This document shows positions 1 to 64,000 of a stretch of DNA of 64,000 nt, one piece after another. The first letter of the stretch is position 1. Every line of letters starts with the position of its first letter. The notes below the pieces were generated by a model. The model was given only the letters and a program-made list of their open reading frames with translations, was not told where the DNA came from and did not search any database. The translations under genes were made by a program, and so were the position numbers. Location: contig CP060501.1 in the NCBI GenBank assembly GCA_024760545.1, positions 1,649,501 through 1,713,500 of the forward strand, in the 5' to 3' direction. The stretch is from Nitrospira sp. Its GTDB lineage: Bacteria > Nitrospirota > Nitrospiria > Nitrospirales > Nitrospiraceae.

Positions 1-111
1 CAAGACACCAGAGGGACTAAAGTGGAGAGGATCAAAAGGCCTAGCGCGGGTTTACCAAGTTGCCTGGAGACCTAAGCGCTTAAAAAACAAAATGTTCTTC
101 TGCGCAGTGCT
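1..111. other. Window edge, no gene seen
   Basis: This stretch lies downstream of the minus-strand mutM gene. I see no convincing open reading frame, RNA gene or strong hairpin in it. It may hold the end of the mutM transcript or the edge of a neighbouring gene outside the window. Confidence 0.4.
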
Positions 112-951
112 TTACCGTGGGAATCCTAATGATTGGCATCGAGGACACCAATAGGAACTTCGTTCACTTTGAAGGCGCCGAATCACTCTGCCACATTGAT
201 TTGGACAAGCGTGTCCTTCCTTTCCATAGACCAAATGATGCCGTTTGTATTGCCCTTCTGTTCCGTCAGGGGCAAAAAAATCTCGGATGCTGGACCCTCC
301 GCAGGCGATCGCCTCTTCAAGGACCTCCCGCATAATCCTGTAGAGCCGTTCAACTTTACCCACGGAAAGCCGGTTGACCTGGATATTAGGGTGTAAGCCG
401 GCTCTAAAGAGAATCTCATTCGCATAGATGTTTCCGATGCCGGCAATGACCTGCTGATGCATCAAAAGCGGCTTCAGCCGGCCACGACGTTCTCGCGAGA
501 CTCTCACGAAGTCCTGTTGCGAGACAGAGAGCGGATCCACCCCGAATCGGCGGGCAAGATAGTGCTCAAGCCCTGTCTTATCCAGCAGTGAGAGCCGGCC
601 GAATCGACGAGGGTTCCAGTATCGCAGTTCCGGTTCACTCGCACCTTCGAACAATAGTCTGACATGTATATGCTGTGGATATTTGGTGGGCACCGACCGG
701 AACAGGAGCAGTCCGGTCATCCCAAGCTCGGCCACCACATAGCGCCAGGCTCGTTCATTCACAAAACCCAAGACAACACTCTTTCCGTATCGATCGACAG
801 ACTGCAAGATGGCACCGCGATACAGAGACAAGGTCGTGAGTCCCGACCGTACAATATCGGCCCGTCCGACCCACACATCGTGCAGTTGTGCACCAAGAAG
901 GCAAGAACGAATCTGTCGGGCAACGACTTCTGCTTCTGGCAGCTCCGGCAT
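112..951 (-). CDS. mutM: Formamidopyrimidine-DNA glycosylase (Fpg/MutM)
   Basis: This base-excision repair enzyme removes 8-oxoguanine and ring-opened purines and nicks the DNA at the resulting site. The protein (279 aa) begins MPELPE, giving the catalytic Pro2 and Glu3 after Met removal, and has the conserved Lys57 in RYGKSV. The helix-two-turn-helix region reads QVIAGIGNIYANE. A zinc finger ends the protein with Cys249, Cys253, Cys269 and Cys272. The first knuckle is Cx3C instead of the family's usual Cx2C, a small oddity. Length is normal for the family. The gene ends about 90 bp upstream of the phosphatase start in the same orientation, so the two are not tightly coupled. Confidence 0.95.
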   Translation of the reverse strand: MPELPEAEVVARQIRSCLLGAQLHDVWVGRADIVRSGLTTLSLYRGAILQSVDRYGKSVVLGFVNERAWRYVVAELGMTGLLLFRSVPTKYPQHIHVRLLFEGASEPELRYWNPRRFGRLSLLDKTGLEHYLARRFGVDPLSVSQQDFVRVSRERRGRLKPLLMHQQVIAGIGNIYANEILFRAGLHPNIQVNRLSVGKVERLYRIMREVLEEAIACGGSSIRDFFAPDGTEGQYKRHHLVYGKEGHACPNQCGRVIRRLQSERSSYWCPRCQSLGFPR

Positions 952-1040
952 AACTTGACCAGTCGGTAGAGTGGAGAGAAACCTATTACGCCACGCGGAT
1001 TACGGAAAGGCAAGACGATAGTGTGAGATTGGGAAGAGGC

Positions 1041-1472
1041 TCACGACTGAGGGACGGGAGGATTACCGGCACGTCGGAGTTGGCGAACCCGTTCGATCGC
1101 CACTTGAAGATTCGGCAACGGCATGGCGCCGGGTCGCCGAGCCATGACCAACTTCAACGTCTCATCGTAGGTCCGGCCTTCCACACAACACAGGTATGCC
1201 ATGACCACAGAAACCGAGCGCCCCATTCCAGCCCGACAACAGACCAGCGTTCGGCTAGTTGGTGCGCGTAATTCAAGCCATTGGACGGCTTCCATCAGCT
1301 TGGCGGGATCGGCTTTCGCAAACTCCCGAAGGGGAATCCGTCGATAGTCCACCCAAGGAGCCGGCGTGATCGAAAACTCTTCGGCCACGAGCAAGAGCGT
1401 GCTCACCGTGGCAGGAGGCTCCTGCGCATCATCGACGCTCCCCACCAACAGATTGTCCGTAATCACATGCAT
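1041..1472 (-). CDS. Dual-specificity phosphatase family protein
   Basis: The 143-aa protein matches the compact cysteine-based dual-specificity phosphatase fold. The signature loop is C79-R-A-G-M-G-R85-S, fitting CX5R(S/T). The Cys would form the phospho-enzyme intermediate and Arg85 would hold the phosphate. The residue before the nucleophile is Cys78 rather than the usual His, so two cysteines are adjacent. This could change the pKa or redox sensitivity of the active site. A general-acid Asp is not obvious by eye. The N-terminus (MHVITDNLLVGS) resembles the start of such phosphatases. Substrate is unknown. It lies upstream of mutM on the same strand. Confidence 0.75.
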   Translation of the reverse strand: MHVITDNLLVGSVDDAQEPPATVSTLLLVAEEFSITPAPWVDYRRIPLREFAKADPAKLMEAVQWLELRAPTSRTLVCCRAGMGRSVSVVMAYLCCVEGRTYDETLKLVMARRPGAMPLPNLQVAIERVRQLRRAGNPPVPQS

Positions 1473-1571
1473 GGCGATGTCAGTATAGCTCGACTATGGT
1501 GCGCGTCAAGTCTTCTCGCCGCCTCTGCGTAGCGGTTGCGATTTCATTTCTTCGCCCGTTATACTCGCAGC

Positions 1572-1931
1572 ATGGTCACCCTGACTCAAGAGGAAGTGGA
1601 ACGGCGCCTGAACACGGTCTCCTGTGCCATCTGCAAACAGTCCAGCTTTGCCATCGACGAACGATTCATGGGACCGGACGGTGACTGGCGTGCCATCTGC
1701 AAGAAGTGTTACTACACGTTTCCGGTCTATACAGACATGGAATTCTACCTGCGAACGCAACCCGATGTGCCTCTGTGGCTAAAGGAGATCTCCTGCAGAG
1801 CCTGCAGTCAGAAGGGAGTGAGTCTCGATTTCCGAGCGACGGTATCCGTACGAGAAGCGTACTATTTCGTCACATGCCGGAACTGCAAGCAGCAATTCCC
1901 GGAGAAATCGTCACTGGAGGCATTTGAATAA
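1572..1931 (+). CDS. Small protein with two tandem zinc ribbons
   Basis: I do not recognise a named family. The 119-aa protein contains two similar halves, each with two CxxC knuckles: Cys18/21 with Cys43/46, and Cys75/78 with Cys102/105. This predicts two zinc ribbons, probably from an internal duplication. I chose the ATG at 1572 (MVTLTQEEV) because the N-terminal extension in the same frame looks non-coding. No membrane segment or signal peptide is visible. A nucleic-acid or protein-binding role would be typical of such ribbons but is a guess. A mobile-type repeat begins 5 bp after the stop codon. Confidence 0.7.
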   Translation: MVTLTQEEVERRLNTVSCAICKQSSFAIDERFMGPDGDWRAICKKCYYTFPVYTDMEFYLRTQPDVPLWLKEISCRACSQKGVSLDFRATVSVREAYYFVTCRNCKQQFPEKSSLEAFE

Positions 1932-1935
1932 GCAT

Positions 1936-2057
1936 CAGGATGTTCAAAATGGCCGCCCAGCAAGGCTGCAGCGAGCAAAGACGCGAGGCGTACGCTTCGG
2001 TACGGTGAGCTTCCGAGCGATGCGAGAGTGAAGCTGGAGGACTTTTTGACCATCCTG
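1936..2057. repeat. 122-bp palindromic interspersed repeat (MITE or REP-like)
   Basis: The outer arms form an imperfect inverted repeat. The left end reads CAGGATGTTCAAAATGGCC and the reverse complement of the right end reads CAGGATGGTCAAAAAGTCC, 16 of 19 identical. CCAGC follows on the left and GCTGG mirrors it on the right. The centre contains a small hairpin, CGTAC-GCTTCG-GTACG. The element fills almost all the space between two small plus-strand genes and carries no reading frame of its own. It would fold into a long hairpin in RNA. From memory, elements of this look recur in Nitrospira genomes, but I saw only one copy here. Confidence 0.7.
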
Positions 2058-2074
2058 GGTGTATACTAAATCTT

Positions 2075-2257
2075 ATGACTGACCATCCAAAACAGCCTGA
2101 GCCCTCCCCGCCGGAAGAGAAGCCCAAGACGAGAAAAGAAATTCCTGTGTTCGCCATTCAGGATGATGATGCGGTAATGGCTGAAGAAATGGCCGACCTG
2201 TTCGAAGAAGATAAGGTGTCCCACCAACACGGCAGTTCAGAGCCGGAAGCGGACTAG
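2075..2257 (+). CDS. Small acidic hypothetical protein
   Basis: This 60-aa product (MTDHPKQPEPSPPEEKP at the N-terminus) is rich in Pro, Glu, Asp and Lys. It probably has a disordered head followed by a short acidic helix (AVMAEEMADLFEED). No domain is recognised. The start lies 17 bp after the end of the 122-bp repeat, so the repeat would sit in its 5' leader or promoter. It could also be co-transcribed with the zinc-ribbon gene upstream. Codon use and a clean start support a real gene, but no motif confirms it. Confidence 0.5.
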   Translation: MTDHPKQPEPSPPEEKPKTRKEIPVFAIQDDDAVMAEEMADLFEEDKVSHQHGSSEPEAD

Positions 2258-2364
2258 CCATCCAAGGACCGCGAGCCTGTCATCGGTTACCCCGTTCGTC
2301 CTGACTCCATGCATCCGACGGTGGGGATCATTCAATTCTCATCTCTGAACAATTCATGATGACG

Positions 2365-2388
2365 CAGACGAATGCGCGTATTCGTCTG
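2365..2388. terminator. Hairpin between convergent genes
   Basis: A perfect 9-bp stem (CAGACGAAT pairing with ATTCGTCTG) closes a 6-nt loop. It lies between the plus-strand small gene ending at 2257 and the minus-strand methyltransferase ending at 2397. The position suits a bidirectional terminator, but neither side has a good T-tract, so the role is uncertain. Confidence 0.45.
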
Positions 2389-2396
2389 TCACGTGG

Positions 2397-3590
2397 TCAT
2401 TCGGACTTGATTCCGACCGGCCTCACGATCTGTACAGCCGCATCCTGTTCGATCCGTCCCAGCGACGACACCCTCCCCTTTCGTTCTTTGTGAACAATCT
2501 TTTCGATCTGCACGATGGCGCCGCGATGCCACTGATCAAGCGCTTGGTTTTGAGGAGAGGCGAGACGATCCTGCCGCCCAACTTCCTGTCGACCTCGCTC
2601 ATTGCACAGCCACGCCCGCTTTTCACCCTTGAGTTGACGGAGTTCACTCACGATCCGAAAGACCTCCGGTCGCCGTTCGACGATTGTCTTGCCGTCTTTA
2701 CGCAGCAACACATACGAAAACTTCAGTGCGTCTTTGATGAAGCCTACGTGTTCGTCGATTTGCTGAATCATCATAGGCGGCTCCCACATCCGCTCTTCAT
2801 GGCACCAATCGTCAGGCTTCACGAGGGCCGGGCAATTCCGTTCATGGAGACAGGGGCTATAGATGGTGCAGCGGTTGTCATCGAGTAATCGGTCGCGCAC
2901 CCGATGCAGTGCTCGTGAGGTCTCTCGTAATGCCGGCTCCATAATCATCATGGTGCCGGAGGGTTTAAGGAGCGATAAGGCTTGTGTCACGAAGCGAGTT
3001 CGCGTTTCGACCGGATCTGTCGCATCTGCATACATCTCGTTCAAACAGTTCGCCAGGATGATGAGATCGAAAGGCCCTCTTGGTACTACTGCGTTCAACC
3101 ATACGCTTCGTTCCAAATCTCCTTCGTAGGTTTGAAGATTCGCTCCCCTCACCCCTGCGGTTTGGCTATATCGATCCCACAATCGTGCAGCCTCATGCAG
3201 TGCCGACGATGAGCGGTCTACGCTCACGACAGACAAGGTCGAAGCATCCCGGCGCCCATGCCACCAGTCGAGGACCGCGAGGCTCCCGGTTCCCGGCCCT
3301 GATCCTAAATCGAGCACTGAGAATGGTTCATGTTCCTTCTCGACCGGCATTTCATCGAGAAGCACTTGGATCTTGGCAAGGTTCACCGGCAGAAAATAAT
3401 TGAGATATGCGGAGGCAAAGGAGGGAACGTCAAGGTACGAGAAACCTAATGTGGGTCGCTTCTTCGTGAAGAGACTTGAGAGTTGAGCGACCTCATGCGC
3501 GAGACCCTTACGGGAGACACCTCTCTGCGTCGCGACCTCTTCGATGATCTGGAGCACAATTGGAGAGACCGTGGCGTTGAGGCCTTGCAT
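2397..3590 (-). CDS. Rsm22-like SAM-dependent methyltransferase
   Basis: The 397-aa protein carries the SAM-binding loop VLDLGSGPGT near residues 92-101 and a second methyltransferase motif, FDLIILANCLNEM, near 174-186. After it comes a cysteine cluster typical of the Rsm22 family: PCLHERNCP (Cys247, Cys253) followed by DWCHEE (Cys263). Rsm22 proteins act with the small ribosomal subunit, and the family is linked to mitochondrial ribosome assembly. The cysteines are thought to bind a metal or Fe-S centre. A role in rRNA methylation or ribosome assembly here is inference. The C-terminal 70 residues after the cysteine region are basic and less recognisable. It is divergent from the small gene starting at 3629. 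Confidence 0.7.
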   Translation of the reverse strand: MQGLNATVSPIVLQIIEEVATQRGVSRKGLAHEVAQLSSLFTKKRPTLGFSYLDVPSFASAYLNYFLPVNLAKIQVLLDEMPVEKEHEPFSVLDLGSGPGTGSLAVLDWWHGRRDASTLSVVSVDRSSSALHEAARLWDRYSQTAGVRGANLQTYEGDLERSVWLNAVVPRGPFDLIILANCLNEMYADATDPVETRTRFVTQALSLLKPSGTMMIMEPALRETSRALHRVRDRLLDDNRCTIYSPCLHERNCPALVKPDDWCHEERMWEPPMMIQQIDEHVGFIKDALKFSYVLLRKDGKTIVERRPEVFRIVSELRQLKGEKRAWLCNERGRQEVGRQDRLASPQNQALDQWHRGAIVQIEKIVHKERKGRVSSLGRIEQDAAVQIVRPVGIKSE

Positions 3591-3628
3591 GAACCTAGTG
3601 TATGCTCAGCGTATTACGGAGGACAACT

Positions 3629-3877
3629 ATGACAGACGAAATTCTGAAAGCCTATAAAGAGGTCGAAGCGGCCGTGGAGCGCTATATCAGTTTGCTGCAC
3701 GACCACGTCACGATGTTGCAGAACGTGGAGCCACCTGGGTCGGACAAGGTCGTACGAATGACTGCAGGCTCGAAGGCCATGACGGATAGCGCGTCAATCT
3801 ACCTCTCATATGCGAAATACGTCGCCTATGGGATGCCGGCCAGTGAAGAGATGGTTGAAGACGAAATTCAGGGCTAA
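3629..3877 (+). CDS. Conserved-looking small hypothetical protein
   Basis: The 82-aa protein begins MTDEILKAYKEVEAAVERY, with a GGAGG ribosome-binding site 6 bp before the ATG. This spacing decides the start over the in-frame ATG at 3602. The sequence looks mostly helical, with a long N-terminal amphipathic helix and an acidic C-terminus (EEMVEDEIQG). No domain is recognised and no membrane segment is seen. It is divergent from the Rsm22-like gene and convergent with the por operon. A shared terminator lies 100 bp beyond its stop. Confidence 0.6.
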   Translation: MTDEILKAYKEVEAAVERYISLLHDHVTMLQNVEPPGSDKVVRMTAGSKAMTDSASIYLSYAKYVAYGMPASEEMVEDEIQG

Positions 3878-3977
3878 GCGCGTACCTCGGCATTCGTCAC
3901 ACGTCATCTCGTCAAGACCAAGATAGATTTTCAGTATGAGTTTCGAGTGAGGAAGACCACGCGTTCGCTGGAAACAA

Positions 3978-4009
3978 AAAGGCCCGATCCTATGGAAGAT
4001 CGGGCCTTT
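3978..4009 (-). terminator. Rho-independent terminator of the por operon
   Basis: A perfect 12-bp stem, AAAGGCCCGATC pairing with GATCGGGCCTTT, closes an 8-nt loop. It begins 19 bp past the porA stop. On the minus strand the stem is followed by a T-rich run (TTTTTGTTT). On the plus strand it is followed by TGTTTCTCT, so it may also stop transcripts from the small plus-strand gene. Confidence 0.9.
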
Positions 4010-4028
4010 GTTTCTCTGAAGCTTCGCC

Positions 4029-5363
4029 TCAGATGCTGCGCATAAAGTGAGCGACCTCGTCAGGATTGACCACCCCGCCCATTATCTGCGACATCGCGAC
4101 GTTGGTGGACTTCTTACCGCTCACACCGGATTCAACTTCGTCCACGATCAACTCTACCGGCATGGACTGACCACCGTATACACGCGGCCCGCCGATGATT
4201 TTTGCGTTGGAGAAGCCATATATAGCGGTCGCCACTTCCTTCGCCAGCCAACCGACGTAGTTGAACTCTGGGACCACGATGAGCTTGGCCTTCACGCACA
4301 ATTGGCGGAGCTCTTTCGTCGGAAACGGACGGAGGGAGCGGACCTTGATCAGCCCGACCTTCATACCCTTTTCCTTGCAAAGACGAACCGCTTCGCGCGA
4401 TTGCGCGGCCGCGCTGCCGGACGCAATGATGATCACTTCTGCATCATCCACGTTTTCCGCCGTCAGCAATCCGCCCATGTACCGATCGATATATTTTCTC
4501 GACCGTTCGACCGCTGCCCAGACTTCTTGCTGCCAGACCGCGTGAATATTATACGCCATGAAATTGGACTTCTGAACCGGGGCATCGCGCGATAACCGGG
4601 CTGGAGGATTTTCTGCATCCAAGACTGGAACCGCCCCGCGCCATGCTTCTCGACCAGGCAGTTTGATTCCTCGATCCTGCATGCGAACGTAGCCACGGGC
4701 ATGGGTAACGAAGAAGCCATCGCAGCAGACACCGACGGGCAACGTCACGTCATTCTTTTCGCTGATCGTGAAGCCCGCCATCGTAAAATCGAACATGTCC
4801 TGCTGATTCTCAGCGTGGAACACAATCATACCGCAGTTGAGCAAATAGGACACTTCGATGTTATCCGGCTGAATTGCGAGTGGAGCGTTGACAACTCGGC
4901 AGGTAAACATGGCGACGACCGGAAGACGGTGGCCTGGCCAGGAAGCGATACCTTCAAGGCCGCGCAACGTACCGGGGCCGGCAGTGGCAGTGTAGCAACG
5001 GACCCCTGCACGAGAACCACCGGCGATAGCGGCCATGACGCCAACTTCTTCCTCTCCACGATAATACTCTTTCACATAGCCTTCCCCGTAGAGTACGCCG
5101 ACGAGCTGCATTGTTTCGCTCTGCGGCGTGATGGGATAGGCAATGGCCAAATCCACGTTTGAGCGTCGGATCGCCTCCTTCGCCGCTTCACTACCGGTAA
5201 TGAACTCTTTTGTCCGAGGCGCCTCGTGAAACATATATTCCGGCGTCACGACCCGCTGCCTTTTGGCCTCGCCATGGGGATCTTTCTTCCCATCCGACTT
5301 AGGCACGGCCACGCTGGTAATCGGATCGCCCTGTGGATTCGTTTTGACTTCGGTCTCGCTCAT
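4029..5363 (-). CDS. porA: 2-oxoacid:ferredoxin oxidoreductase, alpha subunit
   Basis: This is the pyrimidine-binding (domain I/II) subunit of a TPP-dependent pyruvate- or 2-oxoglutarate-type ferredoxin oxidoreductase. In the reductive TCA cycle such enzymes carboxylate acetyl-CoA or succinyl-CoA using reduced ferredoxin. The 444-aa protein has the conserved start FITGSEAAKEA, then AYPITPQSE, TATAGPGT and the late domain SGSAAAQSREAVRLCKEKG. A polar, Lys-rich extension of about 50 residues precedes the core, longer than in typical PorA. It is the last gene of the five-gene operon and sits just before the terminator. Pyruvate versus 2-oxoglutarate preference cannot be read from sequence by eye. 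Confidence 0.9.
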   Translation of the reverse strand: MSETEVKTNPQGDPITSVAVPKSDGKKDPHGEAKRQRVVTPEYMFHEAPRTKEFITGSEAAKEAIRRSNVDLAIAYPITPQSETMQLVGVLYGEGYVKEYYRGEEEVGVMAAIAGGSRAGVRCYTATAGPGTLRGLEGIASWPGHRLPVVAMFTCRVVNAPLAIQPDNIEVSYLLNCGMIVFHAENQQDMFDFTMAGFTISEKNDVTLPVGVCCDGFFVTHARGYVRMQDRGIKLPGREAWRGAVPVLDAENPPARLSRDAPVQKSNFMAYNIHAVWQQEVWAAVERSRKYIDRYMGGLLTAENVDDAEVIIIASGSAAAQSREAVRLCKEKGMKVGLIKVRSLRPFPTKELRQLCVKAKLIVVPEFNYVGWLAKEVATAIYGFSNAKIIGGPRVYGGQSMPVELIVDEVESGVSGKKSTNVAMSQIMGGVVNPDEVAHFMRSI

Positions 5364-5403
5364 AGTTACACCTCTTGGCTAGTTCAAGCGTTGCCGCTCG
5401 ACC

Positions 5404-6168
5404 TTATCCTTCCCGCTTCATGTGCTCGGCAGAATGACCAAACATTGCCGCACTACCCGTCCCGCCTGGAGTCGGAGCGAACGCCATGGGGTTAGTGTGG
5501 GTCTTCCCGCCATGCACTTTGGACTGCGTGCCGGTAAACCGGACATTTTCACCGTTCTCCGGCAACTTGATTCCCATCTCCTCACGGATACGCTTGAAAA
5601 TCTGAGCCACACGCTTGATCTTCAGCGTATCGGAGTCTCGGATCGTCAGCATCGCATCTTCATGGCCTTGCTCTGCACAAACCGCCATCGTGCAGCAATT
5701 GGTTCCGGCCCTGATCATTTTGAGGGTGAGATTCGCATAATGGCAATGCACACCGATAAAGATGCATGCTTCGATCTTATTGCCCCAGATCGTCAGATTC
5801 GGATGATTGGGATTGATCACTTCTTCGGGATCGATCTTCGGGTATTTCGGCCGATAATCCGGCATCGGAATGATCATGACTTCAGGAATCTGCGCCGCGA
5901 TTTCGAGCGTCGCCTTCGCTTTTTCTACTGCGTGATCGTTCCAAGCCCACAGGAGGAGAGGACCTGGGAAAATAGTAGCATTTGGGCTCGTGAGCATCTT
6001 CCGAGCCATCTCTTCAATGACGACCTCTTCATTCGGCTCGAGGAGGCCATAGTACAATGCCTGCCCGGGATCCGGAAGGGCTACACCTAACTGCGCTGCG
6101 GACGGCGGATGAAATCCAGCTGGACCCGGTACGATGATCCGCTCTCTCGTATCTTGTGTAGTTGCCAC
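5404..6168 (-). CDS. porE: Fifth subunit (epsilon) of the 2-oxoacid:ferredoxin oxidoreductase
   Basis: The 254-aa protein lies between the delta and alpha genes and resembles the small extra subunit of the five-subunit pyruvate/2-oxoglutarate:ferredoxin oxidoreductases known from Hydrogenobacter. That subunit is also annotated as a carbon monoxide dehydrogenase beta-subunit-like family. Visible landmarks are PGPLLLWAW near residue 70, a cysteine-bearing core (CIFIGVHCHYAN and TNCCTMAVCAEQGHEDAML), and a C-terminus rich in Gly, His and Thr. It has no TPP or ferredoxin motif. Its exact task in the complex is not established. The gene is spaced 21 bp from porD and 40 bp from porA, in line with one transcript. 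Confidence 0.75.
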   Translation of the reverse strand: MATTQDTRERIIVPGPAGFHPPSAAQLGVALPDPGQALYYGLLEPNEEVVIEEMARKMLTSPNATIFPGPLLLWAWNDHAVEKAKATLEIAAQIPEVMIIPMPDYRPKYPKIDPEEVINPNHPNLTIWGNKIEACIFIGVHCHYANLTLKMIRAGTNCCTMAVCAEQGHEDAMLTIRDSDTLKIKRVAQIFKRIREEMGIKLPENGENVRFTGTQSKVHGGKTHTNPMAFAPTPGGTGSAAMFGHSAEHMKREG

Positions 6169-6189
6169 GCCTGACTCCCCTTCCTTAAC

Positions 6190-6513
6190 TTACCCGACGA
6201 CAGGACTTGCTAGAACCGCCGTGGTGCTCTTCTCACCATAAGTAATGTTGTCAGTCAATGCCGCTTTGGGCAATTGATCGATCATGATCATCTTGATGGC
6301 ATTGTTCTTCGCCATGTTGTCACAGACCCATACGCACTGCGCGCACCCCTTGCAGCGGTCTACGGCCACATAGGCGGAACCGTATTTGAACCCGCGATCT
6401 TTCCCCATCTCATCACTGTAATTGATCGTGTTGGCTTCCGGGCAGTATTGCGTGCAGAGCTTGCAACTCTTTGCGGCACAGATTTCAATACTGATATCAG
6501 CTACGAGGTACAT
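6190..6513 (-). CDS. porD: 2-oxoacid:ferredoxin oxidoreductase, delta (ferredoxin-like) subunit
   Basis: This 107-aa subunit carries two 4Fe-4S cluster motifs and would pass electrons between the TPP site and external ferredoxin. The second motif is regular: Cys54, Cys57, Cys60, Cys64 (CKGCAQCVWVC). The first is Cys12, Cys17, Cys20, Cys24, with a four-residue first gap instead of the common two. The C-terminal 35 residues lack motifs. A start at MYLVADISIE fits the family. It lies 21 bp after porG and 21 bp before porE. Confidence 0.9.
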   Translation of the reverse strand: MYLVADISIEICAAKSCKLCTQYCPEANTINYSDEMGKDRGFKYGSAYVAVDRCKGCAQCVWVCDNMAKNNAIKMIMIDQLPKAALTDNITYGEKSTTAVLASPVVG

Positions 6514-6534
6514 GAAAACTCCTTTATGGCTCGG

Positions 6535-7251
6535 CTATGCGGTAGCCGCTGCCACTGGTTCTTCAGCACGTTTGACGTCGGCCGCAGCCCAACCATGGTC
6601 GACGGCGTAGTTCCATCCCGCGCGCATGACCGCGACGTTCTTTTCGATCAGTTCCTGCTTCTTTTTGAACTTTCGCTCAACAACGCTATCGAGTGCGGCT
6701 GTACCGCCGGATACCACGAAGCCTTTTCCGAGGAACCGATCCTTCACCGCCTGATCCAATCCAGCCATGCTCGTCAGGCCTGTAATCGCACCGATACAGC
6801 CCATCAGAGCCATGTTGGTGGCGAGGTCCATGCCTGCGACCTCCAATGAGATCTTCGTCGCCGGGAAATAATAGAGCTTCGCGCGACGCTCCTGTAGCTC
6901 ACGCGCCTGATCCCTGTGTAAATTCATCGGGCCATCATTATTGATCAGCGCAATCCCGTCCTCTTTCAGACCAAAGTAGAACGGCATCGTATAGGATTTT
7001 CCGTGCGTAATGACCTGTGGATGAAAGATGATGATGATGTGCGGAAATGTGATTTCACCGATTTCATAGATAGGCTCATCCGAAACACGGACGTAGCTTT
7101 CGACCGGCGCCATTCGCTTTTCCGATCCGTAAAACGGCACGATGGTGCTTTCACCACCGGCGTTGATGACGGCTGTGCTCAGAATATGCGAGCCGGTCAC
7201 AACACCCTGTCCACCGACACCTGCCATTCGAATGTTGAATCGCTTCGCCAT
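6535..7251 (-). CDS. porG: 2-oxoacid:ferredoxin oxidoreductase, gamma subunit
   Basis: The 238-aa protein begins MAKRFNIRMAGVGGQGVVTG. GVGGQG is the hallmark of the gamma domain, which is thought to help bind CoA. Later motifs include VPFYGSEKRMAPVESYVRVSD and MALMGCIGAITG. Length is somewhat longer than the usual 180-200 aa because of a C-terminal helical tail with a Lys-rich and Ala-rich end. It is second in the operon, 24 bp after porB. Confidence 0.9.
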   Translation of the reverse strand: MAKRFNIRMAGVGGQGVVTGSHILSTAVINAGGESTIVPFYGSEKRMAPVESYVRVSDEPIYEIGEITFPHIIIIFHPQVITHGKSYTMPFYFGLKEDGIALINNDGPMNLHRDQARELQERRAKLYYFPATKISLEVAGMDLATNMALMGCIGAITGLTSMAGLDQAVKDRFLGKGFVVSGGTAALDSVVERKFKKKQELIEKNVAVMRAGWNYAVDHGWAAADVKRAEEPVAAATA

Positions 7252-7275
7252 AGTTCAGACTCCTTTTCGTCGTCC

Positions 7276-8178
7276 TTAGGCCTTACCTGGAATGGCACCG
7301 GCGGGAGCGGTCGGCTTCGGGAGATATTCCTTGTAGCCATACCGATCGGCTAGATACTGTTTTGCCTCGTCGCTGACGTATTCCGTGAACTGATACCGAT
7401 CGTTCTCGACCGTCTTCGCATCTTCCATGACTTTGTCGGTAGGAATCGCGTACTCGATATTGCAGGAAGTATACGCCTGAATGTAGCTCGAGCCGACTTC
7501 GCGAGCGATCAAGACGGCCTTCTTAATGACGCTTTCTACACGGCGTGGATTATTCGGCACCACCGTCGCCACATAGGCGCAACCCGCAACCTTCGCCATC
7601 TGTAACATATCCATCTTCTCGAACTTCTTGCCGAGAGGGGCCATCTTCAGCACGGCGCCCCGATTGGTCATGCCGCTTTCCTGACCACCGGTATTCCCAT
7701 ACACTTCGTTGTCCAACATGATGGTCGTAAATCGCTCCTTGCGGAACCACGAATGGAGAACCTGTTGGAATCCGATATCCGCCGTTCCACCATCGCCAGC
7801 CATCACGACCACATCCTTCGGCTTATCGCCGAAGCGAAGACGGAGGCCACGGGACAGGCCGCTCGCCACGCCGTTTTGGTCGCCGTAGTTGCCGTAGACG
7901 AAAGGAATCGCCGCCTGAGAGATGGCAAGACGACCGCATCCGGCTGTTCCGACAGTAATGGTATCTTCGGGATTGGGAAACGCGATCATGGCAAGCCGAA
8001 TGAAGAGCGTCATCGCGCAACCGGCACACATGGGATGCTCCTCCAACACTTCCTTGAAACTTCCCATCTGTGAGACCGTGACCTTTTTCCCAAAAGGTCC
8101 ATGCTCCACCATATCCCGGTATTCTTTTGGCATAAACTTTTCGAACCCATTCGAAAATTTGACATAATCAAGACTCAT
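7276..8178 (-). CDS. porB: 2-oxoacid:ferredoxin oxidoreductase, beta (TPP-binding) subunit
   Basis: This 300-aa subunit binds thiamine pyrophosphate-Mg2+ and one 4Fe-4S cluster. The TPP motif runs from GDGG (about residue 128) to the Asn in LDNEVYGNTGGQ (about 157). Candidate cluster ligands are Cys51 and Cys54 (CAGC), Cys81 (GTAGCGR) and a Cys in the C-terminal third. It is the first gene of the operon, with a strong AGGGAGGTG ribosome-binding site before its ATG. Complex assembly with PorA, PorG, PorD and PorE is inferred from the gene set. Confidence 0.92.
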   Translation of the reverse strand: MSLDYVKFSNGFEKFMPKEYRDMVEHGPFGKKVTVSQMGSFKEVLEEHPMCAGCAMTLFIRLAMIAFPNPEDTITVGTAGCGRLAISQAAIPFVYGNYGDQNGVASGLSRGLRLRFGDKPKDVVVMAGDGGTADIGFQQVLHSWFRKERFTTIMLDNEVYGNTGGQESGMTNRGAVLKMAPLGKKFEKMDMLQMAKVAGCAYVATVVPNNPRRVESVIKKAVLIAREVGSSYIQAYTSCNIEYAIPTDKVMEDAKTVENDRYQFTEYVSDEAKQYLADRYGYKEYLPKPTAPAGAIPGKA

Positions 8179-8614
8179 CAGGCACCTCCCTATATCGTGA
8201 GCAACGGCAGACCGCTGCTTATATTCCGCACACTATCGCATGCAACGAAAAAACTTGGGGACTTGAGGATCTGGACAATCGAACCAACACTCTCGACCAC
8301 TAAATCCCGGCCATCCTAGCAAAGCCGAAAAAAGACTGTCAATCTTGCTCCAGCCTTTTCTCGCCCCCATGGTTGCTCTACTACACGTAACCCGATCGTC
8401 TACACACCTGTAAAGATTATAACGCCACGGAAATCAAAGCAACTTCTAAGTGGGCCCAGGGCATCCGAAAGAAGGCCTAGATCCCACTGGCTGGATAGGC
8501 CATTCGCCCCAAATATCTCAAACGATCGACCAGTACGCATGAAGGTCTCCAAATCTTTCAACAATTCATGTTTAGAGATTGCCGATTCGCCGCGTTCCGT
8601 TTACACTGACTTTT
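8179..8614. other. Long intergenic region between divergent por operon and metV-like gene
   Basis: About 430 bp separate the divergent genes. It holds the porB leader and the promoter given separately. I see no RNA gene, repeat or additional reading frame with a ribosome-binding site. The length and AT-rich patches are compatible with regulator binding sites for the por operon, none of which I can name. Confidence 0.5.
8313..8342 (-). promoter_or_regulatory. Sigma-70-type promoter of the por operon
   Basis: On the minus strand a perfect -35 TTGACA (8337-8342) is followed after 18 bp by TAGGAT (8313-8318, four of six matches to TATAAT). The leader to the porB ATG would be about 130 nt. A second possible -10 (TATAAT, near 8420) has only a poor -35. 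Confidence 0.55.
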
Positions 8615-8863
8615 ATGCTACTACGGGTCCTCATCCCGGGCGAAGATGATGCGGGCATCCACGTTGGTGGGGTCCATAAACGCCCGCCGATTCCGGACGA
8701 TTCGATCAAGGCTGAATGCCCGAAGTTCATGGCACACGGCCCTTGCGGAGGTGTCCGTCGGGGTGGACTGTGCGAAGTCTATCCCGAAATGAAATGTCCA
8801 TGGGTCACGCTCTATATTGAATTGGAAAAAATCGGTCAGACCGAATGGATGAAGCAAGTGTGA
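8615..8863 (+). CDS. MetV-like zinc protein (stand-alone MTHFR C-terminal domain)
   Basis: The 82-aa product matches the methylenetetrahydrofolate reductase C-terminal zinc-binding domain, which in acetogens forms the MetV partner of MetF. Visible features are CPKFMAHGPCGG (Cys35, Cys44), GLCE (Cys53) and CPW (Cys61). In this window metF lies 2.7 kb away on the other strand and encodes only the catalytic barrel, so the two proteins may act together. This protein is much shorter than the roughly 200-aa acetogen MetV that I recall. Start choice is weak: ATG at 8615 or TTG at 8579, neither with a clear ribosome-binding site. It precedes queF by 25 bp. Confidence 0.7.
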   Translation: MLLRVLIPGEDDAGIHVGGVHKRPPIPDDSIKAECPKFMAHGPCGGVRRGGLCEVYPEMKCPWVTLYIELEKIGQTEWMKQV

Positions 8864-8888
8864 AGAGACGGGCGGAGTAGAGGAGACC

Positions 8889-9290
8889 ATGAGGGGTAAG
8901 CAGAAGACCACGAAATTGGGCTACAATGAGCGGCACGCGAGAAGCGGTATCGACTCTCCTCTGCCTCAACTCGAAACTTTCCCAAATCAGTATAAGGGGT
9001 ATGAAATAACGATTGAGATTCCCGAGTACACTGCGATCTGTCCCAAGACTAATCTGCCGGACTTCGGGACCATCACGCTGCACTACATGCCTGATAAAAA
9101 ATGTCTCGAACTAAAATCCCTCAAGACATACATCCATGCCTATCGCAATCTCGGCATCTTCTATGAAAATGCCGTCAACCGAATCCTCCACGATGTCGTC
9201 ACGTCCAGCCGACCCGTTTGGGCAAAAGTGACCGGTACTTTCACCGCACGAGGCGGACTGTCGAGCAAAATAGAAGCCAAGTTTCCATAA
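8889..9290 (+). CDS. queF: NADPH-dependent 7-cyano-7-deazaguanine reductase
   Basis: QueF reduces preQ0 to preQ1 in queuosine synthesis. The 133-aa protein is the short (type I, YkvM-like) form. The catalytic Cys51 and acid Asp58 are in EYTAICPKTNLPDFG. The family motif ELKSLKTYIHAYRNLGIF follows at about residues 74-91. The start at 8889 (MRGKQKTTKLGYNERHA) gives a normal length. It is spaced 25 bp from the MetV-like gene and may share its transcript. Confidence 0.95.
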   Translation: MRGKQKTTKLGYNERHARSGIDSPLPQLETFPNQYKGYEITIEIPEYTAICPKTNLPDFGTITLHYMPDKKCLELKSLKTYIHAYRNLGIFYENAVNRILHDVVTSSRPVWAKVTGTFTARGGLSSKIEAKFP

Positions 9291-9390
9291 CTGAAAACTC
9301 GAATGGACTGAATCTGCCGGTGAGATGTCACAGTTTCGCCTCAGTGTTGTCACGACAAGTTGAACGCGAAAGGAGAATGATCCTTCATCC

Positions 9391-10197
9391 ATGGCCACCT
9401 ATGCGATCGGCGATGTGCAGGGATGCCATGATGCCTTACAACGGCTTATTGAGCATATTCAGTTCGACCCGACTGTCGACCGGCTCTGGTTCGTCGGTGA
9501 TTTGGTGAACCGCGGTCCGGATTCGCTTCATGTCCTCCGCTATCTCAAGGATCTGAAGGAGAGGGCCGTTGTCGTGCTGGGCAACCATGACCTGTTCCTC
9601 CTTGCCGTTGCGGAGAACGTTGTCGCAGTCCGCCCAGAAGACACCCTCCAGGCCGTCCTTGAAGCGCCGGATCGTGATGAGCTTCTCGCATGGGTCCGCC
9701 AACAACGGCTCTTCTATCGCGAAGATCCTTTCGCCCTTGTCCACGCAGGCTTACTGCCTCAATGGTCGATCGAAGAAGCTCAACAGCTGGCCCATGAGGT
9801 TGAAACCGGCTTGCGGGGCCCGTTTTACCGGGACATTCTCCAAGCTCTCTATCCCAGCAAACACTTACAATGGTCCTCAACCTTGACCGGTTTCACTCGA
9901 CTCGCAACCATCTTGAAAGTCTTCACAAGACTTCGGGCTTGCTCTCCCGATGGTCGGATGGAATCTACTTACAGTGGCCCCCCCGAACGAATCCCCGTCG
10001 GATATGTCCCCTGGTTCAAAATTGAAGACCGATCCCATGGCGACACGACCATCGTCTGTGGACACTGGGCTGCGTTAGGACTCCACTGCGAAGAACATCT
10101 TTTAGCCATCGACAGTGGCTGCGTGTGGGGACGACAGCTGACAGCGTTACGGTTGGAAGACCGGACGGTCTTTCAGGTGCCCTGTAACAGCGTGTGA
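9391..10197 (+). CDS. apaH: Bis(5'-nucleosyl)-tetraphosphatase, symmetrical
   Basis: ApaH hydrolyses diadenosine tetraphosphate to two ADP and, in other bacteria, removes Np4A caps from RNA. The 268-aa protein has the metallophosphatase motifs in order: GDVQGCHD (residues 7-14), GDLVNRGPDS (about 36-45) and GNHD (about 66-69). The late His motif GHWAALG is near residue 225. A start at MATYAIGDVQG is the classical N-terminus. The purine-rich AGGAGA lies about 16 bp upstream, farther than ideal. It is followed after 1 bp by the DUF309 gene, so the two are likely co-translated. Confidence 0.93.
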   Translation: MATYAIGDVQGCHDALQRLIEHIQFDPTVDRLWFVGDLVNRGPDSLHVLRYLKDLKERAVVVLGNHDLFLLAVAENVVAVRPEDTLQAVLEAPDRDELLAWVRQQRLFYREDPFALVHAGLLPQWSIEEAQQLAHEVETGLRGPFYRDILQALYPSKHLQWSSTLTGFTRLATILKVFTRLRACSPDGRMESTYSGPPERIPVGYVPWFKIEDRSHGDTTIVCGHWAALGLHCEEHLLAIDSGCVWGRQLTALRLEDRTVFQVPCNSV

Positions 10198-10198
10198 G

Positions 10199-10735
10199 AT
10201 GATGGTGAATGAGCCGACGCCGCCCAATCCGAACTGGCCGCGTTACTCCACACAGCCATTTCCTTCGTACCGTTTTGTGCCTGGCCTGACACCACACCCA
10301 CGCCGTGATCCAAGCGGACATTCATATGGTAAGCGGGAGCCAAAACCAACCCGGTTCGCCGCAGATGAATGGCAAACTTCAGAGAATTACTTGTACGGGA
10401 TCGACCTCTATAATTTTGCCTATTGGTGGGAATGTCATGAGATTTTTGAGGGACTGTGGCACGCGGCCGGACACAACAGTGAGCAAGGAAACTTTTTTCA
10501 AGCTCTCATCCAGTTTGCCGCATCAAACTTGAAATGGTTTCTAGGCAACGAGAACGCTGCACGGAAACTTGCCCGCAACGGGTTAGACCGGTTACAAAAG
10601 GTCTCTTCTCCCTACATGGGCATCGATGTGACTGCTTTTACCGAAGGGTACAAAACGACAACCTGGGAAGGCTCAGAATTCCGACCTGTTCTCTTCACAC
10701 TTCTCACCTACGACTCCTCGCAAAAGCCGGGATAA
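10199..10735 (+). CDS. DUF309 domain protein
   Basis: The 178-aa protein contains the DUF309 signature in its middle (YNFAYWWECHEIFEGLW, then a Gln-rich helix and NLKWFLGNE). The conserved WE-H-E residues suggest a metal or catalytic site, but I know no proven function for the family. The N-terminal 60 residues are Pro-rich and likely flexible. It starts 1 bp after the apaH stop codon, so translational coupling is likely. It is convergent with panB. Confidence 0.75.
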   Translation: MMVNEPTPPNPNWPRYSTQPFPSYRFVPGLTPHPRRDPSGHSYGKREPKPTRFAADEWQTSENYLYGIDLYNFAYWWECHEIFEGLWHAAGHNSEQGNFFQALIQFAASNLKWFLGNENAARKLARNGLDRLQKVSSPYMGIDVTAFTEGYKTTTWEGSEFRPVLFTLLTYDSSQKPG

Positions 10736-10797
10736 CTGACTCAGCGGGAACGAGGCCGCTTGCCCACATGCACGTCGAGTCGAGAAACGATGCCGAT

Positions 10798-11586
10798 TTA
10801 GTGGTAGCTCTCGGAGTCGTTGGGGAATTTTCCCTGCTCGACTTCTTCCTTGTAACGATTCAGCGCTTGAAGGGCATCCGCTTTAAGGTGAGCGTAGGTT
10901 TTGACGAATCTCGGGGTGAAGGCATCAAAGAGACCAAGCAGATCGTAGAGCACGAGAACCTGGCCGTCACAGTGTGGACCCGCGCCAATCCCGATGGTGG
11001 CTATCGAAAGGGCTTGGGTAATTTTCTTGGCCAACCCGACAGGCACCGCTTCCAACACGAGAGCGAATGCCCCGGCCGCCTCGAGCGCTTGAGCATCTTC
11101 CAATAGTCTGGAGGCTTGATCTTCGACTTTACCTTGGACCTTGTAGCCACCAAGCGCATGGACCGATTGCGGGGTCATGCCTAAATGGCCCATGACAGGA
11201 ATCCCAATGCTCACGATCGCCTTGACTCGATCCGCTACCGCGGCGCCTCCCTCCAGCTTCACGGCGGCGGCCCCGGCTTGCAGTAACCGGCCCGCATTGC
11301 GCACAGCCTCTTCCGTGCTCACCTGGTAGGACATAAACGGCATATCGCTGATCACCAGACACTGCTGTGCGGCACCGGCTACCAGTTTCGTATGGTACAG
11401 CATGTCCTCCATCGTGACCGTGAGCGTATTGGGTTTTCCTTGCACAACGACGCCCAGCGAATCTCCCACCAGGATCGCGCGAATCCCCGCTTGCTCCACA
11501 ATGCGAGCGAAGAGCGCATCGTAGGCCGTCACGACGACCATCTTCTTTTTCTCTCGTTTGTACTGCTGGAAATCGAGGATGGTCAT
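10798..11586 (-). CDS. panB: 3-methyl-2-oxobutanoate hydroxymethyltransferase
   Basis: PanB transfers a hydroxymethyl group from 5,10-methylene-THF to 2-oxoisovalerate, the first step of pantothenate synthesis. The 262-aa sequence shows MVVVTAYDALFARIVEQAG, the metal-site loop LVGDSLGVVVQG, VKLEGG and MGHLGMTPQSVHALGGYKVQG, all family landmarks. Its ATG overlaps the metF stop by 1 nt (TGATG), so expression is coupled to folate genes that supply its cosubstrate. Length is normal. Confidence 0.96.
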   Translation of the reverse strand: MTILDFQQYKREKKKMVVVTAYDALFARIVEQAGIRAILVGDSLGVVVQGKPNTLTVTMEDMLYHTKLVAGAAQQCLVISDMPFMSYQVSTEEAVRNAGRLLQAGAAAVKLEGGAAVADRVKAIVSIGIPVMGHLGMTPQSVHALGGYKVQGKVEDQASRLLEDAQALEAAGAFALVLEAVPVGLAKKITQALSIATIGIGAGPHCDGQVLVLYDLLGLFDAFTPRFVKTYAHLKADALQALNRYKEEVEQGKFPNDSESYH

Positions 11587-12473
11587 CAGTCCAATTCGGC
11601 CTTGGTGATGATTTCTCCCAACCGATGTGTCGCTTTGATCGCCATGATATGGACACCGTCGCAGTGTGGCCGCACCGCCTTGATCGTCCGTACGGCGATG
11701 TCGACCCCGACATCCTCGGCTCTCTCTCCGGCGGCCTTGAGTTCTTCGATCATCTCGCTTGGCACTGAGATGCCCGGAATGTTGGCGTTCATGAACTCAG
11801 CCATCTTGTGATTGCGCAACACAAGAATACCGGCCAGGACCTTCACTTTGAATGGCCGGATCGCCTTCATAAAGCTCCCGAACTGCTCCGGATGGTACAC
11901 CGCCTGGGTCTGAAAGAATTGGGCACCCGCCTTCACCTTCACTTCAAACTTAGCAAGCATAGGTCCCAGCGGATCAGCTTCCGGAGTCACAGCCGCGCCG
12001 ATGGTAAACGCTGTCGAGCCGTCCAGTTTATGGCCGGTCATGTCGTGCCCATTGTTCAATCCCTGCACAAGCTGCATCACTTGAACCGAATCAAGATCGT
12101 AGACCGGTTTGGCTTCCTTGTGATCACCGACGGTCGGGTAATCGCCGGTGAGGCACAGAATATTTCGAATCCCGAGCATATGCCCACCCATCAAATCCGA
12201 CTGCATCGCAATTCGGTTGCGATCACGACAGGTCAACTGCATCACGGGATCATGCCCTAGTTCATACAGGAGGCGGCAAACCGGCAGCGAGCCGGCACGA
12301 ACCACGGCCGCCGTATTGTCGGTGACGTTCACTCCGTGGACACGCCCTACTAACTGCTTGGCGTTCTCCAGCACGGACGAGATGTTCGTGCCCTTGGGAG
12401 GATTGTATTCAACCGTGACGGCGAACGTGCCTCGGTTGAGAATATCGATTAAGCGCTGCGGCTCTCGGCTCAT
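11586..12473 (-). CDS. metF: 5,10-methylenetetrahydrofolate reductase (MetF)
   Basis: This 295-aa TIM-barrel flavoprotein reduces 5,10-methylene-THF to 5-methyl-THF. The sequence shows the N-terminal catalytic VTVEYNPPKG (Glu), LTCRDRNR, ILCLTGDYP and FFQTQAVY. It resembles the MetF of acetogen-type MetFV complexes more than the E. coli enzyme, which is an inference from motif wording. It lies between folD (10 bp upstream) and panB (1-nt overlap). A candidate partner, the MetV-like protein, is encoded at 8615-8863. Confidence 0.92.
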   Translation of the reverse strand: MSREPQRLIDILNRGTFAVTVEYNPPKGTNISSVLENAKQLVGRVHGVNVTDNTAAVVRAGSLPVCRLLYELGHDPVMQLTCRDRNRIAMQSDLMGGHMLGIRNILCLTGDYPTVGDHKEAKPVYDLDSVQVMQLVQGLNNGHDMTGHKLDGSTAFTIGAAVTPEADPLGPMLAKFEVKVKAGAQFFQTQAVYHPEQFGSFMKAIRPFKVKVLAGILVLRNHKMAEFMNANIPGISVPSEMIEELKAAGERAEDVGVDIAVRTIKAVRPHCDGVHIMAIKATHRLGEIITKAELD

Positions 12474-12483
12474 GGATAGCCCC

Positions 12484-13344
12484 TCATATCATTCCTGCTG
12501 CTCTCCTGGCGGACTCCACTGTATTTTCGAGCAGCATCGCGATGGTCATCGGGCCAACTCCACCCGGAACAGGGCTGATCCAACCGGCTTTCTGGCTCAC
12601 AGCTTCGAAGTCGACATCGCCGCACAACCTACCCTCAGGAGTTTTGTTCATACCCACGTCGATGACGACCGCTCCCTCGCGCACCATGTCGGCCGTTACG
12701 AACTTCGCCTTTCCGATCGCGACCAACAGTAAATCTGCCTCACGGCAAACCGCAGGAAGGTCTTTCGTTTTCGAATGGCAAATCGTCACCGTCGCATTCC
12801 TCTGGAGCAGCATCAACGCCAACGGCTTTCCGACAATATTGCTTCGTCCCAGTACAACCGCCCGCTTCCCCTCAATCGTCACGCCGGCCGATTCAATCAT
12901 CTTGATGACGCCTTTAGGGGTACACGCCTCGAATACGGGATGCCCTTCCACAAGCCGGCCGAAGTTGTACGGATGAAAGCCATCTGCATCCTTGAGCGGC
13001 GAGACGGCTTCCAGAATGACCTTGCTGTCGATATGCTTGGGAAGCGGGAGTTGAACCAGGATTCCATGGATTTTAGGGTCGGCATTCTTTTTGTCGATCA
13101 GCGCCAAGAGCTCAGCCTGCATCGTGCTGGCCGGGAGCTTGTGGTCGTCGACATGAATCCCCGCTAATTCACAGGCCTTTTGCTTATTACGAACATAGAC
13201 ATGCGAGGCAGGATCGTCACCGACCAAAATGGTTGCCAGACCCGGTTTAATCGATTTCTTGGCGAACAACTCCGCGGATGCCTCCGCCAGACGATCACGA
13301 ACCTGCTGCGCGAGCGCTTTTCCATCAATCAATCGTGCGGTCAC
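12484..13344 (-). CDS. folD: Bifunctional methylene-THF dehydrogenase/cyclohydrolase
   Basis: FolD interconverts 5,10-methylene-THF and 10-formyl-THF, using NADP+ in most bacteria. With the GTG start at 13344 the protein is 286 aa. The GTG is chosen because GGAGGGGGG lies just before it and it gives the usual N-terminus (TARLIDGKALAQQV). Motifs are YVRNKQKAC (catalytic Lys), ILVQLPLPKHID, and GRSNIVGKPLA in the nucleotide domain. It heads the folD-metF-panB one-carbon operon and is divergent from the secreted beta-propeller gene. Confidence 0.96.
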   Translation of the reverse strand: MTARLIDGKALAQQVRDRLAEASAELFAKKSIKPGLATILVGDDPASHVYVRNKQKACELAGIHVDDHKLPASTMQAELLALIDKKNADPKIHGILVQLPLPKHIDSKVILEAVSPLKDADGFHPYNFGRLVEGHPVFEACTPKGVIKMIESAGVTIEGKRAVVLGRSNIVGKPLALMLLQRNATVTICHSKTKDLPAVCREADLLLVAIGKAKFVTADMVREGAVVIDVGMNKTPEGRLCGDVDFEAVSQKAGWISPVPGGVGPMTIAMLLENTVESARRAAGMI

Positions 13345-13561
13345 AGTCCCCCCTCCCCTGTAGCTATTTAGCCGGTAAAATCGTTGCAACTTAGCAGGTG
13401 AATTTTATGCAAGTCAACGCTGATTGAACGGTTGGAGATCCGCACGAGTGGTCAGGAATAGGGGATGTTTCCTCCAGCCAATAACCTTCCTCCCTCTTTC
13501 CTTGACAGTCTCTTCACTCCTTCGATACGATAACCCAGATCTAATCAGGGATATCCGCTCG

Positions 13562-14542
13562 TTGCCCTTGTATTCCTACTACCGTTTTTTCCTCCCTTGG
13601 GCACTCACTCTTAGCCTTACGTTACCGGGCGAGGCAGCCCAGATTACAGGCTTGGAGTCCCCCAATAGCTTCGTCGGCGACCCCACGGCGAAAGAGTATT
13701 TCATATCCAACATCAATGGGGAGCCGGAGGCCCGAGACAACAACGGCTTCATCACAAAGTTGAATTCCGAGGGGAAGATCATCCACCTCAAGTTCATACA
13801 AGGCGGCGTGACGGAACTTCTGCATGCTCCAAAGGGAATGGCCATAGTAGGATCGATTCTCTATGTCGCGGACCTTGACCAATTGAAAGGCTTCGACAAG
13901 ACAACCGGGAAACTTGTCACCTCGGTCTCGTTTTCCTCCCGATCCCAGACGCAGGTATCTCTGACCGACGTTGCGGCTTCACCGACCGGCCTCTTATACG
14001 CCTCGGACCAAACGGCCAATTCCATTTACCGCATCAACCCCTCGGACAATTATCGAGTGGATCTGCTGATTCACGACGACCGACTTGCTGGCCCCGCAGG
14101 AATCGCGATCCATCCGAAGACCAATCACCTCATTGCCGTGAGTTGGGACAAAGGGAAAATTCTCGAGATCACTCCTGATGGACAGTTGACTGAACTGGAG
14201 TCGAATGGGTTTTTTACGAGCCGTTTCCAGAACCTGAGTGGAGTCGATTTCGATCAATGGGGCAATATGTATGTGTCGGATTTCACGAAAGGCAAGATTT
14301 GGCGCATGACCAGAGACCATCGATTTCAAGTCATTGCCGAATACCTCCCCGCCCCGGCTGATATCAGCATCGACCGAGAAAATAACCTCATATTGGTTCC
14401 CTATCACTACGTGCATGCGGCCGAGATGAACGGACTGGAAGCCCCGTCATCGGCCAGGCCCAAGGGCGATAAACGCACTCTGGCCGACTATGGGTTCATT
14501 CCTCCGCCCCCTAAGCCCGCGCCGGAAGAGATCAAAAAATGA
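13562..14542 (+). CDS. Secreted beta-propeller (SMP-30/NHL-like) protein
   Basis: From a TTG at 13562 the product is about 326 aa with a signal peptide (FFLPWALTLSLTLPGEA, cleavage near AQ), so it should be exported. The body has repeated strand motifs of a six-bladed propeller: GPAGIAIHPKTNHLIAV, LSGVDFDQWGNMYVSDF and APADISIDRENNLILVPY, as in gluconolactonase/SMP-30 or NHL proteins. An AGGGAT sequence lies 10 bp upstream of the TTG. A longer in-frame start at 13424 would bury the signal peptide. The C-terminus is Pro-rich. Enzymatic activity or ligand is unknown. Its stop overlaps the next gene by 4 nt (ATGA). Confidence 0.65.
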   Translation: MPLYSYYRFFLPWALTLSLTLPGEAAQITGLESPNSFVGDPTAKEYFISNINGEPEARDNNGFITKLNSEGKIIHLKFIQGGVTELLHAPKGMAIVGSILYVADLDQLKGFDKTTGKLVTSVSFSSRSQTQVSLTDVAASPTGLLYASDQTANSIYRINPSDNYRVDLLIHDDRLAGPAGIAIHPKTNHLIAVSWDKGKILEITPDGQLTELESNGFFTSRFQNLSGVDFDQWGNMYVSDFTKGKIWRMTRDHRFQVIAEYLPAPADISIDRENNLILVPYHYVHAAEMNGLEAPSSARPKGDKRTLADYGFIPPPPKPAPEEIKK

Positions 14543-15240
14543 GCTCATGCGTCTATTGCCACAATCGGAAGGGGAAGCGGGCATGTCCGGCCCTGGGAGG
14601 ATTGATCTGCAGCCAGTGCTGTGGCGAGCATCGCATGACACGAATTTCATGTCCCCACGACTGTGCCTATCTTGACAGCGGGAGTGATTACCAGCAGAGA
14701 CGGCTCGGAGCACAATTCGTGTCCGTTCGTCGAGACTTCTATCAAGAGTTGGAACAATTGGGAGGATACAAAGCCGTCGCGCTCTTCAACCTGATTGAGG
14801 TCGTCACGTTCGGCTATTTTGAAGGACGAAGAGATGGGCAGGATGTCGAGGTCATCGCGGCACTGCAGACGCTCCGCCGAACACTCAGCCCGCTTCACAT
14901 TCCGGCTGCCCCCGCACCGGTTTTTGCCGAGCGCCTCAAAAAAGAGTACGAAACTTTCCACAAACAGCACCCGGACCAGATTGCCGACTCGTCCGACGCC
15001 CTAACAATCCTGGATCGCACCGTCCAGTTTGTGTCTGCATTTTCAGAGAATGATTTCCAGTCAAGCCGGTTTCTTGGAGGACTGATCGGTTATGTGAAGA
15101 TGCAGCATCCTGAAATCGCGGCGCACCTCAAGAAGCAGCATGAATCGGGGCATATCCTTCTGCCGGGGCAATCGTTCCTACCACCGCCCGCCCCCGAGGA
15201 ACATACCCATGGTCCCGACTGCCGGCATCATAGTCATTGA
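14539..15240 (+). CDS. Zinc-finger protein of unknown function
   Basis: The 233-aa protein opens with a cysteine- and histidine-rich zinc domain in the first 42 residues (CVYCHNRKGKRACPALGG, then CSQCCGEHR and CPHDC). The rest is mostly helical without recognised motifs. The last residues (HTHGPDCRHHSH) are again metal-binding in style, resembling metallochaperone tails. I do not recognise the family. It is translationally coupled (ATGA overlap) to the secreted propeller gene, suggesting a shared expression need, although this protein has no signal peptide. Confidence 0.65.
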   Translation: MSSCVYCHNRKGKRACPALGGLICSQCCGEHRMTRISCPHDCAYLDSGSDYQQRRLGAQFVSVRRDFYQELEQLGGYKAVALFNLIEVVTFGYFEGRRDGQDVEVIAALQTLRRTLSPLHIPAAPAPVFAERLKKEYETFHKQHPDQIADSSDALTILDRTVQFVSAFSENDFQSSRFLGGLIGYVKMQHPEIAAHLKKQHESGHILLPGQSFLPPPAPEEHTHGPDCRHHSH

Positions 15241-15276
15241 TCTTCCGGTCCAAATCTAAGGCAACTCGCCCTAAAG

Positions 15277-15882
15277 TTACTCCACAATCGTGACGGTCAT
15301 TTCTACACGCTCTTTGGGATTATCCCGCTCGTCGCGCGCAACATTGACGATCTTATCGGCCACACCGATTCCCTTGGTCACTTCGCCAAACACGGAGTAC
15401 TTGCGATCCAAGAACCGCGAGTCCTCTACCACGACAAAAAACTGAGAGCCGGCCGTATCCGGCTCGGCTGCCCTGGCCATAGAAACCACGCCGCGCTTAT
15501 GTGGGATATCGCTGAACTCCGCCTTAACAGTATAGCCGGGACCACCCTGGCCATAGGTATCCTTCTTGAGCGTATCCTTCGTATTCGGGTCACCGCCTTG
15601 AATCATGAAACCGGGAATGACGCGGTGAAAAATGGTCCCGTTGTAAAAGCCGGACTTCGCCAGCTTAATAAAATTCTCCACATGTTTTGGTGCAACGTCC
15701 GAATGGAACTTGATTTCGATATCGCCGTATTTCGTTTTGATGATCCCCCGAGGCCCTTTCGGGGTTTCAGCTTTTGGTGTGGTCGCCGTATCCGCGGCGA
15801 TAACCGACCCAATGCCCGAGACTGACAGTGCAATTCCCACCAACAGTCCCATACACATTCGCCATCCTGTGCGCTTCAGCAT
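15277..15882 (-). CDS. Exported cyclophilin-type peptidyl-prolyl isomerase
   Basis: The 201-aa protein starts at the ATG at 15882, which has GGAGG 7 bp upstream. An N-terminal signal peptide (MGLLVGIALSVSGIGSVIAA) points to the periplasm. The cyclophilin core begins at GIIKTKYGDIEIKF and contains FHRVIPGFMIQGGD (catalytic Arg, Phe, Gln region), SMARAAEPDTAGSQFFV and YSVFGEV. It would catalyse proline isomerisation during folding of exported proteins. It follows rnc by about 60 bp at the tail of the fatty-acid block. Confidence 0.9.
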   Translation of the reverse strand: MLKRTGWRMCMGLLVGIALSVSGIGSVIAADTATTPKAETPKGPRGIIKTKYGDIEIKFHSDVAPKHVENFIKLAKSGFYNGTIFHRVIPGFMIQGGDPNTKDTLKKDTYGQGGPGYTVKAEFSDIPHKRGVVSMARAAEPDTAGSQFFVVVEDSRFLDRKYSVFGEVTKGIGVADKIVNVARDERDNPKERVEMTVTIVE

Positions 15883-15940
15883 TACCAACCTCCACAACCT
15901 TTACATGACAGTAATGTCTCATCCTACCACGTGTCGCGCG

Positions 15941-16648
15941 TCAACGCTCAACTTGCTCCAGTGCTCGTTGCGCCGCCTCCTGCTCTGCTTCCTTCTTGCT
16001 GTGTCCTTGGCCAATGCCAAAGACGTTGTCATTCACGTGTACTTCGACTTCAAAGAACTTGTGATGATCGGGCCCAGTTTCTCGCACAATCACATACCGA
16101 GGCAACACTTCATATCGTTTCTGGCACCACTCCTGGAAGCGAGTCTTGTAGTCATCTCCTCCGGGCTTCGTTTGCAAAAGCTCGATACGGCACAGCTCAT
16201 CATTCAGCACATCGATGGTGAAATCGCGACTGGCCTCAAACCCTCCGTCAAGATAGACCGCGGCGATGACGGCCTCCAATGCATCAGCCAGGAGCGAGGC
16301 TTTGTCCCGCCCGTTCGAAAGTTCTTCTCCTCGACCGAGCTTCAGGTAGGCTCCAAGATCCAGACGCCTGGCGGCATTCGCCAGCGGGCTCTCACTCACG
16401 AGCTTCGCTTTGAGTTTTGAGAGAGCGCCCTCGCTCAACTCAGGATATCGGCTGGCAAGATAATCGCTGACAATGAGCGACAATACGGCATCCCCCAGGA
16501 ACTCCAGCCGTTCATTATGTTTTCGGTCCGTGTCTCGTCGTTCATTCACGTACGATTTGTGTGTCAGAGCTTCCGTCAAGAAGGTCGAGTTCGTGAACCG
16601 ATATTTTAAGAAGGCAGGAGGAGAATCGGCTGAAGAAGCCGGTGTCAT
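15941..16648 (-). CDS. rnc: Ribonuclease III
   Basis: RNase III cleaves double-stranded RNA in rRNA processing. The 235-aa protein has the catalytic signature HNERLEFLGDAVLSL (about residues 43-57, with acidic metal ligands), a second acidic site in LLADALEAVIAAVYLD, and a C-terminal double-stranded-RNA-binding domain ending GHSKKEAEQEAAQRAL. Length is normal. It lies 13 bp after fabF, a common arrangement in fab clusters. Confidence 0.96.
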   Translation of the reverse strand: MTPASSADSPPAFLKYRFTNSTFLTEALTHKSYVNERRDTDRKHNERLEFLGDAVLSLIVSDYLASRYPELSEGALSKLKAKLVSESPLANAARRLDLGAYLKLGRGEELSNGRDKASLLADALEAVIAAVYLDGGFEASRDFTIDVLNDELCRIELLQTKPGGDDYKTRFQEWCQKRYEVLPRYVIVRETGPDHHKFFEVEVHVNDNVFGIGQGHSKKEAEQEAAQRALEQVER

Positions 16649-16661
16649 CGTGGCGTGGGTA

Positions 16662-17924
16662 TTAGGCGTCCAGTCTCTTGAAGATCAAACACGCATTCAC
16701 TCCGCCGAATCCGAACGAGTTGGACAATGCCATCTGAATGGCAGTCGGCCGTGCTTTATTGGGGACATAGTCCAAATCACAGGCGGGATCCGGGTTGTCG
16801 AGATTAATCGTGGGCGGGAGCACCCCGTGGAAAAGTGCCAGAATACTGAAGACGGCTTCAATCCCACCCGCTGCTCCCAGCAAATGACCGGTCATAGATT
16901 TGGTCGAGCTGACCGGAATGCGAAAGGCTTGTTCACCAAACACCTGTTTTATCGCTCGCGTCTCAATGGCATCGGCCATCGTCGATGTGCCATGCGCGTT
17001 GATATACCCGATCTGATCGCGTCTGATTCCGGCATCTTTGAGCGCCAATTCCATGCAGCGGACGGCTCCCTCACCCTCTTCAGGCGGCGCCGTAATGTGA
17101 TACGCGTCGCTGTTCATCCCATACCCGATAATTTCGCCGTAAATTCTGACCCCCCGTCGAAGGGCATGATTCAGTTCCTCGATCACCACCACGCCCGCAC
17201 CCTCACCCAACACGAATCCATCCCGGTCCTTGTCGAATGGACGGCTCGCTTTGGTTGGTTCATCATTCCGGAACGACAAGGCCTTGGCCGCTGCAAATCC
17301 TGCCACACCCAACGGAGTCACGGCCGCTTCGGCGCCCCCGGCCACCATGACATCGGCATCACCCCGTTGAATCAGGCGATAGGCATCCCCGATGCAATGG
17401 TTGCCCGTGGCACATGCCGTCACCGCGCAAGAGTTGGGCCCCTTGGCTCCGATCCGAATTGCCACTTGCCCGGAAGCGAGGTTGATGATCGTCATTGGAA
17501 TGAAAAACGGTGAGACTCGCCCAGGTCCCTTGCCTTTGAGCACCTCATGATAATGCTCAATCGACCCAAGCCCGCCGATCCCAGAGCCAATGTAGACCCC
17601 GACCTTTGTGGCCTCCTCCGGCGTCACCTTGAGGCCGGCATCATCCACAGCCAGCTGGGCAGCGCCCACCGCATAGTGGATGAACGCATCCATCTTCTTG
17701 ATCTCTTTTTTCTCGATGAACCGAGCAGGGTCAAAATCTTTGACCTCACCGGCAATCTGAGCGTCATATCCCGTCGGATCAAACTTGGTGATTCGACCGA
17801 TCCCCGACTCGCCGGCACAGAGCGCTTTCCAGGTCTTGTCGACACCCGTGCCCAATGGAGTGACCAGTCCTAAACCGGTGACCACCACACGCCGTGTGAC
17901 CGGATCAGACGTTCCTTGAGACAT
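16662..17924 (-). CDS. fabF: 3-oxoacyl-ACP synthase II
   Basis: FabF condenses malonyl-ACP with a growing acyl-ACP. The 420-aa protein has the active-site Cys in [10 protein letters not shown], the two catalytic histidines in [11 protein letters not shown] and [12 protein letters not shown], and the C-terminal [12 protein letters not shown]. The start [19 protein letters not shown] is typical. It follows acpP after only 2 bp, so the synthase and its carrier protein are made together. Confidence 0.97.
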
Positions 17925-17926
17925 GC

Positions 17927-18160
17927 CTATGACTTTTCCTTAATGTAGTCCAATGCCTTCCCAACGGTCAGAATCTTCTCCGCATCCTCATCGGGAATTT
18001 CGATCGAGAATTCCTCTTCGAGTGCCATCACAAGCTCGACGGTATCGAGCGAATCCGCCCCAAGGTCTTCAACGAAGGAGGCCTCCGGTGTCACCTCGTC
18101 TTCCTCCACACCGAGCTGTTCAGCAATAATCTTCTTCACGCGCTCTTCAACTGTTGCCAT
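17927..18160 (-). CDS. acpP: Acyl carrier protein
   Basis: The 77-aa acidic helical protein carries growing acyl chains on 4'-phosphopantetheine. The attachment Ser is in [19 protein letters not shown]. Size and charge are typical. It lies between fabG (84 bp upstream) and fabF (2 bp downstream). Confidence 0.98.
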
Positions 18161-18244
18161 CGCTACCTCCTTCCCCAGTATGACTCACTCTGCACCGCCA
18201 CATGGGGATCTGTGACGGCTGTACGTCCAAGAAATTCGACGCTT

Positions 18245-18988
18245 TTATACCATCAACATCCCGCCGTTCACGTGCAAGACATGACCCGTAATGTAGGCCG
18301 CGTCTTCGGACACAAGAAATCGGACAGCCGCGGCAACATCCGCAGGGGTACCCAGCCGCCCCAACGGGATTTGTTTCAGCAACGTGTCTTTCACATCGGT
18401 CGGTAGTCCATGAGTCATCGCCGTATCGATGAAACCAGGCGCCACCGCATTCACCGTCACGTTACGGCTGGCATATTCCCGACCAACGGTTTTTGTGAAC
18501 CCGATGACGGCCGCCTTTGAAGCCGAATAATTCGCCTGCCCCGCGTTCCCTATCACTCCAACGATCGAGGCGATGTTAACGATACGCCCGTACCGCTGCT
18601 TGGTCATCGGCTGCAAGACCGCTTTCGTGCAATTAAAGGTGCCGTTCAGATTGATCTGAAGCACCAGATTCCAATCTTCCTCCTTCATCCGCAACAACAA
18701 TCCATCGCGAGTGATCCCCGCATTGTTGACGAGGATGTCAACTTTCCCCCAGGCCTTCAAGACTTGTTCGACCATCCCTTTGGTGTCATTGGCATCGGCC
18801 ACGTTGACTTTCAGGTTCAATGCCTTTCGCCCTAGTTTTTCGACCAAGCCGACCGTTTCCAACGAACGACCTGGGTCGAGGTCGGCCACGGCGATGTCCG
18901 CCCCCGCTTGGGCAAGGCATTCGGCAATGGCCCGACCGATTCCTTGGGCAGCGCCAGTGACAATAGCGGCTTTCCCTTGTAGCAACAT
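18245..18988 (-). CDS. fabG: 3-oxoacyl-ACP reductase
   Basis: This NADPH-dependent short-chain dehydrogenase reduces 3-ketoacyl-ACP. The cofactor loop is VTGAAQGIGRA, the NNAG motif is present, and the catalytic Ser-Tyr-Lys lies in NIASIVGVIGNAGQANYSASK. The ATG at 18988 is preferred over the GTG just before it because GGAAAGG sits at better spacing. The product is 247 aa. It follows fabD by 78 bp. Confidence 0.96.
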   Translation of the reverse strand: MLLQGKAAIVTGAAQGIGRAIAECLAQAGADIAVADLDPGRSLETVGLVEKLGRKALNLKVNVADANDTKGMVEQVLKAWGKVDILVNNAGITRDGLLLRMKEEDWNLVLQINLNGTFNCTKAVLQPMTKQRYGRIVNIASIVGVIGNAGQANYSASKAAVIGFTKTVGREYASRNVTVNAVAPGFIDTAMTHGLPTDVKDTLLKQIPLGRLGTPADVAAAVRFLVSEDAAYITGHVLHVNGGMLMV

Positions 18989-19066
18989 CACAGACCTTTC
19001 CGGCGGTACCTTAACAAGCCGACAGAGCGTTCGTCATCTGGTGTTTCATGTGAAGCCGATTGTGCG

Positions 19067-20002
19067 CTAGCTCACTGCCTGGAGCGTCGCATCCAGTGAC
19101 TTTGGATCATTCACATTCAACAATTTGGCGTCCGGCAGAATCCGCTTGATCAAGCCGGTCAACACGGTACCTGGCCCTACTTCCACAAACGTCGTGACCC
19201 CCATCTTTCCCATAGTATGCACGGTCTCCTCCCACAGCACGGAAGAGGGCAGCTGGCGAACCAACGACGCCTGGATTTCGCTTGCCAGTCTGATCGCTTT
19301 CGCCTCCGCATTGTTCACCAGAGGGGCGTTGAGATCAGACCAATGAACCGCAGCCAAGTCCTTGGCCAATCGATCAGCTGCTTGCTGCATCAATGGAGTA
19401 TGAACGGGCACACTCACCGGCAGAGGGATAGCCTTTTTACAGCCTTGTGCTTTGGCCAATTCGATCGCTCTTTCCACCGCCGCCTTTTCACCGGCAATGA
19501 CCACTTGCCCCGGCGAGTTGAAATTCGCCGCGGCGACAACCCCGACAGACGACGCCGTACGGCACACATCCTTAACCACGCCGGCGGCGAGGCCCAACAG
19601 GGCCGCGACAAGACCGGTTCCCGGAGCCACGGCTTCCGACATGTAGCGCCCCCGCTTCTGAACCAGGCCAACCGCATCCCGGAATGAGAGGCCACCGGCC
19701 GCAACCAACGCCGAATACTCACCCAAACTATGTCCCGCCACCGCGACCGGCTTGATTCCGACCGGCTCCAACAGCCTCAACGCCGCCATGCTGCTGACCA
19801 GCAAGGCCGGTTGGGTGAATTCCGTCAGATTGAGCCGCTCAGCCGGTCCCGTAAAGCATAACGCCCCGACATCATAACTCAAAACCGAGGTCGCCTCATC
19901 GTAGACGGACTTCAAAGAGGGATGTGCGTCATAGAGCGCCTTACCCATCCCCACTGACTGAGAACCCTGTCCTGGAAAAACAAGCCCGATTCCTTGAGTC
20001 AT
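19067..20002 (-). CDS. fabD: Malonyl-CoA:ACP transacylase
   Basis: FabD loads malonate onto ACP. The 311-aa protein has the start LVFPGQGSQSVGMGK, the nucleophile motif GHSLGE, a catalytic His in PVHTPLM and the C-terminal FVEVGPGTVLTGLIKR. It is separated from fabH by 125 bp in which I see no strong hairpin. Confidence 0.97.
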   Translation of the reverse strand: MTQGIGLVFPGQGSQSVGMGKALYDAHPSLKSVYDEATSVLSYDVGALCFTGPAERLNLTEFTQPALLVSSMAALRLLEPVGIKPVAVAGHSLGEYSALVAAGGLSFRDAVGLVQKRGRYMSEAVAPGTGLVAALLGLAAGVVKDVCRTASSVGVVAAANFNSPGQVVIAGEKAAVERAIELAKAQGCKKAIPLPVSVPVHTPLMQQAADRLAKDLAAVHWSDLNAPLVNNAEAKAIRLASEIQASLVRQLPSSVLWEETVHTMGKMGVTTFVEVGPGTVLTGLIKRILPDAKLLNVNDPKSLDATLQAVS

Positions 20003-20127
20003 GGGGGGTTAGATATCTTAGAAATCCCCCGCAAAGTCAACGGGAAAAAGTTTCCACAAGCCGCCATTCTCCGCAATCAGCGCGAGTCTGCTCTACGAGT
20101 CGTGCCGGATCACCAACGGATACGCCC

Positions 20128-21102
20128 TTACCATCGGATCATCGCAGAAGCCCATGTCAATCCTGCCCCGAACGCACCAAGCATCACCAGCGAGCCATTC
20201 TTGATACGCCCTTCGCGGACCGCTTCATCCAGGGCAATTGGAATGGATGCGGCGGAGGTATTCCCATACCGATCGAGATTCAGGAGCACTTTTTCGATCG
20301 GAAGGCCGAGGCGCTCAATGACCGCCCTCAGAATTCGTACGTTGGCCTGGTGTGGTACATAGAGGTCAAGATCCTCCACGCGGAGATGATTGGCAGAAAG
20401 GGTCGTGCGAGCGATGTCTTCCAAGGTGCGCACCGCGACTTTGAAGGTCTCGTTCCCTTTCATTTTGATGTACTGCTGGCGTTCCGCGATCACTTTTTCG
20501 GAAGGGGGAGTACGAGAACCTCCTCCCGGTACCATGATCAACTCACAGAGGGCGCCGTCTGAGCGAAGGTGAGTGGACAAGATCCCCCTTTCCCCATCAC
20601 TGGCGCTGACGACTACCGCACCGGCCCCATCCCCAAACAGCACACATGTGTTACGGTCGCTCCAATCGGTGATGGCGGACATGACTTCTGAACCGATCAC
20701 CAGGACATGACGCATCCCGTTCCTGACGTATGCATCCGCCACCGAGAGCGCGTAGACAAATCCGCAACAGGCGGCCGACAGATCACAGGCCGCAGCTTTG
20801 GTCGCACCGAGCTGATGCTGGACGAGACAGGCCGTTGCCGGGAGCGGGTAATCACCCGTACAGGTGGCGACCAAAATCATGTCGAGGTCGGTCGCTGGCA
20901 GACCAGCCGCAGTCAGTGCCCGTTTCCCGGCCTGAACCGCCAAATCCGAACAGGCTTCCCCGGTCGCTGCAATATGCCGCTCACGGATGCCCGTCCGTTC
21001 TCGAATCCATTCATCGGACGTGGCCACCATGCGTTCAAGATCCGCATTCGTCAGCACCCGGGCAGGCGCATAGGAGCCGGTTCCCGCAACATAGGCTTTC
21101 AT
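20128..21102 (-). CDS. fabH: 3-oxoacyl-ACP synthase III
   Basis: FabH starts fatty-acid synthesis by condensing acetyl-CoA with malonyl-ACP. The 324-aa protein has the active Cys in DLSAACCGFVYAL (two adjacent cysteines, the second probably catalytic), His in YVPHQANVRI and Asn in RYGNTSAAS. The start MKAYVAGTGSYAP is typical. Its ATG overlaps the plsX stop by 4 nt (ATGA). Confidence 0.97.
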   Translation of the reverse strand: MKAYVAGTGSYAPARVLTNADLERMVATSDEWIRERTGIRERHIAATGEACSDLAVQAGKRALTAAGLPATDLDMILVATCTGDYPLPATACLVQHQLGATKAAACDLSAACCGFVYALSVADAYVRNGMRHVLVIGSEVMSAITDWSDRNTCVLFGDGAGAVVVSASDGERGILSTHLRSDGALCELIMVPGGGSRTPPSEKVIAERQQYIKMKGNETFKVAVRTLEDIARTTLSANHLRVEDLDLYVPHQANVRILRAVIERLGLPIEKVLLNLDRYGNTSAASIPIALDEAVREGRIKNGSLVMLGAFGAGLTWASAMIRW

Positions 21103-22118
21103 GTTCCCAATTCCACCGGTGGACGGGAACGGCTCTCGTCGATATTCCGTTGAATCAGCTCTCGCACACGGCCCTCAGCCATGCCTTTTGCCCGTCGAAT
21201 CGCATTTTTGATGGCCTTAGCCGACGATCGTCCATGGCAGATCATCGTAATCCCATTGACCCCCAGCAGTGGGGCGCCGCCGAATTCGGCATAGTCGATT
21301 TTTCGCTTCAGATTCGTCAGAGGGCCGGAAATCAAGGGATAGGCCAATCGGCCCAGGAAGTGGCCGGAAATTTCCTTGAGCAGCAGCCTCTTGATCATCT
21401 CGGCAACGCCCTCGGAAATCTTCAACGCCACGTTGCCGATAAACCCGTCGCAGACGACGATATCGGCGATTCCACTGTACACATCCCGTCCCTCCACATT
21501 CCCCACAAAATTCATCGAACTCCCTTTGAGCAGCTTAAACGCCTCTTTGGTGACTTCGTTGCCCTTACTGTCTTCTTCACCGATGCTCAGAAGACCGATA
21601 CGGGGATTCGGCTTACCGAGCAGATGCTTGGCATATTCGTTTCCCATCAAGGCGAATTGCTCAAGATGCTTGGCAGTGCAGTCGACGTTGGCCCCCACAT
21701 CGAGCATGATCGCTTCCCCGCTCAGCGTCGGCAAGCTGGTGGCGATCGCAGGCCGCTCAACCCCTTTCGCAAGTCCTAATACGAAGAATGCCGCCACCAT
21801 GCTCGCCCCCGTGTTCCCTGGGCTCACGACCGCATCAGCATGGCCGTTCTTGACCAATTCCGTCGCGATCCAGATCGACGAGTCTCGTTTCTTCCGAGCC
21901 ACTGCGGCAGGCGACTCATGCATTTCGACGACTTGGGAAGCATGCCGGATAGACAGGCGGGAGTCGAGACAAGCCAGACGCGCACATTCCTGTTTGAGAG
22001 TCGTCTCGTCGCCGACAAGGACGACCTCGACATCCAATTCCCTGACAGCTTGAAAAGCACCCTCGATGCACGGCGCGGGGCCATGATCGCCGCCCGCGGC
22101 GTCAAGCGCGATCTTCAT
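21099..22118 (-). CDS. plsX: Phosphate acyltransferase
   Basis: PlsX makes acyl-phosphate from acyl-ACP for phospholipid synthesis. The core starts MKIALDAAGGDHGP and includes SPGNTGASM, MLDVGANVDC and GFIGNVALK, all typical. ATG at 22118 gives 339 aa. A GTG at 22136 would add six residues; neither has a strong ribosome-binding site. It lies about 190 bp after rpmF and overlaps fabH. Confidence 0.95.
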   Translation of the reverse strand: MKIALDAAGGDHGPAPCIEGAFQAVRELDVEVVLVGDETTLKQECARLACLDSRLSIRHASQVVEMHESPAAVARKKRDSSIWIATELVKNGHADAVVSPGNTGASMVAAFFVLGLAKGVERPAIATSLPTLSGEAIMLDVGANVDCTAKHLEQFALMGNEYAKHLLGKPNPRIGLLSIGEEDSKGNEVTKEAFKLLKGSSMNFVGNVEGRDVYSGIADIVVCDGFIGNVALKISEGVAEMIKRLLLKEISGHFLGRLAYPLISGPLTNLKRKIDYAEFGGAPLLGVNGITMICHGRSSAKAIKNAIRRAKGMAEGRVRELIQRNIDESRSRPPVELGT

Positions 22119-22325
22119 GCGAGACAGTGTACTCACAGATGGCGTTGGACAGACAGGCTGAACACGCGTCGCCCCCCTGGGCTCACGTCAGGCGCGATGG
22201 ACCGATTGCCCGAATACTTATGCAAGAAGACGCATCACGTTGGCGACATCCTGATTGCGATGGACGTCCTGTGCCCTCTTCAACACTCGGGGCTTTGGCA
22301 CGTCGGCAAACCTTCGACATTCCGT

Positions 22326-22511
22326 TCACGCTTCTTCGACCTGAATGACTGCCTTGCCTTTATAGGTTCCACAGTTCAAACAGGTGTAATGCGGCAGCTT
22401 CAGCTCATGGCACTGGGGACAGACAGCCATCCCCGGCGGGGTCATACGCAGTTTTTGGGTGCGACGCTTGTCGCGTCTCGCCCTCGAATGTTTATGTTTG
22501 GGATTGGGCAT
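22326..22511 (-). CDS. rpmF: 50S ribosomal protein L32
   Basis: The 61-aa basic protein begins MPNPKHKHSRARRDKRR and carries a zinc-binding set CPQC...CLNC (C+ form). It binds 23S rRNA near the exit tunnel side of the large subunit. It follows the yceD-type gene by 35 bp, the arrangement found in many bacteria where yceD, rpmF and plsX are linked. Confidence 0.97.
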   Translation of the reverse strand: MPNPKHKHSRARRDKRRTQKLRMTPPGMAVCPQCHELKLPHYTCLNCGTYKGKAVIQVEEA

Positions 22512-22546
22512 GGTGGCTCCTTCTTCCGCTCCATCACGATCGCCGC

Positions 22547-23140
22547 TCAGCGATCACCGGGCTCTTGCAGTTTTTCCTTCATCTCGCGCAACACGTGAAA
22601 CGGACCTCCCGTCGGCGCCTCGACGCAACCACACGGGCCTTCATTCAAATCTTTTCCGCAACGAGGACACAGTCCGAGGCAGTCCTCGGAACACAGGGGA
22701 TGCATCGGAGCGGCGAGAATCAATTGTTCACGCAGCATCGGCGCCAGCTCCAGATGATCGCCCGTAAAGTAATAGAGGTCGTCGTTCTGCTCTTCTGTGT
22801 CAACTTCGACCTGTGCCGCCATTTTTTTCTTCCGCACATCATCTCGTTTGGGGGTGACGGGCGTCGCCTTGGCTTCCCGTTCGTAGGCCACTCGTAAAGA
22901 AAACGCCATCGGGTCTTCAAAATCTTTGAGACAGCGCACGCATTGGCGGACCGCCGTCCCTTCGACCACACCGGTCACATAGATGGTGCGCTCGATCGCG
23001 CGAAGATCCAGTCCCACCGCCAGGGTTCCACGAATGGACACATCCGCATCCGTCAGTTCGAGCTCTTCACCCGTCAGGTCGCCCGACAACGAAAGACCTT
23101 CGGCCGTGATATCCGCGATTTTCGGTGTCAATACATCCAT
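22547..23140 (-). CDS. yceD: DUF177 (YceD-like) protein
   Basis: YceD family proteins are linked to 23S rRNA accumulation in some organisms. The start at 23140 (MDVLTPKIADI) is chosen because GAGG lies 7 bp upstream. The product is 197 aa. The C-terminal part has the family signature CSEDCLGLCPRCGKDLN followed by CGC, a probable zinc site. A central CVRCLKDF motif is also typical. It sits between rpsR and rpmF. Confidence 0.9.
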   Translation of the reverse strand: MDVLTPKIADITAEGLSLSGDLTGEELELTDADVSIRGTLAVGLDLRAIERTIYVTGVVEGTAVRQCVRCLKDFEDPMAFSLRVAYEREAKATPVTPKRDDVRKKKMAAQVEVDTEEQNDDLYYFTGDHLELAPMLREQLILAAPMHPLCSEDCLGLCPRCGKDLNEGPCGCVEAPTGGPFHVLREMKEKLQEPGDR

Positions 23141-23202
23141 GGTCATCCTCAGCAGCGTGCCGCTGCCCCACCCCGGTGCATCGAAATCGCCTGTCACGTA
23201 TG

Positions 23203-23457
23203 TCATCGCTCTTCGGCGAAGCTGATAATCGCGATATGCCGAGCCCGCTTGACGGCCACCGTCAGTTCACGCTGATGACGCATGCAATTCCCTGAAATGC
23301 GGCGCGGAACGATCCGTCCCCGTTCTGTCAAAAAATTCCGCAGGAGCCCGGCGTCCTTAAAATCGATCGGCGCCTTCTCCAAACAGAATCGGCAAGGACG
23401 CCTGCGCTGAAATAACCGGCCCCCACCCCCGCCACGCTCGTTTTCGCTTCGATCCAT
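23203..23457 (-). CDS. rpsR: 30S ribosomal protein S18
   Basis: S18 forms a dimer with S6 on the platform of the small subunit. The 84-aa protein has a Gly/Arg-rich head, CRFCLE, then [22 protein letters not shown] and [24 protein letters not shown] together with the later Cys and His suggests the zinc-binding version. It follows ssb by 24 bp in the standard rpsF-ssb-rpsR order. Confidence 0.97.
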
Positions 23458-23481
23458 TACTGCCTCCTCATGCTCCTGCCG

Positions 23482-23880
23482 TTAACCTTCCTCGCCTATG
23501 TCATAGCCGGGCTCGTCGTGCATCGGAGGTTCGGCACTTGGGCCGCCATCTTGGCGCTTCGGCATGAACGTCACCGTCTGCGCGACCACTTCGTGCTTAC
23601 TGCGCTTTTGGCCATCTTCAGTTTCCCATCGGCGCTGCTGCAACCGGCCTTCGACGATCGCCCCATTCCCTTTGCTCAGATACTGTCCGCAATGTTCCGC
23701 CTGCCGGCCGAACACGACAATGTCCACAAAGCAGACCTCTTCTTTCAAATCTTCGGCCTGTTTAAACCGGCGGCTTACCGCGAGGCCAAAACTCGCCACC
23801 GGTGTCCCGCTCGGAGTGTACCGAAGCTCAGGATTCCTGGTGAGGTTTCCCATCAGAATGACTTTGTTAAATCCGGCCAC
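23482..23880 (-). CDS. ssb: Single-stranded DNA-binding protein lacking the usual acidic C-tip
   Basis: The OB-fold begins MAGFNKVILMGNLTRNPELRYTPSG and continues through VDIVVFGRQAEHCGQYLSKG and EGRLQQRRWETEDGQKRS, a clear SSB. The protein is 132 aa, with a short linker. It ends DEPGYDIGEEG and not in the DDDIPF-like peptide through which SSB recruits repair and replication proteins. No alternative frame near the end supplies that tip. It overlaps rpsF by 14 nt. Confidence 0.93.
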   Translation of the reverse strand: MAGFNKVILMGNLTRNPELRYTPSGTPVASFGLAVSRRFKQAEDLKEEVCFVDIVVFGRQAEHCGQYLSKGNGAIVEGRLQQRRWETEDGQKRSKHEVVAQTVTFMPKRQDGGPSAEPPMHDEPGYDIGEEG

Positions 23881-24214
23881 CGTCGGACTCCTGTGCTGAA
23901 GCTTCCACCGGACGCCGTTCCACCAACGGTTTTTCGTGATGGACCGTCAAAAACTTAATGATGTTGTCTTCCAATCGATAGGCTCGTTCGAGTTCGCCGA
24001 CGGTGTTGTTCGGGGCCTTAAAATAGAAATAGGCGTAGGTGCCCTTCCGTTCGCGACGCACTTCGTAGGCGAGCTTTTTCTTCCCTAAATTTTCGGCTTT
24101 GATGAATTGGGCGCCGGTTTTGTCGGCGACATTTTTCATCTTGTCGATGAGCGTTTTCGTCTCCTCATCGGAGACGGACGGACGAATAATAAACAGAGAC
24201 TCGTAGAGCTCCAT
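23867..24214 (-). CDS. rpsF: 30S ribosomal protein S6
   Basis: The 115-aa protein begins MELYESLFIIRPSVSDEE and shows the alpha-beta fold motifs KAENLGKKKLAYEVRRERKG and YFYFKAP. The C-terminal tail is polar and acidic. A GGAGG ribosome-binding site lies in the leader. It heads rpsF-ssb-rpsR. Its leader contains a strong GC hairpin, noted separately, at the position where S6:S18 autoregulation acts in other bacteria. Confidence 0.96.
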   Translation of the reverse strand: MELYESLFIIRPSVSDEETKTLIDKMKNVADKTGAQFIKAENLGKKKLAYEVRRERKGTYAYFYFKAPNNTVGELERAYRLEDNIIKFLTVHHEKPLVERRPVEASAQESDGGRI

Positions 24215-24236
24215 GCAGCGATCCTCCTGGGCAAAG

Positions 24237-24257
24237 GCCCCCGAACCGGTCGGGAGC
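24237..24257 (-). promoter_or_regulatory. Hairpin in the rpsF leader, possible S6:S18 binding motif
   Basis: On the minus strand GCTCCCGA pairs with TCGGGGGC (8 bp, one G-U) around a CCGGT loop, 22 nt before the rpsF start and just upstream of the ribosome-binding site. Known S6:S18 leader motifs display a conserved CCG. Resemblance beyond that was not tested. Confidence 0.35.
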
Positions 24258-24296
24258 GAGGTGTAGGGCGCCTATTCGGCGAAAAGAACGGTGGAC

Positions 24297-24324
24297 GGTA
24301 GCACAGGATTTCTTACGCTGTCAA
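24297..24324 (-). promoter_or_regulatory. Candidate promoter of rpsF-ssb-rpsR
   Basis: A perfect TTGACA (24319-24324, minus strand) is present, but the -10 is weak (GCTACC after 16 bp, at 24297-24302). The implied leader of about 75 nt would contain the hairpin. Confidence 0.35.
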
Positions 24325-24468
24325 TGAATCCGGTGAGACCGCACCATCGATCGAACCCATGGAGCTCTTGTCACCGCACTCTCTGAGTGGATGAGGCTCA
24401 TGGTTGAATGCCCAGATTCCAAAGGCCCGTAGGAAGTTTCCCCGCATTGACAGGAAGGTCTTCTGATT

Positions 24469-24483
24469 GTAACCATTGGTTAC
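24469..24483. promoter_or_regulatory. Perfect palindrome, probable operator of imuB-dnaE2
   Basis: GTAACCA-T-TGGTTAC is a perfect 7-bp inverted repeat with a 1-nt centre. It ends 23 bp before the imuB-like start codon and begins 16 bp after a TTGACA (24447-24452). That placement suits a repressor blocking RNA polymerase. In other bacteria imuB-dnaE2 cassettes are controlled by LexA, so this may be the local SOS box. Confidence 0.55.
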
Positions 24484-24506
24484 TTATTAGATCCGTTTGA
24501 TTCGCG

Positions 24507-25688
24507 ATGGATCGACACATTGTCTGCCTTCACATCCCTTCCTTTGGAATCGTACTCGCCCGGGCGGGCGACGCTTCTCTCCGAAACAGACCGGTGGCCA
24601 TGGCGCCGATCCATACACCGCGCGCGTTGATCCGCGAGATTTCCGCAGAAGCGTTTCGTGAAGGCATTCAGCCGGGTATGGCCGTAGACTTGGCGCAGCG
24701 GATCTGTCCCGGCTTGCGAGTGGTCTCTCCGGACTCATCGCTCATACAAGCCGCGCATCGTGAACTGCAGCATCGTGTCTCGTGTGTTGCACCGATCTGG
24801 GAATCGATCAGGCCCGGTTCGCTCTTCTTGGACCTCACCGGCACAACCCACCTCTTCGGACCTCCTATCGACACGGCAACCCGCATCAGTCGAGAGTTGG
24901 CGCATCAGCAGGGATGGTACAGCACCATCGGGCTGGCGGGGAACAAGCTCGTTTCGCAATTGGCCGCAACGACATTGACCAAACCTCCGCAACTCCTCTC
25001 GATCCATTCCGGCTCAGAACAATCATTCCTGGCTCCGTTGCCGACCCTGTTGCTCCCCGGCCTTCATCGCGCCCAAACCTCACGAGTCTCGCAGCGGCTG
25101 GAGGATTTGAATCTCCTCACCCTTGGTGCGATCGCCTCCGTCTCATTGACACACCTGCAAGCCGCCATCGGCGCTCCCGCTGGTTTGTTGCACGACTGGG
25201 CGCTGGGGATTGATTCCTCACCGGTCCGGTCACCGATCACGCAGCCGGTCATCGAACGTATCATTCGTCTCGATCCGGATGAAGTAGACGACCGACTCTT
25301 GTTAGGTCGATTGTACGGACTATTGGAGCAGCTTTGCGCAACGCTTCGGCAACAAGGGCGTGTGTGCCGGCATATCGCACTGACGGTTCGGCACAGCGAC
25401 CATGTCGAACGGACCGCGCAAGAACGCTTGCCGCACGGCACGTACTGGGAGATCGATCTCCATCCTATCGTGACACGACTCTTTTACCGGTGCTTCCACC
25501 GGCGGATACGCCTCACCCGTCTCACACTCCAGGTCGGTCGGCTGGAATCGCCTGCCGAGCAACTTTCGCTCTTCGACGAACCGAAGCCCACAGTCCTCCC
25601 ATGCTCCCACCGGCTGTCACTGGCGCTGGATGACATTCGCGCGAAGTTTGGTGAACGGGCCCTGTCCTGGGGGAGAACGTTGCGATGA
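24507..25688 (+). CDS. imuB: ImuB-like inactive Y-family polymerase
   Basis: The 393-aa protein has the Y-family layout but lacks catalytic acids. The first Asp motif reads CLHIPSF (His9 and Pro11 replace Asp), and the SIDEA motif reads SIRPG before LFLDLTGT. Such ImuB proteins do not synthesise DNA but bridge the polymerase and the sliding clamp. A clamp-binding peptide, QLSLF, is at about residues 352-356. No ribosome-binding site is evident. The stop overlaps the dnaE2 start by 4 nt (ATGA). No imuA gene lies upstream in the window. Confidence 0.85.
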   Translation: MDRHIVCLHIPSFGIVLARAGDASLRNRPVAMAPIHTPRALIREISAEAFREGIQPGMAVDLAQRICPGLRVVSPDSSLIQAAHRELQHRVSCVAPIWESIRPGSLFLDLTGTTHLFGPPIDTATRISRELAHQQGWYSTIGLAGNKLVSQLAATTLTKPPQLLSIHSGSEQSFLAPLPTLLLPGLHRAQTSRVSQRLEDLNLLTLGAIASVSLTHLQAAIGAPAGLLHDWALGIDSSPVRSPITQPVIERIIRLDPDEVDDRLLLGRLYGLLEQLCATLRQQGRVCRHIALTVRHSDHVERTAQERLPHGTYWEIDLHPIVTRLFYRCFHRRIRLTRLTLQVGRLESPAEQLSLFDEPKPTVLPCSHRLSLALDDIRAKFGERALSWGRTLR

Positions 25689-28600
25689 AGCCTTCCCCGT
25701 TCGTGCACCTGCATGTCCATTCGGACTATTCACCGATGCGCGGCGTGTCATCGCTGGAAGAACTCTGCGCTTCGGCACACCGGCAAGGGTCGCCGGCCAT
25801 GGCGTTGACCGATACGAACGGCTTGTACGGTGCGATTCGATTTGTCGCACACGCAAAGCAACAGCGGCTCCGGCCGATTCTCGGCGCTGAACTGACGACG
25901 GCCGATCATCGGGCGGTCTTGCTGGCAAAAACACCGATCGGTTATGCCAATCTCTGTCGCGTGCTGTCGGAGCGGCATTGCAACCCCTCGTTCGACTTCC
26001 TCGGATCTGTCTCACGCTATCGCGATAGTCTGATCCTTTTCACAGATGACGAAGAGGCGCTCACGGCTTGGGCCAAAGAATCACGGCAAGATCTCTATGT
26101 CGAAGTGACGCCTGGGCGCACGATGCACCGTACGCTGCTCTTCAGTCGCCATATCGAGCTTCCACCTGTCGCCACCAACCGCGTGTACTTCTCCCAAGCA
26201 GACGGCTTTGCCACGCATCGCCTATTGCGTGCCATCGCCCTCAACACAACTCTGTCACGGTTGCCGGAAGACGCCTGCTGTCGACCCACGCAATGGCTGA
26301 TGCCGCCCACGCTCATGGCATCTCAGTTCCTGCACGTCCCGGAAGCAGTGGAAAACACCGCCCGCATTGCCGACGCGTGCTACAACGACTGGCGCTTCGG
26401 CGAAACCATCTTCCCGGCCTTTCGCCGGCTGTCCGACGAAGACGCATTCATGACGCTCAAAGAGGAGACCTATGCCGGTGCACATAATCGATACGGTGTG
26501 CTTTCACAGGAGATTCGCGATCGGATTGAAAAAGAGTTGGCGATCATCCGAGAGAAACGTTTTGCCCACTATTTTCTGGTCGTGGAAGACATCGTCCAGG
26601 AGTCAAAGCGGACCACCTGCGGCCGTGGTTCAGTCGCGGCCTCGATCGTCTCGTACTGTCTCAACATCACCCATGTCGATCCGATCAAGCATCACCTCTT
26701 CTTTGAACGGTTTCTCAATTCCGGCCGCAAGGATCCGCCGGACATCGATATCGACTTTGCATGGGATGAGCGCGACGACGTTTTGAGGTGGATATTCAAG
26801 CAGTATGGCGACCGCCAGGCTGCCATGGTGGCGAATCAGAACAGTCTGGGCTTCCGAGCCGCAATCCGCGAAGTCGCCAAAGTGTACGGTATGCCGGCCG
26901 ACGAAATCGGCAGGGTGTCTTCACGCGTGGGACGTCAAAAAGATCTCCTTGGCTTTTCCACTCCACCGACCATCCGGCAATGGCTCCATCGAGTGTCACA
27001 AATCCTACAACTGAAAGCACCGTGGCCCGAGATTTTGGCCCAGGCACTGAAGGCACAAAACCACTTTCGCCATCTCTCTACGCATTGTGGCGGAGTCGTC
27101 ATCGTGCCGGACGACATTCGACGCTATGTGCCCGTCGAGATCACAGCGAAGGGCCTGCCCGTCATCCAATGGGAAAAGGATCAGACGGAGGACGCCGGGC
27201 TCGTCAAGATCGATATATTAGGCAATCGGTCATTGGCTGTGATCCGGGATGCCTTAGTGGCCATCGCCAAGCATACGGGCCGGACGATCGATTACGAAAC
27301 CTGGGATCCGCTGGAGGATGCCGCCACGCAGGAAGCGATCCGATGCGGCGATACGATCGGTTGCTTCTACATAGAATCGCCCGCCACACGCCTTTTGTTG
27401 AGAAAACTATGGATCGGCATGCCGCCACACCGCCGTGCGGTGGCCGATGTATTCGAGTATCTGGTCATGGTTTCGTCCCTGGTCAGACCTGCCACCAATG
27501 CCTTCGTCGAAGACTTCATACGACGAGCGCAAGAAGGTTCCTGCGCATACTGGCATGACAAGTTGGAGGGAATTTTGGATGAAACACACGGCATCATGAC
27601 CTATCAGGAAGACGTCTCGAAGGTGGCGATGGCCCTGGCGGACTTTTCCGTCGAAGATGCGGATCAGCTACGCAAGATCATCAGCAAGAAACACAAACAA
27701 CGGCAACTGCGGGACTACTATCGGCAGTTTTACCGCGGAGCAGAAAACAATCATGCGTCACCGGAGACAATCGACAGAATCTGGAAGATGATCATGAGCT
27801 TCGCCGGCTACAGCTTTTGCAAACCCCATTCGGCCAGCTATGCCCAGGTGTCGTTCAAGTCTGCATATCTCCGAACCCACTATCCGGCGGAATTCCTTGC
27901 CGCCGTCATCAGCAACCAGGGGGGCTTTTATTCGACCTTTGCGTATGTCTCGGAGGCTCGGCGCATGGGATTGGCCATCCTTCTACCGGACATCAACGCA
28001 AGCGATTGGGCTTACCGCGGCGAAGGCGAGCGGCTGCGGATGGGTCTGATGCAGATCAAGACCATCCCTCAAGAATTCGGCAAAAGAATTATCGAGGAAC
28101 GTACTCAGAATGGTTTCTATCGGTCGTTTCAGGACTTTCTGGGGCGTGTGAAGCCGGAGCCGGCGCATGCCAGAATATTGGTCCGCGCTGGCTGCTGTGA
28201 CTCCATCGCCGGCGAGCTGACAAGACCGGCCTTGCTCTGGCGCCTGTACGCAGGCAGCGATTCCACGTCAAACCCCTTGCCGGTGCCCGACGACTATTCT
28301 GCTGTTCAAAAGCGGGCGCATGAAATCGAGTCGTTCGGATTTCTTGCCAGCCGCCATCCTTTGACCCTTTATCGCAAGCAGATCGAACAGCTCCGGCCGG
28401 TGCCGGCCTCCCAGATGCATCGCTTCGTCGACCAGCGCATCACGATGGTCGGCTTGTTGATCACGGAAAAGGCCGCTGAAACGAAGCACGGCCATGCCAT
28501 GGAATTCATGACCCTCGAAGACGTCACCGCACTGTACGATGCCACACTGTTTCCCGACGTCTACCGCCGTTGCTGTCATCTGCTCTCATCAAACCAGCCA

Positions 28601-28732
28601 TACGTGGTCCGTGGACTGGTGGAAGAAACATTCGGTGTCGTGACACTGACCGTGCATGATCTCCGACTCCTGGAGCCGACAATGGGCGACATACAGGACC
28701 GGTTGAGCCGGTATGAATACGCTGACGGTTGA
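25685..28732 (+). CDS. dnaE2: Error-prone DNA polymerase III alpha subunit (DnaE2/ImuC type)
   Basis: The 1015-aa protein starts with a PHP domain (HLHVHSDYS, residues 8-16). The polymerase palm contains PDIDIDF near residue 351, followed by NSLGFRAAIREVAK. The finger region includes GIMTYQEDVSKVAMALADFS and YSFCKPHSASYA. An OB domain lies near the C-terminus (MVGLLITEKAAETKHGHAMEFMTLED). It is shorter than replicative DnaE (about 1160 aa), as expected for DnaE2. Pairing with ImuB indicates translesion synthesis after damage. The last 20 bp are duplicated 1.25 kb downstream beyond fic. Confidence 0.9.
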   Translation: MKPSPFVHLHVHSDYSPMRGVSSLEELCASAHRQGSPAMALTDTNGLYGAIRFVAHAKQQRLRPILGAELTTADHRAVLLAKTPIGYANLCRVLSERHCNPSFDFLGSVSRYRDSLILFTDDEEALTAWAKESRQDLYVEVTPGRTMHRTLLFSRHIELPPVATNRVYFSQADGFATHRLLRAIALNTTLSRLPEDACCRPTQWLMPPTLMASQFLHVPEAVENTARIADACYNDWRFGETIFPAFRRLSDEDAFMTLKEETYAGAHNRYGVLSQEIRDRIEKELAIIREKRFAHYFLVVEDIVQESKRTTCGRGSVAASIVSYCLNITHVDPIKHHLFFERFLNSGRKDPPDIDIDFAWDERDDVLRWIFKQYGDRQAAMVANQNSLGFRAAIREVAKVYGMPADEIGRVSSRVGRQKDLLGFSTPPTIRQWLHRVSQILQLKAPWPEILAQALKAQNHFRHLSTHCGGVVIVPDDIRRYVPVEITAKGLPVIQWEKDQTEDAGLVKIDILGNRSLAVIRDALVAIAKHTGRTIDYETWDPLEDAATQEAIRCGDTIGCFYIESPATRLLLRKLWIGMPPHRRAVADVFEYLVMVSSLVRPATNAFVEDFIRRAQEGSCAYWHDKLEGILDETHGIMTYQEDVSKVAMALADFSVEDADQLRKIISKKHKQRQLRDYYRQFYRGAENNHASPETIDRIWKMIMSFAGYSFCKPHSASYAQVSFKSAYLRTHYPAEFLAAVISNQGGFYSTFAYVSEARRMGLAILLPDINASDWAYRGEGERLRMGLMQIKTIPQEFGKRIIEERTQNGFYRSFQDFLGRVKPEPAHARILVRAGCCDSIAGELTRPALLWRLYAGSDSTSNPLPVPDDYSAVQKRAHEIESFGFLASRHPLTLYRKQIEQLRPVPASQMHRFVDQRITMVGLLITEKAAETKHGHAMEFMTLEDVTALYDATLFPDVYRRCCHLLSSNQPYVVRGLVEETFGVVTLTVHDLRLLEPTMGDIQDRLSRYEYADG

Positions 28733-28743
28733 TCGCGCATCAT
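28713..28743 (+). repeat. Direct repeat, copy A (3' end of dnaE2)
   Basis: This copy begins ATGAATACGCTGACGG and continues TTGATCGCGCATCAT. It covers the last codons of dnaE2 and runs into the fic operator. Copy B is at 29969-29997 with 4 differences and a 2-bp gap. The two copies bracket fic. Confidence 0.65.
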
Positions 28744-28817
28744 GAGTTATAGAAACCTCTTCTATAACTCATGCAATTACTCTATTATGAGCTATACGAG
28801 AGGGGTTTATCACTCAT
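28742..28817. promoter_or_regulatory. Tandem 31-bp palindromes upstream of fic
   Basis: Site 1 (28742-28772) is a perfect 13-bp inverted repeat, ATGAGTTATAGAA and TTCTATAACTCAT, around 5 nt. Site 2 (28787-28817) has the same 31-bp frame, with outer arms ATGAGCTATA and TATCACTCAT, and overlaps the fic start codon at 28816. The centres are 45 bp apart. Binding at site 2 would block translation start or transcription. A TATTAT that could be a -10 overlaps the start of site 2 (28783-28788). This looks like an autoregulatory operator, with the winged-helix end of Fic as one candidate ligand. Confidence 0.75.
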
Positions 28818-29940
28818 GACATGGAATTGGCAGCAAGAAGACTGGCCGAACTTCAACTACGACCGGGAGGCCCTGGTTCAACACGAGACTCAATTTATCC
28901 ATGAAGCAGGAATGATTCATGGCGCCATCAAACATCTCACGGAGGGGGATCAATCACAGCTCACCATTGATCTCATCAGCAACGAAGCCGTCACCACTTC
29001 GGAGATCGAGGGGGAAACACTCAACCGCGACTCCGTGCAATCGTCCATTCGACGGAATTTCGGACTGGATACGGATAACAGAAAAATCCCTCTCGCTGAA
29101 CAAGGCATTGCTGCCCTAATGTCCGATCTCTATCGGCACTCCGGCACCACGCTCTCTCATGAGCAATTGTTTGACTGGCATACGATGCTGATGCGTGGGC
29201 GGAAGGACCTGACCCCTATCGGCGCGTACCGGACTACCGAGAGTCCGATGCAAGTGGTGTCGGGTCCCATCGCAACTCCCAAGGTGCATTTTGAAGCACC
29301 GCCGTCGCATCGAGTTTCGATGGAGATGAACGGATTTCTTGCGTGGTTCAACGATACGGCACCAGATGGGCAGCAGCCGCTTCCTGCACTGATGCGGGCA
29401 GGCATCGCACACCTGTACTTCGAATCGATCCATCCGTTTGAAGACGGCAATGGGCGGATTGGGCGAGCGCTGTCGGAAAAGGCCTTGTCCCAAAACCTGG
29501 GCAGGCCGACGCTCATCGCGCTGTCTCAGACGATCTGCCGAAACCGGAAGGCGTATTACACGGCTCTTGAGGACAACAATGGGGCATTAGACATCACCGA
29601 CTGGCTCATCTATTTCACACGAACCGTTCTGGAAGCACAGCAGTACACCCAACGCCTCATCGATTTCCTCATTGCCAAAACCAGACTGCATGATCGTCTG
29701 CGGGGGAACCTCAATGAACGGCAGGACAAAGCACTGGGACGCATGTTTCGGGAAGGACTTGACGGCTTCAAAGGCGGACTCAGTGCCCAGAACTACCTCA
29801 AAATCACAAACACCTCCAGAGCCACCGCAACCAGAGATTTACAGAGCTTGGTAGAACTGGGCGTACTCCGAAAAACCGGTGAACTCAAACACACCCGGTA
29901 CTGGCTGAATATCGTCAAAGAGCATCGCGCAAAATCGTAA
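28816..29940 (+). CDS. fic: Fic family protein (probable AMP-transferase) with winged-helix C-terminus
   Basis: From ATG 28816 (AGAGGGG upstream) the product is 374 aa. An N-terminal helical domain of the DUF4172 style carries the auto-inhibitory motif TSEIEG at 61-66. The Fic core has the complete active-site loop HPFEDGNGRIGR at 206-217, so catalysis is expected. A C-terminal winged helix (GLSAQNYLKITNTSRATATRDLQ) should bind DNA or protein. Fic enzymes usually attach AMP to target proteins and are restrained by a Glu in the inhibitory motif, here Glu65. The target is unknown. The gene is flanked by repeats and followed by a remnant of a related gene, so it may have been acquired. Confidence 0.9.
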   Translation: MTWNWQQEDWPNFNYDREALVQHETQFIHEAGMIHGAIKHLTEGDQSQLTIDLISNEAVTTSEIEGETLNRDSVQSSIRRNFGLDTDNRKIPLAEQGIAALMSDLYRHSGTTLSHEQLFDWHTMLMRGRKDLTPIGAYRTTESPMQVVSGPIATPKVHFEAPPSHRVSMEMNGFLAWFNDTAPDGQQPLPALMRAGIAHLYFESIHPFEDGNGRIGRALSEKALSQNLGRPTLIALSQTICRNRKAYYTALEDNNGALDITDWLIYFTRTVLEAQQYTQRLIDFLIAKTRLHDRLRGNLNERQDKALGRMFREGLDGFKGGLSAQNYLKITNTSRATATRDLQSLVELGVLRKTGELKHTRYWLNIVKEHRAKS

Positions 29941-29968
29941 TGTGAATCTGCGATGGTGTGACCTTGTC

Positions 29969-29997
29969 ATGAATACAGTGACGGCTGATCGTATCAT
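29969..29997 (+). repeat. Direct repeat, copy B (downstream of fic)
   Basis: This copy begins ATGAATACAGTGACGG and continues CTGATCGTATCAT. It matches the dnaE2 3' end at 28713-28743 in about 24 of 29 aligned positions. It starts 29 bp after the fic stop and runs up to the fic remnant. Confidence 0.65.
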
Positions 29998-30015
29998 TCG
30001 CGCCCTAAGGTAAGG

Positions 30016-30153
30016 ATGAGCGCCAAGAAGTACCTGGCACTCGCCGGCGCATCGAAAGCGACTGCGACACGCGATTTGCAGGATCTGGCAGAGAAGGGCA
30101 TCTTCGCGCCTGTCGGCGGCGGTAGGAGCACTCGCTACCAGATCAGCTTGTAG
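30016..30153 (+). pseudogene. Remnant of a second Fic protein (C-terminal winged helix only)
   Basis: A 45-residue frame from ATG 30016 begins MSAKKYLALAGASKATATRD and ends at a TAG. It aligns with the winged helix of the intact neighbour (SAQNYLKITNTSRATATRDLQ), including the exact ATATRDLQ helix. The Fic catalytic part is missing, and an in-frame TGA lies at 29986-29988, 27 bp upstream of the ATG. It is either decayed DNA or a tiny stand-alone DNA-binding peptide. It is not a copy of the intact fic, because the sequences differ at many residues. Confidence 0.75.
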
Positions 30154-30283
30154 TCCCACGACGAAGAACCTGAAGCAAGTTGGTTTTACAAGATGTGCGG
30201 CCTCATCAAGATTTCAGTAGAGACAGGAAGCGCGAGTCGTTGATGGACAAGGGAAATCACCCGCTGCCCTTCGTGAAAACACC

Positions 30284-30305
30284 GTTGCATGGTGAACCAT
30301 GCAAC
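30284..30305 (-). terminator. Hairpin terminator downstream of ychF
   Basis: A perfect 9-bp stem, GTTGCATGG with CCATGCAAC, closes a TGAA loop 25 bp after the ychF stop. On the minus strand it is followed by GGTGTTTTC, a modest T-run. It probably ends the long pilC-to-ychF direction of transcription. Confidence 0.6.
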
Positions 30306-30330
30306 AGCAACAGGACCCGCGAGTGAGCGA

Positions 30331-31422
30331 CTAGACGTTAAATCTAAAGTAGACGATATCCGCTTCTTTGATAACGTAGTCTTTGCCTTCCAGGCGGAAG
30401 AGTCCCTTTTCCTTCACCTTCGCTTCCGTCCCGCAGGCCAGCAGATCGTCGTAGTGATAGACTTCGGCGCGGATGAAGCCGCGCTCCATGTCGGAGTGGA
30501 TCTTGCCCGCCGCTTGAGGCGCTTTGGTGCCTCGCGGAATCGGCCAGGCGCGAGATTCGATCTCCCCGGCCGTGAAGAAGGTCACCAAGTCCAACAGAGT
30601 GTAGGCCTCTCGTGTCAACCGCACAAGTCCCGATTCGGTCAGCCCCATTTCGTTCAGAAAGTCCGCCCGCTCGCTCTCAGGCAACGACGACAATTCAGCT
30701 TCCAGCTGCCCGCAGATCGTCACGACCCGAGCGCCACGCTTTGCCGCAAACTCGCGTACGGTCTGCACCATGGCCTCATCCGCATTCTTCCCCTCGGAGA
30801 CATTGGCGATAAACAGAACCGGTTTGGCGGAGAGTAATTGACATTCGTTGAGAATCACTCGCTCTTCCGCTGCATATTCCCTATTGCCTAACCATTCACC
30901 TTTATCGAGCAATCCGATCAGTTTGGCGAGAAACTCCACTTCAAACGCGGCTTTTTTGTCCCCAGCGCGCACCTTCTTTTCAGTCTTTTGTTTTCGTCGA
31001 TCAAGCGTTTCCAAATCGGATAACATGAGCTCGGTTTCGATCACCCCGATGTCACGGAGCGGATCGATCCCGCCGCTGACGTGAACCACGTCGGTTCCTT
31101 GGAAACACCGCACGACGTGCAGCAACGCATCCACTTCGCGGATGTGGCCAAGAAATTGATTGCCGAGTCCTTCGCCTTTGCTGGCCCCCTCGACAAGCCC
31201 GGCAATGTCTCGCACTTCGAGCGTGCTGTAGGTCGTTTTCTTCGACGTGAAGATCTCGGTCAGCTTGATGAGGCGAGGGTCCGGAACCAGTGCAATACCG
31301 GTGTTCGGATCTACCGTCGCAAAGGGATAATTGGCCGCTAAGGCGCCGCCGCCGGTCAGCGCATTGAAGACGGTGGTCTTGCCGACGTTCGGCAAGCCGA
31401 TCATGCCGCAACACAAGCCCAT
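30331..31422 (-). CDS. ychF: Ribosome-associated ATPase YchF
   Basis: YchF is an Obg-related protein that binds ATP and ribosomes and affects stress responses. The 363-aa sequence has the P-loop GLPNVGKTT at residues 9-17, YPFATVDPN, DIAGLVEGASKGEGLGNQFL and the C-terminal TGS-like domain ending DIVYFRFNV. The nucleotide-specificity motif reads FIANVSE in place of NKxD, as in the YchF family. It begins immediately after pth (no gap) in the minus-strand operon. Confidence 0.97.
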   Translation of the reverse strand: MGLCCGMIGLPNVGKTTVFNALTGGGALAANYPFATVDPNTGIALVPDPRLIKLTEIFTSKKTTYSTLEVRDIAGLVEGASKGEGLGNQFLGHIREVDALLHVVRCFQGTDVVHVSGGIDPLRDIGVIETELMLSDLETLDRRKQKTEKKVRAGDKKAAFEVEFLAKLIGLLDKGEWLGNREYAAEERVILNECQLLSAKPVLFIANVSEGKNADEAMVQTVREFAAKRGARVVTICGQLEAELSSLPESERADFLNEMGLTESGLVRLTREAYTLLDLVTFFTAGEIESRAWPIPRGTKAPQAAGKIHSDMERGFIRAEVYHYDDLLACGTEAKVKEKGLFRLEGKDYVIKEADIVYFRFNV

Positions 31423-32016
31423 TTAATTCGTGTCCTCTTCTTCGTTCGTAGCCTTCTCTCTAACATTGAACTGATTCATCGCAACGTCCGGTCCTCGATG
31501 AATCAGACATTCCAGCGCATCGACGGCCCGCTCCAAACAGGGTTCAAATATGACCAGCTCATCTTTCGACACCGGCTCCAAGACATAGTCGGCGGAATCT
31601 TGACCCGGGGCAGGCCGGCCGATCCCGATCTTCATCCTGACGAATTGCGGAGTCCCGAGCGCCTCGATGATGGACTTAATTCCGTTATGTCCCCCGTTGC
31701 CACCAGCCAGTTTAATCCGCAGCCGCCCTGGCTCCAGGTCCAAATCATCGTGGACGACAATGAGATCGCCGGGAGTGAGCGTGAATTCGCGCAGGAGGCC
31801 TTTCAGTGGAGGACCGGAAATATTCATCCAGTCGAGCAGGCCGGCAAGCTCGATCAGTTCTCTTCCAAGTCGCCCGGAGCCTCGCTGGGCTGTGCCGCGT
31901 GGTGAGAGCCTGATCGACCATCGAGCGGCGGCCCGTTCGATGACCCACATACCGACATTGTGGCGGGTCTGGGCGTAGGCTCTGCCGGGGTTGCCCAGTC
32001 CAACGAGAAGGCGCAA
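31423..32016 (-). CDS. pth: Peptidyl-tRNA hydrolase
   Basis: Pth frees tRNA from peptidyl-tRNA lost by ribosomes. The 197-aa protein starts MRLLVGLGNPGRAYAQTRHNVG, containing the catalytic His region, and has HDDLDLEPGRLRIKLAGGNGGHNGIKSI and RMKIGIGRP. The C-terminal tail is acidic. It lies 2 bp after rplY and abuts ychF, a widespread gene order (rplY-pth-ychF). Confidence 0.96.
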   Translation of the reverse strand: MRLLVGLGNPGRAYAQTRHNVGMWVIERAAARWSIRLSPRGTAQRGSGRLGRELIELAGLLDWMNISGPPLKGLLREFTLTPGDLIVVHDDLDLEPGRLRIKLAGGNGGHNGIKSIIEALGTPQFVRMKIGIGRPAPGQDSADYVLEPVSKDELVIFEPCLERAVDALECLIHRGPDVAMNQFNVREKATNEEEDTN

Positions 32017-32018
32017 CG

Positions 32019-32807
32019 TTACTTCTTCTTTTCGGCTTCTTTCTTTTCAGCCTTGGGAGCCGCAGCGGCTTCTTTCTTTTCTCCTGCCTTGGCTTCCCCG
32101 GCAGGCGCTGCTGCACCCGCCTTGGCTGGTTCGGCACCCGCAGCACCTTCAGCCCCAACCGCTGCTTCCTTACCTTTCACCAGGACCTCCGGTTCCCCTG
32201 CCGGGCCCGCGGTGCTGGTGAGCAAGGCTTCGAGTTTGGCGTCCGACATCGGCGCAGCGACGCTGACGACCATCTGATCAGGATCGTCCAAGAAACGGAC
32301 CCCTTCGCGCGCTCCAAGGTCCTTCAAATGGATACCACTGCCGATGGTCAACGATGAAGCATCGATCTCGACGTGGTCCGGTAGCGCCGCTGGAAGACAT
32401 TCTACGTGCACCTCACGCATGTTGTGGTGCAACACACCGCCTTCTTTGACTCCGGCGGGAACCCCGCCGATGACTTTGATGGGGACTTTCACCCGGATCG
32501 GCTTGCTCATGGAAATCTCAAAGAGATCTGCATGCAACACAGCCCCACTGACCGGATCCACCTGAAAATCCCGTAGAAGCGCGGTTCGATTCGGCTTGGA
32601 CTTGGCGCCGTTCACGGTGAGAGAGATCAACGCGGTACTGCCGGCACGAGACTTTAAAATTTTGATTAATTCATCGGGGTTGACGGTCAGCAAGAGACAT
32701 TCCCCTTGGCCGTAGAGCACCGCCGGGATTTTTCCCGACCGCCGCATGGACCGTGCGGCACCCTTGCCCGCTTCTTCTCTTACTGTCACTGTCAAATCGA
32801 ATTTCAT
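32019..32807 (-). CDS. rplY: 50S ribosomal protein L25 (long form, TL5/Ctc)
   Basis: The protein binds 5S rRNA. ATG 32807 (MKFDLTVTVREEAGKG) has GGAGG upstream and gives 262 aa. The N-terminal L25 domain is followed by the TL5-type C-terminal domain (IKVIGGVPAGVKEGGVL, ECLPAALPDHVEIDAS). The last 45 residues are Ala-Lys-Glu rich and likely disordered. It follows prs by 54 bp. Confidence 0.94.
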   Translation of the reverse strand: MKFDLTVTVREEAGKGAARSMRRSGKIPAVLYGQGECLLLTVNPDELIKILKSRAGSTALISLTVNGAKSKPNRTALLRDFQVDPVSGAVLHADLFEISMSKPIRVKVPIKVIGGVPAGVKEGGVLHHNMREVHVECLPAALPDHVEIDASSLTIGSGIHLKDLGAREGVRFLDDPDQMVVSVAAPMSDAKLEALLTSTAGPAGEPEVLVKGKEAAVGAEGAAGAEPAKAGAAAPAGEAKAGEKKEAAAAPKAEKKEAEKKK

Positions 32808-32861
32808 GATCTTCCTCCGTCTCCTCCGCTTCCGACGCAATACCCCGTCGATACGGGTCGC

Positions 32862-33803
32862 TTAGGCAAATAGTGAACTCACCGACTCGTCTTCATGAAT
32901 CCGTCTGATGGCCTCCCCTAACAGAGGCGCCACCGACAATTGATGCAACTTCGGGCAAACCAACTCTTTTCCCCGCAACGGAATGGTGTTGGTCACCACC
33001 ACCTGGGACAGACACGACGCCTGTAGTCGTTCCAAGGCCGGCCCCGACAGCACCGCATGCGTACAGGCCGTCATCACTTCCCGAGCCCCTTGATCGACGC
33101 AGGCCTGAGCACCTTGCACAATCGTCCCGGCCGTATCGATCATGTCATCCAAGAGCAACACGCTTTTCCCTTGCACGTCGCCGATGATGTTCATAATCTG
33201 CGCCTGGTTCGGGCCTTCGCGCCGCTTGTCGATGATCGCCAGGTTGGCCTGGAGGCGTTTTGCGAACGCCCTGGCCCGCTCCACACCGCCGGCATCCGGC
33301 GACACGACGACCATGTCCGCGACTTGTTTCTTCACAATGTAGTCCAGCAAGACCGGGAGCGCATACAAATGGTCGACCGGCACGTTGAAAAACCCCTGGA
33401 TCTGTCCGGCGTGAAGATCCATCGACAGGACACGATCGGCTCCGGCGGTCGTCATCAAATCCGCGACCAACTTCGCGGTAATGGGAACGCGCGGTTGATC
33501 CTTGCGGTCCTGACGAGCGTACCCGAAATAGGGCACAACGGCGGTGATGCGGTTGGCCGACGAACGTTTCAATGCATCGATAATGATCAACAACTCCATC
33601 ACGGAATCATTGACCGGCTGACAACAGGACTGCACGACGAACACGTCGGCGCCCCGTACATTCTCATCGATCTTGACCCGAATCTCTCCATCGCTGAAGG
33701 ACGAGACGGTGGCTTCACCCAACTTCTGCCCGAGATAGGCACAGATCTCATGGGCAAGCGAAAGGTTGGCGTTGCCAGAGAAAATTTTCAGTTCCCTGTT
33801 CAT
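32862..33803 (-). CDS. prs: Ribose-phosphate pyrophosphokinase
   Basis: Prs makes PRPP for nucleotides, His and Trp. The 313-aa protein begins [17 protein letters not shown] and contains [28 protein letters not shown] and the PRPP loop DDMIDTAGT. Length is normal. A sigma-70-type promoter lies upstream between ispE and prs. The gene is followed by rplY. Confidence 0.97.
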
Positions 33804-33947
33804 AAAACTTGCCTGGACCGTCTTCTCGCGTGTCTCTAACGTACTGGATTCTCTAGTGGTTCTTGTGCGGTGAGTGAAGGCGGCTTTCGGTCAACCGACC
33901 CCCTCGGTCGCTGCACACACTACTGGGGAAGCCAATCAAAGGGTGAA

Positions 33948-33977
33948 ACTGTAGCGGAAATCTCAGGCTTCTGTCAA
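33948..33977 (-). promoter_or_regulatory. Sigma-70-type promoter of prs
   Basis: On the minus strand TTGACA (33972-33977) is followed after 18 bp by TACAGT (33948-33953, four of six matches). The leader to the prs ATG would be about 140 nt and contains short GC inverted repeats around GGTCGGTTGACC that could fold in alternative ways. Confidence 0.55.
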
Positions 33978-34010
33978 TAAACGCCCGTCGATACTTTTAG
34001 GATGAACCGG

Positions 34011-34919
34011 CTAGGAATGAGAACACATGGCCGCCGTGAACACCTTCAAATACGGCTCGCTTGAAAAAGCTGTCTCTGCGTGACGGGCCTCGGCCTCACC
34101 ACGAAACACACCGAAGACCGTCGCACCGCTGCCTGATAGCAACGCAGCCTCGGCCCCTGCCGCCAGAAGCCGCCGTTTAATATCGTCGAGCGCAGGGTGC
34201 GCCTTAAACACAGGCGACTCAAAGTCATTTTCTGCTGTCTCAAGCACGTGTTTCCATTCTAATTCACGTGTTGCCTCCAGCGAGGCATGAGAATGAGACA
34301 ACGGCACGATGGCGGTTCGGCTTGCGGAGAGCTGCTGATACGCCCACTTCGTTTCGACCGGGAAGCCCGGATTGACCAAGACCGCCCATCGACTTCCATT
34401 GATGTGCACCGGAGTCACCTTCTCACCTCGCCCCTTCACGATCGCACAAGGGACGAAAAAGAAGAACGGCACATCGCTTCCGAGTGCTTGACCAACCTCG
34501 GCCATCTTCTCCGTCGACCATCCTAACCTCAACAGCCGGTTCAGTCCAAGGATGGTCGCAGCCGCGTCGCTGCTCCCGCCTCCTAACCCAGCCCCCATCG
34601 GGATTCGCTTTGTGAGGGTCACGTCCAATCCAACGGGTCGTCCACTCTGTTCGAGTACCTCCGCCGCAGCACGATAGACCAGATTGGAAGGGTCCGTTTT
34701 CAAGGACGGTTCATCGCATCGCAATGTAATGGTCGTATGACCGTGATTGATGGAAATCGAGAGTTCGTCTTCCAGACTCACGGTCTGCATCAATGACCAG
34801 AGGTTATGGTAGCCGTCAGGTCGACGGTCCAGGATTCGGAGCACGAGATTGATCTTGGCAGGTGCAGAAACGGTAATCGACGAGGGGGAACCGGTCGGTT
34901 CGGGAGAGCGATTAGTCAC
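34011..34919 (-). CDS. ispE: 4-diphosphocytidyl-2-C-methyl-D-erythritol kinase
   Basis: IspE phosphorylates CDP-ME in the MEP isoprenoid pathway. The 302-aa GHMP kinase shows SAPAKINLVLRIL, the ATP loop PMGAGLGGGSSDAAATILGLN and a late GSGATVFGVF. The GTG at 34919 is the only plausible start; AAGGAGGT precedes it at very short spacing. It overlaps pilR by 8 nt. Confidence 0.95.
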   Translation of the reverse strand: MTNRSPEPTGSPSSITVSAPAKINLVLRILDRRPDGYHNLWSLMQTVSLEDELSISINHGHTTITLRCDEPSLKTDPSNLVYRAAAEVLEQSGRPVGLDVTLTKRIPMGAGLGGGSSDAAATILGLNRLLRLGWSTEKMAEVGQALGSDVPFFFFVPCAIVKGRGEKVTPVHINGSRWAVLVNPGFPVETKWAYQQLSASRTAIVPLSHSHASLEATRELEWKHVLETAENDFESPVFKAHPALDDIKRRLLAAGAEAALLSGSGATVFGVFRGEAEARHAETAFSSEPYLKVFTAAMCSHS

Positions 34920-36297
34920 GACCTCCTTTTATAGCATACTTCTCCAATCGATACCGGAATGATCTCGTGTTCAGTCGAAGCATCCGCGCGGCTTTCTTTT
35001 TGACCCATTTCGATCGCTCAAGAGCCTTCAGCAACAGATCCTTTTCGATCCCGTTGATGAGCCCTTCAAGATCCAAGCCCTCCTCGGTCAAGTCCAGCGG
35101 CATCGCGTGTGGCTGCGACTGCGCCGCCGGGCGATGGAGCCATCCTCGCACATCTGCGTCGGTCACCGGTCCCTCCGCGGAGAACGCGACGACCCGTTCG
35201 ATCAAATTTTCCAACTCGCGGACGTTGCCGCGCCATTCATGTCCCAACAACACGTGCATCGCCTCCTGGCCGATCACGGGCTTAGGTTTGCCGCTCTCTT
35301 TCGAAAACCGCTCCAGAAAGTGACTGACCAGCAGCGGAATATCCCCGGTTCGCATGCGTAACGGCGGAAGCCGGATGGGAATGACATCCAAACGGTAATA
35401 GAGATCTTCGCGAAACGAGCCATCTGCGACTGCTTTTTCGAGATCCTTATTGGTGGCTGCGACGATACGCACGTCGACTTTGATATCCTGATTGCCGCCC
35501 ACCCGTCGAAATTCCCGCTCTTGAATGACACGCAGGAGCTTTACTTGAATCGTGGGAGTCGTATCGCCAATCTCATCCAGAAAGATGGTTCCGCCGTTGG
35601 CAATCTCGAACAATCCCGCCTTATTGGAAATGGCGCCCGTGAACGATCCCTTCATGTGGCCGAACAGCTCGCTCTCCAACAGAGTTTCCGGCACCGCGCT
35701 GCAATTGACGGCGACAAACGGCAGGGCGCTTCTGACGCTGTTGTAATGAATCGCACGCGCAACCAACTCTTTTCCCGTTCCACTTTCACCGCAGATCAGC
35801 ACGTTGCTTTTCGAATCGGCGACTTTTCGTACCACGTCGAATACTTTTTGCATCGCCTCACTTTGGCCGACCAACTGCGCGAAGGACGATTGGCTTGCCA
35901 TCTCGCGCTTGAGCAGCATGTTCTCGGTCGAGAGGCGCCGTTTTTCCAGCGCATTGCGAATAATCAACTGGACTTCATCGACCTGAAAGGGCTTCGTCAG
36001 ATAGTCATACGCGCCCTGCTTCATGGCTTCGACTGCGGAATCAGCGGTCGCAAAGGCGGTGATGATCAGCACCACCGTTTCAGGAGAGGTGGACTTCACC
36101 GCCTTGAGGATCTCCATTCCATCGACCTTCGGCATCCGCAAATCGGTGATCACCAGATCAAAGATTTCCTTGTGCAGAAACTCGATCGCTTCTTCGCCGT
36201 CCATGGCGCTGGTCACGGCATATCCCGCTCGTTTGAGCATGATGCTCAATACTTCGCGCAAGCTTTGCTCGTCATCAACGACTAGGATCTTTTCCAC
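34912..36297 (-). CDS. pilR: Sigma-54-dependent response regulator (PilR-like)
   Basis: The 461-aa NtrC-family activator has a receiver domain (phosphate acceptor in DLVITDLRMP, about Asp53), an AAA+ domain with Walker A GESGTGKE and the sigma-54 contact loop GSFTGA (Ser in place of the second residue of GAFTGA), and a C-terminal Fis-type helix-turn-helix (KKKAARMLRLNTRSFRYRLEKY). It overlaps the sensor gene by 16 nt. Placement beside pilC and a PilS-type kinase suggests control of type IV pili, which is inference. The start is a GTG (MEKILVVDDEQS). Confidence 0.9.
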   Translation of the reverse strand: MEKILVVDDEQSLREVLSIMLKRAGYAVTSAMDGEEAIEFLHKEIFDLVITDLRMPKVDGMEILKAVKSTSPETVVLIITAFATADSAVEAMKQGAYDYLTKPFQVDEVQLIIRNALEKRRLSTENMLLKREMASQSSFAQLVGQSEAMQKVFDVVRKVADSKSNVLICGESGTGKELVARAIHYNSVRSALPFVAVNCSAVPETLLESELFGHMKGSFTGAISNKAGLFEIANGGTIFLDEIGDTTPTIQVKLLRVIQEREFRRVGGNQDIKVDVRIVAATNKDLEKAVADGSFREDLYYRLDVIPIRLPPLRMRTGDIPLLVSHFLERFSKESGKPKPVIGQEAMHVLLGHEWRGNVRELENLIERVVAFSAEGPVTDADVRGWLHRPAAQSQPHAMPLDLTEEGLDLEGLINGIEKDLLLKALERSKWVKKKAARMLRLNTRSFRYRLEKYAIKGGRD

Positions 36298-37976
36298 GGC
36301 TCTCTACCCTCGTGCCACAGTCGTACCCCTGAATCTGCCGTGCGAGGCAAGCAGACTCCGAATCGAGTGCCTTGACCTTCCTGACTTTCCACTTTGATCC
36401 ACCCACCGTGCAGGTCGACGATACGATGGACCGCGGCCAATCCCAACCCAGAACCTCGTTTTTTGGTGGTAAAGAACGGGAGAAAGATTTTGTCGAGATT
36501 GTTCTTCGAAATGCCTTCCCCGGTATCATGGAAGGACACCTCGATCACCTCCGCCTTGCGTCCCGCGACATCGACCTTTCTGCACCCCGTCGTGATCGTC
36601 AGCTGTCCTCCCGCGGGCATGGCATCGAAGGCATTGACCGCCAAATTCCAGAACACTTGCTTCATTTGATCCTGATCCACTTGCGCGGGCAAAGCTTCAC
36701 TGCACGGAGCCGCCGCGATGGTGATGTTCGTTCTGGCTCGTGCTTCATGGTGTACCAGATCAAGGGTCTCGGCAAGGACTTTGTTTAAATCGTGCTCCGC
36801 CAAATTCAGCGCCGGAGGCCTGGCGTACTGGAGAAACTCGGTGATGATCGTATCCAATCGAGTCGCTTCCCGAATGGCAATCTCCGTCAGCCGCCGGCTG
36901 GTTTCATCGGCATGGAGATCCTTTCGAAGCATTTGCATGGCGCCGGCGAGCGCACCCAACGGGTTTCGTATTTCGTGCGCCATGCCCGCCGACATCTCTC
37001 CAAGACCGGCCAGCCATTCCTTGCGCCGCATTTCTTCTTCCAGATCACGGATCTGTGTGAGATCCTTGAACACTCCGACAAGGCCCGTCTTTTCCCCTCG
37101 TTCATGCAACGGCGCGAGCGTCATGCCGAGGATCAACCGATTGCCGTCGAACCGTTTGCACTCGACTTCAAAGCGCAAGTTGGCGGAAGCATCCTGCATG
37201 TGGTCGTCTTCTTGCTGACTGGGATGCCAATTAAACACTTCACGCCAGGGCCGCCCATGAACTTGTTCAAAGCTGTAGCCTGTGGCTTCCTGCGCGGCAG
37301 GATTAAACGACGTGATCCGACCTTGTTCGTCGGTTGTAAACACACCGCTGCTGATACTATGCACAATATTCTCGTGGAACGCCTGAAGGCGGCTCAGTCC
37401 CTGTTCTTTCTCACGAAGCGATTGATCTGCCAGCCGTAGCTGATCCGCGAGCGCCCCGCTCAAAAACCCGACGACCAGGAACGCCAGACTGTACACACCA
37501 AACGCCTGGAGCGTTTCCGCGGCGCTCAGCCGAGAAGGCGGAAGCCAGCCCCATATCTCCGCAAGTCCATACAGCTGCATATTGGTCAGAATTCCGAACA
37601 GGATGATGCAGAGGCTGGCTGTCAGGAGGCCCACACGGCGCCGCGGAACCAAACTGGCGACCGTCACACTGATGACATAGAGCACCGCGAACGGACTTTC
37701 GATTCCTCCCGTTCTTGCGATCAATACCGTTTCCAACATGAAATCGACGGCGATCTGAGTCCACGCAAACTGCACGAGGACTTCGGGGTCGGTAAGCTGG
37801 CGAACCACCAACGCGTAGAGAATGGTAACGGCGTACGTAAAGATGATCAGAGCATAGAAGGTTTCGACACGTTCGCCCTTCGTGACTTGGAACGCAAGGG
37901 ATAATCCCAAGAGGAGCGTGACGAGAACGACTCGCCACCCCATTAACCGGTAGATTCTGGCCTTGATATCCGCCAC
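36282..37976 (-). CDS. pilS: Sensor histidine kinase (PilS-like)
   Basis: The 564-aa protein has an N-terminal block of about five to six membrane segments (residues 12-190), as in PilS, with the GGIESPF element between segments. A PAS domain follows (FHENIVHSISSGVFTTDEQGRI). The phospho-acceptor His is in GEMSAGMAHEIRNPLGAL, and the ATPase has the N box, DTGEGISKNNLDKIFLPFFTT and GSGLGLAAVH. It pairs with the overlapping pilR. It would sense pilin or membrane state if it follows the known PilS model. Confidence 0.88.
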   Translation of the reverse strand: MADIKARIYRLMGWRVVLVTLLLGLSLAFQVTKGERVETFYALIIFTYAVTILYALVVRQLTDPEVLVQFAWTQIAVDFMLETVLIARTGGIESPFAVLYVISVTVASLVPRRRVGLLTASLCIILFGILTNMQLYGLAEIWGWLPPSRLSAAETLQAFGVYSLAFLVVGFLSGALADQLRLADQSLREKEQGLSRLQAFHENIVHSISSGVFTTDEQGRITSFNPAAQEATGYSFEQVHGRPWREVFNWHPSQQEDDHMQDASANLRFEVECKRFDGNRLILGMTLAPLHERGEKTGLVGVFKDLTQIRDLEEEMRRKEWLAGLGEMSAGMAHEIRNPLGALAGAMQMLRKDLHADETSRRLTEIAIREATRLDTIITEFLQYARPPALNLAEHDLNKVLAETLDLVHHEARARTNITIAAAPCSEALPAQVDQDQMKQVFWNLAVNAFDAMPAGGQLTITTGCRKVDVAGRKAEVIEVSFHDTGEGISKNNLDKIFLPFFTTKKRGSGLGLAAVHRIVDLHGGWIKVESQEGQGTRFGVCLPRTADSGVRLWHEGREPWKRS

Positions 37977-38025
37977 GCAATAACACTCCGTCTAGCGAAC
38001 AGCTTCCACCGTCACGGCTCCCGGA

Positions 38026-38172
38026 TCACTGTGACTGTGCATGAAGTTCCATCTGACAGAAGTATGTCTGGAAAGGAGATCGCTCGTTATTGAATCGACG
38101 CAGGAGTTCACTGAGAAGTCGGCGCAGCTTCATTGCCCGATCCTGTTGGCAACGAAGCCGCCGTTCAAACAC
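38026..38172 (-). CDS. Possible small basic protein between pilC and pilS
   Basis: A 48-codon frame from GTG 38172 gives a strongly basic, probably helical peptide (MFERRLRCQQDRAMKLRRLL at the start, ending MELHAQSQ). The frame stays open upstream into the end of pilC. An internal ATG would give 35 residues. No ribosome-binding site is seen before the GTG, and no family is recognised. It fills most of the 207-bp gap between pilC and pilS, which is its main support. Confidence 0.25.
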   Translation of the reverse strand: MFERRLRCQQDRAMKLRRLLSELLRRFNNERSPFQTYFCQMELHAQSQ

Positions 38173-38183
38173 GAGTTGTGCGC

Positions 38184-39398
38184 TTAACCGATCGCGGACG
38201 CCATCGTAAAAATCGGGAGATACATCGCGACCACGATGAATCCGACGGTGACGCCCAAGAACACCATCATCATCGGTTCCAAGAGTGCCGTGAGGTTCCC
38301 CACCGCTTCGTCGACTTCGTCCTCGTAGAAATCCGCGATTTTTCCGAGCATGTTATCCAACGCACCCGTCGACTCTCCAACCGAGATCATGTGGGTCACC
38401 ATCTTGGGAAACGTTCCGCTTTTCGCGAGCGGCTCGGAGATCGTCTTTCCTCCGCTGATGCTGACTTTTGCATCAAGCAATGCTCCTTCCACGACCTTGT
38501 TCCCGGAGGTCTTCGCACAAATCGTCAAGGCTTCCAGCAGCGGAACCCCGCTGGCCAACAGCGTTCCCAATGTCCGCGTAAATTTCGCCACGGATGCCTT
38601 CCTGACGAGGTCCCCGAACACGGGCAATTTCAGCACGAGCTTGTCGATGGCCAACCTGCCCTGCGGAGTCGCGTAATATTTCTTGACGGCGACCACAAGC
38701 GCCACGATGACGCCCAAGATGATGTACCAATTCCCTTGCACGAAATTACTCGCGTCGATGACAAGCTGAGTCGGTGCCGGCAGCGCCATCTTCCCGCCAG
38801 ACATTTCCTTGAACATCTTTTCGAATACAGGGATAACCCAGATCATCAAGACCGTGATCACGATCGCGGCGATCCCGACGATGGCCGCGGGATAGACCAA
38901 TGCGCTTTTGATCTGCCCCTTCAACTTCATCGCCTTCTCGATGTGTTTGGAGAGACGGCCCAGAATCGTATCCAGCAACCCTCCGACTTCACCGGCATGA
39001 ACCATGTTGACATACAGGTCATCGAAGATTTTGGGGTGTTTGTGGAGCGCATCGGAAAACGTTGAACCGCCCTCAACCATTCCTTTCACTTCGCCGACAG
39101 CTTTCCTCAGAGGCACGCTCTCCGACTGCGTCGAGAGAATCTCCAGGCACTGGATAAGAGGTAATCCGGCATTGATCATGGTTCCGAATTGCCTGGTAAA
39201 AACAACCAGGTCCTTTTCGCTTACCCCGCTCCCCAGGCGAAAGCTGAATCCCTCCTTGGCCGCCTTTTCTTCCAGACTGGTCACCACGACGCTTTGTTTG
39301 CGCAGCTGTTCCACCGCCTCATCGCGCGACTTCGCGACAAGCTCCCCTTTTTTCACCGCCCCCGATTTACTCCGTCCGACATACGCAAACGTGGCCAT
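38184..39398 (-). CDS. pilC: Type IV pilus inner-membrane platform protein
   Basis: PilC/GspF proteins form the inner-membrane platform of type IV pili or type II secretion. The 404-aa protein has the N-terminal cytoplasmic repeat (ATFAYVGRSKSGAVKKGE), two GspF domains (FTRQFGTMINAGLPLIQCLEIL and FTRTLGTLLASGVPLLEALTI) and three hydrophobic segments (near 165-190, 215-235 and 375-400). It is followed by the PilS and PilR genes but no pilin or ATPase gene is in the window. Confidence 0.93.
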   Translation of the reverse strand: MATFAYVGRSKSGAVKKGELVAKSRDEAVEQLRKQSVVVTSLEEKAAKEGFSFRLGSGVSEKDLVVFTRQFGTMINAGLPLIQCLEILSTQSESVPLRKAVGEVKGMVEGGSTFSDALHKHPKIFDDLYVNMVHAGEVGGLLDTILGRLSKHIEKAMKLKGQIKSALVYPAAIVGIAAIVITVLMIWVIPVFEKMFKEMSGGKMALPAPTQLVIDASNFVQGNWYIILGVIVALVVAVKKYYATPQGRLAIDKLVLKLPVFGDLVRKASVAKFTRTLGTLLASGVPLLEALTICAKTSGNKVVEGALLDAKVSISGGKTISEPLAKSGTFPKMVTHMISVGESTGALDNMLGKIADFYEDEVDEAVGNLTALLEPMMMVFLGVTVGFIVVAMYLPIFTMASAIG

Positions 39399-39460
39399 AG
39401 GTGTTCGTCCTGTTGTGGCTCTCTGAGCCGGTTGAAGAGGAAGGCTAGGACTACAAAACG

Positions 39461-39489
39461 AGTCTACTGGTGGGTCAAAAACCTGTCAA
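39461..39489 (-). promoter_or_regulatory. Sigma-70-type promoter of pilC
   Basis: On the minus strand TTGACA (39484-39489) is followed after 17 bp by TAGACT (39461-39466, four of six). The leader to the pilC ATG would be about 55 nt. I saw no sigma-54 (GG-N10-GC) element here. Confidence 0.6.
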
Positions 39490-39545
39490 AAACTATTGCA
39501 TTATTTACCGAAGCCATTCGGCACATGATTTTTACGGTAAGCCCT

Positions 39546-40088
39546 TTAAGCAAGGGGAGGAGCGGTGTTCGCGTCTCGATACCCTCGATAGAGATAATGC
39601 AACCCTGAGGCCAGGGTGAACGCAACCATCACCACGAGAAGCGGGGTAAGCACACCGCGATCATGTTCTCGCCACGTCAAGAGGACGGTCAGGAGAACGT
39701 AGCTCAGCTGCAACATCGTCGTTCCCTTGCCCAGGAACGTCGGTGCCACATTGATCGGCGTACTGGTGACATGCGCGACTGCTGTCCCCAACAAGAGAAT
39801 CAGATCTCGACTGACCACGAGGATGACAAGCCATGACGGTATTAGATGCAGGATTGCGAGCGAGATGAAGCTCGAAGTCAGCAGCACCTTGTCTGCGAGG
39901 GGATCAAGTAATGTCCCCAACCTCGTTCGCTGGTTCAGTTTGCGCGCAATATAACCGTCGATGGCGTCCGTCAGTCCTGCGACGAGCAGCGTCAGGAGCG
40001 CCAATCCGTATGACCCGTAGGTCATAAACCCGATGTAAACAGGGACCAAGAGGATGCGAAGAATCGTGAGGCTATTGGGAATGTTCAT
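39546..40088 (-). CDS. pgsA: CDP-diacylglycerol-glycerol-3-phosphate phosphatidyltransferase
   Basis: PgsA makes phosphatidylglycerol-phosphate. The start at 40088 (MNIPNSLTILRILLVPVYIG) is the classical N-terminus, giving 180 aa. The CDP-alcohol motif is DAIDGYIARKLNQRTRLG followed by TLLDPLADK, with the conserved Asp residues. Four or more membrane segments are visible. The upstream continuation of the frame is not coding. It is divergent from the small gene at 40243. Confidence 0.93.
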   Translation of the reverse strand: MNIPNSLTILRILLVPVYIGFMTYGSYGLALLTLLVAGLTDAIDGYIARKLNQRTRLGTLLDPLADKVLLTSSFISLAILHLIPSWLVILVVSRDLILLLGTAVAHVTSTPINVAPTFLGKGTTMLQLSYVLLTVLLTWREHDRGVLTPLLVVMVAFTLASGLHYLYRGYRDANTAPPLA

Positions 40089-40242
40089 ATGGTGGGGGTT
40101 AGACCGGCCTCCGACTGGATGAGGGAAGGCATCATAGTAAGCGAGGCTAAGCTTGTCAACGAGTTGCAGGCACGGAGGACGACCTTCTATAATTGCGGGA
40201 GTTAGCCTCGTCGCCCACTGTTTGCCGGAAGGATGAAGAAGT

Positions 40243-40560
40243 ATGAGTACGCTGCCGCTGATGTTCAAGAAAGAAGGATTGGTCGAGAAACACCAAATTG
40301 AGGGAGTAGATCCGAGCGACCGGTATTTCAACCGCGCGATTTTGGTCAACCGGACATCGACAGGATACTCGTCAAAGGTAATGTATGAAGCCCTCATCGT
40401 TGAGAGTCGGTCGCACTCTACCATTGCGGCAGCGGTGAAGGAATTGGTCGAAAAGCTTCAAGATGTGGGATTCACGCGCATGAGAACACGGACTAATTTC
40501 AAAGGCACGCGTTATCTGGCAGAAAAAGAGACGTGGATTGACTACCCGGATCGGCCTTGA
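40243..40560 (+). CDS. Hypothetical protein, no family recognised
   Basis: The 105-aa protein begins MSTLPLMFKKEGLVEKHQIE, with GGAAGG and GAAGAAG just upstream. It has mixed alpha-beta character (YEALIVESRSHSTIAAAVKELVEKL as a probable strand-helix) and a basic C-terminal half. No membrane segment, signal peptide or cofactor motif is seen. Its last 19 bp overlap the convergent serine-hydrolase gene. Confidence 0.6.
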   Translation: MSTLPLMFKKEGLVEKHQIEGVDPSDRYFNRAILVNRTSTGYSSKVMYEALIVESRSHSTIAAAVKELVEKLQDVGFTRMRTRTNFKGTRYLAEKETWIDYPDRP

Positions 40561-41693
40561 CCGAGCCCGACGAACGCCTCATACACCAGGTCATGAATCA
40601 TAGGTCGGAACTCCCGAATGGCTTCGTTCCGGCTCGAAGGATGTACGCGATTCGAGAGCAGTACGACCTCTAATTCCCGAACCGGATCGATCCAGATCGA
40701 AGTCCCCGTGTAGCCGAGATGGCCGAATGATCGGTCGGTGAAGTAGTGCCCCGAAGATGACGGCACCGATACCGTATCCCATCCGAGCGCCCAACTCGAT
40801 GCTCCTTCCTGTTTCTGGCGCCGTGTAAATTCCTGGACAATGCCCTGATCGAGAATAGCTGCCCGCCCGTGATAGGCCCGCAGCCATACACCCGTGATCG
40901 CCAGCACAGCGTCGGCGTTCCCGAATAACCCGGCATGACCAGCCTCGCCGCCCAGTGCGGCTGCATTCTGATCGTGCACTTCCCCGCATAGGAGATGACC
41001 TCGCCATGAGTCAACTTCTGTCGGCGCCACGCCACTTCCGTCCTCGGTTGCCTTCTCAAGAAACGCATGCAATCGTTCCGACGCAACGAATTCAACCTGG
41101 ACGCCGCCCAGCTGACCCACAATGTGCTCACGAAAGAAGTCGTTCATCGATTGCCGGCTGTGCCGTTCAACAATAAAGCCGAGCAACATGAAGCCGAGAT
41201 CACTGTAGAGGCTGCGCGTGCCTCGTGCATACACGAGCGCTTCAGATCGGATAAGACCGAGCATGGACCGCTTCGCTTGCTCCCTCTCACAATATGATGA
41301 AGGAACCCTTCCATCCGGGGTGAGGCGTTCATAGAATCCTCGCCATCCCGGCAATCCGGAAGAATGTGTCAGCAAATGCCGAAGCGTGGCTGCGCCGATA
41401 GGGGTATCGGTGCAGTCGGGTAGATGGTCGGCCACGGTATCCTCAAGCCGGCAGCGGCCCATCTGGATCAGCAAGGCAAGAGACGTGACGGTCGCCAAGG
41501 GCTTGGTCAACGAGGCCAAATCATAGATGGTGGAAGCGTTCACGGGAGGTCCTAGCGGGGAAGTCGAAAGCCGTCCGGCAACGAAGCGAGAAACCGGCCT
41601 GTCTCCGCACCGCACTGCCAATACCGCCCCAGGGAACACGCCGCCGCTCACGGCCCGATCGAGGGCTGATTGAATGATCTGTAGCTCAGACAT
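40542..41693 (-). CDS. Serine hydrolase of the beta-lactamase/penicillin-binding class C family
   Basis: The protein (383 aa from ATG 41693; a GTG at 41738 would add 15) has the class C serine-hydrolase triad: SLTK (nucleophile Ser, in YDLASLTKPLATV), the YSD tyrosine motif and HLGYTGTS as the KTG-like box. There is no signal peptide, so a cytoplasmic location is likely. Relatives include EstB-type esterases and DD-peptidase-like enzymes, so substrate cannot be stated. The neighbouring genes are cell-wall and division genes, which fits peptidoglycan recycling but does not prove it. Its end overlaps the gene at 40243-40560. Confidence 0.8.
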   Translation of the reverse strand: MSELQIIQSALDRAVSGGVFPGAVLAVRCGDRPVSRFVAGRLSTSPLGPPVNASTIYDLASLTKPLATVTSLALLIQMGRCRLEDTVADHLPDCTDTPIGAATLRHLLTHSSGLPGWRGFYERLTPDGRVPSSYCEREQAKRSMLGLIRSEALVYARGTRSLYSDLGFMLLGFIVERHSRQSMNDFFREHIVGQLGGVQVEFVASERLHAFLEKATEDGSGVAPTEVDSWRGHLLCGEVHDQNAAALGGEAGHAGLFGNADAVLAITGVWLRAYHGRAAILDQGIVQEFTRRQKQEGASSWALGWDTVSVPSSSGHYFTDRSFGHLGYTGTSIWIDPVRELEVVLLSNRVHPSSRNEAIREFRPMIHDLVYEAFVGLGQGRSG

Positions 41694-41770
41694 GGGGATG
41701 ATGGCCGACCCGAGAGGTGCACGAGAAATGAGCAGCACCGCCCACTGGCAACACCATCAGCTATACAACA

Positions 41771-42283
41771 TCAACGGGTGGGACTCGACTCACCTTCCAT
41801 CTTCTCTTCCTGCATGGCGCTATGATCCTGATACGCCTCACTGGCTTCCACGTCCAACATTCGTTCGAACGTATGCAGCGTCGCACGCATCCGCTCAACC
41901 ATGAGCAACCGTTGCTTTTGCAGCATGGATAGGTCGCGTTGCGTATTCCCCAGCTCGGCTCGTGCTTGTCGGAACAGCTCGCTCGCCTTCAATTCCGCTT
42001 CTTTCACGATCAATTCGGCGTCCCGCTGAGCACTTCGCTTGACGTCATCAGCCAGCGACTGAGCGGAGACCAATGTGTTGGACAGCGTCGCCTCGGTCCG
42101 TTTCAGGTCCGATACCTGTTGCTCGAGCGACACAATCCGGTCACGCAATGTCATATTATCGCGGTTTAGGGACTCGACCGTTTGCGCGATCTCCTCCAAA
42201 AAGCGGTTCACCTCTTCGCGATCATAGCCACGAAGTTTGACTTGAAAGACCATCTGCTGAATATCGAGCGGTGTGATCTTCAT
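41771..42283 (-). CDS. divIVA: DivIVA domain protein
   Basis: DivIVA-family proteins bind curved membrane and organise cell poles or septa. The start at 42283 (MKITPLDIQQMVFQVKLRGYDREEVNRFLEE) has GGGGGAAG upstream and matches the family N-terminus. After this lipid-binding region a long coiled coil covers about residues 30-140, followed by a polar tail. The product is 170 aa. It is the end of the division cluster, after yggT. Confidence 0.9.
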   Translation of the reverse strand: MKITPLDIQQMVFQVKLRGYDREEVNRFLEEIAQTVESLNRDNMTLRDRIVSLEQQVSDLKRTEATLSNTLVSAQSLADDVKRSAQRDAELIVKEAELKASELFRQARAELGNTQRDLSMLQKQRLLMVERMRATLHTFERMLDVEASEAYQDHSAMQEEKMEGESSPTR

Positions 42284-42303
42284 GGCTTCCCCCATTGGTT
42301 GAG

Positions 42304-42600
42304 TCAGTTCATCCGCAACGCAAAATCCTTAATCGACTGTACCACGGCAATCTGCACAAACCAGATCCCCACAATGACGACCAGCGGCGACCAATCGATG
42401 CCCATCCCCCAACCCAGTCTCCGTCGGAGCGGAGCCAAGACCGGTTCCGTTGCGCGAGTCAGGAATTGGACGATCGGATTCCACGGGTCCGGATTCACCC
42501 AAGAGATAAGTGCCCGTGCAATCACGATCCAGCTATAGAACGTCAACGCATAATCCAGCACGGTCGCAAAGCCCAACAAGGTATTTCCCAGCACGAACAT
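42304..42600 (-). CDS. YggT family membrane protein
   Basis: The 98-aa protein has two hydrophobic halves, FVLGNTLLGFATVLDYALTF and SPLVVIVGIWFVQIAVVQ, around the family motif NPDPWNPIVQFLTRATEPVLAPLRR. YggT proteins are linked to envelope homeostasis and K+ balance in E. coli, with unclear mechanism. Its start overlaps the proC stop by 1 nt. Confidence 0.9.
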   Translation of the reverse strand: MFVLGNTLLGFATVLDYALTFYSWIVIARALISWVNPDPWNPIVQFLTRATEPVLAPLRRRLGWGMGIDWSPLVVIVGIWFVQIAVVQSIKDFALRMN

Positions 42601-43418
42601 CAGCTTCCAAGCTCCTGAGAACGTTTCGTGGCAGCTTCAACAGCATCGATCAACACAGCTCGAAGGCCGCCCTGCTCCAGTCGATGCAGGCCCGCGATGG
42701 TCGTTCCGCCGGGAGAGGCAACCTGATCCTTGAGACGAGCAGGATGTTGCCCAGTCTCCAAGACCAATCGGGCGGCACCCAACACGGTTTGGGCTGCGAG
42801 CAGGCCGGCTGTCTCTCTCGGTAATCCCATTTTTACCCCACCATCGGCCATGGCTTCTATCGCGAGAAACACGTATGCAGGTCCGCTTCCGCTTAACCCG
42901 GTCACCGCATCCATGAGACGCTCCTCGACAGAGACGACTCTACCCACTGATTCGAAGATCTGCCGGGCGCAGGCGATCCCGCCTTCACCCACTCCTGGTC
43001 CGATCGCCAATGCCGTCATCCCTTCCCCGACCATCGCCGGCGTATTCGGCATGGCACGAACGACGCGGGTGTGCCGCCCACACGCTTCCATGATTCGGCT
43101 GATTCGTACGCCGGCAGCCACTGAAATCACGAGCCGCTTGGCCGATACGGCGCCGACTCCCTTGAGGGCTTCTGCCATCACCTGCGGTTTGACGGCCAAG
43201 ACGACGACGTCGCTTGAGACAACGATGTCATGATTCGAGACACCGACCTGCACCCCGTATTGCTTCTTGAGGTGATCCAGCCGGGTTGCATCCGGATCAG
43301 CCACCTGGATCTGTTCAGACTTGTATAACTTGGCCGAGAGAACCCCACTAATCAGCGCCTCCGCCATTCGACCGCCGCCGATAAAGCCAAGATGTCTTGC
43401 GGGAACCATCCTAGGCAT
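42600..43418 (-). CDS. proC: Pyrroline-5-carboxylate reductase
   Basis: ProC makes proline from P5C. ATG 43418 (MPRMVPARHLGFIGGGRMAEAL) has GGAG 6 bp upstream and gives 272 aa. Motifs include VVVLAVKPQ, VRAMPNTPAMVGEG and the C-terminal signature LKDQVASPGGTTIAGL. It overlaps the yggS-type gene by 8 nt. Confidence 0.95.
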   Translation of the reverse strand: MPRMVPARHLGFIGGGRMAEALISGVLSAKLYKSEQIQVADPDATRLDHLKKQYGVQVGVSNHDIVVSSDVVVLAVKPQVMAEALKGVGAVSAKRLVISVAAGVRISRIMEACGRHTRVVRAMPNTPAMVGEGMTALAIGPGVGEGGIACARQIFESVGRVVSVEERLMDAVTGLSGSGPAYVFLAIEAMADGGVKMGLPRETAGLLAAQTVLGAARLVLETGQHPARLKDQVASPGGTTIAGLHRLEQGGLRAVLIDAVEAATKRSQELGS

Positions 43419-44118
43419 GGCGCGCTCCAAACAGGGCGGTGCCGACACGGACCAGTGTCGCCCCCTCCTCGATGGCTGCTTCATAGTCGTTCGACATGCC
43501 CATCGACAGTTGATCCATGCTCACGGAGGATACCTGCAATGCCATGATCTGGCGAGCCAATTCCCTGAGTTTCCTGAAATACGGTCGAGCCGAGTCCGAA
43601 TCAGCAGTTGGTGGTGGGATCGTCATGAGACCTTTGATACAGATATGGGGAAGTTCCGCCATGCTCGATAGCGATCGCATCACGTCGTCCGCACGAAATC
43701 CTGTCTTCGTCGGCTCGTCTCCGATATTCACTTCCAGCAAAACATTCTGTCGGCGGTCGGCTTCTCCCGCACGACGGTCGATTTCATGCGCCAGGTCCAG
43801 GCTGTCCACCGAATGAATCAAGTCGAATACACCGATCACTGACCGTACCTTCCTCCGCTGGAGGTGCCCGATAAAATGCCATTGCACGGACGCCTGAGAA
43901 AACGTGGATATCTTAGAACGCGCTTCCTGCACACGATTTTCGCCCAAGATGGACAAACCGGCGCGCACCCCTTCCGCAATGTGGTCGACCATCACGGTTT
44001 TTGTCGCAGCCACGAGTCGAACGCTGCCGCCGAGGCGTCCGGCCTTTTCTTCGGCTGACCGAATTTTCGTCAGCACCGTTTGAACACGCGTGGTCGTCTC
44101 TTGGATGAGCGGTTCCAT
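43411..44118 (-). CDS. yggS: PLP homeostasis protein (YggS/PLPBP)
   Basis: The 235-aa single-barrel PLP-binding protein has VRLVAATKTV (PLP Lys), LGENRVQEARSK, WHFIGHLQ and SMGMSNDYEAAIEEGATLVRVGTALFG. It keeps cellular PLP balanced. It sits between pgeF and proC, a common neighbourhood behind ftsZ. Confidence 0.95.
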   Translation of the reverse strand: MEPLIQETTTRVQTVLTKIRSAEEKAGRLGGSVRLVAATKTVMVDHIAEGVRAGLSILGENRVQEARSKISTFSQASVQWHFIGHLQRRKVRSVIGVFDLIHSVDSLDLAHEIDRRAGEADRRQNVLLEVNIGDEPTKTGFRADDVMRSLSSMAELPHICIKGLMTIPPPTADSDSARPYFRKLRELARQIMALQVSSVSMDQLSMGMSNDYEAAIEEGATLVRVGTALFGARHA

Positions 44119-44202
44119 CGTCCATTCTCATGAGTCGCGGCCGCTCATTCAGCGAACCGTCCCTATTCTAGCGGAAGAACCTGAGAATTGGCAGAGTCTG
44201 AG

Positions 44203-44946
44203 CTATCTTCGCTTCAGCGGCAAGCCGATTGCGCTGACCATAGTCCCGTTGACTTTGCCCTCTCGCCGATAGGAAAAAAAGAGATCTGCATGGCAAATGG
44301 TACAGAGGTTCACGGTCGTGATGGACTGAGGAACGGCCCCAAAGGCCTGTGCTTGTTCTTTGACGAGGGCTTTCAAATCAAGGTGTGTTTTTCCGCCCTT
44401 CCTGCTTTGAATCACTTTGTCCCAACCTGAAAACTCCTTACGCAAGTTGTTCAGAACGGGCTCATCCACCTCATAGCAACAGACGCCGGCGGACGGACCG
44501 ATACTGATACGGATCTCTTCAGGGACTGAGCCGAAGCGAGCCTGTAACAGCGCCAGTGTTTTGGGTACGATCCCGGCAACAGCTCCCCGCCAGCCGGCAT
44601 GGATCGCGGCGACGACACGACGCTTGGAATCATGCATCAATATCGGAACGCAATCCGCCGTCCGCACGGCTACCATGACCCCGGACCGATCAGTCACCAA
44701 GGCGTCCCATCCGCCGATAAATCGATCCGTTGAAGCGAGTGCGCGATCGACTACGAGGGCATCCGTCCCATGAACCTGCTTGACAGAAAGCGTCCATGAA
44801 GACGACGCGGTCCCTTGTAGCCCTCGCAATGGAACACCCACTTCAAGGTCGAACCCCGCTGCATGCCGACGGGTCCCGAAAAAATGACGGATCTGACTCC
44901 GGGCATCCGCAAATGCCGGGACAGTAATAACCGATGGACTCGTCAT
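44203..44946 (-). CDS. pgeF: Purine nucleoside phosphorylase-like laccase-domain protein (PgeF/YfiH)
   Basis: The protein (247 aa from ATG 44946, or 253 from a GTG at 44964) has KQVHGTDALVVD, the metal-site AAIHAGWRGAVAGI, CCYEVDEPV and the late CTICHADLFFSYRREG. PgeF edits peptidoglycan precursors in E. coli by removing misplaced Ser, and family members have purine nucleoside phosphorylase activity. Its place right after ftsZ agrees with a cell-wall link. Start choice is weak. Confidence 0.88.
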   Translation of the reverse strand: MTSPSVITVPAFADARSQIRHFFGTRRHAAGFDLEVGVPLRGLQGTASSSWTLSVKQVHGTDALVVDRALASTDRFIGGWDALVTDRSGVMVAVRTADCVPILMHDSKRRVVAAIHAGWRGAVAGIVPKTLALLQARFGSVPEEIRISIGPSAGVCCYEVDEPVLNNLRKEFSGWDKVIQSRKGGKTHLDLKALVKEQAQAFGAVPQSITTVNLCTICHADLFFSYRREGKVNGTMVSAIGLPLKRR

Positions 44947-44988
44947 CTCAACGCTCAACCCCACATCATGTGACGACCGGGACGAGAA

Positions 44989-46185
44989 CTAGTCCGCTTG
45001 TTTGCGAAGAAACGTCGGAACATCCCATTCATCTTCGGCCGCTAAACCAACTCGGTCCAGGGACTCACGCGCATCGGTCATTCGTCTCAAAAACGTGGGG
45101 CGGTCCAGATCCTTCATCGGCCGATCCATGCCAACGGAGGCGCCCACGCCTGCCAACACCGGTTGTACAGGTTTGGCCGGCCGATTGGTTCCTCGGTCCA
45201 TCCCAATCGTGGCAGCTGCTGCATCGTCTTCTCGTTCAAATCCGGTCGCGATCACCGTAATGACGAGTTCCTCACCCAGGTCGGGGTTGATGACCTGCCC
45301 GACAATGATATTGGCTTCCGGATCCGCCGTCTGCTGAATGATGGATGCTGCCTCCTCGATTTCATGCAGCGACATGCTGGGACCTCCCGTAATGTTCAAC
45401 AGGACCCCACGGGCGCCTTCGACACTCCCTTCTTCCAAGAGAGGACTGCACATGGCTTTTTGGGCCGCTTCGATCGCCCGGTTCGGCCCACGGGAAATGC
45501 CCATGCCCATGACCGCGCGTCCGGTGTGTGACATCACCGTGCGGACATCGGCAAAATCGACGTTCACATGGCCTGTGGTGGTAATGACATCGGCGATGCC
45601 TTGAATGGCTTGTCGCAATACATCATCCGCAACCTTGAACGCTTCCAGCAGGGGAGTTGATTTGTCGACGATCCCCAGCAACCGCTGGTTGGGAATCACG
45701 AGTAACGTATCGACATGCCGGCGCAGGTCCCGGATTCCCTCTTCGGCATGCTTGTGTCGCCGTTGGCCTTCATACTGAAACGGCTTCGTCACGACGCCTA
45801 CCGTGAGAATACCCATTTCGCGGGCAATGCTGGCCACGATGGGAGCGGCTCCGGTACCGGTTCCTCCACCCATTCCCGCGGTGACGAAGACCATATCGGC
45901 CCCTTCGAGACATTCGCGGATGTGCTCCTTGCTTTCAAGCGCCGCGTCCCGACCGACTTCCGGCTTTGCCCCCGCACCCAACCCCCTGGTCCGTTCCGGG
46001 CCGAGTTGGATCTTGAAGGAAGCCAGGGACCGATCAAGTGCCTGAAGGTCGGTGTTGCTCGCGATAAAATCGACACGAGCTAACCCGGAGGTGATCATCG
46101 TGTTGATCGCGTTGCATCCGGCGCCGCCGATCCCGATCACCTTAATACGGACCGGCGACAGCACATCTTCCTGGAATGAGAACAT
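44989..46185 (-). CDS. ftsZ: Cell division protein FtsZ
   Basis: FtsZ polymerises at midcell and builds the Z-ring. The 398-aa GTPase has [14 protein letters not shown] at the nucleotide site, the tubulin signature [10 protein letters not shown] and TGG...FADVRTVM in the T7 region. The conserved C-terminal peptide, which binds FtsA, is [20 protein letters not shown] lies 6 bp before the ATG. It is spaced 62 bp from ftsA. Confidence 0.98.
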
Positions 46186-46247
46186 TGGGACACCTCCCTC
46201 ATATCACCCAGCGCGACAACCATCGGTTGTCCGCAAGGTTTTTAAGG

Positions 46248-47489
46248 TTAAAAGACCTCCAACACCCGCTTCGTCCACCCGAACATTCTGGCCCAGGTTC
46301 CTCCGTTACGAAGCCCGGCCGTCTCCAATTCATCGACATGTCGCCGGGCATGCCACAAGAGACCAACCCCCGTCGAGTGACTGGGATGGCCGACGATATC
46401 TCTGAGCCCTCCGACACCGGAAGGTACCCCTCGGCGCGCCGGCAGGTTCAATACTTTCTCGGCGGCATCGGGCATGCCGTCCAAAAGTGACGTGCCGCCG
46501 GTAATCACCACACCGGCGCCCAACATCCCTTCATAGCCGGCGCGGGCAATCTCTCTACGGACGAGGTCAAACATCTCGTCAACTCGCGGCTCCAAGATCT
46601 CGGCGATATCCCGCCGGGAAAATGTTCGAGCAGGCCGATCCCCAACCGAGGGCACTTCGACGATCTGATGTCCGGTCACCAACTCGGTCCGCGCCACACC
46701 ATGTTGAGTCTTGATCTTCTCAGCTTCGGTTTGTGACGTGAGCAGGCCGATGGCCAAGTCCTTCGTCAAATTTTGACCGCCGATGGGGAGCACCGCCGAG
46801 TGACGGATACTGCCGTCCAGGAAAATAGCAAGGTCTGTTGTCCCTCCTCCCAAATCCACCATGGCCACGCCCAAATCGCGTTCTTCCTGACTCAATACAG
46901 CTTCACTCGAGGCCAGCGGCTGCAGAATGATGTCCACCACGTCGAGTCCCGCCCGGTTCACGCTCTTTACGATGTTCTGGGCGGAAGTGACGGCACCGGT
47001 GATGACGTGGACGTTGACTTCCAACCGATTACCCGACAGACCCAATGGTTCACGTACTCCTTCTTGTCCGTCCACCATGAATTCCCGCGGCAGGACGTGC
47101 AGAATCCTCCGCTCATGGGGGATCACGGCGAGCGTGCGTGCGCTTTCGATGGCTCGATGGATATCTTCGCGGGTCACCTCGGCCCGCTTGAGCGCTACGA
47201 CGCCCTTACAGTTTTCAGCGGAAATATGGCTGCCTGCGATACCGGTATAGACTGAATTGATCTGGACCGCCGCCATCAGTTCCGCTTCTTCGACGGCCTT
47301 CTTGATGGATTCGACGGTGCTTTCGATATCGACGACCACTCCTTTACGCAAGCCGCGCGAAGGGCTCGATCCGACACCGATAATGTTGAGACCTCCGCCA
47401 TCGGTCATCTCCGCCACGATCGCGCAGATCTTCGTGGTTCCGATGTCGAGCCCGACCAGAATTTGATCCCGTTTTGGCACCGCAATCAC
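46248..47489 (-). CDS. ftsA: Cell division protein FtsA
   Basis: FtsA is the actin-like membrane anchor of the Z-ring. The 413-aa protein has the ATP motifs VGLDIGTTKICAIVAE and MVDLGGGTTDLAIF, GAGVVITGGTSLLDG, and a C-terminal amphipathic tail (ARMFGWTKRVLEVF) for membrane binding. A GTG start follows a strong AAGGGGGG and overlaps the ftsQ stop by 4 nt. Confidence 0.97.
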   Translation of the reverse strand: MIAVPKRDQILVGLDIGTTKICAIVAEMTDGGGLNIIGVGSSPSRGLRKGVVVDIESTVESIKKAVEEAELMAAVQINSVYTGIAGSHISAENCKGVVALKRAEVTREDIHRAIESARTLAVIPHERRILHVLPREFMVDGQEGVREPLGLSGNRLEVNVHVITGAVTSAQNIVKSVNRAGLDVVDIILQPLASSEAVLSQEERDLGVAMVDLGGGTTDLAIFLDGSIRHSAVLPIGGQNLTKDLAIGLLTSQTEAEKIKTQHGVARTELVTGHQIVEVPSVGDRPARTFSRRDIAEILEPRVDEMFDLVRREIARAGYEGMLGAGVVITGGTSLLDGMPDAAEKVLNLPARRGVPSGVGGLRDIVGHPSHSTGVGLLWHARRHVDELETAGLRNGGTWARMFGWTKRVLEVF

Positions 47490-48343
47490 CCCCCTTCGCG
47501 TACGATGATCCGGTTCTCGTACCGCAGATCCACTTCGTGTGCTCCGTGCCCATGTCCATCAAAGTTCAGCGTTTTCAGCGTCGGTTTGACGCGTTGGAAC
47601 CGCTCCCACTGCTCCCCGATCGCTTCCTGCCCAAATTGGAATCGGACTCCCTGGACAAGGGCCACTAGATTCGACGGGTTTCCCGCGTGTACTTGTAGCC
47701 GGCCATCGAGGGTTCTCCCGACCACTCTGGCGAGCTCGACGCCGGACACAATGGCATGTCGTACCGCCTGCGTTCCTTGCAGCAGCCCTTGCAGATCGAT
47801 TCCCGTGACGAGAGGCAACGCGTCATCGTCGGTCTGACCGAGCCGGGAAAGCACATGCCCCTCGTCATCGCTCAGAAAGTTCTGTGACTCGGCACGTACG
47901 ATCGCCGCAGGCTTTCGTTCGACTACCGAGATCCGCAACTCATGAAGGGGAACACGGGTCACTTCAGCCGTTTTGACCCACGGATGAGATTCGACCTGTT
48001 CCTTGATGGCCGTCGTGACGATCAGGTGGAGCGGCGTCCCAGGTTTTACCTTTGCAAGATCGAGCACTTTCTGTTTATCGATATGGTGCGCTCCCTCGAC
48101 TGTGATCGTCGTGATCTCCAACAGATGTTGGAACGCCGGTCCGGTGTGTTTGACGCCCATCACGATGAGCCATGTCCCGAGCGCTATCGCGGTCGCCACG
48201 CCGGCCCAACGAACGAGGGCCTTCCGTCTGGCGGCGTTCGCTCGTCCGGCTTCCTTCACGGCTTTCTCCCCTTGCGGATCCTTCCACTGATTCTTTCGGG
48301 GAACTGCATCCCCCGTCCGCCGTTTCTTCAAGAAGAATCGCAT
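47486..48343 (-). CDS. ftsQ: Cell division protein FtsQ
   Basis: FtsQ joins the divisome in the periplasm. The 285-aa protein has a basic cytoplasmic head (MRFFLKKRRTGDAVPRKNQW), one transmembrane helix (about 50-70, WAGVATAIALGTWLIVM) and a POTRA domain (ITTITVEGAHHIDKQKVLDLAKV) followed by the beta domain. The start at 48343 shares 1 nt with the ddl stop (TGATG). Confidence 0.92.
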   Translation of the reverse strand: MRFFLKKRRTGDAVPRKNQWKDPQGEKAVKEAGRANAARRKALVRWAGVATAIALGTWLIVMGVKHTGPAFQHLLEITTITVEGAHHIDKQKVLDLAKVKPGTPLHLIVTTAIKEQVESHPWVKTAEVTRVPLHELRISVVERKPAAIVRAESQNFLSDDEGHVLSRLGQTDDDALPLVTGIDLQGLLQGTQAVRHAIVSGVELARVVGRTLDGRLQVHAGNPSNLVALVQGVRFQFGQEAIGEQWERFQRVKPTLKTLNFDGHGHGAHEVDLRYENRIIVREGG

Positions 48344-49338
48344 CACGCTGACTCCCGATTGACAGCTTGTGCACACCGAGCCGCGCGATCGAGCGCCGAC
48401 TGCAGAATTCGCTCAACCAACGTGTCGTACCCGATTCCTACTTGAGCTGCGGCCATCGGCAGCAGACTGGTTTCTGTCATGCCGGGCACGGTGTTGATTT
48501 CCAGGACATAGGGACGGCCTCTCGGAGTGATTCGAAAATCCACGCGGGCAGCCCCCTCGCAGCCCAACACGTCGTAGGTTCGGCTCGCCAATTCACTGAC
48601 TCGCCGAAGCACCTTGGGAGGAAATGGAGCAGGACAGAGGTACCGGGTCCTGCCCTTCTGATACTTGGCCGAGAAATCGTAAAAACCCTCGGGCGCCACG
48701 ATTTCAATCGGCGGGAGCACGGTCGAGCCGCCCGTCGCCGTCCCAAGGATGGAAACGGCCGCTTCATGCCCCGGAATATAGCTTTCGACCATCACCTCCG
48801 GGTCATAACGATGCGCCAGTGCGAGCGCCTCCTTCCATTGACCCGTACGACGCACAATCGTAACCCCGATGGTAGAGCCCTGAGATACCGGCTTGACGAC
48901 GACGGGTAATTCGAGTCGTGCCTCCCGTAGAATCTTCGACAGTGACGGTCTGTCATCTTCCCGTACGACTGTTCCGGCAGCAACCGGAACGCCATGCGCA
49001 GCCAATAACGTTTTGGTGATCGCCTTATGCATTCCCACGGCGCTCGCCCGTACGCCGGACCCTGTGTACGGAATACCGAGTGTCTCGAGAAACCCTTGGA
49101 CTGTTCCGTCTTCACCCCCCGGTCCATGCAGCGAGAGAAAGGCAATGGCCACCTTCTGATTCTCCAAATCCCGATGGAGACGATCGGTGACGTCGATGGG
49201 CACCGCATCGTACCCACGGCGGATCAGCGACTGATGGACGGCCCGGCCGGTTTTCAGAGAGATCTCCCGCTCCGAAGATTGTCCCCCCATCAGCACACCG
49301 ATCCGCGCATCTGTCATTCGACCAGTCGGCATCGACAA
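48343..49338 (-). CDS. ddl: D-alanine-D-alanine ligase
   Basis: Ddl makes the D-Ala-D-Ala dipeptide of peptidoglycan. The 331-aa ATP-grasp protein shows IGVLMGGQSSEREISLKTG, LHGPGGEDGTVQGFLE, VKPVSQGSTIGV, and ARVDFRITPRGRPYVLEINTVPGMTE. It follows murB by 9 bp. Confidence 0.97.
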   Translation of the reverse strand: MSMPTGRMTDARIGVLMGGQSSEREISLKTGRAVHQSLIRRGYDAVPIDVTDRLHRDLENQKVAIAFLSLHGPGGEDGTVQGFLETLGIPYTGSGVRASAVGMHKAITKTLLAAHGVPVAAGTVVREDDRPSLSKILREARLELPVVVKPVSQGSTIGVTIVRRTGQWKEALALAHRYDPEVMVESYIPGHEAAVSILGTATGGSTVLPPIEIVAPEGFYDFSAKYQKGRTRYLCPAPFPPKVLRRVSELASRTYDVLGCEGAARVDFRITPRGRPYVLEINTVPGMTETSLLPMAAAQVGIGYDTLVERILQSALDRAARCAQAVNRESA

Positions 49339-49347
49339 TCCCTCTCT

Positions 49348-50289
49348 TTAAGCTTGCCCTACCAGTTTCAACTCCAATTCCAACTTGACCCCGGTCTTGC
49401 GAGCGACTTGAGCGCGCACCTTCCTGATGAGCGACAGCACATCACCGGCGCTGGCGTGGCCTTGGTTCACGATGAAGTTGGCATGCTTCGTCGAGACACA
49501 TGCATCGCCGACCGACGCTCCCTTAAGCCCTGCCGCTTCGACGACTCGCCCCGCTGAATCGTTCGTCGGATTCTTGAATACACAGCCGGCGCTCGGCAGC
49601 GTGAGCGGCTGGGTATCGCGGCGATAGCGCAGATAATCCTTCACCACCTTTTCAATGTCCGCCCGCACCCCCGGCGTCAGCTGAAGCCAGACTCCGACTA
49701 CGATGCCCGGTGGTAATGTCGCCCGGCGATACCCAAATTCGATCGTTCTGGCCTCACAATCGATGCGCGTGCCGTTCGGCGATATGATCCGGACTGCTTT
49801 CACCGAGTCCTTCATTTCGCCAAGCCTCGTTCCCGCATTCATGACCACACAGCCCGCCACACTTCCCGGTATACCGGCAGCCCACTCCAATCCCGCCAAA
49901 GACCGGCGGATGGCATAACCGATGAGTGTCGGCATTCCGACACCTCCCTCGGCGTACAACACAGACCCTGGTTCTTCTGTGATGGCGCGTAACTTTTCCA
50001 AACCGACCACCACACCTCGAATCCCTTTGTCGCGAACGAGGAGGTTGGTGCCGCCCAACACAAAGATCGGAAGCTTCTGTTCATTCGCCTGCCTGGCAAG
50101 CCGGACGACATCCTCCACGTCGGCCGGCAGAACCAAGACGTCGGCCGGGCCGCCGATGCGGAACGATGTGTAGTCCTTAAGGGGTGCATTGAAGCGAACC
50201 GTCCCTCGCAGGCCGACCACCGCCGACCGTAATCTGTGTTCGGCATATCTCGGTCGCGCCTTTGACTCATGTTGCAGACTTTGGGACAT
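49348..50289 (-). CDS. murB: UDP-N-acetylenolpyruvoylglucosamine reductase
   Basis: MurB reduces the enolpyruvyl group to lactyl to make UDP-MurNAc. The 313-aa flavoprotein shows YTSFRIGGPADVLVLP, VLGGTNLLVRDKGI, GIPGSVAGCVVMNAG (FAD) and a catalytic Ser in PSAGCVFKNP. A leading stretch of about 30 residues precedes the core. It lies 9 bp after murC. Confidence 0.96.
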   Translation of the reverse strand: MSQSLQHESKARPRYAEHRLRSAVVGLRGTVRFNAPLKDYTSFRIGGPADVLVLPADVEDVVRLARQANEQKLPIFVLGGTNLLVRDKGIRGVVVGLEKLRAITEEPGSVLYAEGGVGMPTLIGYAIRRSLAGLEWAAGIPGSVAGCVVMNAGTRLGEMKDSVKAVRIISPNGTRIDCEARTIEFGYRRATLPPGIVVGVWLQLTPGVRADIEKVVKDYLRYRRDTQPLTLPSAGCVFKNPTNDSAGRVVEAAGLKGASVGDACVSTKHANFIVNQGHASAGDVLSLIRKVRAQVARKTGVKLELELKLVGQA

Positions 50290-50298
50290 CTTGGGCCA

Positions 50299-51789
50299 TC
50301 ACGTGGACTCAAGGCGGGAGAGAATTCCGGTTCCCGCTTTCCAAATATCACCCGCCCCCAACGTCAAGACGAGATCACCAGGCCTCAGGTAAGGCAACAC
50401 CTGATCCGGCAGCGTTTCTTTCCGCTCGATAAAGGTCACCGATGGATGGCCCGCTGATTTGATCGTTTCAGCAAGGGCCGCGCCGGACACTCCCGGAATC
50501 GGTTGTTCACCCGCCGGATAAATGTCGGTCAAGAACAAGGCATCGGCGTGATCAAAGGCATGAGCGAACTCTCCGATACAATCCCGTGTCCGGCTGTATC
50601 GATGTGGTTGGAACAGAACGACCAATCGGCGGTTCCAGCCCTGCTTGGCGGCGGCGAGGGTCGCCTTCACCTCCGTGGGGTGATGACCATAATCGTCGAC
50701 CACCATGATCCCACCGGTTTCGCCGCGCAGATGAAAGCGCCGTTCGACGCCGGTGAAGGCCGCCAGCCCTTTGCGGATCAGATCGACCGGAACCTCTAGT
50801 TCCATGCCGATAGCGATTGCGACAAGGGCATTCGACACGTTATGAATGCCGGGGACGGTCAACCGGAAAGGGCCGAGGTTTTTCCCTCGGAAGTACGCAC
50901 GAAACTCGGCGCCCCATTGCTTAAGGCTGACGTCCGTTGCCTTGAAATCCGGCGCCACCCCGTCCCGATCGAACAGTCCGTAGGTGTGATAGCGCTTCAC
51001 GATGCGGGGAAACAGCCCGCGGAGATGATCGTCATCGGCACACAACACCGCCAATCCATAAAAGGGGATCTTGTTGATGAACTCCAAGAAACTCTCGTTG
51101 ATTCGCTCCATCGAGCCATAGTGATCAAGGTGCTCACGGTCCAGATTTGTCACGGCGACGATCGTCGGAGACAGCCGAAGAAACGATCCATCGCTTTCAT
51201 CCGCTTCCGCCACAAGCAAGTCGCCTCGTCCAAGCCGCGCATGGCTGCCCAACGCGTTGACCTTGCCGCCGATCACCATTGTGGGGTCGAGGCCGCCCTG
51301 CGCCAATACGTTCGCGACCATCGAGGTCGTCGTCGTCTTACCATGGGCGCCGGCGATGGCCACTCCGAACTTCAGGCGCATCAGTTCCGCCAGCATCTCT
51401 GCCCGTGGAATCACTGGAATCTGCTTGGCCTTCGCGGCCACCACCTCGGGATTACTCGCTGCCACGGCGGACGAAATGACGACGACTTGCGCTTCCCCCA
51501 CGTTCGATTCTTGATGACCGATGAAAACTTTTCCGCCGAGCTCTTCCAGTCGCCTTGTCGTCTCAGAGACGTGCAGATCCGAGCCGGTCACTTTGTACCC
51601 CATCGTCAGGAGGACTTCCGCGATCCCGCTCATACCGGCCCCCCCGATTCCGACGAGATGAATCTGCTGTGTCTTACGAAAAAGCGTCATATGATTCACC
51701 CGTTGTCGTCTCGTTACACTCTGTGTCCTGGTGCCTTGTGCCCCAACAACACTAGCCTCCGGCCGCTCCAATAGATCGGTTGATGTCAT
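50299..51789 (-). CDS. murC: UDP-N-acetylmuramate-L-alanine ligase
   Basis: MurC adds the first amino acid of the stem peptide. The core begins at MTLFRKTQQIHLVGIGGAGM, with AGAHGKTTTTSMVANVLA as the P-loop and TNLDREHLDHYGSM. ATG 51789 is given because GGGAG lies at good spacing before it. It yields 496 aa with 33 extra residues and overlaps murG by 38 nt. The alternative ATG at 51690 yields 463 aa, nearer the family norm, but has a weaker ribosome-binding site. Confidence 0.93.
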   Translation of the reverse strand: MTSTDLLERPEASVVGAQGTRTQSVTRRQRVNHMTLFRKTQQIHLVGIGGAGMSGIAEVLLTMGYKVTGSDLHVSETTRRLEELGGKVFIGHQESNVGEAQVVVISSAVAASNPEVVAAKAKQIPVIPRAEMLAELMRLKFGVAIAGAHGKTTTTSMVANVLAQGGLDPTMVIGGKVNALGSHARLGRGDLLVAEADESDGSFLRLSPTIVAVTNLDREHLDHYGSMERINESFLEFINKIPFYGLAVLCADDDHLRGLFPRIVKRYHTYGLFDRDGVAPDFKATDVSLKQWGAEFRAYFRGKNLGPFRLTVPGIHNVSNALVAIAIGMELEVPVDLIRKGLAAFTGVERRFHLRGETGGIMVVDDYGHHPTEVKATLAAAKQGWNRRLVVLFQPHRYSRTRDCIGEFAHAFDHADALFLTDIYPAGEQPIPGVSGAALAETIKSAGHPSVTFIERKETLPDQVLPYLRPGDLVLTLGAGDIWKAGTGILSRLEST

Positions 51790-52876
51790 GTGTCACTCCC
51801 ATCAGCGCGTAACATTCACTGACGATCACTTTGCCGGCATCGATTCGTCGCATCTCCAAACTTTTGCGTTGCATCCTCTCCAACTGTTGCGGGTCCGATA
51901 GGACGGCTCCGATCGTCTCGCTCAATTTCATCCCGGTCAGCTCCGCCTGAGGAAGCACAATGGCTCCCCCAGCCGCTTCCATCGCCCGAGCATTCTTCAT
52001 CTGGTGATCATAAATCGCCGTGGGTAACGGAATCAGAATCGCGGCCTTGCCACAGGCGGTCAGTTCGGCGATGGTCATCGCACCCGCACGAGCCACCACC
52101 AAATCGGCGGTGCGCAGAACAGCGGGCATGTCATAAAGAAATGGGACCACCGTGGCTTGTACCCCCTGGATTCGGTAAGCCTCGCTGACTCGTTCACAAT
52201 CTCCTTCCCCGGTTTGATGCGTGATAGAGAGGCCGGGGAAACGGTTCTTCAATTGAGTCAAGCCCTCCATCACCGCGGTATTGATGGCCCTCGCACCTTG
52301 GCTTCCTCCGAAAATCAGCAAGTGCCGGCTAGCCTGCTCGGTTGCTTGATCACGGAGGTCTGATTGCGCCAGGAACTCTTGTCGGATCGGCGTCCCAACC
52401 ACACGCACTTTTTGAGAATCAAAGGAGGTCCCGGCCGATTCAAACGCCAAAAAGATCCGCTGTGCAAACGGAGCCACGACTTTGTTGGCCAAGCCGGGAT
52501 ACGCATTTGGCTCCAGAATCACCCGAGGAACCCTTTTCAAGACAGCGGCTGCCAACATGCTTGGACTCGTATAGCCTCCCACACCGATCACGAGATTCGC
52601 CTGCCGACTTCTCAGAATTTCACACGACTGCCAGATCCCGATGGGGACGGACAACACACCGCGAATGATATCCAGCAATCCCTTCCCCATCACCGGCTTG
52701 GCCGTGATCAGCGCCAATTCAAATCCCTCATGAGCGAGCACCCGAGTCTCAATTCCCCGCGCGGTTCCGACAAAGAGAATCTTTGTGGAAGAATCCCGAT
52801 GTAAAAACTCCCGCGCCAGCGCGACGGCTGGATAGAGATGCCCGCCGGTCCCCCCTGCGGCGATTACGATCGTCAT
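51752..52876 (-). CDS. murG: Lipid II-forming GlcNAc transferase MurG
   Basis: MurG adds GlcNAc to lipid I. The start at 52876 gives 374 aa beginning MTIVIAAGGTGGHLYPAVAL, with the conserved GGTGGH, VGVGGYTSPSML in the middle and HQTGEGDCERV plus AGAMTIAELTACGKAAILIPLP in the UDP-sugar domain. It overlaps the ftsW stop by 4 nt (ATGA). The frame stays open upstream through ftsW but that part is not murG. Confidence 0.96.
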   Translation of the reverse strand: MTIVIAAGGTGGHLYPAVALAREFLHRDSSTKILFVGTARGIETRVLAHEGFELALITAKPVMGKGLLDIIRGVLSVPIGIWQSCEILRSRQANLVIGVGGYTSPSMLAAAVLKRVPRVILEPNAYPGLANKVVAPFAQRIFLAFESAGTSFDSQKVRVVGTPIRQEFLAQSDLRDQATEQASRHLLIFGGSQGARAINTAVMEGLTQLKNRFPGLSITHQTGEGDCERVSEAYRIQGVQATVVPFLYDMPAVLRTADLVVARAGAMTIAELTACGKAAILIPLPTAIYDHQMKNARAMEAAGGAIVLPQAELTGMKLSETIGAVLSDPQQLERMQRKSLEMRRIDAGKVIVSECYALMGVTHDINRSIGAAGG

Positions 52877-54078
52877 CGTCGATTCGACCAACCACGCCCA
52901 CCCCGAGGTCTCATCTCTTCTCGTCCGGCCTGCCGATCCCTTGAGATGTTCAGCAAGATCCCCACACCGGCCAGGCTCATGACCAACGAAGAACCGCCAT
53001 AACTGACGAAGGGCAACGTGAGTCCCTTCGTCGGCAACAACCCCGTCACCACGCAGGCATTGACCAACGCCTGGGTGCCGATAAGCGTCGTGATACCGAT
53101 CCCAAGGTAGCGCCCGAACGGGATACGCGCCCGGGTGGAGATCTGAAATCCGCGGACGACAAACAGTATGAACAAAAGAATGATGATGCCCGTCCCGGCA
53201 AAGCCCAGTTCCTCGCCCACAAGCGCCAACACAAAGTCTGTGTGCGCTTCGGGGAGAAAGAACAGTTTCTGCTTGCTTTCTCCCAACCCGACACCGAACA
53301 GTCCTCCGCTTCCAAATGCCAAGAACGATTGGGTAATTTGGAATCCCGTATCCGACGCATCTTTCCACGGTTCCAGGAACGCCATGAGCCGCTGGCGCCG
53401 ATAGCTGGAGCTCAGGACAAGCACCAAACCGATCGGCACGGCACAGAGCGCCAACGTCGAGAGGTGAGACAGACGCGCACCGCCGACGAACAAGAGGCCG
53501 CCTGTCACAAGCCCCAGGACCACTACCGTCCCCATATCCGGTTCCAAGAGGATCAGCCCGCTGAGAACGCCGATCACCAGAAGCGCCGGCAGCAACCCTG
53601 TCGAAAAGGATTGGAGCCGATCCTCCTTTCTTGCCAGATATGCTGCGAGATAGATCACACCGATCAATTTCACCATTTCGGCCGGCTGAATCGAAATAGG
53701 CCCCAGCCTCAGCCAACGCCGGGCTCCTTTCGCTGCGACACCGATCGATGGAATCAATACGATGATCAGCAACGCCGTGACGAGACCCAGGAGCGGAAGA
53801 GACAGCCGTTTCCACCAGATGTAATCGACACGGGATGCCACGTGCAGCAGCATCAACCCGAACACCAGCCAGGCGAGTTGCCGTTTGAGGTAGTACCAGG
53901 AATCGTGGAATCGATTGCCCGCCACCACCGCGCTCGCGCTGAACACCATCACGAGGCCGACAAACGCCAGGATGAGCGTCACGAACAGCAAGAGGTGATC
54001 CATACCGACCCGCTTTGACGCCTGCGGAGCAGCGGTAGACCACGGCAATGCCAGGGTCCCTGCAGATCTCTGTGACAT
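52873..54078 (-). CDS. ftsW: Peptidoglycan polymerase FtsW (SEDS family)
   Basis: FtsW is the division-specific glycan polymerase that works with FtsI. The 401-aa membrane protein shows FSASAVVAG, QLAWLVFGLML, RRWLRLGPISIQPAEMVKL (SEDS signature), LLEPDMGT and PFVSYGGSSLV, with about ten helices. A start at 54078 adds about 25 residues before MDHLLLFVTLI (54003); which is used is not clear. It follows murD by 36 bp. Confidence 0.95.
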   Translation of the reverse strand: MSQRSAGTLALPWSTAAPQASKRVGMDHLLLFVTLILAFVGLVMVFSASAVVAGNRFHDSWYYLKRQLAWLVFGLMLLHVASRVDYIWWKRLSLPLLGLVTALLIIVLIPSIGVAAKGARRWLRLGPISIQPAEMVKLIGVIYLAAYLARKEDRLQSFSTGLLPALLVIGVLSGLILLEPDMGTVVVLGLVTGGLLFVGGARLSHLSTLALCAVPIGLVLVLSSSYRRQRLMAFLEPWKDASDTGFQITQSFLAFGSGGLFGVGLGESKQKLFFLPEAHTDFVLALVGEELGFAGTGIIILLFILFVVRGFQISTRARIPFGRYLGIGITTLIGTQALVNACVVTGLLPTKGLTLPFVSYGGSSLVMSLAGVGILLNISRDRQAGREEMRPRGGRGWSNRR

Positions 54079-54114
54079 CGTGCGGTGTCAACGCTCCTCT
54101 GCCTTGTCGTCGGT

Positions 54115-55524
54115 TTACGCCGGCAAGGATTCCACGAGGGCCTTAAACTGACGCCCTCGATCTTGGTAATCCGCAAACATGTCGAAACTCGCGCAGGCCG
54201 GTGATAGAAGCACTACGTCACCTGCGTCCGCTCCCGATGCCGCCGATTCGACGGCGTCACGCAAGGAGCTTGCTCGCTCGATCCCTTGATACCCCTTCAT
54301 CGCATTCGCAATCAGCGGAGCCGCCTCGCCGATCAGAAGCAGTCGCTTCACTCGCTGACGGATTGCAGGAACGAGCCGGGAGAAGTCTCCCCCCTTGTCG
54401 CGGCCACCGGCGATGAGCCAGATCGGCTGATCGATGCTCTCTAACGCCTTGAGCGTGGCATCCACGTTGGTTCCTTTGGAGTCGTTGATGAACCGTACGC
54501 CTCGTCGCTCCCGAACGACTTCCAACGCGTGCTCCAATCCGGGGAAGTCCTTGAGCGCCTGACGAATGATACTGAGAGGACATCCGCTCAGCAGGGCATA
54601 GGTTGCGGCCACCATCGCGTTCTCGATGTTGTGATTGCCGATAATCTTGATCTCGCTCCGTCCGCATACTTCCTGAGTCCGCCCCTCGATGGTGATCATG
54701 ATGCGATCGCGATCAAGATATGCCCCACCGGCCAGTTCGTGAGGCAACGAGTGGGTCCTCGTGAACCCCAGCGTGCGAGCCCTCACGTTCCGCCGTAATG
54801 GAGCGACTCGTGGATCGTCCAGGTTGAAGAGGGCGTAATCCGACGCAGTTTGGTTCTCGAAAATCCGGTTCTTGGCGGCGACATATTCGTCGATCGACCC
54901 ATAACGATCCTGATGGTCCACGGTCACATTGAGAATCCCGGCGATCCATGGATGGAACTGCTCCACCGTTTCAAGCTGGAAACTGGACACCTCCACCACT
55001 AAGGCGTCGTATGGGCAGGATCGGCCGTGCTTTATGGCCTGCAAGGATTGTAGGGCAGCTTCACTGAACGCCGTCCCAAGGTTCCCGCCGACAAAGACGC
55101 GTTTTCCGCTCTCCTGCAACATCTTCCCGATCAGCGTGACCGTCGTGCTCTTTCCGTTTGTACCGGTCAGCGCCAGGATCGGAGCGGAAAGAAACCGCGA
55201 GCCAAGATCAAGCTCACTGATGACCTTCACCCCTCGCCCACGTACCCGTTCAAGGGCCTCCATCCGATAGGGGACTCCCGGGCTGATGACCACCAATTCG
55301 GCGGTGTCGAGCGCCGATTCATAGCTGTTGCCCAGAACGAAACGGATCGTCGCCTGGTCCAATGATCCAAGCAGACCGAGCAGCTCTCCTCTCTCCTTAC
55401 GGTCAGCCACCGTGACCAGCGCGCCGGCCTCCTGCAATAAGCGGGCGGCTGCGAGGCCGCTCCGTGCAAGTCCGACAACCGTCACGTGTGCTCCTGCCAG
55501 TTGCATGGTGTCCGTCCCCACCAT
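54115..55524 (-). CDS. murD: UDP-N-acetylmuramoylalanine-D-glutamate ligase
   Basis: MurD adds D-Glu. ATG 55524 ([23 protein letters not shown]) has GAGGTG 6 bp upstream; an ATG at 55530 is an alternative. The product is 469 aa with [31 protein letters not shown] and the C-terminal [19 protein letters not shown]. It lies at the mraY stop. Confidence 0.95.
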
Positions 55525-55529
55525 CCTCA

Positions 55530-56606
55530 TCACCTCAACTTGAGTGTGCTCAGGCTCAGCAACGCCAGAAGAATGGCGATGATCCACAGACGTACGACGA
55601 CTTTGGGCTCTTCCCAACCTTTCATCTCAAAGTGGTGGTGAATCGGCGCCATGAGAAAGATCCGCTTCCCCCGGGATTTGAACGAGGCCACTTGAAAAAT
55701 CACCGACACGGCTTCGATCACGAAGACACCGCCGACCATCAGCAACAACAATTCATGCTTGCTGATCACGGCGACCGTTCCAAGGGCCGCTCCAAGCGGA
55801 AGCGACCCGACATCGCCCATAAACACCGAGGCCGGGTAGGTATTGAACCAGAGGAACCCCAGGCTTGAGCCCAACATGGCTGCCGTAAAAACCGCCAATT
55901 CTCCCGCCCCCTCGATGTGAGGAATCAGGAGATACTCCGACATCAATCGATGGCCGGTGACATAGGCCACGACAGTGTATGCCAATGCCGCGATCATGAC
56001 CGGCCCAACGGCCAGTCCATCGAGACCGTCCGTAAGATTGACGGCATTGGAACTGCCGACGATCACCAGGATGGCAAAGACCACGTAAAACCATCCCAAA
56101 TCCGGCATGAAATTCTTGAAAAACGGCACGCTGAGCTTGGTGTTATAACCGGGCAATGAATACAGAATCAGCGCGACGACGAGCGCAACCGCTATCTGTG
56201 CCGTAAACTTTTGCGCCGCCGACAGTCCCTTCGACTGGGCTTTGATGAATTTGAGGTAGTCATCCGCAAAACCGATGGCACAGAACCCCAACGTCGCCAC
56301 AAGAACCAGCCAGATGTGGGGTCGCGAGATATCGGCCCAGAGCAACGTCGACAGAGTCACGGCAAAGATGATGAGGATTCCCCCCATCGTGGGTGTCCCG
56401 CTCTTGGCCAAATGCCGTTTCGGTCCATCGTCGCGTATTTGTTGACCCAGCTTGATCTCTTGGAGCTTTCGGATCACCCAGGGCGCGAGAATAAATGCGA
56501 TCAGAAATGCAGTCACTGCGGCATAGATGATGCGAAAGCTCAGGTAGCGAAACACATTCAGAAAGGAAAATTCGGTGTGGAGCGGATAGAGCCAGATATA
56601 CAGCAT
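55530..56606 (-). CDS. mraY: Phospho-N-acetylmuramoyl-pentapeptide transferase
   Basis: MraY makes lipid I at the membrane. The 358-aa protein has about ten helices and the family motifs [49 protein letters not shown] and [20 protein letters not shown]. It lies 14 bp after murF. Confidence 0.97.
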
Positions 56607-56620
56607 AGTATGGACGATTC

Positions 56621-58069
56621 TTACGAAGCCTTCTTTGCCGAGCGTTTGATTCCCTGGAGTGCGTCCGCCACGAGTTCTAACCTCATCCCGCGAGACGCCT
56701 TGATCAGCACGACATCTCCTGCTTTGACGATGGCTTTCACAGCAGCGGCAGCAGTTCGTGCATCCCGCGCTTCGAAAATGTGAGTGTGATCAAGCCCCGC
56801 CTGCCGTGCCCCTTTAGCAATGCTTCGGCCTAACGCGCCGCAAGCCACAAGTTGATCGACCCCATGACGCGCCACAAATCCGCCGACCTCTTCGTGCATC
56901 TGAACGGCGTTCGGACCGAGTTCCAGCATGTCTCCCAAAACTGCGATCTTTTTTCGGTTCGTTCCAGCTTGCGCGAGCAGCTGCACTGCCGCTTTCATGG
57001 AGGCTGGGTTGGCATTGTAACAGTCGATGATCAGCTTCACGCCGCGATTGACCAACACCTGCGACCGCATGGCAGCGGGTCGAAAATGGGAGAGTCCCTG
57101 AGCGATGACCGCTCCAGGAAGACCCAAAACTGATCCGACCGCTCCTGCGGCCAGAGCATTGGTGACGTTGTGCTCCCCTTGGACTCGAATATGAACGATC
57201 GTATGCCGTACCTTTCCTGGGAGCAGAAGACGAAAGATCGTCCCGTTGCGCCCGTCGGATTTCACATCCATCGCACGGACGTCGGCCTTCGATGAAAACC
57301 CAAACGACACCACCCGACATCGAGCTCTCGCGGCAAGATAATCAAAGTACGCATCATCGGCGTTGAGAATCGCCGTCCCGTCGGCCGGGAGCAGATCGAG
57401 CAACTCCCCTTTCGCTTGAGCGGATGCGTCCATACTCCCGAAAAACTCGAGATGGTCGGGACCGATATTCGTAATAATCCCGATCGTGGGCCGAACGATT
57501 TCGCAGAGCCTGGTCGTCTGACCGAGGTTATCGACCCCCATCTCGATGACGGCCCCTTTGTGCCGATCATTGAGGCGAAGCAAGGTCTGCGGAACTCCCA
57601 ACCGGTTGTTCAGGTTCCCCTCGGTCTTGAGGATTTTCCAGTGATGCGCCATGACGCTCGCGACCATTTCCTTCGTCGTCGTCTTGCCGTTACTTCCTGT
57701 GACCGCGACGACAGGAATCTGAAATCGGCTCCGGTGGTAGGCGGCCAACTGCTGGTAGGCAAAGAGCGGATCGCGCACACCCAGAATAAACGGTGCCGTG
57801 CGTTTCGAGCCTGGCTTGAGGGCAAGCCTCGAAACATCGTAGGAATCGAGCACGATGGCGCCGGCCGCTCCGCGCGACAGCGCCGTCGCTACGAAGTTGT
57901 GTCCGTCAAATCGATCTCCTCGTATCGCCAGAAAGAGATCGCCCGGCTGGAGAGACCGAGTATCGAGGCTGATGCGGCGTATGCGCTGCTTCGTCCACCC
58001 GGCTCCTCCGCCGGCCAAGACTCGATCGCTGATCACTTCCCGCAATTCTTCGACGGTAAACAGCGCCAT
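56621..58069 (-). CDS. murF: UDP-MurNAc-tripeptide-D-Ala-D-Ala ligase
   Basis: MurF adds the D-Ala-D-Ala dipeptide. ATG 58069 (MALFTVEELREVISDRVLAGG) gives 482 aa. A GTG at 58087 would add six residues. It has AVTGSNGKTTTKEMVASVM, NIGPDHLEFFGSM, DCYNANPASMKAAV and VLIKASRGMRLE. It follows murE by 40 bp. Confidence 0.95.
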   Translation of the reverse strand: MALFTVEELREVISDRVLAGGGAGWTKQRIRRISLDTRSLQPGDLFLAIRGDRFDGHNFVATALSRGAAGAIVLDSYDVSRLALKPGSKRTAPFILGVRDPLFAYQQLAAYHRSRFQIPVVAVTGSNGKTTTKEMVASVMAHHWKILKTEGNLNNRLGVPQTLLRLNDRHKGAVIEMGVDNLGQTTRLCEIVRPTIGIITNIGPDHLEFFGSMDASAQAKGELLDLLPADGTAILNADDAYFDYLAARARCRVVSFGFSSKADVRAMDVKSDGRNGTIFRLLLPGKVRHTIVHIRVQGEHNVTNALAAGAVGSVLGLPGAVIAQGLSHFRPAAMRSQVLVNRGVKLIIDCYNANPASMKAAVQLLAQAGTNRKKIAVLGDMLELGPNAVQMHEEVGGFVARHGVDQLVACGALGRSIAKGARQAGLDHTHIFEARDARTAAAAVKAIVKAGDVVLIKASRGMRLELVADALQGIKRSAKKAS

Positions 58070-58109
58070 CTGGATGCTTCCCTGCACCGACCGGTTCCTA
58101 TACCTTGAG

Positions 58110-59624
58110 CTAGACGCGGACGCCGAGTCGTTCGATCGCGTCGCGCGCGACTTCGCGATCGTCGAAATGAAACTTCTGTGTGCCGATGATCTGGTAATCC
58201 TCGTGCCCTTTGCCGGCGATCAACACCATATCTCCTGCGCGGGCTTCCCGCACAGCTTCCTTAATGGCCTCCCGTCGATCAGCTACTTTTCGATATTGGA
58301 CGTGTGACCGTTGTCGCAGTGCGTCGATTACTCCGACCTCTACTTGTTCGAGAATGGCGTGGGGATCCTCGGTCCGAGGATTGTCCGAAGTGAGAATCAC
58401 GACATCACTGTAGCCCACTGCCGCTGCTCCCATCTTCGGCCTCTTCCCCCGATCGCGATCTCCACCGCACCCAAACACCGTGATAATGCGTCCGGTCTTC
58501 AGCACTTGTGCGGCCGTCAGCAGCCGGACGAGAGCGTCTTCGGTATGGGCATAATCCACGACGACTGTAAACGGCTGCCCCGCCATGACACGTTCAAACC
58601 GTCCCGGCACATTGATCACCCTATCCACAGCCTGACGGATTTGATCGGGTGTCGCCCCTTCGTGAAGCGCCACTCCGATAGCAGCCAGTAAGTTGTAGAC
58701 GTTATGCTCACCCACAAGATGACTCTCCACGGGAAAGTTTCCGACCGGAGTCGCAGCGGTAAAGGATGTCCCCTGAAGCGACAACCGTACCGCTTCGGCA
58801 CGCAAATCCGCTTTGTTCTTTAACGCATAGGTCCAAACCGGGGCAGGGCACTGCTCGGCAATACGGTTCCCATAGGAGTCATCCGCGTTGACGATGGCCC
58901 GCTTATTCGCCTTGTGTCCTCCGGTCAATCCGGTAAAGAGTCGCAACTTTGCCTGAAAGTACTCCTCCATCGTCTTGTGAAAATCGAGATGATCCTGCGT
59001 CAGATTCGAAAAAACGGCCACGTCGTATTCGCATCCACTCGTGCGATCCTGCGCCAAGGCATGAGAAGATACTTCCATCACGGCGGTGGCACACCCGGCA
59101 GCCACCATCTTGTCGAGCAGCTGCTGTAATTCGAGGGCACCGGGAGTCGTGTGCGCTGCCGGTATCGTATTCCCGCCGATCTGATACGCAACAGTTCCTA
59201 TCAATCCCACTTGGCGGCCCAACGCTTCCAACAGGGCTTTGCAGACATACGTCGTGGTGGTCTTACCGTTCGTCCCCGTGACACCGATCATCCGAATCTG
59301 CGAGGATGGCTCTCCATAGAACCGGCTCCCCAGAAGCCCGAGCGCCTTCCGGGAATCCTCAACCTGTACGAACGGAACGGAAACCTCACACGCCGGCTGC
59401 TGCGTAACCAGCGCTGCCATCCCCCCCCTCATTGCCGCCGGAATGAAGTGGTGCCCATCGACCCGTTCTCCTTTCACGGCGACAAAGAGGCTTCCGGCCG
59501 AGACGGCTCGAGAATCATCGGTGATGGCGCTTATCGACACGCCGAGATCTCCGTGCTGTTCAAGAATCCTCACATGTCCTTCAAGCGCTTGAAGCATGGT
59601 TGCAAAGGTCATCGGCATTTCCAA
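58110..59624 (-). CDS. murE: UDP-MurNAc-dipeptide:meso-diaminopimelate ligase
   Basis: MurE adds the third stem-peptide residue. The 504-aa ligase has GVTGTNGKTTTTYVCKALL, MEVSSHALAQDRTSG and VDYAHTEDALVRLL. The motif TSDNPRTEDP is the DNPR signature tied to meso-diaminopimelate, so the cell wall is predicted to be DAP-type. It lies 6 bp after ftsI. Confidence 0.96.
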   Translation of the reverse strand: MEMPMTFATMLQALEGHVRILEQHGDLGVSISAITDDSRAVSAGSLFVAVKGERVDGHHFIPAAMRGGMAALVTQQPACEVSVPFVQVEDSRKALGLLGSRFYGEPSSQIRMIGVTGTNGKTTTTYVCKALLEALGRQVGLIGTVAYQIGGNTIPAAHTTPGALELQQLLDKMVAAGCATAVMEVSSHALAQDRTSGCEYDVAVFSNLTQDHLDFHKTMEEYFQAKLRLFTGLTGGHKANKRAIVNADDSYGNRIAEQCPAPVWTYALKNKADLRAEAVRLSLQGTSFTAATPVGNFPVESHLVGEHNVYNLLAAIGVALHEGATPDQIRQAVDRVINVPGRFERVMAGQPFTVVVDYAHTEDALVRLLTAAQVLKTGRIITVFGCGGDRDRGKRPKMGAAAVGYSDVVILTSDNPRTEDPHAILEQVEVGVIDALRQRSHVQYRKVADRREAIKEAVREARAGDMVLIAGKGHEDYQIIGTQKFHFDDREVARDAIERLGVRV

Positions 59625-59630
59625 GTACGA

Positions 59631-61349
59631 TCACGATTTCCGTGGAGCCATCGCCAACGTGACCGGCTCATTCGAGGACACGCCCAAGTAACCTAACACC
59701 TGCTCGCCGACACGACTGAATATCGGAGCAGCCACTGTCCCGCCCCAGGCTTCACCCTGAGGTTCGTCGATGACCACAATCATGGCAAGCCGCGGGCTGT
59801 CTGCCGGGACATATCCCGCGAATGAAGACACGAATCGAGAGTTCGAATAGGTTCCTGTCCGAGGATCGATCTTTTGAGCCGTTCCGGTTTTCCCAGCGAC
59901 CCTGAATCCAGGAATGGCCGCCTTCACCCCGGTGCCGTCCGTGACGACGCCTTCAAGAATCTTCGTCACGCTATGGGCGGTTTCCGGAGAAATCACGCGT
60001 CGCTTCACCTGAGGAGGCACCTGTTTAATGATATGACCCTCAGCGTCTCGGATTTCTGAAACCACGTAGGGCTTCATCAGCACACCGCCGTTTGCAAGAG
60101 CGCCGACAGCGGATACCATTTGAATCGGCGTGACACCGATCTCCTGCCCCATTGAAATAGACGCGACGGAGCGGCGGCCCCAGTCTTTCGGATTCTTGAC
60201 CAACCCCGCCCCTTCTCCGGGAAGATCAATCTCCGTTCGCTGCCCGAATCCGAATGCTTGAAGATAGCGATACAGCCGCTGTTCTCCCAACGCCATGCCG
60301 GTCTTCGCGGCTCCGATGTTACTGGACTTCTGAATAACCTCGGCAAAGGAGATCCACCCCAGCTTTTCATGATCATGAATCACGGTGTTCGCGACAGTCA
60401 TGTGCCCGTGCTCTCCAAACACCATCGTATTCGGCTTCACCACCCGCTCCTCAATGGCGGCCGCAGCCATCATGGCCTTCATGGTTGACCCTGGTTCATA
60501 CGCATCGGTGAGGGCCTTGTTTCGCCAGCGATCAGGACTCAAAGCAGAAACGACATTCGGATCGAATCGCGGGCTGATCGCCATAGCCAGCAGCGCTCCC
60601 GTCTTCGGATCAAGCACAATCATCACACCCGATTTTGCCTGGGCGCGGGAGACGGCATCTTCCAGCTCCCTTTCCGCAATATACTGAATCACCTCATCGA
60701 TCGTGAGCGTGAGACTATGACCCGACGTGGGAGTCCGCTCCATCAAACCCTTGGGGAATACCGTACGTCCGAAGGCATCACGCTGCAGCACCATCATGCG
60801 CTTCTCGCCGTGCAGGGATGATTCGTAGCGACGCTCCACGCCTTCCAATCCTTCGCCGTCCATACCCGCAAAACCCAACACATGCGCGAGGAGTGGTCCT
60901 TTGGGGTAGAATCGCCGCCCTTCCATCACAACCCCGACTCCGTCAAGCGACAAGCGATCAAGTCGGCGCCCCTGCTCAGGGTCCAGTTTTCGAGCCAACC
61001 ATACGAAACTCCGGTCCTGTCGAAGCTTTCTCTCCAACTCATCAATCCGCACATGAAGAACAGGCGACAGCTGCCGAGCAGTCCTGGCGGGACTTTCCAG
61101 CGTCGTGGGGACTCCGAACACGGACGGCACCTCTACGTTCATGGCGAGAATCTTGCCGTGCCGGTCGACAATGGTGCCGCGCGCCCCTTCAAGCGAGACT
61201 GTTTTCTGATGCTGTCGGTCCGCTTTGACGGAGAGTTCAGCCGCCTGCAAAACTTGCAAAGTGACCAGCCGGAACAGAACCACTCCAAACCCACCGAGCA
61301 ACACCAGCAGCAACACGTATCGACGGCCACGAGAGAAAGAACCGGACAC
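59631..61349 (-). CDS. ftsI: Division-specific penicillin-binding protein 3
   Basis: FtsI cross-links septal peptidoglycan. The 572-aa protein has an N-terminal transmembrane helix (about 11-35), a dimerisation domain, and the transpeptidase motifs in order STMK (catalytic Ser, near residue 285), SSN and KTGT. GTG 61349 has GGGAGG upstream and shares 1 nt with the ftsL stop. Confidence 0.96.
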   Translation of the reverse strand: MSGSFSRGRRYVLLLVLLGGFGVVLFRLVTLQVLQAAELSVKADRQHQKTVSLEGARGTIVDRHGKILAMNVEVPSVFGVPTTLESPARTARQLSPVLHVRIDELERKLRQDRSFVWLARKLDPEQGRRLDRLSLDGVGVVMEGRRFYPKGPLLAHVLGFAGMDGEGLEGVERRYESSLHGEKRMMVLQRDAFGRTVFPKGLMERTPTSGHSLTLTIDEVIQYIAERELEDAVSRAQAKSGVMIVLDPKTGALLAMAISPRFDPNVVSALSPDRWRNKALTDAYEPGSTMKAMMAAAAIEERVVKPNTMVFGEHGHMTVANTVIHDHEKLGWISFAEVIQKSSNIGAAKTGMALGEQRLYRYLQAFGFGQRTEIDLPGEGAGLVKNPKDWGRRSVASISMGQEIGVTPIQMVSAVGALANGGVLMKPYVVSEIRDAEGHIIKQVPPQVKRRVISPETAHSVTKILEGVVTDGTGVKAAIPGFRVAGKTGTAQKIDPRTGTYSNSRFVSSFAGYVPADSPRLAMIVVIDEPQGEAWGGTVAAPIFSRVGEQVLGYLGVSSNEPVTLAMAPRKS

Positions 61350-61681
61350 TAGTACCTCCCACTGGGAAGATCATTTCTAGCGACTTTCACTTCGGTCGGC
61401 ACAACGTCTGTGGGCTGGACACCGCTCGGCTTGGTTTGAACCACGATAACCTGACCCTGCTGGGGCAGACTCATACCCAGTTTTTCTGTCGCCACCTTCG
61501 CAATCCGGTCGGACGCACTCAATGCCGAAACCTTGACGCGGAGCTCGTCCCGCTGACGCTCCAACACCGTCTTGTCACGCTTCAACCGTTCGATGTGATA
61601 ACCGACCCGAACCATATCCACGCGCTCCCACACAAACACAAATACCAGACAAAGCCCTATGAGAATGGTGAGAGTCTTCAT
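61349..61681 (-). CDS. ftsL: Cell division protein FtsL
   Basis: The start at 61681 (MKTLTILIGLCLVFVFVWERV) is set by the ATGA overlap with the rsmH stop. A longer frame reaching upstream overlaps rsmH and is not coding. The 110-aa protein has one transmembrane helix and a leucine-zipper-like coiled coil (HIERLKRDKTVLERQRDELRV). It would join FtsB/FtsQ and activate FtsWI. Confidence 0.85.
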   Translation of the reverse strand: MKTLTILIGLCLVFVFVWERVDMVRVGYHIERLKRDKTVLERQRDELRVKVSALSASDRIAKVATEKLGMSLPQQGQVIVVQTKPSGVQPTDVVPTEVKVARNDLPSGRY

Positions 61682-62610
61682 GAAAGCCTCGACTTCGGTT
61701 GATGTTCCGCGACTCGCAACTTGGCGCTTCGCGACCGTGGATTCGCTGCACACTCTTCTGCGGAGGGAAGGATCGGTTTCTTCGTGAGCACTGAAAGCCT
61801 GGCTTCGGTCCCTTGGGCGAGAGACCGGAACGTATGTTTGACAATACGGTCTTCGAGAGAGTGAAAAGAGATCGCGCAGATTCTCCCGCCGGTCGACAGG
61901 ACTTCTGCCGCATCTCGCAGCGACGGCTCCAAGCTCTCCAGTTCTTGATTCACCGCGATGCGAAGGGCCTGAAACGTCCGTGTCGCACAATGGATCCGTC
62001 CATGACGATAAGAAGCCGGCACCGATCGAGCGATGACGGACACGAGCGTCTCTGTAGTCTCGATGAAGCGGCGCTGTCTTTCTTGTACGATCGCTCGAGC
62101 AATGCGCCGCGCATATCGCTCTTCTCCATACTGAAAAATGATGTCGGCGAGTTCGTGTTCCGGAGTGCCATTCACCAAGTCGGCGGCGGTTTGACCTGTC
62201 GTTTGATCCATGCGCATATCGAGCGGGCCTTCTCGCTGAAAGCTGAACCCTCGCGAAGCATCGTTCAGCTGCGGAGACGAGACACCGAAATCGAAGAGCA
62301 CACCGTCCACCGTAGAGACACCGGCTTCGACAAGATGCCGCTTCAAGTCTCGATAGTGTCCTTGGCGCAACACGATGCGTTCACCAAATCGAATCAACCG
62401 CTGCCGACAGAAATCAATCGCCTGGGAATCTCTATCTAGTCCTATGACTCGTGTTCCGGCCGCACTTGATTCCAGAAGCAATTCTGCATGCCCACCATAT
62501 CCCACCGTACAATCAAGAATCGTCATTGGCTGATGCGAAACGAGCCAATAAAGAACTTCCTGACTAAGTACTGGAACATGCACGAATTCATTAACAATAC
62601 TTTCACCCAC
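61678..62610 (-). CDS. rsmH: 16S rRNA (cytosine(1402)-N(4))-methyltransferase
   Basis: RsmH methylates C1402 of 16S rRNA and is usually near the head of the dcw cluster. The 310-aa version begins at GTG 62610. The family core is HVPVLSQEVLYWLV, then LDCTVGYGGHAELLLE and GVLFDFGVSSPQLNDASRGFSF. Start choice is unclear: GTG 62583 would give MHVPVLSQEV, a common N-terminus, and would put the MraZ-like boxes fully in the leader. No good ribosome-binding site is seen for either. Confidence 0.93.
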   Translation of the reverse strand: MGESIVNEFVHVPVLSQEVLYWLVSHQPMTILDCTVGYGGHAELLLESSAAGTRVIGLDRDSQAIDFCRQRLIRFGERIVLRQGHYRDLKRHLVEAGVSTVDGVLFDFGVSSPQLNDASRGFSFQREGPLDMRMDQTTGQTAADLVNGTPEHELADIIFQYGEERYARRIARAIVQERQRRFIETTETLVSVIARSVPASYRHGRIHCATRTFQALRIAVNQELESLEPSLRDAAEVLSTGGRICAISFHSLEDRIVKHTFRSLAQGTEARLSVLTKKPILPSAEECAANPRSRSAKLRVAEHQPKSRLS

Positions 62611-62630
62611 TCATTACCACTTTCGCCCAC
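62601..62630 (-). promoter_or_regulatory. Three phased MraZ-like boxes at the rsmH start
   Basis: On the minus strand TGGGC-GAAAG, TGGTA-ATGAG and TGGGT-GAAAG follow each other with exact 10-bp phase. This matches the known MraZ target of TGGGN repeats spaced by 5 nt. The boxes begin about 3 bp after the predicted transcription start. Confidence 0.65.
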
Positions 62631-62639
62631 ACCTAGCGA

Positions 62640-62667
62640 AGTATACTCTCGCCTTTGTGGTTGTCAA
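62640..62667 (-). promoter_or_regulatory. Sigma-70-type promoter of the dcw cluster
   Basis: On the minus strand TTGACA (62662-62667) is followed after 16 bp by TATACT (62640-62645). Transcription should start near 62633. It drives rsmH-ftsL-ftsI and possibly the whole cluster. Confidence 0.75.
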
Positions 62668-62710
62668 CAGTATTTTCAGTAACTTAGAGAGTTCTCACAT
62701 GATTATATCG

Positions 62711-62739
62711 TTGACAAACCCAAAGTGATTTAGTAGAGT
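62711..62739 (+). promoter_or_regulatory. Candidate promoter of the transposase gene
   Basis: TTGACA (62711-62716) is followed after 17 bp by TAGAGT (62734-62739, four of six). It faces away from the dcw promoter, whose -35 lies 44 bp away. Confidence 0.55.
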
Positions 62740-62768
62740 ATCACTCATCACACGAAAGGGGTCAGAAA

Positions 62769-63647
62769 ATGAGTGAAAATCTATTGGTCGGCAAACATCT
62801 CAGCGATGAAAAAGCGGCCTATGATTACCTGGCGAAACTGCGCTGGCCGGAAGGTCCAAAGTGTGTGCATTGTGGCGCTGAAAAAGTCTACAAATTGAAC
62901 GTCGCAAATGTGAAGCGGACCGTCCTGAAGTGTGGCAAATGCCGCAAGCAATTCTCAGCGACAGTCGGAACAATCTTTGAGGATTCACATATCCCACTCA
63001 CCAAGTGGTTTATGGCGATGCAGTTGGTCTGCTCAAGCAAGAAAGGCATGAGCGCCCATCAACTCCACAGAATGCTTAAGGTGACGTACAAGAGCGCATG
63101 GTTCATGGAGCATCGTATCCGCTATATGATGACTCATTCGCCGTTCTCAGGAAAGCTGGGCGGCATTGTCGAAGCCGATGAAACGTACATTGGTGGCAAA
63201 GAGAAGCGTGCAACGGGCCGATCTAAGAAAACCGCTGTCTTTGCGCTTGTACAGCGACAAGGCCATGTTCGCTCATTCGTGGTACATCGTGTGACGAGCA
63301 AGAATCTGAGAGAGATTATCCGAGAGAATGTAACACCTGAAACACGGATGATGACCGATGAGTATCACGGCTATCGTGGGCTTAAGAAAGAATTTGCCAG
63401 CCATGAGACAGTTAACCACTCGCGTGGGCATTATGTGCGCGGAGAGGTTACGACAAATACTATTGAAGGCTATTTCAGCTTACTAAAGCGAGGATTGAAC
63501 GGGACTTATCATCACGTGTCGAAGCATCACCTGCATCGATACTTGGCCGAGTTTGATTTCCGCTACAACGCGAGAACTGAGGATGATGCGACCCGTGCGA
63601 TGATGGCCTTGAAAGGCGCTGAAGGTAAGCGCCTGATGTACAAATGA
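62769..63647 (+). CDS. IS1595-type transposase
   Basis: The 292-aa protein has the layout of IS1595/ISXO2 transposases: an N-terminal zinc ribbon (Cys32, Cys35, Cys55, Cys58) and a DDE-type catalytic domain with VEADETYIGG, MTDEYHGYRG and TNTIEGYFSLLKRG. An AAAGGGG site lies 8 bp before the ATG. The frame is intact. I could not pair convincing terminal inverted repeats. The element lies directly upstream of the dcw promoter. Confidence 0.9.
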   Translation: MSENLLVGKHLSDEKAAYDYLAKLRWPEGPKCVHCGAEKVYKLNVANVKRTVLKCGKCRKQFSATVGTIFEDSHIPLTKWFMAMQLVCSSKKGMSAHQLHRMLKVTYKSAWFMEHRIRYMMTHSPFSGKLGGIVEADETYIGGKEKRATGRSKKTAVFALVQRQGHVRSFVVHRVTSKNLREIIRENVTPETRMMTDEYHGYRGLKKEFASHETVNHSRGHYVRGEVTTNTIEGYFSLLKRGLNGTYHHVSKHHLHRYLAEFDFRYNARTEDDATRAMMALKGAEGKRLMYK

Positions 63648-63651
63648 CTCG

Positions 63652-63810
63652 TTAAGAGGCCTTCCGTGAAGACTTCGATGAAGACTTGGGCTTCAAACCT
63701 TTCTTGGTGACTCGCTTCGCAGGCAGCGGTACGGAAACGGCGAGCTTAAGAGCCTGCTCAAAGGTCATGGGATGCAGAGAGAGCGGCTTTTCCTTCGGCA
63801 TAAGGCCCAT
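63652..63810 (-). CDS. Small basic IS passenger protein
   Basis: A 52-aa frame starting at ATG 63810 (GGGGGTG just upstream) reads MGLMPKEKPLSLHPMTFEQA and continues with a Lys/Ser-rich basic tail. It is convergent with the transposase gene, with 4 bp between stop codons. I recall similar short proteins (MPKEKPLSLHPMTFEQAL style) beside IS1595-family transposases, so it is probably part of the element. Function unknown. Confidence 0.65.
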   Translation of the reverse strand: MGLMPKEKPLSLHPMTFEQALKLAVSVPLPAKRVTKKGLKPKSSSKSSRKAS

Positions 63811-64000
63811 TCTACACCCCCTTGCCAAACTTTAAAAACCATGTAATACTTAAACCACTTTCTCCCACTGTGGGGTCAGTGGTGGTTAAACACCCCGCTC
63901 TAGCATTACCGCTTGATCACGAATGGTAAGCTAGGGATTGGTCGTCGGATCGGGCCGCGTTCAGGGCGCGGCCTTTTCCTCAGCTTCCCTTTACTATCCA
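63811..64000. other. Right flank of the IS, no gene seen
   Basis: This stretch holds the passenger-gene promoter region and the terminator. AAAGTGGTTTA on the minus strand (63850-63860) resembles AAAGTGATTTA at 62722-62732 in opposite orientation, a possible pair of inner IS end sites. No other coding frame is seen. Confidence 0.35.
63953..63977 (+). terminator. Rho-independent terminator near window end
   Basis: GGCCGCG pairs with CGCGGCC (7 bp) around a 7-nt loop, followed by TTTTCC. It reads as a plus-strand terminator. No gene that would use it is visible in the preceding 140 bp, so it may serve the transposase transcript or an untranslated RNA. Confidence 0.6.

Follow-up and report, generated by a model that had tools for sequence, protein, structure and literature searches.

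We asked what the 122-bp palindrome between two small genes of a Nitrospira sp. is, how it may have come to lie there, and whether it belongs to the gene downstream. The window, that is, the whole stretch of 64,000 nucleotides analysed here, carries it at positions 1936-2057. The sequence-only reading, which had described arms matching over 16 of 19 bp and an intergenic gap nearly filled, was accurate: when the outermost 19 bases at one end are compared with the reverse-complemented other end, 16 of 19 positions agree, and the palindrome makes up 122 of the 143 bases from the stop codon of the gene at 1572-1931 to the start codon of the gene at 2075-2257. An inverted-repeat scan of this window region with a 9-base exact seed found none, because the mismatches are scattered along the arms. 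When folded as a single strand, the plus strand reached -51.1 kcal/mol, compared with -41.0 kcal/mol (sd 3.6) for shuffled sequences (z -2.82; 0 of 200 as low); the minus strand gave a z of -2.17, with 5 of 200 shuffles as low. The parts of the locus, including those assigned by the comparisons described below, are as follows.

1572-1931, plus strand: upstream gene, 119 aa, zinc-ribbon-like, with weak Pfam matches that are all below cut-off.
1932-1935, plus strand: GCAT, the four bases that separate the upstream stop codon from the element; in the genome G001, the orthologous copy has CTAA at this place.
1936-2057, plus strand: palindrome, probably the right part of a MITE in a left-truncated copy; model positions 1-124.
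1936-1961, plus strand: inner (left) arm, with the conserved GTTCAAAA variant of the terminal-repeat sequence.
1962-1971, plus strand: left side of a large internal loop, AAGGCTGCAG in this copy and AAGGCCGCAG in the family consensus; highly conserved across the family although unpaired.
1990-2003, plus strand: apical stem GTAC-GCTTCG-GTAC.
2023-2032, plus strand: right side of the same loop, CGAGAGTGAA in this copy and CGAGAACGAA in the family consensus.
2033-2057, plus strand: right arm, which is the right terminal inverted repeat of the element (here ending in CTTTTTGACCATCCTG).
2058-2067, plus strand: GGTGTATACT, a conserved promoter-like motif of the acidic gene, adjoining the element.
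2075-2257, plus strand: downstream gene, 60 aa, acidic, with no Pfam match.

The decisive evidence against a chance palindrome is its family of copies. A blastn search with window positions 1931-2070 gave 25 matches in the window's own genome at E≤1, the query site included, and 21 at E≤3.1e-4. A covariance model, R1, was built from ten own-genome copies and gave 46 matches in that genome at E≤1; when opposite-strand matches of one place were merged, 39 distinct places remained at E≤1e-3. Among the R1 matches listed for this genome, no further copy lay in the 64-kb window. The idea of a repeat with copies elsewhere in the genome and in related Nitrospira was thus borne out, since 55 of the 59 genomes of the genus also had R1 matches (E≤1e-3). 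In the order, matches were found in 110 of 117 genomes and 22 of 24 genera (E≤1e-4), and in the phylum in 57 of 148 genomes and 22 of 71 genera (E≤1e-5), those beyond the order being weaker; the phylum-wide search reported 71 genomes without a match, as a number only. Copy numbers from the genus, order and phylum searches are lower bounds, as the best 60, 30 or 23 candidates per genome were scored. Among the 80 loci listed by a contig-wide scan, all titles but one named Nitrospira, Nitrospiraceae, Nitrospirae or Nitrospirota, the sole exception being Nitrosospira (isolate CMX). A blastn search of plasmids (PLSDB) with the window palindrome and one of phages (INPHARED) with the palindrome of locus L112 gave no match.

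The main nitrite oxidisers, as well as the comammox bacteria, are found among Nitrospira, and most of their genomes have the element at dozens of sites. It can serve as a marker of recent movement and probably gives rise to spurious small ORFs in annotation, where frames through the repeat are likely to appear as small hypothetical proteins. We noticed a 63-aa open frame inside the repeat, on the minus strand at window positions 1862-2053.

In an alignment of left flanks, taken from 40 copies in relatives and from 17 in the own genome, the end sequence recurred some 76 bp leftward of the palindrome. From this comparison, the complete element consists, between two YTAR sites, of CAGGCTG(TT/CG)GAAAAAC, a spacer of about 58 bp and a 124-bp hairpin ending in CTTTTTCAACATCCTG, the outer right arm of which is the second terminal repeat. 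It is about 200 bp long and has no transposase gene; 94 full elements were aligned to give a consensus of 198 nt. The palindrome that had been taken for a 122-bp element is therefore real, but it is only the right-hand 124 bp of a unit of about 200 bp.

The left repeat was then scored in 229 distinct palindromes, chosen from 329 hits for near-full model coverage and enough flank, with exact duplicates removed; this set keeps orthologous copies of related genomes and both named and unnamed records of one organism, so that its copies are not fully independent. By the test used (CAGGCTG(T/C)(T/G)GAAAA with at most 3 mismatches, 60-110 bp away), 105 of the 229 had a left repeat, 88 of them at 75-77 bp. 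An exact 4-bp target duplication of the YTAR type flanked 48 of these 105 copies, whereas 2000 random re-pairings of the flanking 4-mers yielded 18.4 on average and 29 at most, and a control with the bases adjoining the inner arm gave 0 of 105. The commonest duplications were CTAG (26), TTAG (9), CTAA (4), CTAT (3) and ATAG (3). Target duplications, which had been proposed as something to look for, are thus a property of the family but not of the window copy, which has GCAT on the left and GGTG on the right. In the genome G119, three copies (L129, L212 and L214) have spacers 97-100% and hairpins 99-100% identical, lie in unrelated flanks, and bear the perfect duplications CTAG, TTAG and CTAG, respectively; the unit of about 200 bp thus moves whole and has done so recently there. 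Two other modes of movement were considered and dropped: an IS200-like one-sided target without duplication, because the left end turned out to lie about 76 bp farther away, and a TA-duplicating IS630 type, because whole 4-mers are duplicated.

The remaining 124 of the 229 palindromes had no left repeat by this test. Equal 4-mers at the palindrome itself were found in 2 of the 124, and many still have YTAR at the right end. These copies may be truncated or may represent a second mobile form. A decayed left repeat may survive in some, as 30 of 124 had a best score that reached the threshold, with 13 of the 30 at 75-78 bp, compared with 5 of 124 shuffled sequences. There was no sign of longer elements: a left-repeat-like site lay within 3 kb upstream in 6 of 124, compared with 10 of 124 in the downstream control. 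At one locus (L148), CTAA flanks the palindrome alone on both sides.

Candidate partners of the MITE were found among transposases of the PF05598 type, which occur in 32 of the 78 genomes of the bacterial family. An IS of 1284-1378 bp with paired YTAR-CAG... ends was present in 11 of the 30 PF05598 loci read. Its bounds in these 11 loci are YTAR plus CAGGCTGCGGAAAAA, CAGGCTGTTGACAAA or close variants, and the end variants CAGGCTGTTG and CAGGCTGCGG occur at MITE left ends too. G001, the congener that shares the window's insertion, has such an IS (L344), one end of which is CTAG followed by CAGGCTGTTGAAAAA. These IS5-family elements of Nitrospiraceae (NF033581/PF05598) share with the MITE the terminal 15-17 bp and the YTAR target, but they differ in being 1.2-1.4 kb long, encoding a transposase and having no hairpin; the resemblance is confined to the ends, the interior is unlike, and the IS transposase loci gave no full palindrome match. 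The protein at locus L155 scored 285 bits against NF033581 (IS5 family, NCBIfam; cut-off 140), and that at L172 stayed under both cut-offs, with 231.5 of 270 for IS1182 and 134.8 of 140 for IS5. Duplication of a YTAR target by IS5 is reported in PMC10359306. As a separate observation, locus L162 of G121 (Nitrospiraceae) goes with 14 PF05598 matches of identical score and two palindrome-model matches; this, the one G121 locus read, is without YTAR-CAG ends.

A transposase with the same ends, as the sequence-only reading had envisaged, is therefore found in related genomes (the 11 of 30 loci above) but not in the window's own. There, the one PF05598 gene has no matching ends, a protein search for the transposase, which had no positive control, found none, and a search with NF033581 returned weak pieces only. 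G119, the genome with the youngest copies, gave no PF05598 and no NF033581 match, and NF033581 matches were also absent from G058, G085, G148, G022 and G017. Loss of the partner is unsurprising for older copies; in G119 the partner may be lost, unassembled or of another type.

Taken together, these data suggest that the palindrome forms the right-hand portion of a MITE about 200 bp long, most likely mobilised in trans by an IS5-type transposase, and that the window copy is old and immobile; we put the probability of this reading, made from sequence comparison, at about 0.87. The MITE-type element proposed earlier is upheld by the many copies, the target duplications and the IS with the same ends in related genomes, and the copies are both dispersed and polymorphic in insertion, as those of a MITE are. 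The transposase of the IS of about 1.2-1.4 kb, which has the same ends and target, would bind both ends of the MITE, excise or copy it, and insert it at a YTAR site; the comparison of copies shows that the 4-bp target, mostly CTAG, is duplicated upon insertion. YTAR sites are frequent at TAG and TAA stop codons, where an insertion would do little harm, and this would explain the frequent right ends beside stop codons. The hairpin fold may be needed in cis for transposition, or it may act as RNA or as a 3'-end structure.

The window copy has neither left repeat nor spacer. Because these were lost and no matching IS was found in the genome, the copy is most likely old and immobile. We examined the orthologous site at 30 loci of 76 matching genomes, and 27 were resolved. 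The full palindrome was present at 2 of the 27, those of the window's genome (G000) and G001, a remnant of about 42 bp was present at 5 (G010, G012, G028, G038 and G041), and 20 had no element. G058, which belongs to the same species as G000, has an empty site: its flanks are 98-99% identical, and in place of the element there are 24 nt similar to other empty sites. The loop and junction common to G000 and G001 make the insertion look older than the species, and either G058 regained an empty allele by recombination or G000 received a filled one. When 30 loci of G058, a part of its copies, were compared, 29 of 35 own places had a counterpart there, and the window copy had none; the other 5 may have theirs among the G058 copies beyond these 30.

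A role of the hairpin in the leader of the acidic gene, suggested earlier, is unlikely. At 26 of the 27 resolved orthologous sites, the ATG of this gene is preceded within a few bases by GTGTATA(C/G)T, and the motif at 2058-2067 is probably the promoter of a nearly leaderless gene. With the motif between the element and the ATG, transcription of the acidic gene probably starts downstream of the element; if TATACT is the -10 box, the mRNA would be nearly leaderless and the hairpin would lie upstream of it. A promoter scan found no sigma-70-type site at the window region.

We next consider the hairpin itself, which is far better conserved than the rest of the element. Over the 94 full elements, conservation was 0.93 in the palindrome and 0.54 in the left 76 bp, the repeat included. 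The spacer of about 58 bp is hypervariable and nearly constant in length: across 287 pairs whose hairpins were identical at 95% or more and whose flanks were unrelated, mean spacer identity was 0.56, compared with 0.48 for shuffled sequences. Our guess is that the constant length reflects a required distance between the binding sites at either end. We considered a small hairpin with covariation in the left spacer and rejected it (mean fold z -0.15 on the plus and -0.05 on the minus strand; 66 nonredundant spacers). With a MITE hairpin conserved to this degree, selection on small bacterial repeats becomes a testable question.

Among 35 copies of less than 86% mutual identity, 92.4% of cells pair, compared with 34-40% when partners were slid, and 30 of 35 pairs showed changes on both sides, a number as high as which was reached in 0 of 500 shuffles. 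An alignment of 106 copies to R1, biased toward the R1 structure, showed changes on both sides in 33 of 41 pairs. Conservation is higher in the large internal loop (AAGGCCGCA on one side, GAGAACGAAGC on the other; 0.91) than in the paired columns (0.83), and three G-U pairs are retained in 57, 77 and 95 of the 106 copies. Outside those three columns, wobble pairs outnumbered A-C mismatches 98 to 27 in the 106 copies, and on the less biased union of the structures of both strands they did so 53 to 32 in the 35 copies. The plus strand folded better in 33 of the 35, with a mean difference of 7.8 kcal/mol. The hairpin seems to be held by selection on a single-stranded fold, and a conserved covarying hairpin with conserved unpaired loops hints at an RNA-like role.

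It is possible, though we hold the idea only tentatively, that the MITE is the vehicle of a structured, strand-specific RNA of 124 nt (regulatory, 3'-end or transposase-recruiting) and not passive DNA, spread over Nitrospirota by borrowed IS5-type ends. In such an RNA the unpaired loops would be conserved, accessory modules would be optional and placed at two fixed points, and its spacer to the left end would be constrained in length and unconstrained in sequence. No Rfam family matched at gathering score, either at the element (window 1500-2500) or in L112, L119, L127 and L129. In crude ORF calls at 190 copies, the right-hand gene was on the minus strand, toward the element, in 115, on the plus strand in 67 and uncalled in 8; the minus strand would thus be co-transcribed more often, which speaks against a simple read-through RNA.

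A less likely alternative is that the hairpin serves the host after gene ends, as a (bidirectional) terminator or an mRNA-stabilising 3' element that transposition merely spread. Its better conservation, compared with the left part, fits this, as does the order of A-run, GC stem and T-run in which the arms read in both directions. When copies with identical right flanks were removed, 141 of 212 distinct right ends adjoined a stop trinucleotide, and 88 of these 141 closed a frame of at least 80 codons, compared with 10 and 20 in the other frames. However, stop codons are predicted by the choice of YTAR targets alone, which may explain most of the excess, and in the 89 copies with both ends known, 36 were flush on the right and 21 on the left, at most a mild bias to the hairpin end. 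Many orthologous sites do without the element, and a terminator scan of the window region was negative, with a maximum loop of 8 that would pass over this hairpin.

It is more doubtful still that the arms are complementary only through hairpin-templated (quasi-palindrome) correction of DNA, with no selection on the fold. Templated correction would likewise yield many paired changes, but it should erase wobble and unpaired positions, whereas the three G-U pairs were kept in most copies and conservation is higher in the internal loop than in the paired positions. A REP/BIME element mobilised by a RAYT (Y1-HUH) transposase, the other type that had been proposed, is very improbable, palindromic, intergenic and multicopy as the element is, because the own genome gave no Y1_Tnp (PF01797) match in a search positive in 5 of 14 control genomes, and because the copies have IS5-type terminal repeats and 4-bp target duplications, which REP elements are not known to have. 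The hairpin is also at least three times as long as a usual REP, given as 20-40 bp in PMC3733652.

A MITE mobilised by an IS5-type transposase thus remains the preferred reading, and MITEPsy1 of Pseudomonas syringae (PMC3189936) is its nearest described relative in kind. MITEPsy1 belongs to the IS5 group, is related to ISPsy2, and its transposition was trapped experimentally. Like the Nitrospira element, it is short and gene-less with terminal repeats, which contain TGAAAAAG, and its 4-nt duplication, CTAG or YTAA, is alike in kind; it is 100 nt long, whereas the Nitrospira element is about 200 bp long, has at one end a hairpin of 124 bp that covaries, contains a hypervariable spacer and is spread order-wide. 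The BOX, RUP and SPRITE elements of Streptococcus pneumoniae are also small interspersed repeats with predicted structures and modular variants; according to PMC3049150, two of them have terminal repeats similar to an IS, and there is some enrichment near the 3' ends of convergent genes. They differ in hosts, ends and IS families (RUP: IS630-Spn1), and the likeness meant here is one of kind. QMITE1 and QMITE2 of Coxiella burnetii (PMC5896051) are MITEs found through small RNAs originating from them, QMITE2 lying mainly in 3' untranslated regions and between genes. These differ in size and duplications, and their expression was measured, whereas the Nitrospira element is known from its sequence. 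The family was undescribed in the literature searched for Nitrospira palindromic, intergenic or interspersed repeats and MITEs, which lay mostly outside subscription journals and included accessible parts of PMC5767232 and PMC12306157. The element is a MITE with unusual anatomy.

The copies also vary among themselves. Within the hairpin, variation is greatest in the apical loop, where longer copies have their extra modules; the apex is unlike even between copies of G000 (L030) and the same-species G058 (L094). In 19 of 284 distinct hits we saw a module rich in C, which consists of CACCCNCCCN(N)CCC and a small hairpin and has three to four G-tracts on the opposite strand; it lies at the apex in L032, L035, L044 and L049, and in the left arm just before AAGGCCGCAG in L007, L011, L012 and L016. 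A long apex variant, GAGGAGGTAC..CCGCACTT(C/T)GTGT plus further sequence, was present in two own-genome copies (L018 and L021) and in L339 of G152.
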